Below are positions 1 to 23,439 of a stretch of DNA of 23,439 nt, piece after piece. This stretch comes from a virus: the IMG/VR virus record IMGVR_UViG_3300008952_000312, positions 1 through 23,439 of that record; one strand, given 5' to 3'. Every line of letters begins with the position of its first letter. Position 1 is the stretch's first letter. The notes below the pieces were generated by a model. That model saw only the letters and a program-made list of their open reading frames with translations. It did no database searches and had not been told where the DNA came from. Position numbers and translations under genes: made by a program.

Positions 1-60
1 ATTAATAACCGGTGTTTCTCTTACGCTACTTATCCAAGTTTCCTTTATCGCGCAGTCCCA

Positions 61-100
61 CGCGCGAAGACTGATCCGAATAACTCCGTCGCTTCGCGCG
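61..100. repeat. Inverted repeat, 9-bp arms, CGCGCGAAG
   Basis: The arms CGCGCGAAG (61-69) and CTTCGCGCG (92-100) are exact reverse complements separated by 22 bp. No T-run follows on either strand, so an intrinsic terminator is unlikely. It could be an RNA stem or a protein-binding site. Confidence 0.6.
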
Positions 101-183
101 AATTTCGTTGCACCTTCGTTTAACCTAGTGGCTCAACTAAATCGTCCGTAACATCGAGATCAAACCAATAGCCGAACGATCTA

Positions 184-240
184 ATCCCACAACACGTATT
201 TTTGCGAATGGGATATCTTATATATAAGATATCGTGGGAT
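184..240. repeat. Perfect 22-bp palindrome next to an outer ATCCCAC/GTGGGAT pair
   Basis: Positions 212-233 form a perfect 22-bp palindrome (half-site GATATCTTATA). A second pair, ATCCCAC at 184-190 and GTGGGAT at 234-240, is also an exact reverse complement and brackets it asymmetrically. The symmetry with no loop suits a dimeric DNA-binding protein or a cruciform better than a terminator; no T-run follows. Confidence 0.65.
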
Positions 241-471
241 AATGTCAAGCCCTAAATTTTCCTGAAGCACGGTACGCATCCAGCTCCTGATGAGCACAAG
301 AATTTATTTCCCACGCGCCTTTCAAACGAGGCGAGGCGAGACGAGAAGCGTGAGCTTCCACCTGCATCCTGAGCTGCTGGATCCCGGACCAGTGCTGTTT
401 AGTTAACGAGGGCGCGAGGGAAACGAGGCGAGAACGAGGACGAGCAAACCAGAACCAGTTCAGGTTCAGGT

Positions 472-909
472 TCAGGAGGCAGCTGGTCCCAGGGCCCGGA
501 GAATTAGTTTACGTAATCCAACTTCATCATCCGAGGCAACCGAGACGAGGCCCACGGATCCCCTTCCCTTAATCTCTAGAAGTTTAAGGGCTCGGTGCTT
601 GACCCCCGAGCCCAAGATATACGCTGTGCCACCATTTCTCAAGTGCGTTAAATGCCAATTGATTTGCCACTTACTCAAACCATAATTCTTGAGATCATTT
701 GATTTCAGTTCTATCCAAATAGTACGACCTTTATACAAAATATAAACATCCGGTATTCCATTAATTGTATTAGATTCTATGCGGAAAATTTGTGCATCCA
801 GGTTTAATTTTTTTATTCTTTGCCAGAGCTTTGATTCTCTTTTTTGTGCCACGCGAAACAAATCAAGTTTTGATTTTGGCGGGCTTCTCCCCATACCCAT
901 CCACCACAT
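472..909 (-). CDS. VRR-NUC / PD-(D/E)XK family nuclease
   Basis: This 145-aa protein is probably a small DNA nuclease of the VRR-NUC type, a family found in phages as stand-alone Holliday-junction or flap-cutting enzymes. The PD-(D/E)XK core is visible: GIPD at residues 51-54 gives Asp54, the strand IELK gives Glu67 and Lys69, and Gln82 lies in the following helix (KWQINW). The tail ends in a low-complexity, GC-richer stretch encoded near the left repeat region. The ATG at 909 lies inside the 3' end of the oxygenase gene and overlaps it by 47 bp; methionines at residues 4 and 6 are alternative starts that shorten the overlap. The nuclease call is firm; the exact substrate is not known. Confidence 0.8.
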   Translation of the reverse strand: MWWMGMGRSPPKSKLDLFRVAQKRESKLWQRIKKLNLDAQIFRIESNTINGIPDVYILYKGRTIWIELKSNDLKNYGLSKWQINWHLTHLRNGGTAYILGSGVKHRALKLLEIKGRGSVGLVSVASDDEVGLRKLILRALGPAAS

Positions 910-1570
910 TTATACTCATATCTGGTGGTGCTGCATGTAATGGTAAATCAACTAAAATATTGCCAGAAACCGATACTCTTTCACAATTTGACTTAAATGG
1001 ACACACATAATGGGTCAAACTAGAAGGAAAAATAAATATATCTCTCTCCTCTGGGAAATAAGATTGATAGGTAATATATTCTTTAGGGCCGTCCCCATAA
1101 GTAAACATTAAACTCCCTGGACCAGTTGAAGTACTTACACAATTTTTATTTTCTTCTTTTAATTCCTCTGGAATAGATAAATAAGTAACAAAAGAATATT
1201 TATCACTATGATTATGTGGTGGATTAAATTCATTTTGTTTTTGGTAGTTAACCCACATAGATTTTAAAAAATATTTATTATAAGGCTCATCCTTCCCGGA
1301 GTTACGCCACTCTCTCAGCGCTTGTTCATAAGCTCTCATCATACCGGCTACATAAGGAGTATATGTATTTAAGTCATTGTAAGCATATTCTTCTCTAATA
1401 TGCCCGGCTAATCTTGTGCGATAATCTCTGTCTGCAATCCTAGCCTGTTTAGCCCCTTCTAATAACAATTTATGGAACTTTTCACTAATTTTAAAATGGA
1501 GAACAAAGGGCCCCCAATTTAAAATGTTTACATGAACATTCGGCTGCTTTTTTTTCTTTTCTTCACTCAC
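863..1570 (-). CDS. Phage 2OG-Fe(II) oxygenase family protein
   Basis: This 235-aa protein matches the 2-oxoglutarate and Fe(II)-dependent dioxygenase pattern common in marine phages (TIGR02466-like). The iron ligands can be placed: the HxD motif at His121 and Asp123 in NPPHNHSD, and the distal His187 in FPSSLTHYV. Arg198 (ERVSVSGN) is the expected 2-oxoglutarate-binding arginine. The pattern WxNYQKxxxFN before HxD and the FPSxxxH block are typical of this group. The start is GTG at 1570, with no ATG available before the conserved core and no clear Shine-Dalgarno site. It follows the 100-aa gene by 9 bp. Substrate unknown: nucleobase or protein hydroxylation are both possible. Confidence 0.85.
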   Translation of the reverse strand: MSEEKKKKQPNVHVNILNWGPFVLHFKISEKFHKLLLEGAKQARIADRDYRTRLAGHIREEYAYNDLNTYTPYVAGMMRAYEQALREWRNSGKDEPYNKYFLKSMWVNYQKQNEFNPPHNHSDKYSFVTYLSIPEELKEENKNCVSTSTGPGSLMFTYGDGPKEYITYQSYFPEERDIFIFPSSLTHYVCPFKSNCERVSVSGNILVDLPLHAAPPDMSINVVDGYGEKPAKIKT

Positions 1571-1579
1571 AAAATACTA

Positions 1580-1882
1580 TTACTTTATTTTTTTAATTTT
1601 AACAACCACTGAATTAGGTATAACAGTAGTATTCCCAATTTCCTCAATTTCCTCCGGGTCTGAATTATTTTTTACAGAAAAATCCCCAAATATTCTAGTT
1701 AAACCGTTAGATTGAGATAATAAATGTCCCTTAGTTACACACACAGGGAGCTGCGATTTAAGTAAATGAGTAATGCTTTGCCAACTCGAATCACTAACAA
1801 TATCTTTCCAATGGACTTCCACCATAGGATAGCGATCAATCTCTACTTTAGCTTTTTTATTTATATTAATTCTCTTCTTCAT
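1580..1882 (-). CDS. Conserved small phage protein, unknown function
   Basis: This 100-aa protein has the look of a small all-beta domain. It contains VEVHWKDIVSDSSWQSI early (residues about 21-37), PVCVTKGHLLSQSNGLTRIFGDFS in the middle and ends in a lysine-rich strand. I recall similar proteins beside terminase genes in marine phages but know no function. The ATG at 1882 is supported by GAGGATAG just upstream. It overlaps the end of the preceding 64-aa gene by 17 bp, so the two are probably translationally coupled. It sits between the terminase small subunit and the oxygenase on the same strand. Confidence 0.75.
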   Translation of the reverse strand: MKKRININKKAKVEIDRYPMVEVHWKDIVSDSSWQSITHLLKSQLPVCVTKGHLLSQSNGLTRIFGDFSVKNNSDPEEIEEIGNTTVIPNSVVVKIKKIK

Positions 1883-2060
1883 CTATCCTCACCGATACTG
1901 ATCCCACAGTAGTAGTCATGTGGGAATTATGTACTTCGTTAAATACCTGAAAGAATTTACTGGGATCAGCCAGCAACTTCTTTTGGCGTAACGTTAATGA
2001 TCTCTTTACCTTCCCCGATTTTATTCTCGAGTTCGGATAATCTTTTCTCCAACGCTTCAC
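1866..2060 (-). CDS. Small hypothetical protein overlapping the terminase gene
   Basis: A 64-aa reading frame starts with GTG at 2060, preceded by a strong GGAGGG site with about 8 bp spacing, all inside the terminase small subunit gene (95-bp overlap). The first 30 residues are very basic (MKRWRKDYPNSRIKSGK). The remainder (LLADPSKFFQVFNEVHNSHMTT) resembles small proteins of marine phages. A TTG at 1976 would give a shorter 36-aa version with much less overlap. Its stop overlaps the next start by 17 bp, which supports it as a real link in the operon. Function unknown. Confidence 0.5.
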   Translation of the reverse strand: MKRWRKDYPNSRIKSGKVKRSLTLRQKKLLADPSKFFQVFNEVHNSHMTTTVGSVSVRIDEEEN

Positions 2061-2475
2061 GACTCATGCCCTCCAGACCTGTGTGTTTAATTTCCTTCCT
2101 GTCTACAAAGAATCCGGCCATCTGACCTTTTCTAAATAAAGCATTAATCGCTGCAGTGTATTGACCGGCTTTAGCAGCACGATCACCTAAATCTTCATAC
2201 TTTTTATAATCAATCAATTTATCTTTTTCATATTTTTGTAATTCCTGTTGTAGTCTTTTTTCTAAGTATCTACACACATGTGGATTTTGAGCCGGATTAG
2301 TGAGTCTACTCGCTGTCTCGGTGGGCCCTTCGGCTTTTCTAGATGTATACCCAGCCCGTTGAGCTGCTTCAACCTTGGAGATCTTCCCCCAATTAGCAAC
2401 CAATATATCTACAAACGTCCTCTGTTTAGGAGTCAATTCAATAGTAGTTTTCATTACATTCTTTTTTGCTGGCAT
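1966..2475 (-). CDS. terS: Terminase small subunit
   Basis: This 169-aa protein is the likely DNA-recognition subunit of the packaging terminase. An N-terminal helix-turn-helix is visible around residues 24-45 (NWGKISKVEAAQRAGYTSR), preceded by LTPKQRTFVDIL, a typical terminase_2-like opening. The middle has a basic coiled-coil stretch (LEKRLQQELQKYEKDK) and the block AAINALFRKGQMAGFFVDRKEI seen in small terminases of marine podoviruses. The C-terminal third is helical and charged. The ATG at 2475 has GAGGG about 5 bp upstream. The expected large terminase is not adjacent in this window, which is unusual. It is transcribed divergently from the RHH-like gene across a 276-bp regulatory region. 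Confidence 0.8.
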   Translation of the reverse strand: MPAKKNVMKTTIELTPKQRTFVDILVANWGKISKVEAAQRAGYTSRKAEGPTETASRLTNPAQNPHVCRYLEKRLQQELQKYEKDKLIDYKKYEDLGDRAAKAGQYTAAINALFRKGQMAGFFVDRKEIKHTGLEGMSREALEKRLSELENKIGEGKEIINVTPKEVAG

Positions 2476-2751
2476 ATACCCTCACTATAGCACAAAATAT
2501 TTTTTAAGAAATATTTCTATTTTTTCCCCGTAAGAGACTAGGTTTTGACCTATTTTTTCTTACTTTTTAAGAATTTTTCTTAAAACTTTTCTTAAAGAAA
2601 GTGAGTATTTAAGCCATTTTCTTAATTTCTTAGTAGTTTTGACTAAAACTTTTTTTTAAAATTTTTATTTGTATAGAGAGGGTATAGGGGAAATTAAGAA
2701 TTGACAAACTATCTGAGGAAACTAGGAAATAGGTATAAAGGAGGTAATTTT
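2476..2751. promoter_or_regulatory. Divergent regulatory region with hairpins and repeated TTCTTAA boxes
   Basis: This 276-bp gap separates the terminase operon (minus) from the RHH-like gene (plus). It is very AT-rich and holds a TAGGT/ACCTA pair (2539-2552), a TTTTAAGAA/TTCTTAAAA inverted repeat with a 3-bp loop (2565-2585), further TTCTTAA-type boxes nearby and an AGTTTT/AAAACT hairpin (2635-2650) running into eight Ts. Three TTGAC boxes occur on the plus strand (2545, 2639, 2701). The arrangement suggests an operator and promoter region, probably bound by one of the RHH-like proteins. That link is inference. Confidence 0.55.
2701..2706 (+). promoter_or_regulatory. Possible -35 box for the RHH-like gene
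   Basis: A perfect TTGACA lies 51 bp upstream of the ATG at 2752. The matching -10 is weak (TAGGAA at 2723-2728, 16-bp spacer). The gene has its own AAGGAGG site, so this would be a conventional leadered transcript. Confidence 0.4.
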
Positions 2752-2976
2752 ATGGACACAAACAAATTTAAATCTCTTGCTCTAACTAAAGAGTGCTACG
2801 ACCAGCTTCAAGTTCTTTCTAAGCATAGATTTGAGCTTCCAATTAGTATGTCGCGGGTTGTTTCATTTTTTATAGGCAAGGCTTATGACGCTTTTGAAGC
2901 AGCTCGGATTCAAAGGGAAGCTGAAGAGTCGTGGGCGTTGATTAAAGATTGGGAACCCCAACTCTTGCATAACTAA
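2752..2976 (+). CDS. RHH-like regulator paralogue A
   Basis: This 74-aa protein begins at ATG 2752, chosen over an in-frame ATG-less extension from 2701 because AAGGAGG lies about 7 bp upstream. Its first 45 residues, MDTNKFKSLALTKECYDQL and following, align with the minus-strand protein at 5263-5463: both have MDxNKxKSxAxxxxxYxxL, then Fx(L/A)P, a Met, and a hydrophobic helix. A short strand followed by two helices fits ribbon-helix-helix DNA-binding proteins. The C-terminus (AARIQREAEESWALIKDWEPQLL) is different and may make partner contacts. It is a single plus-strand gene facing away from the terminase and followed by a terminator, so it is a candidate repressor or early regulator. The RHH call rests on pattern only. 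Confidence 0.65.
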   Translation: MDTNKFKSLALTKECYDQLQVLSKHRFELPISMSRVVSFFIGKAYDAFEAARIQREAEESWALIKDWEPQLLHN

Positions 2977-3035
2977 GGGGAATATGTTAATTCAAGAATA
3001 AGTTGTTTTTTATTTTCATAAAACAGCTCCTTTCT

Positions 3036-3072
3036 ACCTGGGGGAAAGTCTTAGGCCTTTTTCCCAGGTTTT
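3036..3072 (+). terminator. Intrinsic terminator-like hairpin after the RHH-like gene
   Basis: ACCTGGG (3036-3042) pairs with CCCAGGT (3063-3069), and the stem extends inward through GGAAAG/CTTTTT with wobble pairs. TTTT and further T-rich sequence follow on the plus strand. A second weaker stem (GTTGTTTT with AAAACAGC, about 3003-3028) lies just before it. The hairpin also contains the stop codon region of the minus-strand 52-aa gene. Confidence 0.65.
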
Positions 3073-3209
3073 AACTTTAATTTTCTCTGGATTATATTCT
3101 CGACTAAATCTCCGTATTTTCTTCTACTATCAGTTTGGAAGACAGACTTAATTATATCTTGTTTTAATTTAGGAAGATGCTTTAGGGCTTTTTTATTGTG
3201 ATTGTCCAT
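3051..3209 (-). CDS. Small basic hypothetical protein (52 aa)
   Basis: Translation from ATG 3209 gives a 52-aa basic, helical peptide beginning MDNHNKKALKHLPKLKQDII and ending in KLKLKPGKKA, with the stop at 3051-3053 inside the terminator hairpin of the opposite strand. It overlaps the upstream lipoprotein-like gene by 17 bp, the same degree of overlap as other links in this operon. No Shine-Dalgarno site is evident, so coupling to the upstream gene is likely. No family recognised. Confidence 0.5.
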   Translation of the reverse strand: MDNHNKKALKHLPKLKQDIIKSVFQTDSRRKYGDLVENIIQRKLKLKPGKKA

Positions 3210-3318
3210 TTTTTACTATGTGTTTAATTCCCGCTGTCCATGGATTTAAATCATAATCCATTCTATTACATGATGTAAACATAATAAATATACACACTAT
3301 TAGGGGTATTAAACGCAT
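3193..3318 (-). CDS. Tiny putative lipoprotein (41 aa)
   Basis: ATG 3318 opens a 41-aa frame: a short basic start (MR), a hydrophobic core (LIPLIVCIFIMF), then TSC at residues 15-17, which fits a lipobox with Cys17 as the lipidated residue. The mature part would be about 25 aa (NRMDYDLNPWTAGIKHIV...). The start overlaps the stop of the upstream 150-aa gene by 10 bp and its end overlaps the next gene by 17 bp. Small outer-membrane lipoproteins in phages are often o-spanins or superinfection-exclusion proteins; neither can be assigned here. An inner-membrane partner spanin is not evident beside it. Confidence 0.5.
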   Translation of the reverse strand: MRLIPLIVCIFIMFTSCNRMDYDLNPWTAGIKHIVKNGQSQ

Positions 3319-3761
3319 GGGAGTAGATTAGGTTTACTGGTTAAATTTTTTACAATAGCGGTCGTAGTTGCCAATACCTGTTTCCTTAATTTTTCTACTT
3401 TTTTTCTTAATGCTTTTCTTTTATCTTCATTAGCTTCTTTTTTAAGATCTAGGTATAAACGATAATATTCTATCCATTTTAGTTGCCTATGAGTAAAAGT
3501 AATATTTCCATTTCGAACAGCTTTAAAATATTGCTCTTTAACTATTTCAGGATCCCATCCTGATTGCCAGCAAATCCAATTAAAATCTTTATTTTCTTTG
3601 GTGATCCATTGATGTGCTTCCATTTTATGAATACTTGATTTTCTATCGGACTGTAAAATCCGTGTATCTTCCACAGCGTTCAACAATACATGACGCCATA
3701 GTCTCTGTTCAGGGCAATGATGATTTTGAGAAATTAAAGATTCGGCTATTTCAATGCCCAT
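3309..3761 (-). CDS. Conserved phage protein, unknown function
   Basis: About 150 aa. The central block reads PEQRLWRHVLLNAVEDTRI, then WI, DFNWICWQSGWDPEIVKEQYFKAVRNGNITFTHRQL, a pattern I recall from small marine-phage proteins, possibly a helical DNA-binding fold. The C-terminal third is a lysine-rich helix (KKEANEDKRKALRKKVEKLRKQVL). I chose ATG 3761, which overlaps the stop of the preceding gene by 11 bp; a GTG at 3791 would add ten residues and a 41-bp overlap. Function unknown. Confidence 0.7.
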   Translation of the reverse strand: MGIEIAESLISQNHHCPEQRLWRHVLLNAVEDTRILQSDRKSSIHKMEAHQWITKENKDFNWICWQSGWDPEIVKEQYFKAVRNGNITFTHRQLKWIEYYRLYLDLKKEANEDKRKALRKKVEKLRKQVLATTTAIVKNLTSKPNLLPCV

Positions 3762-3945
3762 AAGTTTTAATAAGGTTGGTGAATAGTTCACGATAATGGT
3801 GTTTAACCTCCGGTGCTATGTTTAACCCAGAAGCGACCTGGTATTGTTTTTCCACATCTTCAATCATCCTGTGGATTTGTGCGCCTGACCATTTTTCCTT
3901 TCGTGGTACTATCAAAAGATTAAGATTATTTTCAAAGATATTCAT
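3751..3945 (-). CDS. Hypothetical protein
   Basis: About 64 aa from ATG 3945, which lies 7 bp after the stop of the preceding gene. An upstream GTG/ATG run at 3966-3972 is in frame and could be used instead, adding up to nine residues. The sequence (MNIFENNLNLLIVPRKEKWSG and following) contains a helical segment AQIHRMIEDVEKQYQVAS and an HHYRELFTNLIKTYG end. No family recognised. The tight spacing and overlap with the next gene mark it as part of the small-gene operon. Confidence 0.6.
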   Translation of the reverse strand: MNIFENNLNLLIVPRKEKWSGAQIHRMIEDVEKQYQVASGLNIAPEVKHHYRELFTNLIKTYGH

Positions 3946-3952
3946 AGATGAA

Positions 3953-4222
3953 TTATAACTTAGCATCATCACCTTTCATACCCTTAATCAGCTTGAGTTT
4001 TACTACATTATTAGTGTGTTTTTTCTTCACATGAAATTTATACAAATCATTTGCATCTGTTATCATTTGTGGATCAAACTCTGGTTTGTAGCCAAAGCAT
4101 ACTCCATTATGTAATGCAAACATTACACTTGTAATTTTATCATAGTCTGATTTTTTTAGATTGGCCGCAAGAATGACTAGAGCTTTTGTATACTCAGTGA
4201 TACCATCCTTCGATTTCGCCAT
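3953..4222 (-). CDS. Hypothetical protein
   Basis: About 89 aa starting at ATG 4222 (MAKSKDGITEYTKALVIL...); AAGGA lies roughly 10 bp upstream, inside the preceding gene, which it overlaps by 29 bp. Mostly helical and lysine-rich, with a hydrophobic N-terminal helix and a middle segment FALHNGVCFGYKPEFDPQMI. No motif recognised. The end is basic (KKKHTNNVVKLKLIKGMKGDD). Confidence 0.6.
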   Translation of the reverse strand: MAKSKDGITEYTKALVILAANLKKSDYDKITSVMFALHNGVCFGYKPEFDPQMITDANDLYKFHVKKKHTNNVVKLKLIKGMKGDDAKL

Positions 4223-4403
4223 CAATATATCCTTCTACATATCTAAAAATATTTAAAAATAATTGATTACTGATCCGTGGACCGTGATTTTTGTGACCTG
4301 AACCATCGCAGTGGATGCAAGTTCCGGTATTTATCTGTCCTTTAATGTATCCATTCCCTTTACAAAAAGTACAAATCTCATACTTAATTTCTTTCTTATC
4401 CAT
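4194..4403 (-). CDS. DnaJ-type zinc-finger mini-protein
   Basis: This 69-aa protein carries two CxxCxGxG-type repeats: CTFCKGNG at residues 11-18 and CIHCDGSG at 29-36. They match the zinc-binding repeats of DnaJ but come without a J-domain or substrate-binding domain. One zinc ion bound by the four cysteines is expected. Such stand-alone fingers in phages may bind protein or nucleic acid. The remainder (NQLFLNIFRYVEGYIDGEIEGWYH) is an unassigned amphipathic tail. It overlaps the upstream gene by 8 bp and the downstream one by 29 bp. Confidence 0.75.
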   Translation of the reverse strand: MDKKEIKYEICTFCKGNGYIKGQINTGTCIHCDGSGHKNHGPRISNQLFLNIFRYVEGYIDGEIEGWYH

Positions 4404-4596
4404 TTTTCACCTTTCTTGCAAGTACATTAGATATAACTCTTCCATCAGGTAATCTTACCCTATCTTTCCACTTACAATCAATGACATAAGTTTTTTCTGA
4501 TGTAGCAATTTTAAATTGAATTCCCCAGGGCTTATCTTCTCTCCAATAGTTCTTAAAATCCTTGATTTCTGTATGTAAATTAAGCTTTTTTGCCAT
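4396..4596 (-). CDS. Hypothetical protein
   Basis: A 66-aa protein from ATG 4596 with a weak AAAAGAAG purine run upstream. The sequence suggests a beta-rich small domain: WGIQFKIATSEKTYVIDCKWKDRVRLPDGRVIS. No family recognised. It overlaps the zinc-finger gene by 8 bp. Just upstream is a possibly frame-disrupted small frame (4580-4686). Confidence 0.6.
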   Translation of the reverse strand: MAKKLNLHTEIKDFKNYWREDKPWGIQFKIATSEKTYVIDCKWKDRVRLPDGRVISNVLARKVKNG

Positions 4597-4686
4597 TCTT
4601 CTTTTCGTATTTTTTTAAAACATCTCTCAATTTTTTACTTAATTTTTTTTATTTTTACTCAAATTACCTCCAGGTTCTCCAACCAT
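4580..4686 (-). pseudogene. Possible small ORF split by a frame change at an A8 run
   Basis: An ATG at 4686 opens MVGEPGGNLSKNKKN and stops right after a run of eight A's (minus strand, plus positions 4643-4650). In the -1 frame across that run, the reading continues as KLSKKLRDVLKKYEKKNGKKA to a stop at 4580. Both parts are lysine-rich and read naturally together. This could be a frameshifted gene, a transcriptional-slippage product or chance in AT-rich sequence. Confidence 0.25.
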
Positions 4687-4717
4687 TAACCCGTTTATCA
4701 GCTTTCAATTAAACTTC

Positions 4718-5041
4718 TCATATACACCTCCTTAATTCTGTGGCGTATGCTGTTAAAGGGACCTGTAATTTTTTTGCTATATATACTTGTGCTGGAGTTA
4801 AACGTATTCTCTTTTTTCTACCATAATTTCTTTTAAGTTTGGCATTCTTGGATATAAAAAGAAACATAACCATATCAATTAAATTATAATATAATTTAGA
4901 ACGCGGACTAATTCCTAATTTCACTAATTCTTCGTGAGTATCCAAAGCAAGATGTGTGAACCCTTTATGTTTACCAAACCAAGGATTCCTTGCTGCCCAT
5001 TTTTTTGCTTTAGGTTCTATTAATTTATCGGTTTTCGCCAT
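4718..5041 (-). CDS. Conserved phage protein with scaffold-like segments
   Basis: A 107-aa basic protein. The opening KKWAARNPWFGKHKGFTHLALDTHEELVKLGISPRSKLYYNLID resembles a segment found in phage assembly or scaffold-type proteins that I recall as WAxxNPWFGxDxxMTxxAL. The end LTPAQVYIAKKLQVPLTAYATEL resembles the C-terminal motif of the same proteins. Its position in a small-gene operon argues against a full scaffold protein, and the length is short. It may be a derived or partial copy. It overlaps the preceding gene by 22 bp. Confidence 0.6.
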   Translation of the reverse strand: MAKTDKLIEPKAKKWAARNPWFGKHKGFTHLALDTHEELVKLGISPRSKLYYNLIDMVMFLFISKNAKLKRNYGRKKRIRLTPAQVYIAKKLQVPLTAYATELRRCI

Positions 5042-5259
5042 GATATAAATAAAGATTTAATCGCACTTAAACATTCTTCGAATTTTGATTCGGGGTCATC
5101 TAACTTGATTCGATTTCTCTCAACCCCATTAACTAAAAATACTAATTCTTTAGTCTTATGATAAAACCTAACACAAAATTCATCATAACCTGTCTCTTTA
5201 AAAATTTTTAGGTTCTCCAAATTATGATACTCTTCTATGTCTTTTGGAGTCATTACCAT
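5020..5259 (-). CDS. Hypothetical protein
   Basis: A 79-aa protein from ATG 5259, preceded by AAGGGG with about 7 bp spacing; a second ATG two codons later is possible. The sequence has an alpha-beta look (IEEYHNLENLKIFKETGYDEFCVRFYHKTKELVFLVNGVERNRI), ending in a hydrophobic helix. No family recognised. It sits 3 bp after the RHH-like gene on the same strand. Confidence 0.6.
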   Translation of the reverse strand: MVMTPKDIEEYHNLENLKIFKETGYDEFCVRFYHKTKELVFLVNGVERNRIKLDDPESKFEECLSAIKSLFISWRKPIN

Positions 5260-5262
5260 TTA

Positions 5263-5463
5263 TTACCCCTTGGCTCCATTGAGATATTTCTTTTTAAGGG
5301 ACTCAACACTTATCCCTTCCTTCTTAGCTACGTGTTTTATGTAATCATTTACCAGTTTAGAAATCATCCCTGCGGGTGCACGGAATTTTTCTTTACACAT
5401 TCCTTTCAATAGCTTGTAGTCATCTATCTTTACAGCTACACTCTTCCATTTATTAATGTCCAT
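5263..5463 (-). CDS. RHH-like regulator paralogue B
   Basis: A 66-aa protein sharing with the product of 2752-2976 the pattern MDxNKxKSxAxxxxxYxxL near the start, then F-x-x-P, a Met and VxxxI. The short strand plus two helices suits a ribbon-helix-helix DNA-binding protein; residues 1-45 form the shared core. The tail (KHVAKKEGISVESLKKKYLNGAKG) differs from the other copy. It overlaps the upstream coiled-coil gene by 11 bp. The two copies lie on opposite strands about 2.3 kb apart, which suggests duplication and possible cross-regulation. Confidence 0.65.
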   Translation of the reverse strand: MDINKWKSVAVKIDDYKLLKGMCKEKFRAPAGMISKLVNDYIKHVAKKEGISVESLKKKYLNGAKG

Positions 5464-5806
5464 TTTTATCCTTGTTATTATCGTTTAAGTCGTCTTTCAT
5501 CTCCTGCAAGCCGGCTAAAACTTGTTTTCTAATTTTTTCAAGTTTATCAACTTGAAGTGTTTTAACTGTTAGTTCGTCGTTCGCTGTTCCTAGGTCCGTG
5601 TGTAATTGTTTAATTGTACTTCCTGCTTTTCTCAATTGATCCTGGAGATATCCTTTTTGTTTTTGCAGAGCCTCGATTTCTTCTCGCTGTTCGGCCAGCA
5701 GCTTCAGAGACTCTGCATGATGTTTTTTTTGTTGAGTTATGTCATTGTCAGTATCCTCCATTTTTTTCTGTAAATTTTTTAATTCTGCTACCATTGGGTC
5801 ATACAT
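5453..5806 (-). CDS. Coiled-coil protein
   Basis: A 117-aa protein that is almost entirely predicted coiled coil by eye: heptad-like leucines run from VAELKNLQKKMEDTD through EEIEALQKQKGYLQDQLRKAG to KTLQVDKLEKIRKQVLAGLQEM. No membrane segment or signal peptide is visible, so it is not an obvious spanin. The C-terminal tail is Asn/Asp/Lys-rich. It begins one base after the stop of the 48-aa membrane protein gene. Function unknown; a structural or regulatory oligomer is possible. Confidence 0.65.
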   Translation of the reverse strand: MYDPMVAELKNLQKKMEDTDNDITQQKKHHAESLKLLAEQREEIEALQKQKGYLQDQLRKAGSTIKQLHTDLGTANDELTVKTLQVDKLEKIRKQVLAGLQEMKDDLNDNNKDKNGH

Positions 5807-5807
5807 A

Positions 5808-5954
5808 TTAAAATACCCCCGTTATAAAGTTGTTTAGTAATGTTGCTGCTGCAACACCAATTATAAATCCAGCTATACCACAAACAATTTCTGTTTTGTA
5901 ATAAAAAGAATTTATACATAAATCTTTTAAAAATTTTTTAATAGAAAATTCCAT
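5808..5954 (-). CDS. Small membrane protein (48 aa)
   Basis: Translation from ATG 5954 gives a 48-aa protein: a basic N-terminal segment (MEFSIKKFLKDL) followed by one strongly hydrophobic segment at about residues 24-45 (VCGIAGFIIGVAAATLL...). AGGAT lies about 10 bp upstream of the start. It overlaps the preceding 37-aa membrane gene by 17 bp and ends one base before the next ATG. The GxxxG-like small residues in the helix suit oligomerisation. A holin-like or antiholin-like role is possible but unproven. Confidence 0.55.
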   Translation of the reverse strand: MEFSIKKFLKDLCINSFYYKTEIVCGIAGFIIGVAAATLLNNFITGVF

Positions 5955-6051
5955 AAATCATATATCCTATAAGTAATAAAAATAATTTTGGACTTAGTAA
6001 CATACCAAGTGCAAATATTATCATTAATGCGTTTTTAATTTCCCTTTCCAT
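5938..6051 (-). CDS. Tiny membrane protein (37 aa)
   Basis: ATG 6051 opens a 37-aa frame (MEREIKNALMIIFALGMLLS, then PKLFLLLIGYMIYGIFY) that is hydrophobic nearly throughout, with two short segments divided by SPK. AAAGGA lies about 8 bp upstream, inside the preceding gene, which it overlaps by 17 bp. The pair of overlapping tiny membrane genes here is reminiscent of phage lysis or exclusion modules; no family was recognised. Confidence 0.55.
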   Translation of the reverse strand: MEREIKNALMIIFALGMLLSPKLFLLLIGYMIYGIFY

Positions 6052-6304
6052 CTTTTTTTCCTTTCTCTAATTTTTGTATTGCTTCATTAATTTTATTTTG
6101 ATTTATAAAGTCTTCTTTTGGTTTTTGATTTTTTTTGTGTAATATATCTAACAGATCACCCATTTTCCCTAAATCAGTGTGTGCCTGGTCTATTATTTTT
6201 TTTGGAGTTTTTGGATTCTGTAAAAACTTTGCAATTATTAAAAGAGTTTCCTTAAATGTAGGAATCTCTTTACCACACGCATAACAACCGTATTTATTTT
6301 CCAT
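6035..6304 (-). CDS. Hypothetical protein with CxxC motif
   Basis: About 89 aa from ATG 6304, which has AGGGAAGG upstream. It opens with MENKYGCYACGKEIP, a CxxC pair at residues 7-10 that might bind metal or form a disulfide. The rest is helical (KETLLIIAKFLQNPKTPKKIIDQAHTDLGKMGDLLDILHKKN) and ends in a lysine/glycine-rich tail. An in-frame ATG at 6334 would add ten residues. It overlaps the preceding gene by 11 bp. No family recognised. Confidence 0.65.
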   Translation of the reverse strand: MENKYGCYACGKEIPTFKETLLIIAKFLQNPKTPKKIIDQAHTDLGKMGDLLDILHKKNQKPKEDFINQNKINEAIQKLEKGKKDGKGN

Positions 6305-6551
6305 TTCCTTCCCTTCTTGTTGCCAATTCATCATACACTAAATCATTAGCTAGTGTGGTATGAATCGGATTTATTTCTTTGTTCTCTTTTGTTGTAATTT
6401 TTAATTCTTTAAGACCATCCTTGTAATCATCAAATCTAAGTGAATCCTCCAATGGAGTACCATCAACATCATGAGAAGGTATCCTGCTTAATTGTTCATC
6501 TACCTGTTCTATGATATTATGCCATAAAGAACTTTTACTTTTTATTTTCAT
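6294..6551 (-). CDS. Hypothetical protein, first gene of a minus-strand operon
   Basis: About 85 aa starting at ATG 6551 (MKIKSKSSLWHNIIEQVDEQ...). This start was chosen over the longer frame from 6635 because a strong promoter (TTGACT, 17 bp, TATATA) ends 6 bp before it, and the extra N-terminus would run antisense into the divergent gene at 6588. No Shine-Dalgarno site fits, so the mRNA is probably leaderless. The protein is acidic in the middle (RFDDYKDGLKELKITTKENKE) and unrecognised. It heads the run of small genes down to 3051. Confidence 0.65.
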   Translation of the reverse strand: MKIKSKSSLWHNIIEQVDEQLSRIPSHDVDGTPLEDSLRFDDYKDGLKELKITTKENKEINPIHTTLANDLVYDELATRREGNGK

Positions 6552-6557
6552 AGTTCT

Positions 6558-6586
6558 TATATATATGGGAGATAATATAAAGTCAA
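6558..6586 (-). promoter_or_regulatory. Sigma70-type promoter for the 6551 gene, predicted leaderless
   Basis: On the minus strand TTGACT (6581-6586) is followed after 17 bp by TATATA (6558-6563), then 6 bp, then the ATG at 6551. The predicted transcription start falls at or next to the ATG. It overlaps completely with the divergent promoter of the 6588 gene. Confidence 0.7.
6576..6581 (+). promoter_or_regulatory. -10 box of the 6588 gene, predicted leaderless
   Basis: TATAAA (6576-6581) ends 6 bp before the ATG at 6588, the same placement as in the other start sites. The -35 position holds only GTTCTT (6553-6558), a poor match, so this promoter may be weak or activator-dependent. Confidence 0.5.
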
Positions 6587-6587
6587 G

Positions 6588-6830
6588 ATGAAATTTGTCC
6601 TGAGCATGATTATTTGTAGCTCTGTTTTTCAGCACTGTTTACCGCCTCATCAGATGCCTGATTTATACAACTCTCACTATGAGTGTATGATAGCCGGATA
6701 CAATGAAGCCATTAAAAAAGCTAAAGAAATAGGGCCTAAAGAAGTTAATAAATATGGTACTCTTATCAAATTCATGTGTATTGATGAAGCCCTGATATTG
6801 CCTCAGCCCAAACCAGGACTAGAATCTTAA
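6588..6830 (+). CDS. Small exported Cys-containing protein
   Basis: An 80-aa protein with a signal-peptide-like start: MK, a hydrophobic stretch FVLSMIICSSVF, and then QHCLPPHQMPDLYNSHYECMIAGYNEAIKKAKEIG. It has cysteines at residues 10, 17, 33 and 68, so disulfides after export are plausible. I recall similar short proteins in marine phages, without known function. It starts 37 bp from the divergent 6551 gene and has no proper Shine-Dalgarno site; a -10 box 6 bp upstream suggests a leaderless transcript. The gene at 6866 has a similar size and Cys pattern. Confidence 0.65.
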   Translation: MKFVLSMIICSSVFQHCLPPHQMPDLYNSHYECMIAGYNEAIKKAKEIGPKEVNKYGTLIKFMCIDEALILPQPKPGLES

Positions 6831-6865
6831 TTGACTTTGTGGCAGAATTTTGGTAGCGCTAGGCT
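6831..6865 (+). promoter_or_regulatory. Candidate promoter of the 6866 gene, predicted leaderless
   Basis: TTGACT (6831-6836) begins exactly 35 bp before the ATG at 6866, matching the spacing at three other genes. The -10 position (6854-6859, TAGCGC) is a poor match. The -35 starts immediately after the stop of the upstream gene. Confidence 0.4.
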
Positions 6866-7126
6866 ATGAAAGAGGCTGTTACTTACTTGCTATTTGGGAG
6901 TATGTGTTGGGCCGTGGAGACTGATTCATTGGGCGAAAAATGCGGTAATATCTATGAATATGAGAAATCACGCCATATAAGCCTTGAGAGCTGTCTTGAT
7001 AGAGCCGAGTACCTTGGTACCCAAATACAGCTAAATCTTAAAAATAGAGGGTCCTACGCCACAGAAATGACTATTAATTGTATCCCCTCAGACTATTCTA
7101 TGAACCACGCAATTCAATGGAAATAG
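6866..7126 (+). CDS. Small Cys-containing, possibly exported protein
   Basis: An 86-aa protein with a short hydrophobic start (MKEAVTYLLFGSMCWAVE) that could be a signal peptide, followed by a soluble part with cysteines at about residues 26, 43 and 72 (KCGNIYEY, ESCLDRAEYL, INCIPSD). Size, Cys spacing and position resemble the preceding gene, so the two may be distant relatives. No Shine-Dalgarno site is seen; a TTGACT box lies 35 bp upstream. Function unknown. Confidence 0.6.
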   Translation: MKEAVTYLLFGSMCWAVETDSLGEKCGNIYEYEKSRHISLESCLDRAEYLGTQIQLNLKNRGSYATEMTINCIPSDYSMNHAIQWK

Positions 7127-7128
7127 CC

Positions 7129-7163
7129 TTGACAAACAACCCTAGCGTGTCTTATATTAACTT
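7129..7163 (+). promoter_or_regulatory. Strong sigma70-type promoter for the 7164 gene, predicted leaderless
   Basis: A perfect TTGACA (7129-7134), 17 bp, TTATAT (7152-7157; TATATT if shifted by one), then 6 bp and the ATG at 7164. Transcription should begin at or one base from the start codon. There is no Shine-Dalgarno site. Confidence 0.75.
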
Positions 7164-7499
7164 ATGAAGCTATATCGCATCCAAGCTTTCGTAGATGGCT
7201 CTTATTTAAATGGGAATGTGGAAGCTCCGGACGATAAAGCGGCTCTGTTAAAGTTTGCAGAGCTTGTTGAACAAGGACACATTAAGGTAGATACCTCAAA
7301 CGAACAAAGTGAAAAAGGGTTCTACTCAAATGGAGTCCGGCTAACGTATGAGGAGTTTACCAATGGCGTTACAGGCGATGGTACAAGAAAAGCTAAACTT
7401 AGAGCACAAATGGGCTCGGTTGGCTACGACTGGTCAACAGGACGAGATGAAAGTGGCCTCATTTCGAATAAAAGACCTGAAGACACAGATAGAAATTAA
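7164..7499 (+). CDS. Small phage protein, long overlap with next gene
   Basis: An open frame of 111 codons beginning MKLYRIQAFVDGSYLNGNVEAPDDKAALLKFAELVEQG, which looks like a compact alpha-beta domain through about residue 70 (LTYEEFTNG). From residue 67 on, the same DNA also encodes the 7363 gene in another frame, and the tail (RKAKLRAQMGSVGYDWSTGRDESGL...) looks less natural. I suspect the ancestral protein ended near residue 70 and the tail is an extension across the neighbour. Function unknown. Its promoter is one of the strongest in the window. Confidence 0.65.
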   Translation: MKLYRIQAFVDGSYLNGNVEAPDDKAALLKFAELVEQGHIKVDTSNEQSEKGFYSNGVRLTYEEFTNGVTGDGTRKAKLRAQMGSVGYDWSTGRDESGLISNKRPEDTDRN

Positions 7500-7536
7500 A
7501 GTGGAACAGGAACAGAAACCTAGTATAGCTAGTTAG
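7363..7536 (+). CDS. Small coiled-coil protein
   Basis: A 57-aa protein from ATG 7363, with GAGGAG about 8 bp upstream; an earlier in-frame ATG at 7348 lacks such a site. The sequence MALQAMVQEKLNLEHKWARLA, then GQQDEMKVASFRIKDLKTQIE reads as a helical hairpin of the kind seen in short phage proteins. It overlaps the 7164 frame by 137 bp and its end overlaps the convergent ParB-like gene by 8 bp. Function unknown. Confidence 0.6.
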   Translation: MALQAMVQEKLNLEHKWARLATTGQQDEMKVASFRIKDLKTQIEIKVEQEQKPSIAS

Positions 7537-7972
7537 ATACAGGGGCTCCTTTAATTCCTTCCTTAAAAAGGGGTAAAACCTTAAGGGTAAACTCGCGCAT
7601 ATCTTTTTCAAACAAGAATGACATATCAAATATATCCGGGTGTTTCTCATCACACTTACCATTTAAAGCTTTTAAAAAATTTTCTTCATCTACATTTTTA
7701 GCTTTATAAACTAACGCATACTGAGCTATACCTTTAAAGTATTTTAATCGTTTAGCTCCATCAATTAATAAATTATTTTCATCAATTACAATAGGAGTAA
7801 GCATTCCATTTTTTTCAAAATGTTTTTTCTCTTCTTCACTTATACTAATTACAACATTAGGAACCATTATAATTTTATCTAAATTAATATGGGCTAATCG
7901 CGTTTTAAATAGTTGATACCAAGGGTGAACCGTGGTCGTTGATCCTTGGGTCGTGGTTAATAATTCAGCCAT
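7529..7972 (-). CDS. ParB-like nuclease/CTPase domain protein
   Basis: A 147-aa protein with a ParB N-terminal-like domain at about residues 28-80: INLDKIIMVPN, ISEEEKKHFEKNGMLTPIVID, then NNLLIDGAKRLKYFK, where GxxR/K equals the usual GxRR-type motif (here DGAKRL). The C-terminal half is acidic and helical, without the ParB HTH or dimer domain, so partitioning is unlikely; phage proteins of this type may nick DNA or modify binding. The ATG at 7972 overlaps the stop of the LAGLIDADG gene by 8 bp, with GAGGTAG upstream as ribosome site. Confidence 0.7.
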   Translation of the reverse strand: MAELLTTTQGSTTTVHPWYQLFKTRLAHINLDKIIMVPNVVISISEEEKKHFEKNGMLTPIVIDENNLLIDGAKRLKYFKGIAQYALVYKAKNVDEENFLKALNGKCDEKHPDIFDMSFLFEKDMREFTLKVLPLFKEGIKGAPVSN

Positions 7973-8282
7973 TAGCTACCTCATGAAATTTAAGTTGTCT
8001 TCTTTTAGATAGGTATGGTAACATTGTTCTTAAAATATCTAAAGCTTTTTCTTTTTTCGTTACTCTCCAGCTATACATTAATTTATGTTTAGGGTCTTTT
8101 GGCTGCCTAGAATAGATTGCTCCTTCTTTAAAAAAAGTGAGAAATCTCAATACTGTATCGCCATCTGACATATCTACACACACTCTTAATTGTCTTGTTT
8201 TATTCTTCCCCTTTGACCATATACCAAAGGTTCCTTCTCCATCAAATACACCAGCTAAATATCCTAATTCATCATTTGGCAT
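7965..8282 (-). CDS. LAGLIDADG homing endonuclease, single motif
   Basis: A 105-aa protein with the LAGLIDADG signature at residues 9-17 (LAGVFDGEG); Glu16 is at the catalytic acidic position. The beta strands after it (TFGIW..., RQLRVCVDMSD) and the end LPYLSKRRQLKFHEVANG fit a single-motif endonuclease, which would act as a homodimer. It is shorter than the best-studied enzymes of about 160 aa but within the range of small phage copies. There is no intron or intein visible: it is free-standing. Its ATG lies inside the last codons of the DNA polymerase gene (11-bp overlap) and its stop overlaps the ParB-like start, so it fits seamlessly into the operon. Confidence 0.8.
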   Translation of the reverse strand: MPNDELGYLAGVFDGEGTFGIWSKGKNKTRQLRVCVDMSDGDTVLRFLTFFKEGAIYSRQPKDPKHKLMYSWRVTKKEKALDILRTMLPYLSKRRQLKFHEVANG

Positions 8283-10140
8283 TTCCCCAGGAATCTCCTA
8301 ATTTTTTATCTACCACAAAGGGTACTTTAAATTCGATACATCCTTCCATTATTTTCTTGATTTCATCTGCCATTGATTCATCCTTCACATTAAAACATAG
8401 TTCATCGTGGATCTGTAAGATAGGTAAGAAGCCTGCGGTTGCACACGCTAACATTGCCTGTTTAGTTTGATCTGCTGATGATCCTTGTATTAATCTATTT
8501 AAGGCCTTATAGGTATAAGCCCTTTTAATATTGTCTCTTCCATACTTAGCAACTGCATTATCAAATGTTTCTGCAGTATGTAAGCCAAAATCTCTAGGTT
8601 CCCACATATTGAACCTACACTTCCGACCTTTTTTAGTTCTAATGATACCCTTCTCACTTGCGGTCTGCATACATCTATCAGATAATAGCTTCACAAATGG
8701 AACCTTATTGTTATATTTTGATATTAGCTGTGTTGCTTCTTCTTTTGATAAGCCGAGAGAATTAGCTAGTTTATTCTTACCCATTCCATACATTAACCCT
8801 AGCCCAATAGTCTTAGCTTGAGATCTTTCAATTCCTACTAAATCCGCTACAGTTTGGTGGAAATCTGCACTAGCTTCATGATAAGCCTGTACTAATTCAT
8901 TACTTCCTTCGTAGCCATCCCCTATAGATGCTGCATAGTGAACCGTCATTCGTGGTTCTTGCTGCGAATAATCAAAACTACCCCACCTGCACCCTTCTTC
9001 TGGAACGAATAAAGATCTAATCATAGGACCAAACTCTTTGTTCCTAGCTGGCACCTGCTGCAGATTAGGATGAGACATTGATAGTCTCCCCGACACAGTT
9101 CCGCCATTATCTGATCTCAGTTGATTTATTTCACCGTGTATTCTTCCATCCACCTGGTATTTCATGATAGAAGATAAGAAGGTGTTATGAAATTTATTTA
9201 TTTCTCGCGCTTTAACAATTAACTTTGCAATTTTATGTTTACAGTTGAACAACCAGTTTTGGGTAAATGATGGCTCGCCTGTTTTTGCAGTCCGTGGATA
9301 CTCTATCTTCAACTTATCAAAAGCTATGGCAATCTGGCGTGCTGCCCAAATGTCTATGTCTGTTCCTGATTCTTTTTTTATTGCCATCAACAATTCTTTT
9401 TCTTGGTGTTGCATTTTTGTTTGTAATTGTTGAGCTAATTCCACTTGTACTCTTACCCCTCTTTGACGCATTTTTATAAGCACTGGTAATAAATTAGATT
9501 CTAATTCCCATACGGTTCCTAAACTTTGTTGAACAATTTCTTTTTTAAGTTGCTGCCACAATAGGTACGTGAGTCGTGCATCTTGTTCAGCATAAAATCC
9601 AACATGCTCCGCAGGTAACTTCCACATCTCGGCTTTGGGATCTACGCCATGATCTTTAGCTGCTAAGATTAAATCTGTTTCTGCTTTAATTTCCCCCAGG
9701 TAATCTTTAGATAAAGCATTTAAAGAATAAGAGAATCTATTTTCATCAACGATAGCTGCAGCTACCATTGTATCAATTATCTCTCCATTAATTTTATAGC
9801 CTTCCTTTTCTAACCAGCCCACATCATACTGAGCATTATGAAAAATTTTAGTACAAGGTAAAGCACACACATCTTTAATATAATTTTGTACTTGTTCCGG
9901 TATCATGTTACCACCACCGAAATGTTTAAAGGGATAGTATCCTTGCCAGCCCTCGGTCGCTACTGCAAAACCTATAATGTTACCATTACCTGTAGCCCAT
10001 CCTGCCCCTAGGCCAGATGCAATGCCATCGTCTCGAGTTTCTAAATCAATTGCTATTTCTTTTGCGTGTGAAAGATCTTTATATTCTGCAGGACAAGACC
10101 AAATATGTTTTTTAAAGTTCATTGATAATTGTAAACTCAT
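8272..10140 (-). CDS. polA: DNA polymerase I family (family A) with 3'-5' exonuclease
   Basis: A 622-aa replicative phage polymerase with proofreading. Exonuclease motifs: Asp32/Glu34 in IDLET, Asn102 and Asp106 in NAQYDVGWL, Tyr183 and Asp187 in YAEQD. Polymerase motif A is SFDYSQQEPR with Asp390; motif B runs Arg439, Lys443, Tyr451 (RSQAKTIGLGLMYG); motif C is HDE at 578-580. All catalytic residues are present and no 5'-3' exonuclease domain exists, as in other phage enzymes. The residue equivalent to E. coli Phe762 (T7 Tyr526) is Leu447. ATG 10140 overlaps the preceding stop in ATGA, indicating coupling. The C-terminus looks complete. Confidence 0.95.
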   Translation of the reverse strand: MSLQLSMNFKKHIWSCPAEYKDLSHAKEIAIDLETRDDGIASGLGAGWATGNGNIIGFAVATEGWQGYYPFKHFGGGNMIPEQVQNYIKDVCALPCTKIFHNAQYDVGWLEKEGYKINGEIIDTMVAAAIVDENRFSYSLNALSKDYLGEIKAETDLILAAKDHGVDPKAEMWKLPAEHVGFYAEQDARLTYLLWQQLKKEIVQQSLGTVWELESNLLPVLIKMRQRGVRVQVELAQQLQTKMQHQEKELLMAIKKESGTDIDIWAARQIAIAFDKLKIEYPRTAKTGEPSFTQNWLFNCKHKIAKLIVKAREINKFHNTFLSSIMKYQVDGRIHGEINQLRSDNGGTVSGRLSMSHPNLQQVPARNKEFGPMIRSLFVPEEGCRWGSFDYSQQEPRMTVHYAASIGDGYEGSNELVQAYHEASADFHQTVADLVGIERSQAKTIGLGLMYGMGKNKLANSLGLSKEEATQLISKYNNKVPFVKLLSDRCMQTASEKGIIRTKKGRKCRFNMWEPRDFGLHTAETFDNAVAKYGRDNIKRAYTYKALNRLIQGSSADQTKQAMLACATAGFLPILQIHDELCFNVKDESMADEIKKIMEGCIEFKVPFVVDKKLGDSWGNAK

Positions 10141-10361
10141 GCAGTTTTTACTTCCGCTGTAGTTTCAATCCATACTCTAGCGCCACAACTTAAAGGTTTA
10201 GTAGGTTTATAAACAACTTTACTAGGTCCTAAAATACTAACTTCATGAGCATACGTATTAGACTTACTGGTTTTAATTGTAATAACAGGGTCGTTAGTGC
10301 CGTGTTTTTTATTAGCTTTAATCTTATGCATATTTACATGTATTCTTTTAAGTAAACTCAT
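10137..10361 (-). CDS. Conserved small phage protein upstream of polA
   Basis: A 74-aa protein: basic N-terminus (MSLLKRIHVNMHKIKANKKHG) and a beta-rich part with PVITIKTSKSNTYAHEVSILGPSKVVYKPTKPLSCGARVWIET. I recall similar proteins next to the DNA polymerase in marine phages; function unknown. Its stop and the polymerase start share ATGA, and its start overlaps the DUF3310 stop by 4 bp, so the three are translated together. Confidence 0.75.
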   Translation of the reverse strand: MSLLKRIHVNMHKIKANKKHGTNDPVITIKTSKSNTYAHEVSILGPSKVVYKPTKPLSCGARVWIETTAEVKTA

Positions 10362-10597
10362 GCGTAGTCTCTCTCTTTAATCATTTCTAAATAATGGATT
10401 GCTTTGTCTATATCTTTTTCTTTTCCTTTCTTTTTATGTCGGCAAATATATTTAATTGCATTCCCCTCGGCGAAGGGAAGGTTATTTTCATTTATGAATT
10501 CTGCTGGCTGAATTTTCATTCCTCTGTAATGATCACCATCGACCTGCTTATTTAAACTATCATAAGTGGTTGATTTAAAGAGGTTTTTGTCCGTCAT
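10358..10597 (-). CDS. DUF3310 family protein
   Basis: A 79-aa protein matching the DUF3310 pattern throughout: VDGDHYRGMKIQPAEFI, ENNLPFAEGNAIKYICRH, then KKKGKEKDIDKAIHYLEMI. The family is common in phages and often lies among replication or nucleotide genes; no firm activity is known to me. The ATG at 10597 overlaps the 3' end of the 54-aa gene by 23 bp. It is followed by the 74-aa protein and DNA polymerase. Confidence 0.85.
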   Translation of the reverse strand: MTDKNLFKSTTYDSLNKQVDGDHYRGMKIQPAEFINENNLPFAEGNAIKYICRHKKKGKEKDIDKAIHYLEMIKERDYA

Positions 10598-10739
10598 TCT
10601 TTTTCTCTTTCCTATTCAATCGGATCTGAGCTTCTTCTGTTATTTTTAATATATCTTTCCACCCAGTTTCTTTTTTTATTTTCTTTATCATATTTTTTAA
10701 GTCTTGATAATACTGTTTATCTGGTTTGTTCTTGGACAT
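10575..10739 (-). CDS. Small charged protein (54 aa)
   Basis: Translation from ATG 10739 gives 54 aa: MSKNKPDKQYYQDLKNMIKK, a helical KETGWKDILKITEEAQIRL segment and a basic end. It fills the only gap in the replication operon, overlapping the helicase 3' end and the DUF3310 start by 23 bp each. This equal overlap at both sides and the uninterrupted frame support it. No family recognised. Confidence 0.55.
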   Translation of the reverse strand: MSKNKPDKQYYQDLKNMIKKIKKETGWKDILKITEEAQIRLNRKEKKNDGQKPL

Positions 10740-12354
10740 AAACTAAATAATCTGCTCCCAATGGATAGTTATATTTGTAATCCGTTGTTAACAAATGAAT
10801 CGTATCTCTAGCACGAGTTGCACCTGTATACCAGACTTTTTTTTCATCAATTTTTTCTTGTTTTGTTTTACTTTTAAAGTTGGATGGAAAATTTCCTTTT
10901 CCATATAAAACCACATGATTGGCTTCTCCACCTTTTACTGAATGAATGGTATCAATAATAATCTGAGGATCTTCATCTAGTTGTTTTTGACCATACCGAC
11001 GAAGAAGTCTTAAAAAATAAATAATTTGTCGTGGAGTAAAATTTCTTCTTAAAATCCACCACCATTGTTTCTGCTGCGCTTCATCAGGTAGATCTAATCC
11101 ACACCATTCTTTTAAATCTTTAAAATTATACTCTTTAAAATCAGGTTCATTAATCCAAAATTTAGTAGCTCTGTAGTCTGGACTTTTAAGTTCTCTAATA
11201 TACTTATACATTTTTTCTGCTTGACGTTTATCTATTTTTTTACCGGAAGATATTCTGGTCCAAGCTTTAATGGCTTCCCATTGAGAAGGATCAAAACATT
11301 TATTATTATCATTATCGGAATAATATAATCCTGCATCTTTGGCTACCATTCTTAATTCATTTACTGTGCTATTAATTCTTCCTAAGATGTACCAAGTTCC
11401 TTCTAATTGAGAAAAAGGAATCTCCTTAAAATTTAAATATCTTTTTACAAATCCTTTTTTATCTACATGTTCGTAATCTTTTTCTTCACTATCTAATATT
11501 CCTCGTCTAATAATTTGAGAGAAGTGATGCACAGCTTCGCCAAACCTTTTTGTTTTTCTTAATTTAACTTTTCGACCTGGGAAGAAAGTAGTGAAATATT
11601 TAGGATCAGCACCATTCCATTTATATATTCCTTGGTCATCATCTCCTGCTAAATAAATTCTATCTATCTTATCTGCCATTTTGTAAATGACAGACCATTG
11701 TAATGGAGTACAATCCTGAGCTTCATCCAGTATTAATATTTTAAGGGGTGGAAAATTTACTTCATCAATTGCTCTTTCAATCATATCATCAAAATCTATA
11801 AAGGATCTTTCCCCTCCAGACTTCTTATAATTTTCATAAGTTTTTATTTTTCTTATAAATACATCTAATGAATCTCTTTTGTATGATTCTCTTTTATAGA
11901 TGTCAGTTGGGTTGGCTAACATATTTCGGGCTTTACTATAAATAGATAAAGACCAATCCTTATAAGTAAAATTATCATCAGCTAATCTTTTATCACTACT
12001 CTTAACAATTTTAGTTTGTAATGCATAATCAATCATACAATCTTTAGGATCAAAAACTTCCTCTTCAAAATATCTTCTGCAATATTTGTGAAGTGTTTTA
12101 AATCTTTCAAAATCGTTAGTGTTGTATTTAGGAAAAGCTTTTAATGCTCTTTCCACAGCGGTGTTAACTGCTTTATTAGTAAAAGAAATAAAAGCTATTT
12201 CATTTGGATTAATTCCTTTTCTTAAATATTTTTTAAGAACGCGTTCGATTAAAGTATGAGTCTTACCTGTACCTGGGGGTCCAAAAATTTTAATCGTTTT
12301 GTGGTATAGGCTTTTTAGATTCTTTAGTTCTGAATTTTCCGGTATGGAATTCAT
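10717..12354 (-). CDS. UvrD/Rep-like SF1 DNA helicase
   Basis: A 545-aa ATP-driven DNA helicase, probably unwinding at the replication fork or in recombination. Motif I is GPPGTGKT at 25-32; motif Ia FISFTNKAV at 55-63; motif II DEAQ at 210-213; motif III GDDDQGIYKWNGAD at 237-250; motif V HSVKGGEANH at 471-480; motif VI VWYTGATRARD at 507-517. All motifs are intact. The protein is shorter than bacterial UvrD (about 720 aa). The ATG at 12354 overlaps the primase gene by 65 bp and no better start precedes the Walker motif. Confidence 0.92.
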   Translation of the reverse strand: MNSIPENSELKNLKSLYHKTIKIFGPPGTGKTHTLIERVLKKYLRKGINPNEIAFISFTNKAVNTAVERALKAFPKYNTNDFERFKTLHKYCRRYFEEEVFDPKDCMIDYALQTKIVKSSDKRLADDNFTYKDWSLSIYSKARNMLANPTDIYKRESYKRDSLDVFIRKIKTYENYKKSGGERSFIDFDDMIERAIDEVNFPPLKILILDEAQDCTPLQWSVIYKMADKIDRIYLAGDDDQGIYKWNGADPKYFTTFFPGRKVKLRKTKRFGEAVHHFSQIIRRGILDSEEKDYEHVDKKGFVKRYLNFKEIPFSQLEGTWYILGRINSTVNELRMVAKDAGLYYSDNDNNKCFDPSQWEAIKAWTRISSGKKIDKRQAEKMYKYIRELKSPDYRATKFWINEPDFKEYNFKDLKEWCGLDLPDEAQQKQWWWILRRNFTPRQIIYFLRLLRRYGQKQLDEDPQIIIDTIHSVKGGEANHVVLYGKGNFPSNFKSKTKQEKIDEKKVWYTGATRARDTIHLLTTDYKYNYPLGADYLVYVQEQTR

Positions 12355-13879
12355 CGTCTAGCTCCGTTGTGGTTTTCTTCTTTGTAGTTTGTTTTATCTT
12401 AACATGGTTTACAAACTCAGGCATGGTTACATACCATACATTTTGTACACCTTCAAAATAGTCATGTCTTTGGCAGCCTAATAATTGAAAGGCTTCCATA
12501 GTATTTTTAAATTTTTTATTTCCTGGACGCGATAACCAATTATTAAGTGTACTTCTTTTGAAATAACACATATTAGTTTTAGAATCTAAAACTACATATC
12601 CATCTTTAAGTTTTTCAAAATCATCTTGTTCAATTGTTTGTTCAAAAAAAGCTTTTAGCACATCATATTTTTCTTCTTCTATAGTATCTGTATATTTAGC
12701 CTGTTCATTTTCAATGGCTCTTTTAGTAAGTTCCTGTAACATTAACTCAAACAAGGGGGGACCTTTTCTTTGTCTTGGAAGAGTCATCCAATATAATCCA
12801 TACTTTAATAATTTAATTCTCCAACATTTCTCATCTCGCATGTCTTCGGGTTCCACCGTGATCCGTTGTTCTTTATAAGTGAAACTAAAATAAATAGTCT
12901 TAGAGTCTCGGGTATAAATAATATCTTCAAACTCATCCATAATGTCAGGAACCTGCGGTCCTATCCCTAGTTTACGAAGTTTACATAAATCTTTATTACA
13001 AATAGGTGCTAACTCATTATGTTTAGGGGGACATTTATAATGATAGCTACTTTGCTTAACTGATTTAGCTACCGCTTTAGCCTCATTAATACTTAAAGGT
13101 TTAAGAAAACATTGTTTATTTCTTTGAATTGCTATCTCTTGGAATGTCTTAAGATCTAAGTTTCCATCTGTTTTTTTATTCTCTAAAATCATTACATTAA
13201 ATAAGAAATTATTACGATTGTTAGATGGCCAAGGTTCTGTTATAAGTTTTTGAACACAAGGAGGATAGTGTTGCCAATCAGCTTCGGGTTCATATGCATT
13301 TGTTTTTAAGTTATACAATTCTTTTACTGTTAGTCTTCGTTGTTCTGCTAGATCTAAGAATGCTCCTATCATCAGTGGATTTGAATTATCATCAAAGGCA
13401 AATTCTACTGTTGCGTTCATTTTGTAGTATGGCATTGTTACTGCTTTATTCATCGGAAATACTTCATTAGCCATAAAGAAAGTATCATTCCATTCATCTA
13501 GTTTTTTACGGACATCATCTACCGATGCCCAATCTTTTAAAAATAAAAATAAGTGTAGTCCTCCAGATTTAGATTTAACTGGAACTAAAGGAAGTTGATA
13601 CTCTTTTATAATATCAACATATTTTTTTTGAGAATAATTTTTATAAGTGCCGGGATCTACATCAATACAACCCCATTTAACTTTATCGTTGTTTTCTGGA
13701 CGGAGGCCCATACGAGTTACTCCGTCCAAATGGGATTGCCAAACCTTTTTCGTCACAGGTTCGTGAACCGTGCGATATTCAGCTTGGCGTTTCCCTCGTT
13801 CATCGACTTCCCCTGTCAGAGAAGTCGTAATGAACTTGTCAGGATCCCCTTCAAAAAGATCTACTAACCGTTGGAGCAT
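12290..13879 (-). CDS. Primase of the archaeo-eukaryotic (prim-pol) type
   Basis: A 529-aa protein whose N-terminal third has AEP primase motifs: DxD at Asp73/Asp75 in GCIDVDPG and the SGGLH motif at 105-109 with His109 (KSKSGGLHLFLFL), followed by VTMPYY at 147-152. Farther on, a Cys/His cluster (HYKCPPKHNELAPICNKDLCKLRKLG, about 287-313) may bind zinc or an iron-sulfur cluster. No DnaB-type helicase domain is fused; the C-terminal 200 aa is unassigned and ends in a basic tail. It would make primers for the downstream polymerase. It starts 2 bp after the preceding stop with no evident Shine-Dalgarno site. Confidence 0.75.
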   Translation of the reverse strand: MLQRLVDLFEGDPDKFITTSLTGEVDERGKRQAEYRTVHEPVTKKVWQSHLDGVTRMGLRPENNDKVKWGCIDVDPGTYKNYSQKKYVDIIKEYQLPLVPVKSKSGGLHLFLFLKDWASVDDVRKKLDEWNDTFFMANEVFPMNKAVTMPYYKMNATVEFAFDDNSNPLMIGAFLDLAEQRRLTVKELYNLKTNAYEPEADWQHYPPCVQKLITEPWPSNNRNNFLFNVMILENKKTDGNLDLKTFQEIAIQRNKQCFLKPLSINEAKAVAKSVKQSSYHYKCPPKHNELAPICNKDLCKLRKLGIGPQVPDIMDEFEDIIYTRDSKTIYFSFTYKEQRITVEPEDMRDEKCWRIKLLKYGLYWMTLPRQRKGPPLFELMLQELTKRAIENEQAKYTDTIEEEKYDVLKAFFEQTIEQDDFEKLKDGYVVLDSKTNMCYFKRSTLNNWLSRPGNKKFKNTMEAFQLLGCQRHDYFEGVQNVWYVTMPEFVNHVKIKQTTKKKTTTELDDEFHTGKFRTKESKKPIPQND

Positions 13880-13881
13880 CT

Positions 13882-14700
13882 TTAGAACGGTGTAGCAGTT
13901 TTCTTAGTTTCCTGATTTATATCCGTTGACGAATAATCAACCTTACCAAAGATATCCATTGCTTTCGCGGTGTTATAAAACTCGCGAGTAATCTCAAGAG
14001 ACTTAGCATGTTTTTCAGTAGTTAAAAAGTCGTTAAACTCTACTACCCATCCATACCAATGGTTTTGAGAATTGGATTCCTTAGTAGTTGTCAACTTATA
14101 AGTAGTCGCCCATGTAGGCGGTCTAAAGAAACCTTTAGCACCTTTCATTCGACGAGTTTGCATCATCGAATTCCAAGTTTTAGATTTCTTCTTTTGAGTT
14201 GACTTCATGCTAATTAATGCCTGCTCTTGAGGAATATAATCTTTATCTAAGATAAAGACAAAATGATTCCCTGTGTCTTCGACATAATTACCATTAGGCA
14301 GCCTATCCTTATTATCATCACCTCTGGAAGTTTCAGACATAATCGCTGGATCGGTATGTATTTTTACAGGTCGTCCAGGACTGTCGCCTCTGTCTTTCCA
14401 CTCATTGAAAGTGTTGATATATAAACAAGGAACTACAATGATACCTGATTTTCCTTTCCACAGATTACCTGTAACTTCATTGTAGATATCACCTTGTTTG
14501 GCTGACTCAATATACTTACCATCATCTTCGTTTAATACCGGAGAGTTGGCATAAAGTATTTTGAGTATTGGAAGCTTAGTGTCTCGAGCCGTTATAAACT
14601 CTTGACCCTCGCCAGCGGATCCTTCCAAATCTATTGCTTGTGGCAAGTTTTGCTTTTTTTTCTCTAGCTCTTTAGCTTGAGCCGTGTTTGCTTGTTGCAT
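13882..14700 (-). CDS. Conserved phage protein, possible ssDNA-binding protein
   Basis: A 272-aa soluble protein: a charged N-terminal helix, then LPILKILYANSPVLNEDDGKYIESAKQGDIYNEVTG and GIIVVPCLYINTFNEWKDRG, a repeated pattern in phage replication modules. The C-terminus is Asp/Thr-rich (KVDYSSTDINQETKKT) rather than strongly acidic. The position directly before primase, helicase and polymerase suggests single-strand DNA binding or another accessory role, but no OB-fold motif can be proven by eye. The start at 14700 has AAGGAGG upstream and overlaps the preceding stop by one base (TAATG). Confidence 0.6.
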   Translation of the reverse strand: MQQANTAQAKELEKKKQNLPQAIDLEGSAGEGQEFITARDTKLPILKILYANSPVLNEDDGKYIESAKQGDIYNEVTGNLWKGKSGIIVVPCLYINTFNEWKDRGDSPGRPVKIHTDPAIMSETSRGDDNKDRLPNGNYVEDTGNHFVFILDKDYIPQEQALISMKSTQKKKSKTWNSMMQTRRMKGAKGFFRPPTWATTYKLTTTKESNSQNHWYGWVVEFNDFLTTEKHAKSLEITREFYNTAKAMDIFGKVDYSSTDINQETKKTATPF

Positions 14701-15245
14701 TATTCCTCCTTCGTGGTTAGTTTAGTTTTACTAGCAACATACACACCGAAAACGTCAGACGGAACGTTCTTACCATTTTGAATTTGTTCTTTTACAAACG
14801 CCTTCAAAGTCATAGGTTCCACTTTTTCGGTTTGTTTAACGGTATGCCCTTTGGATCTCAAGTCTTCAACTAAAGATTTCGCTTCGTTATCTTGATTTCT
14901 TCCAAATGAAAGCATAACATTATTTTTGATTAAATCCCCATGACCATTACTTCGAAGCCAAGTAAAGGCTTCTTCGGTTCTGGATATAGGAATTCTTGCA
15001 GAGTAGAATGGTTTAACTTCTACCTTTGTACCATCAACAAGTTTAATTGCTGTGGTACCTGCTTTGTGCATTAAGTCTGGAATAGTTTGCTCAGAAAGAG
15101 TAGTTTCAGTATTTTTCAACCATTTAAGTTTTTCTTCAAACGCTGATATTTCATTCTGAGTTTCCAATAACTTATTGCAAGACTTTGCGATGTCTATTAT
15201 CATCGCTGTATCAACCTGTATGGTTGATTCTGCCTCTAAGTCCAT
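14700..15245 (-). CDS. Conserved phage protein, first gene of the replication operon
   Basis: A 181-aa protein. A helical N-terminus (NKLLETQNEISAFEEKLKWLKNTETTLSEQ) is followed by IPDLMHKAGTTAIKLVDGTKVEVKPFYSARI, then AFTWLRSNGHGDLIKNNV and EPMTLKAFVKEQI with FGVYV near the end. I recognise this as a recurrent partner of the 272-aa protein in phage genomes, function unknown. ATG 15245 has AAAGGAGG with ideal spacing, unlike its leaderless divergent neighbour. It heads the replication operon. Confidence 0.65.
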   Translation of the reverse strand: MDLEAESTIQVDTAMIIDIAKSCNKLLETQNEISAFEEKLKWLKNTETTLSEQTIPDLMHKAGTTAIKLVDGTKVEVKPFYSARIPISRTEEAFTWLRSNGHGDLIKNNVMLSFGRNQDNEAKSLVEDLRSKGHTVKQTEKVEPMTLKAFVKEQIQNGKNVPSDVFGVYVASKTKLTTKEE

Positions 15246-15265
15246 AAGATCCTCCTTTTCCCATG

Positions 15266-15294
15266 TTCATACAATTTCTGTTTGACGAATGCAA
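15266..15294 (-). promoter_or_regulatory. Candidate promoter of the replication operon
   Basis: On the minus strand TTGCAT (15289-15294) and TATGAA (15266-15271) are separated by 17 bp. The transcript would carry a short leader with the AAAGGAGG site of the 181-aa gene. It overlaps the -35 of the divergent SNF2 promoter, so the two may compete. Confidence 0.5.
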
Positions 15295-15316
15295 GAAAAA
15301 AATATAAATATTTTTT
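15282..15316 (+). promoter_or_regulatory. Sigma70-type promoter of the SNF2 gene, predicted leaderless
   Basis: TTGACG (15282-15287), 17 bp, TAAATA (15305-15310), then six Ts and the ATG at 15317. No Shine-Dalgarno site is present. The geometry is identical to the promoters at 6551 (minus) and 7164. Confidence 0.65.
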
Positions 15317-16738
15317 ATGCAAAAATATGAGTATAAAACTCAACCCTATGAACACCAAAGAAAAGCGTTGAATAATGGAGGACTTCTTAAAAACTATGCT
15401 TATTTTATGGAAATGGGTACTGGTAAAACAAAAGTTGCAATAGATAATGTAGCTTATTTATGGCAAAATAAAGAAATTAAAGAATGTGTAGTTATAGCGC
15501 CAAACTCTGTTTATACCAATTGGGTTCAAGAAATAGTAAACCATTGTCCTCTTCCTACTAATATTTGGTGTTGGAAAATAAGTAAAGATAAAGAATTAAT
15601 TAAATCCGATAAAGAAAATAAACTTTTATTTATTTTAATGAATGTTGAAGCTTTATCTCACAAGTCTGGACAAAAATGGTTGCAAAATCGAATCAATCTA
15701 AATGGAAAATCAATGATGATGATTATTGACGAAAGCACAACCATAAAAAACCCAACAGCACTACGCACCAAAGCAATCTGTAAATTAGGTACAGCGGTAA
15801 AATACCGAAGAATATTAACGGGATCGCCAATAACAAAGTCTCCATTAGACCTTTATACTCAATGTGCCTTTTTAAGTAAAGCATTATTAGGGTTTGAATC
15901 TTTCTATACATTCAGAGCTAGATATGCTGTGATGCACCAAATCCAAATGGGAGGTAATCAAATATTAGTACCCAAATATTATACTAACTTAGATGAATTG
16001 GAGTGGAAATTAAAATCATTTTCTTACAGAGTTAAAAAAGATGAGTGCTTAGACTTACCACCTAAGTTGTATCAACAACGACAAGTAAATTTATCTACAG
16101 AACAAGCAACTATTTATAATCGTTTAAAAAAAAGAGCTAGAGCACTGATTGAGGATAAAACGGTTAGCTTTAATAATAAACTTACGGAAATATTAAGGCT
16201 ACACCAGGTCTGCCAAGGGTTTTTGAAAACAGATGAGGGGACTATTCATGAATTTAAAAATAATCCTAAATTAAAAGAATTAATGGCTCTTCTCGAAGAA
16301 AGTGATGGAAAGGTTATTATATGGGCTAACTATGTGTATAATATAAAACAAATTAAAGCAGCCCTGGAGGAACGCTATGGAAAAAATTCAGTGGTTTCAA
16401 TATTCGGAGAAGTTGATGTTGAAGGTCGTAAAGATGCTGTTAACAACTTTCAACTTAATGATAGATGCCGTTTCCTTGTTGGTAATCCTGCTACTGGTGG
16501 CTATGGTCTTACCCTTACTGCTGCTCGGTATGTTGTATATTTCAGTAATTCTTACAATCTTGAAGTTCGGTGGCAAAGTGAAGACCGTGCGCACCGAATT
16601 GGTCAGAAGGATAAAGTTACTTATATCGATTTAATGGTACCCGAATCATTAGATGTGATGATTATGTCTGCTCTTGATAGAAAAATTAAATTAAGTGCTC
16701 AAACTCTTGGAGAAGAAGCAAAGCGATTTTTGTCGTAA
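15317..16738 (+). CDS. SNF2-type SF2 helicase/translocase
   Basis: A 473-aa ATP-driven DNA translocase. Motif I is MGTGKT at 33-38 after a Q-motif-like YEHQRKAL; motif II is DEST at 138-141; motif III TGSP at 168-171; the second RecA lobe has KVIIWANYVYNIKQI, GNPATGGYGLTLTAA and motif VI QSEDRAHRIGQ at 420-430, the SNF2 hallmark. No extra DNA-binding or nuclease domain is fused. It is the only large plus-strand gene, standing divergent from the replication operon with its own promoter. It may remodel protein-DNA complexes in replication or recombination or take part in early takeover. Confidence 0.93.
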   Translation: MQKYEYKTQPYEHQRKALNNGGLLKNYAYFMEMGTGKTKVAIDNVAYLWQNKEIKECVVIAPNSVYTNWVQEIVNHCPLPTNIWCWKISKDKELIKSDKENKLLFILMNVEALSHKSGQKWLQNRINLNGKSMMMIIDESTTIKNPTALRTKAICKLGTAVKYRRILTGSPITKSPLDLYTQCAFLSKALLGFESFYTFRARYAVMHQIQMGGNQILVPKYYTNLDELEWKLKSFSYRVKKDECLDLPPKLYQQRQVNLSTEQATIYNRLKKRARALIEDKTVSFNNKLTEILRLHQVCQGFLKTDEGTIHEFKNNPKLKELMALLEESDGKVIIWANYVYNIKQIKAALEERYGKNSVVSIFGEVDVEGRKDAVNNFQLNDRCRFLVGNPATGGYGLTLTAARYVVYFSNSYNLEVRWQSEDRAHRIGQKDKVTYIDLMVPESLDVMIMSALDRKIKLSAQTLGEEAKRFLS

Positions 16739-16870
16739 GGAAAAAATTGTCGCAGCTAGAATTAAACCTGTCGAGTAGTCGTCCTTCTAGAATTCAATAA
16801 AAATATTTTTTCTTAAAATTTTCAAAAACTCAATTTGGTATAATAGGGAAATATAAAAAAAGGAGCACGA
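16739..16870 (+). promoter_or_regulatory. Intergenic region with an extended -10 promoter
   Basis: Between the SNF2 gene and the 45-aa gene lie 132 bp. TATAAT at 16839-16844 is preceded by TGG, a classic extended -10; the -35 position is AT-rich without a good match. The predicted leader contains GGAG for the 16871 gene. CTAGAATT occurs twice (near 16757 and 16788). No clear terminator with a GC stem is visible. Confidence 0.6.
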
Positions 16871-17008
16871 ATGACGTTTGAATGGAAACATCCGAAATAC
16901 TATAAAGAGTTAGCCAGAATAAGAAAGGAAGAAGAAGAAAAAGAAAAAGCTAAAGAAGAAAGAGATGGGAAACAATGGGATGAGGAGTTTGAATCGGAAA
17001 AAATTTAA
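16871..17008 (+). CDS. Small highly charged protein (45 aa)
   Basis: A 45-aa frame from ATG 16871 with GGAG 6 bp upstream and an extended -10 promoter about 27 bp further up. The sequence has MTFEWKHPKYYKELARIRKE followed by a Glu/Lys-rich helix (EEEEKEKAKEERDGK) and an acidic end. It meets the convergent exonuclease gene with a 4-bp overlap of stop codons. Size and charge suit a small inhibitor or DNA-mimic type protein; that is a guess. Confidence 0.6.
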   Translation: MTFEWKHPKYYKELARIRKEEEEKEKAKEERDGKQWDEEFESEKI

Positions 17009-17727
17009 GCCCCTTCTTTCTTCAATTGATCATAGCGATCCACGCGTTCAAGCCAAAGATTTTCATATTGATTTAAAAGTGCATTGTCCATTTTAAATTC
17101 TTGATACAATCCATCTTTGGTACAAATACAAATTAATCCTTGGTTAATAGGTCCATATTGTTCTTTATGAGCTAAAGAATAAGCAGCTATTTGATAATAA
17201 TAATCTATGACATACTCTTCTCGTTTGGGGCGGTTGCTTTGCTTGAAGTCAATAATAGTAGGAATATTATTATATTCTCCTACTGCATCAGTTGATCCTG
17301 CCCATCTATCTTTGTAAGCCAGGTTAACTTCATTTCCGTAAATAATTTTTAAAGGTCCTAGGTTATTTATTATTTCGTGAGCCATGAGTCGTGCTTGGGC
17401 TCCATCTTCAGAAAGATTTAAATAACCTTGCCCATTTAGATATTGTTCTAATACATAATGCATCTCTGTTCCTCTAGTGGCTGCTTGCTTAGTTATTCTA
17501 GCAGCTTCTTGGTAGCCCACTCTTTCTCTCCATTTGTCTAGGGATTTTTTCTTTTCTTCTGATTGAGTAGCGCTTAAGATTGTAGTAACACTGGGAACCT
17601 TTTTGTCTTTAACAGCATAGGTTCGTGGACCGTGATCGTCGTCACGTTTATAGGATTCGTATTGATATTTATTCAGACGTCTAAAGTCTTTAATAATAAA
17701 CTTTTCTTTTTCCTTTATAAGTAACAC
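17005..17727 (-). CDS. PD-(D/E)XK exonuclease (RecB/Cas4-like fold)
   Basis: A 240-aa nuclease likely to process DNA ends during replication or recombination, or degrade host DNA. Visible motifs: VPSVTTIL near 44-51, RGTEMH with His90, Glu133 in GNEVNL, GSTDAVG with Asp147, IIDFKQ with Asp160 and Lys162, and YYYQIAAYSLA with Gln179, the order expected for a RecB-type PD-(D/E)XK core. The four cysteines of Cas4 iron-sulfur proteins are not present. The start appears to be GTG at 17727, as no ATG precedes the core, with only a weak AGG close upstream. It lies between the virion-type genes and the replication genes. Confidence 0.85.
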   Translation of the reverse strand: MLLIKEKEKFIIKDFRRLNKYQYESYKRDDDHGPRTYAVKDKKVPSVTTILSATQSEEKKKSLDKWRERVGYQEAARITKQAATRGTEMHYVLEQYLNGQGYLNLSEDGAQARLMAHEIINNLGPLKIIYGNEVNLAYKDRWAGSTDAVGEYNNIPTIIDFKQSNRPKREEYVIDYYYQIAAYSLAHKEQYGPINQGLICICTKDGLYQEFKMDNALLNQYENLWLERVDRYDQLKKEGA

Positions 17728-17735
17728 ACCTACTT

Positions 17736-17942
17736 TTATAAAACTCTAAAGAGTAATGCAACAATTATTCCTAGCATAGAAGTTAATAAAAAACCTGAAG
17801 TTCCTATTAGAATTTTCTCTAGCCTACTAACATCCTTTCGAAGTGCTTCAATTTTATCGTGTGTTTGTTTTTGCATAATTCTGCAGAGCTTTTCGTGGTC
17901 CGTGATTCGTTGGTGTGCTAACTCGTCTACTTTTTTAGGCAT
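17736..17942 (-). CDS. XhlA-like small membrane protein
   Basis: A 68-aa protein with a polar coiled-coil N-terminal part (residues about 10-44, ITDHEKLCRIMQKQTHDKIEALRKDVSRLEKIL) and one C-terminal membrane segment (46-66, IGTSGFLLTSMLGIIVALL). This layout is that of hemolysin XhlA-type proteins linked to phage lysis. Its start overlaps the stop of the 1052-aa gene by 8 bp. A holin or endolysin is not evident beside it, so the lysis role is tentative. Confidence 0.65.
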   Translation of the reverse strand: MPKKVDELAHQRITDHEKLCRIMQKQTHDKIEALRKDVSRLEKILIGTSGFLLTSMLGIIVALLFRVL

Positions 17943-20900
17943 TTCTATTAGCTATTCCTTGCCCAAGATTATCTTGCGGCCATAAGGATTGGTATTGAGC
18001 AGCTTTATTTCCGCCACCCTGGGGAAGGTTTGCAAACGATCCACCCATAGGATCAGGACCTGTTACCTGTTGGCCTGTTGTTTGTGCTGGAGGTGGAGTA
18101 CCACCGGCCATTGCTATTCTATCATTATTAGTTGCTTGCATTTCTTTTTCTAATCCGTTTCTGACACCCATTAAAAAGTTATCTCCTGCGGCTAACGCAG
18201 ATGTAGAAGATTTACCTAATGCATTTTCAAGATTATAAGATCGTTGTCTCACAGAAGGAATTAATGCATTCTTATTCCACACTGGAGAGGGTACTTTTTC
18301 TGGAGATGTATTTAAATAATTCTGTATCTCTTCAAAATCTATTTTATTTGGATTAACTTTTGGCATATCTTTATCTTCATCTGCCATAGCATTCCACCAC
18401 TTAGCAAATAGACTTCTTAAAGTTTTTCCTCCTTCAACTGAAGGATTAAGTAGCATTCTACTTACTCCTTCTCCTCCAATTTTTTGATCTATTCTTTCCA
18501 TCTCAGTAAATAAATCATAAGTTCTTTTTAAAGCAGCCGGGTCTCCTAGCCATCCTCCAATGTGTCTTCCTAAAAGAATTAAAGCAGCAGATCCTGCGAG
18601 ACCTCCTAAGCCTCCACCTACAGAACCCATAAGTAATGTTCCTCTAGCTACTCCTTGTCCTAAACTCATTCCACCAGCCGCTCCTAAAGTTAGTTTTCTT
18701 TGTACGAATACAGAAGGATCAGCAATTCCTACTTCAGCTTCTCTTCTCATTATTTTAATCATTGTTTCTAAATGATGTAAAGCTTGTTCACCTCCCTTTC
18801 CTCCGCCATACAGTTGAATTAATTTATTCTTGGCTGCAGCAATGTCTGTGTCCTCTCCCACTAGCCCTAAGTTTTTAGCAAATCGTTCTACATCAAATCC
18901 TTGTACTTCATTAGGTCCTACCTTTAATGCTTTCCAAGGCTTATCTCCTAAACCAGATTGTAAAAGTTTATCAGGGTTTATTCCTTTCAACCATGTATCA
19001 GAAACAAACTCATCATTAATTTCATCAATGTATCTTCGATTCATTAGCCCGCTAGACTTCGCTTCTTCTAATAAACTAAATAAACTTCTTTCTTCTAAAG
19101 CTCTTGGTGCATAATCAAAAGAACTTTTAAATGCATCATAGATATATAGTTCTCTAAATCTATCAAACATTTCAGTTCCTGTTTTGTTTTTACCATAGCC
19201 CATTAAAGTTTTTAAATCTTGTATAGCAAAAGGACTTGTAGATCTAAACACAGATCGAATAGCCTTGGCCCACATTTGATCAGGATTAATAGTAGCTCTT
19301 CCAGTTATTCCTACTAAACCTAAGTTAGTAAAAATTTCTGAATCTACTTTACGTATATTTTTTGCAGTCGGAGAGTAGTAAGGCATAATAGAATTATGAA
19401 AAAAACTATTAGCTTCTAGTTGAGCTTTTTGTACTTCATCAATTCCTTTCATTATCTTACCAATGTATTGTTCTCCTGCTTCTGCTCCGCCTTGTGCTAC
19501 GATACTGTCATAAGATTTTTTAACTGCGCTAGTCTTTAATAATTCTTGCATTGGGTTTCCACCACCAATAGATGCCCAGTCTTTTTCTAAAGCAGTTCTT
19601 AAAGCTTGAACAAAACTTCTAGGGTCTTCTAGTTTGGTACTAGGTAAAACTTTAGTTAACATTTTTTGTAAACCTATAGCCTGTTGGGCCGTGATATTAC
19701 CATCGTTTTGTGTTAACCATTTTAATTCTTTTATAAAAGCTACTAACGGATCATCAAATTCTGTTACCGGAGACTGTGCCCCTACTCTAGCAGTTAAACC
19801 TTGCGTCTCTCCATACAATTGAGGGTATTGAGCTTGTAATCTTTTTAATACTTCATCTGCCCATACTCCAACGTGTTTAGTTGGAACAATTTTTAAATCT
19901 TCTAGGCCATGATACTTAGTAGCATCTAATACTTTTTCATATTTAGTAGAAATAACATTAAACATCTCTTGAAAGTTTCTTCTAAATTGAGGAATTGATC
20001 CCAGTGCTAATAGTTGAGTATGTGACATAGGAACCGCTGCATTAATATTATCTAAATAATTATTATAGAATTGAACTTCTAACTTGTTTCTAAATTTTTG
20101 ACGCTTACCTGCTATCCAGGGAAATACTCCAACTGATTTATTAAATTGTCTAACAAATCCAGCAAAGGCTCCGTGGTTTTCATTCATGACTGCTGATAAA
20201 TTAGTATCATAACCATACTTGTATGCATTCTTAGCAATAATTTCTGCTTGCTTACCTTTCATACCTAAAATTCCTTTAACCCCACTTCCTATTCCTCCTA
20301 ACAAAGGCATTAATAAAAAGCCACCTGCATTAAATAGCATTGCATTCGACATAGCTTTATTTGCGTGAACAATCTCTTGTTCTACTGGTGAAAGTTTATC
20401 TATTTCATTTTCACTTACTCTAGCTAAATCTTCATGTGTTGCCCCACCGGTATCAGTAAGTGCTTCAGCAACTCCATAGGTAATAGATCCCATTCCAGCT
20501 CCTGCCATACCAAGACCTTGTGATTTTAATTCTGTTTGTAAAAGCTGACTAGGAGAGTAGTACATTCTACCACCTTTCATTCCCAATCCATACTTAACTT
20601 GTTGTTGTGCTTTATCAATTCCTCTAGCAACTCTATTCCAGACAGCTGCAGTTCTTCCAAGAAGACCTACCATCTTACCTGCGGGAGATCTAATCATTAT
20701 TTTCGATGCAAGGTTAGACATTTTGTAAGCGTTGTTTCCTAGATTAACTAATCCATAGTTTGCTCTGCCTCCTGATGAAATAAATGCCTGAGCTATTTTA
20801 TTTCTATCCTGAATGTAAGGCATTAAACTTCCAGCTACATCTCCTACTAATTCAAAGTCTAATCTTTTTAATCCTGTTGCTGCTTCAAAAGGTCTAAGCT

Positions 20901-21093
20901 GTGCCTCTTTATCTCTAGCTAATGTTTCAGCTGCAGCTCCTTGCTCTTCCATCATGGCACCTACATTAGGATAGCCTTTTAGCATTCCAGTTTTGAAAGC
21001 TTTGTCTAATCCCATTAACTGCTCTCTATTTAAAGTAGAAACGTCTATTGCATTATTATCTATTGCTTTTTGTAATGCTGCTATTGATGCCAT
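17935..21093 (-). CDS. Large putative internal virion/ejection protein
   Basis: A 1052-aa protein with no catalytic motif I can place. It contains several Gly/Ala-rich hydrophobic stretches: about 190-210 (GLGMAGAGMGSITYGVAEAL), 250-280 (NAGGFLLMPLLGGIGSGVKGILG) and 800-848 (GLGGLAGSAALILLGRHIGGWLG), separated by long helical regions. The end is Gln/Gly/Pro-rich and disordered-looking. Such layouts are typical of podovirus internal core proteins that enter the cell envelope with the DNA (compare T7 gp15/gp16). The ATG at 21093 overlaps the preceding stop by one base. Assignment rests on size, composition and pairing with the 766-aa protein. Confidence 0.6.
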   Translation of the reverse strand: MASIAALQKAIDNNAIDVSTLNREQLMGLDKAFKTGMLKGYPNVGAMMEEQGAAAETLARDKEAQLRPFEAATGLKRLDFELVGDVAGSLMPYIQDRNKIAQAFISSGGRANYGLVNLGNNAYKMSNLASKIMIRSPAGKMVGLLGRTAAVWNRVARGIDKAQQQVKYGLGMKGGRMYYSPSQLLQTELKSQGLGMAGAGMGSITYGVAEALTDTGGATHEDLARVSENEIDKLSPVEQEIVHANKAMSNAMLFNAGGFLLMPLLGGIGSGVKGILGMKGKQAEIIAKNAYKYGYDTNLSAVMNENHGAFAGFVRQFNKSVGVFPWIAGKRQKFRNKLEVQFYNNYLDNINAAVPMSHTQLLALGSIPQFRRNFQEMFNVISTKYEKVLDATKYHGLEDLKIVPTKHVGVWADEVLKRLQAQYPQLYGETQGLTARVGAQSPVTEFDDPLVAFIKELKWLTQNDGNITAQQAIGLQKMLTKVLPSTKLEDPRSFVQALRTALEKDWASIGGGNPMQELLKTSAVKKSYDSIVAQGGAEAGEQYIGKIMKGIDEVQKAQLEANSFFHNSIMPYYSPTAKNIRKVDSEIFTNLGLVGITGRATINPDQMWAKAIRSVFRSTSPFAIQDLKTLMGYGKNKTGTEMFDRFRELYIYDAFKSSFDYAPRALEERSLFSLLEEAKSSGLMNRRYIDEINDEFVSDTWLKGINPDKLLQSGLGDKPWKALKVGPNEVQGFDVERFAKNLGLVGEDTDIAAAKNKLIQLYGGGKGGEQALHHLETMIKIMRREAEVGIADPSVFVQRKLTLGAAGGMSLGQGVARGTLLMGSVGGGLGGLAGSAALILLGRHIGGWLGDPAALKRTYDLFTEMERIDQKIGGEGVSRMLLNPSVEGGKTLRSLFAKWWNAMADEDKDMPKVNPNKIDFEEIQNYLNTSPEKVPSPVWNKNALIPSVRQRSYNLENALGKSSTSALAAGDNFLMGVRNGLEKEMQATNNDRIAMAGGTPPPAQTTGQQVTGPDPMGGSFANLPQGGGNKAAQYQSLWPQDNLGQGIANRNA

Positions 21094-23393
21094 TATTCCC
21101 CCGGTACCGGAATGGTAGTTAAAATATCCGCTGTCTCTGCTTGATTTATTTGTTTTGCCGCGTTACCCATTTTCCATTGATTAATATATGGAATGACAAC
21201 AAATGATTCTAGGAATGCACTATTGCCTCCAGATTCTAAATAATTATTAGCATCAGTATTAAAGTTTCCAATCAATTGTGCTTGAAGTGCTCTGTATGCA
21301 GATTTAATTGTTTTAGCAGTAACGTTTTGGTTTTTAAATGGTCTAGGAATTATACCTAATGCACCTGTTCTTTCAGCTGCTGCTTCAATATCCCATTTAG
21401 TTAAACGGTCTTCATGTTTGTTAGCGTTTGCAATAATATATTTTAATCTTGTTTCAATTAAAGCTACCTGCATCAGTTGGTCTAGTTGTTGTTGGCTTAC
21501 TTTACCATTGTACTCTTTCATTACTTCTGCTCTAGCTGCCTCCATATCTCTTCCATATTCCCTTTGGATCCATTCTGCGTGGGTCATTTTTTCCTTACCA
21601 ATACCTAATACACCACCTACTTTTACTTCCCTTGTGTCTAAATTGTCAGCAGCTAAAATTGTATTATCAATATAATTACCCATACTCATTCCTTGAGTAT
21701 ATTTATTCTCGTAAGATTGGTAGCTATCCATAGCTCCTTTGTAATCTTCTGTAATTAGTTTCCATCCCCCTTCCCAACCTAGGACTTCATCAGGAGCGCT
21801 TAAGACATAATTTACATATTGTAATCCAGTTGCAGCACTACTTAATTTGGTTCTCATTTTATGTTGAGTTGTACCTGAAACTTCCATACTTCGTGGATTT
21901 TGACCTTGGAAAGGAATCCAGGCGATCGTTCCGTCAGGGTTTTGAGTTTGCATTAACCATTGACCATATTCATCTTCCCTAACTTCTAGCACCCGTTTAC
22001 CATATAAAGCATCAGGATCATCAACCATCACATGTTTAACATCTCCTATTACTTTTTGTGCACCTGGTTTATTGTCTTCTTGAGCTTTTAAGAAAGCAAT
22101 AGCTAAGTCTTTATCAAATGCTCTTTGAGATTGGTTTAATGCTATAGCTGTATCAACTACGGGGCCTGTAGACTGTCCTACGACATCTAAGAATCCTTTT
22201 AATCCTTTTTCTCCAGACTTATTGGACATCATTCCAGATGCTAGTTTCATTAGTAATAAATCTCTATCATTACCTTGAGCCCCTGTTAGATCAGTAATTT
22301 GGTTTCTAAATTTTAAAAACTTATCTTTAGTTCCAAGATCTGCACTATTAAATTCTTCTTTTAAAACTTTAGCTTGTGTCTCTGCATCTTTAAGTTTTTG
22401 TGCTTCTAATATTGCGGCTTCATCTTCATTAAGAGGTGTTCCTCCTGATGGTGGAATAGTTTCAGCCGTTAGAATATTCATTTCATTAGGATTACCTCTA
22501 TCATAATCTCCTTCTACTCCTGTTTGTCCTTCTCTTACTGCAAAATCAGTTTGCCAAATCTGTACTGCTTGGTCCACATGCTCTTGAGTAATCTCGTTAG
22601 CTCCTGCTTCCAATGCTACTTTCTGAGCAATGTTCATAATTAAATTTTGTTCGTCATCACTTAGTTGGACTGCTGCTCCAGTCTCTGGGTCTTTCATTGT
22701 GGCTGCTCCACCAAACAATAATGGCATCGAAAGCAATCCCGAACTTAATTTAGATTTTTCCCATCCTTTTTTCATTTTAGTAGATTTTTTAAAAGCTTCG
22801 ATTCCTTCTTTAGTTCCTTTACCGCCCCCTTGAAGTGTTTTACCAAAGTTAAAAAGTTGTCTTCCTCTTGTAAATATTCCAGGGCCTATTAATGCTTCTC
22901 CAGCTCCTAATGCAACCTTACCAGGGTCCTTTTCTCTTGCTCCCTCATACATAGTTTTAGCTCCCATACCTACAAAAGCACCTCCTACTCCCATTTTAGT
23001 TGCTCCATAAGTTTTTGGAAATTTTTTAGCTAAGTAATGTGCGCCAGTACCTGTAAAGGAAGGTTTTTGTCCAGTTGCTTCTCTGAATAGCCGAGCAATT
23101 CCAGTTTTTTGTAAACCTTTTTTAACATAAGGCATTCCAGCTTTAACTGCTGTTTTTCCTACACCCCATGCAAGTTGTCCTTTTTTCCAAGGTGCTGCTA
23201 ACATTGCAGTATTATAACCGCCCCCTCTACTGAAATCCCACAGATGTCTTCCCGGTCCTGCTTGCCACGCTCCTTTTAAACCCGCTGGTGTAGAGTACCA
23301 AGGAGCACCTCCTTGTTGTAATTTAGGAATTTGATTATGCTTAATTTGGGCTGCGTGCCTAAACATTTTTCGGTTTAAGACTGGATCATTCAT
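21093..23393 (-). CDS. Large putative structural/internal virion protein
   Basis: A 766-aa protein. It opens with MNDPVLNRKMFRHAAQIKHN, an NRKMF-type N-terminal motif I recall from virion proteins of marine phages. Residues 30-230 are Gly/Ala-rich and basic with short hydrophobic patches (GVGGAFVGMGAKTMYEG at 135-151; SSGLLSMPLLFGGAATM near 217-233). After about 235 it becomes acidic and helical (LSDDEQNLIMNIAQKVALEAG...). No enzyme motif seen. ATG 23393 has AGGTGAG upstream. Together with the 1052-aa gene it marks the end of the structural module continuing beyond the right edge. Confidence 0.6.
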   Translation of the reverse strand: MNDPVLNRKMFRHAAQIKHNQIPKLQQGGAPWYSTPAGLKGAWQAGPGRHLWDFSRGGGYNTAMLAAPWKKGQLAWGVGKTAVKAGMPYVKKGLQKTGIARLFREATGQKPSFTGTGAHYLAKKFPKTYGATKMGVGGAFVGMGAKTMYEGAREKDPGKVALGAGEALIGPGIFTRGRQLFNFGKTLQGGGKGTKEGIEAFKKSTKMKKGWEKSKLSSGLLSMPLLFGGAATMKDPETGAAVQLSDDEQNLIMNIAQKVALEAGANEITQEHVDQAVQIWQTDFAVREGQTGVEGDYDRGNPNEMNILTAETIPPSGGTPLNEDEAAILEAQKLKDAETQAKVLKEEFNSADLGTKDKFLKFRNQITDLTGAQGNDRDLLLMKLASGMMSNKSGEKGLKGFLDVVGQSTGPVVDTAIALNQSQRAFDKDLAIAFLKAQEDNKPGAQKVIGDVKHVMVDDPDALYGKRVLEVREDEYGQWLMQTQNPDGTIAWIPFQGQNPRSMEVSGTTQHKMRTKLSSAATGLQYVNYVLSAPDEVLGWEGGWKLITEDYKGAMDSYQSYENKYTQGMSMGNYIDNTILAADNLDTREVKVGGVLGIGKEKMTHAEWIQREYGRDMEAARAEVMKEYNGKVSQQQLDQLMQVALIETRLKYIIANANKHEDRLTKWDIEAAAERTGALGIIPRPFKNQNVTAKTIKSAYRALQAQLIGNFNTDANNYLESGGNSAFLESFVVIPYINQWKMGNAAKQINQAETADILTTIPVPGE

Positions 23394-23439
23394 CTCTCAC
23401 CTCTATACTTTTCCGATATTAATATTACTTGCTGGTCGG

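Follow-up and report, generated by a model that had tools for sequence, protein, structure and literature searches.

The promoter signal in the window

The locus raises the question of whether a few phage genes are transcribed from promoters so close to the start codon that their mRNAs begin at or near the AUG. The window, i.e. the whole stretch of DNA analysed, comprises 23,439 bases, the length of the source record. Its DNA polymerase was 79% identical over the full protein length to the counterpart in Pelagibacter phage HTVC023P, and gene 6588 belongs to phrog_19893 (4.7e-15), a family with matches in ten pelagiphage records. Judged by its proteins the window belongs to a pelagiphage (SAR11 phage) of the HTVC023P type, and because of these resemblances the host is very probably SAR11. 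Pelagiphages are among the most abundant marine viruses. At positions 300-500 of the window, GC-richer repeats (cgaggcgag, caggttcaggttcagg) stand out from the AT-rich remainder, and a strong terminator-like hairpin with a T-rich tail (3036-3069) directly follows the Shine-Dalgarno-led gene 2752.

The original prediction placed a TTGAC box exactly 35 nt before the ATG of genes 6551, 6866, 7164 and 15317, and this was borne out by direct reading of the DNA. The same applied to the -10 boxes TATATA, TTATAT and TAAATA at 6551, 7164 and 15317, with N17 between the boxes and N6 to the ATG, and to the poor -10 at 6866 (TAGCGC) and the poor -35 at 6588 (GTTCTT). TTGAC occurs 27 times in the window, counting both strands (46.9 kb). 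Over 40 starts, the analyst's own list of plausible genes, four TTGAC words were seen exactly at -35 against 0.023 expected (binomial P 9.9e-9; 4e-7 after correction over 41 offsets), and the 50 nt preceding each of these starts contained no further TTGAC. A scan of the whole region gave 76 promoter-like pairs against 73 expected. As this is no excess, what stands out is where the promoters lie with respect to the start codons and not how many there are. The positional observation in the window is real and was confirmed. The predicted promoters, and a leadered gene for contrast, are as follows.

7129-7158, plus strand: predicted promoter of gene 7164; TTGACA (7129-7134), spacer of 18, TATATT (7153-7158), then 5 nt and ATG
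6558-6586, minus strand: predicted promoter of gene 6551; TTGACT (6586-6581), spacer of 17, TATATA (6563-6558), then 6 nt and ATG
15282-15310, plus strand: predicted promoter of the SNF2 gene 15317; TTGACG (15282-15287), spacer of 17, TAAATA (15305-15310), then 6 nt and ATG
14700-15245, minus strand: leadered DUF7307 (Pam3 gp33-like) gene (PF23984, 5e-32), transcribed divergently from SNF2; Shine-Dalgarno match of 7 nt

TTGACA-like and TATAAT-like hexamers at the sigma70-type spacing of 16-18 bp were found at 7164, 6551 and 15317. The 7164 promoter matched 11 of 12 consensus bases and was the best match in the promoter scan, and those of 6551 and 15317 matched 9 and 8 of 12. The 7164 region can also be parsed as TTGACA-N17-TTATAT-N6-ATG; TATATT with the 18-bp spacer is the better -10. 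A -10 box about 10-12 nt before the start codon, as expected of leaderless genes, was found at 7164, 6551, 15317 and in their families, and not at 6866. The start codon is AUG in all three window genes. The longest match to AAGGAGG upstream was 0-3 nt at 6551, 6588, 6866, 7164 and 15317 compared with 6-7 nt at 2752, 15245, 14700 and 16871, in agreement with the earlier claim that the five starts have no usable Shine-Dalgarno site while 2752, 15245 and 16871 do.

Conservation of the geometry in relatives

Relatives were collected by scanning IMG/VR with the 6588 and SNF2 proteins, and their genes were predicted with a simple purpose-built caller based on codons. In a set of 127 relatives, the window and HTVC023P, the distance from TTGAC to an in-frame ATG peaked at 34-37 nt (14, 28, 13 and 11 cases, with the maximum at 35). 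Wrong-frame ATGs in the same set gave 0-4 counts per offset and no TTGAC peak. When the -35 and -10 boxes were scored jointly and the proteins were clustered, the three largest families were SNF2 (30 members), 7164 (27) and 6551 (18).

Family members were then defined by profile search, starts were assigned by alignment, and the upstream regions were made non-redundant at 80%. The geometry was counted where a TTG at -35, at least 8 of 12 matches and a box at 33-38 nt were found, a rule fixed after the first data had been seen. It was present in 15 of 18 non-redundant upstream regions of the 7164 family (dinucleotide-shuffle background 2.4%, P 5e-22), in 12 of 14 of the 6551 family (background 3.4%, P 2e-16) and in 14 of 35 of the SNF2 family (background 3.3%, P 3e-12), the members still being not fully independent. 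Loci fetched later had the geometry in 3 of 3 cases for 7164 (P 5e-6) and 7 of 13 for 6551 (P 7e-9). The six later 6551 loci that lacked it belonged mostly to a distinct subfamily (...LKSNC.EWRE...), a split made post hoc. The pairwise identity of the upstream DNA averaged 0.38-0.42 and fell as low as 0.17. Because the mean is only about 0.4, common ancestry of the entire upstream region does not explain why the boxes were retained. Of the 41 non-redundant geometry-bearing members, 40 start with ATG. The gap between the -10 box and the start was 5-9 nt across relatives, and in the 7164 family 11 of the 15 cases had a gap of 5 nt.

The original prediction had staked itself on the spacing being enriched among homologues. 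This was so for 6551, 7164 and 15317, while 6588 showed no enrichment (0/28) and 6866 was at background (2/14). Two divergent gene pairs in relatives (L082, 1818-1871; L085, 1602-1655), with 52 bp between the genes, had overlapping promoters, both with the leaderless geometry.

Genes 6588 and 6866

6588-6830, plus strand: gene 6588 (phrog_19893), with a hydrophobic amino terminus; no support for leaderless transcription
6576-6581, plus strand: TATAAA ending 6 nt before the 6588 ATG; GTTCTT in the -35 place, hence no -35
6866-7126, plus strand: gene 6866, 86 aa; leaderless transcription unsupported in the window
6831-6836, plus strand: TTGACT exactly at -35 of gene 6866, without a matching -10 (TAGCGC); function doubtful

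None of the 28 non-redundant relatives of 6588 had the geometry, and the count for 6866 (P 0.05) was at background level. On these homologue counts both genes were rejected as members of the leaderless class. In many relatives of 6588 the sequence before the ATG, TTGTCAAG, serves as the -35 box for the gene on the divergent side, which is itself Shine-Dalgarno-led. HTVC023P gp10, which was assigned to the 6866 family, does carry the geometry (TTGCAA-N16-TATAAA-N5-ATG). The class had been described as small exported proteins plus SNF2. This description failed, as the hydrophobic amino termini belong to 6588 and 6866, the very pair that dropped out, and the proteins of 6551 and 7164 are small and have no evident signal peptide.

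Genes 7164 and 6551

7164-7499, plus strand: gene 7164, 111 aa (MKLYRIQAF...), a family without known function, homologue of HTVC023P gp09; predicted leaderless
6294-6551, minus strand: gene 6551, 85-aa helical protein (MKIKSKSSLWHNIIEQVDEQLSRIP...), homologue of HTVC023P gp11; predicted leaderless

Six nt ahead of the gene 7164 start codon lies an in-frame stop, and no other start codon is available upstream. In its family M1 and Y4 are invariant and R5 is nearly so. In codons 2-8 of the 7164 and 6551 families synonymous and non-synonymous changes were about equal in number, and the amino-terminal codons of the 7164 family are under purifying selection. Alternative upstream start codons were absent in 34 of 34 geometry-bearing members of the 7164 family, in 23 of 29 of the 6551 family and in 38 of 50 of the SNF2 family. 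Given the invariant M1 and Y4 and the pattern in codons 2-8, translation very probably starts at the assigned codons. Pfam and PHROGs gave no convincing family for either protein, and fold searches found no match at E<=0.001 for 7164 (poor model, pLDDT 64) and none in the PDB at the same cut-off for 6551 (pLDDT 85). Both genes lie in a counter-oriented cassette at 6.3-7.5 kb with tightly packed divergent genes. The start codons of 6551 and 6588 are separated by 36 bp, and the -35 box of 6551 abuts the 6588 start codon.

The SNF2 gene

15317-16738, plus strand: SNF2-family helicase gene (PF00176 3.2e-25, PF00271 5.2e-13, phrog_62 1.6e-114); predicted leaderless
15282-15294, plus strand: TTG-N7-CAA half-palindrome (TTGACGAATGCAA), overlapping the SNF2 -35 box

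The geometry was retained in SNF2 homologues of 54-82% protein identity, with promoters that differ widely in sequence (e.g. TTGCAA-N17-TAAAAA-N6-GTG and TTGATT-N17-TAAAAA-N6-ATG). It was present where SNF2 is the first gene and is directed away from its DUF7307 neighbour. It was missing where the gene is operon-internal or Shine-Dalgarno-led, and other relatives fell below the score cut-off. Several SNF2 relatives, a minority, start with GTG, which works poorly as the start of leaderless mRNAs in E. coli. The half-palindrome recurs at the equivalent place in many SNF2 promoters, e.g. TTGCAATATGCAA, TTGATTAATGCAA and TTGACTAAGTCAA, and its role is putative. In L072 and L074 a short conserved reading frame (ATGGGACAACTCATTAGAG...GAATGA) lies just upstream, its end overlapping the SNF2 start codon.

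Cultured pelagiphages and the SAR11 host

HTVC023P (MN698239.1) had the geometry at gp09 (34 nt), gp10 (33 nt) and gp11 (36 nt), in each case at the deposited annotated start, and its SNF2 gene, near record position 60808, had a below-threshold version. Primary transcript ends are predicted in this record, to within about 2 nt, at 7641(-), 7895(-), 7972(+) and 60808(-). HTVC027P (MN698241.1) had a weaker geometry at gp31 and gp35 and possibly at gp30; the record positions with this weaker form are 15944(-), 15983(+) and 18219(+). The start codons of the divergent genes gp30 and gp31 of HTVC027P are 38 bp apart (L317, 15944-15983), and the TTGAT boxes at -35/-36 of both overlap face to face; gp30 has been named ArfA and is highly expressed at 3 h (PMC12753301). 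The geometry was rare or absent in HTVC019P, HTVC103P, HTVC106P, HTVC203P and 023Pt_psg01, and with little or none in these five the idea that it is a general property of pelagiphages was rejected. The strict pattern TTGAC-N18-TANNNT-N6-ATG gave no match in 12 phages; it is too rigid, since spacers and gaps vary.

SAR11 DNA (1.18 Mb from three genomes, 1188 genes) had no TTGAC peak at -35, and in six SAR11 genomes the near-consensus pattern was no commoner than a reversed control. A degenerate-promoter score gave 14 hits at the leaderless position against 4.8 expected, an excess that disappeared at a stricter cut-off. With no TTGAC peak and only this weak degenerate signal, a host origin of the architecture was rejected. 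Leaderless promoters close to the consensus look characteristic of the HTVC023P-type phage lineage and not of the host. Shine-Dalgarno-like sites preceded about 9% of SAR11 starts (host loci L258-L316) but about 42% of those in pelagiphages (viral loci L002-L129 and others), so that host and phage differ markedly in their initiation signals. At such a low frequency SAR11 must often initiate without Shine-Dalgarno.

Interpretation of the conserved geometry

For genes 7164, 6551 and 15317 it can be said with good confidence, from the comparison of homologues, that they have sigma70-type promoters which would produce leaderless mRNAs. The promoters would most likely be read by the host RNA polymerase with the SAR11 housekeeping sigma factor. 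As only about 5-9 nt separate the -10 box from the start codon, the 5' end of the transcript is predicted at the AUG or a few bases away, and the ribosome would initiate on this 5'-terminal AUG without a Shine-Dalgarno site. This reading is supported by a promoter-like sequence kept at a fixed distance in diverged homologues of three unrelated families, by the lack of Shine-Dalgarno sites and by protein conservation from the first codon on. Leaderless transcripts, which the original prediction expected at all five genes, are thus strongly predicted by conserved geometry at three and lose their support at 6588 and 6866. Counting against the leaderless reading are the weak -10 boxes (TAAATA, TATATA, TAAAAA) and the 21 of 35 SNF2 relatives without the geometry, together with the several GTG starts, the six later 6551 loci that lacked it and its scarcity in the other pelagiphages examined.

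The same promoters could instead give a very short leader of about 1-8 nt, with ordinary 30S initiation that needs no Shine-Dalgarno site. The 5-9 nt range of the gap among relatives is in its favour, gaps of 7-9 nt behind the -10 box leaving room for 1-3 nt of leader as well, and so is the scarcity of Shine-Dalgarno-like sites at SAR11 starts. However, the 5-nt gap in most of the 7164 cases would put +1 of a normal sigma70 promoter at or adjoining the AUG, and the almost exclusive use of ATG also speaks against a short leader, which is therefore considered unlikely, although it retains a modest share of the probability. Quite improbable is an arrangement in which the TTGAC boxes are operators of a phage regulator and the true promoters lie further upstream. 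The half-palindrome over the SNF2 -35 box and the recurrence of TTGAC/GTCAA pairs in divergent regions would fit operators, but the boxes of 7164 and 6551 have no such palindrome, in three unrelated families the box is paired with a -10 at a distance of 16-18 bp, and an operator lying over a promoter would be compatible with leaderless transcription.

Coincidental placement of TTGAC words before start codons is a reasonable explanation for 6866 and for the partial match at 6588. For 6551, 7164 and 15317 it is already refuted by the corrected P value in the window and the independent conservation in relatives, and its overall probability is close to nil. Misassigned starts, with translation from a downstream codon behind a normal leader, are just as hard to believe, as M1 and Y4 do not vary within the 7164 family, codons 2-8 are under purifying selection and most members have no upstream start.

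If the three genes are leaderless, a regulatory benefit of the set may be supposed. Compaction is one possible gain for the phage, given the short distance between the 6551 and 6588 start codons. SAR11 cells in which rRNA is undetectable during infection have been described, HTVC027P infections among them (PMC11066056). That HTVC023P-type pelagiphages maintain a dedicated leaderless set which can still be translated after infection has changed the ribosomes or initiation factors of the SAR11 cell, or deprived it of them, is conceivable and rather improbable.

Comparison with known leaderless systems

The predicted arrangement resembles that of lambda cI transcribed from PRM and of other bacterial leaderless mRNAs (PMC9031893), in which the promoter sets the transcript start at or next to the AUG and there is no Shine-Dalgarno site. 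Here, however, genes and host differ, the transcript starts are predicted, and no cI-like activator was shown. The TA-led bacterial genes, defined by a -10-like signal lying about 10-12 nt upstream of the start codon (PMC3160421), have the same computational signature. That survey dealt with cellular genomes and its text does not include Pelagibacter, whereas a -35 box and conservation within families are added here. Thermus phage phiYS40 likewise has a gene set on leaderless transcripts, as is predicted here. Most of its middle and late genes are leaderless and IF2/IF3 levels shift during infection (PMC3594737), whereas in the present phages only a few genes are predicted to be leaderless and the geometry occurs in a minority of genes. 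Alphaproteobacteria, the class of SAR11, make leaderless transcripts, e.g. 171 in Sinorhizobium meliloti (PMC3616915), although the sampled SAR11 genomes show at most a weak leaderless signal. A literature search, in which coverage of subscription journals was thin, found no leaderless genes reported for pelagiphages or SAR11. Three papers contained both the terms leaderless and pelagiphage, the former solely within a cited title. This known type of expression is apparently unreported in pelagiphages.

Genes 7164, 6551 and 15317 and their homologues probably form a conserved leaderless set, as far as sequence can tell. Such a set would fix the starts of these genes and supplies predicted positions of promoters and transcript starts in the cultured phage HTVC023P, so that existing cultures could be used to test the predicted leaderless phage genes. 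The 7164 and 6551 families are highlighted as two conserved, unnamed families for functional work; for many pelagiphage genes no function is known, as is the case for every early gene of HTVC027P (PMC12753301). The set would also provide a system for studying leaderless translation in a streamlined host that is sparing in Shine-Dalgarno sites.
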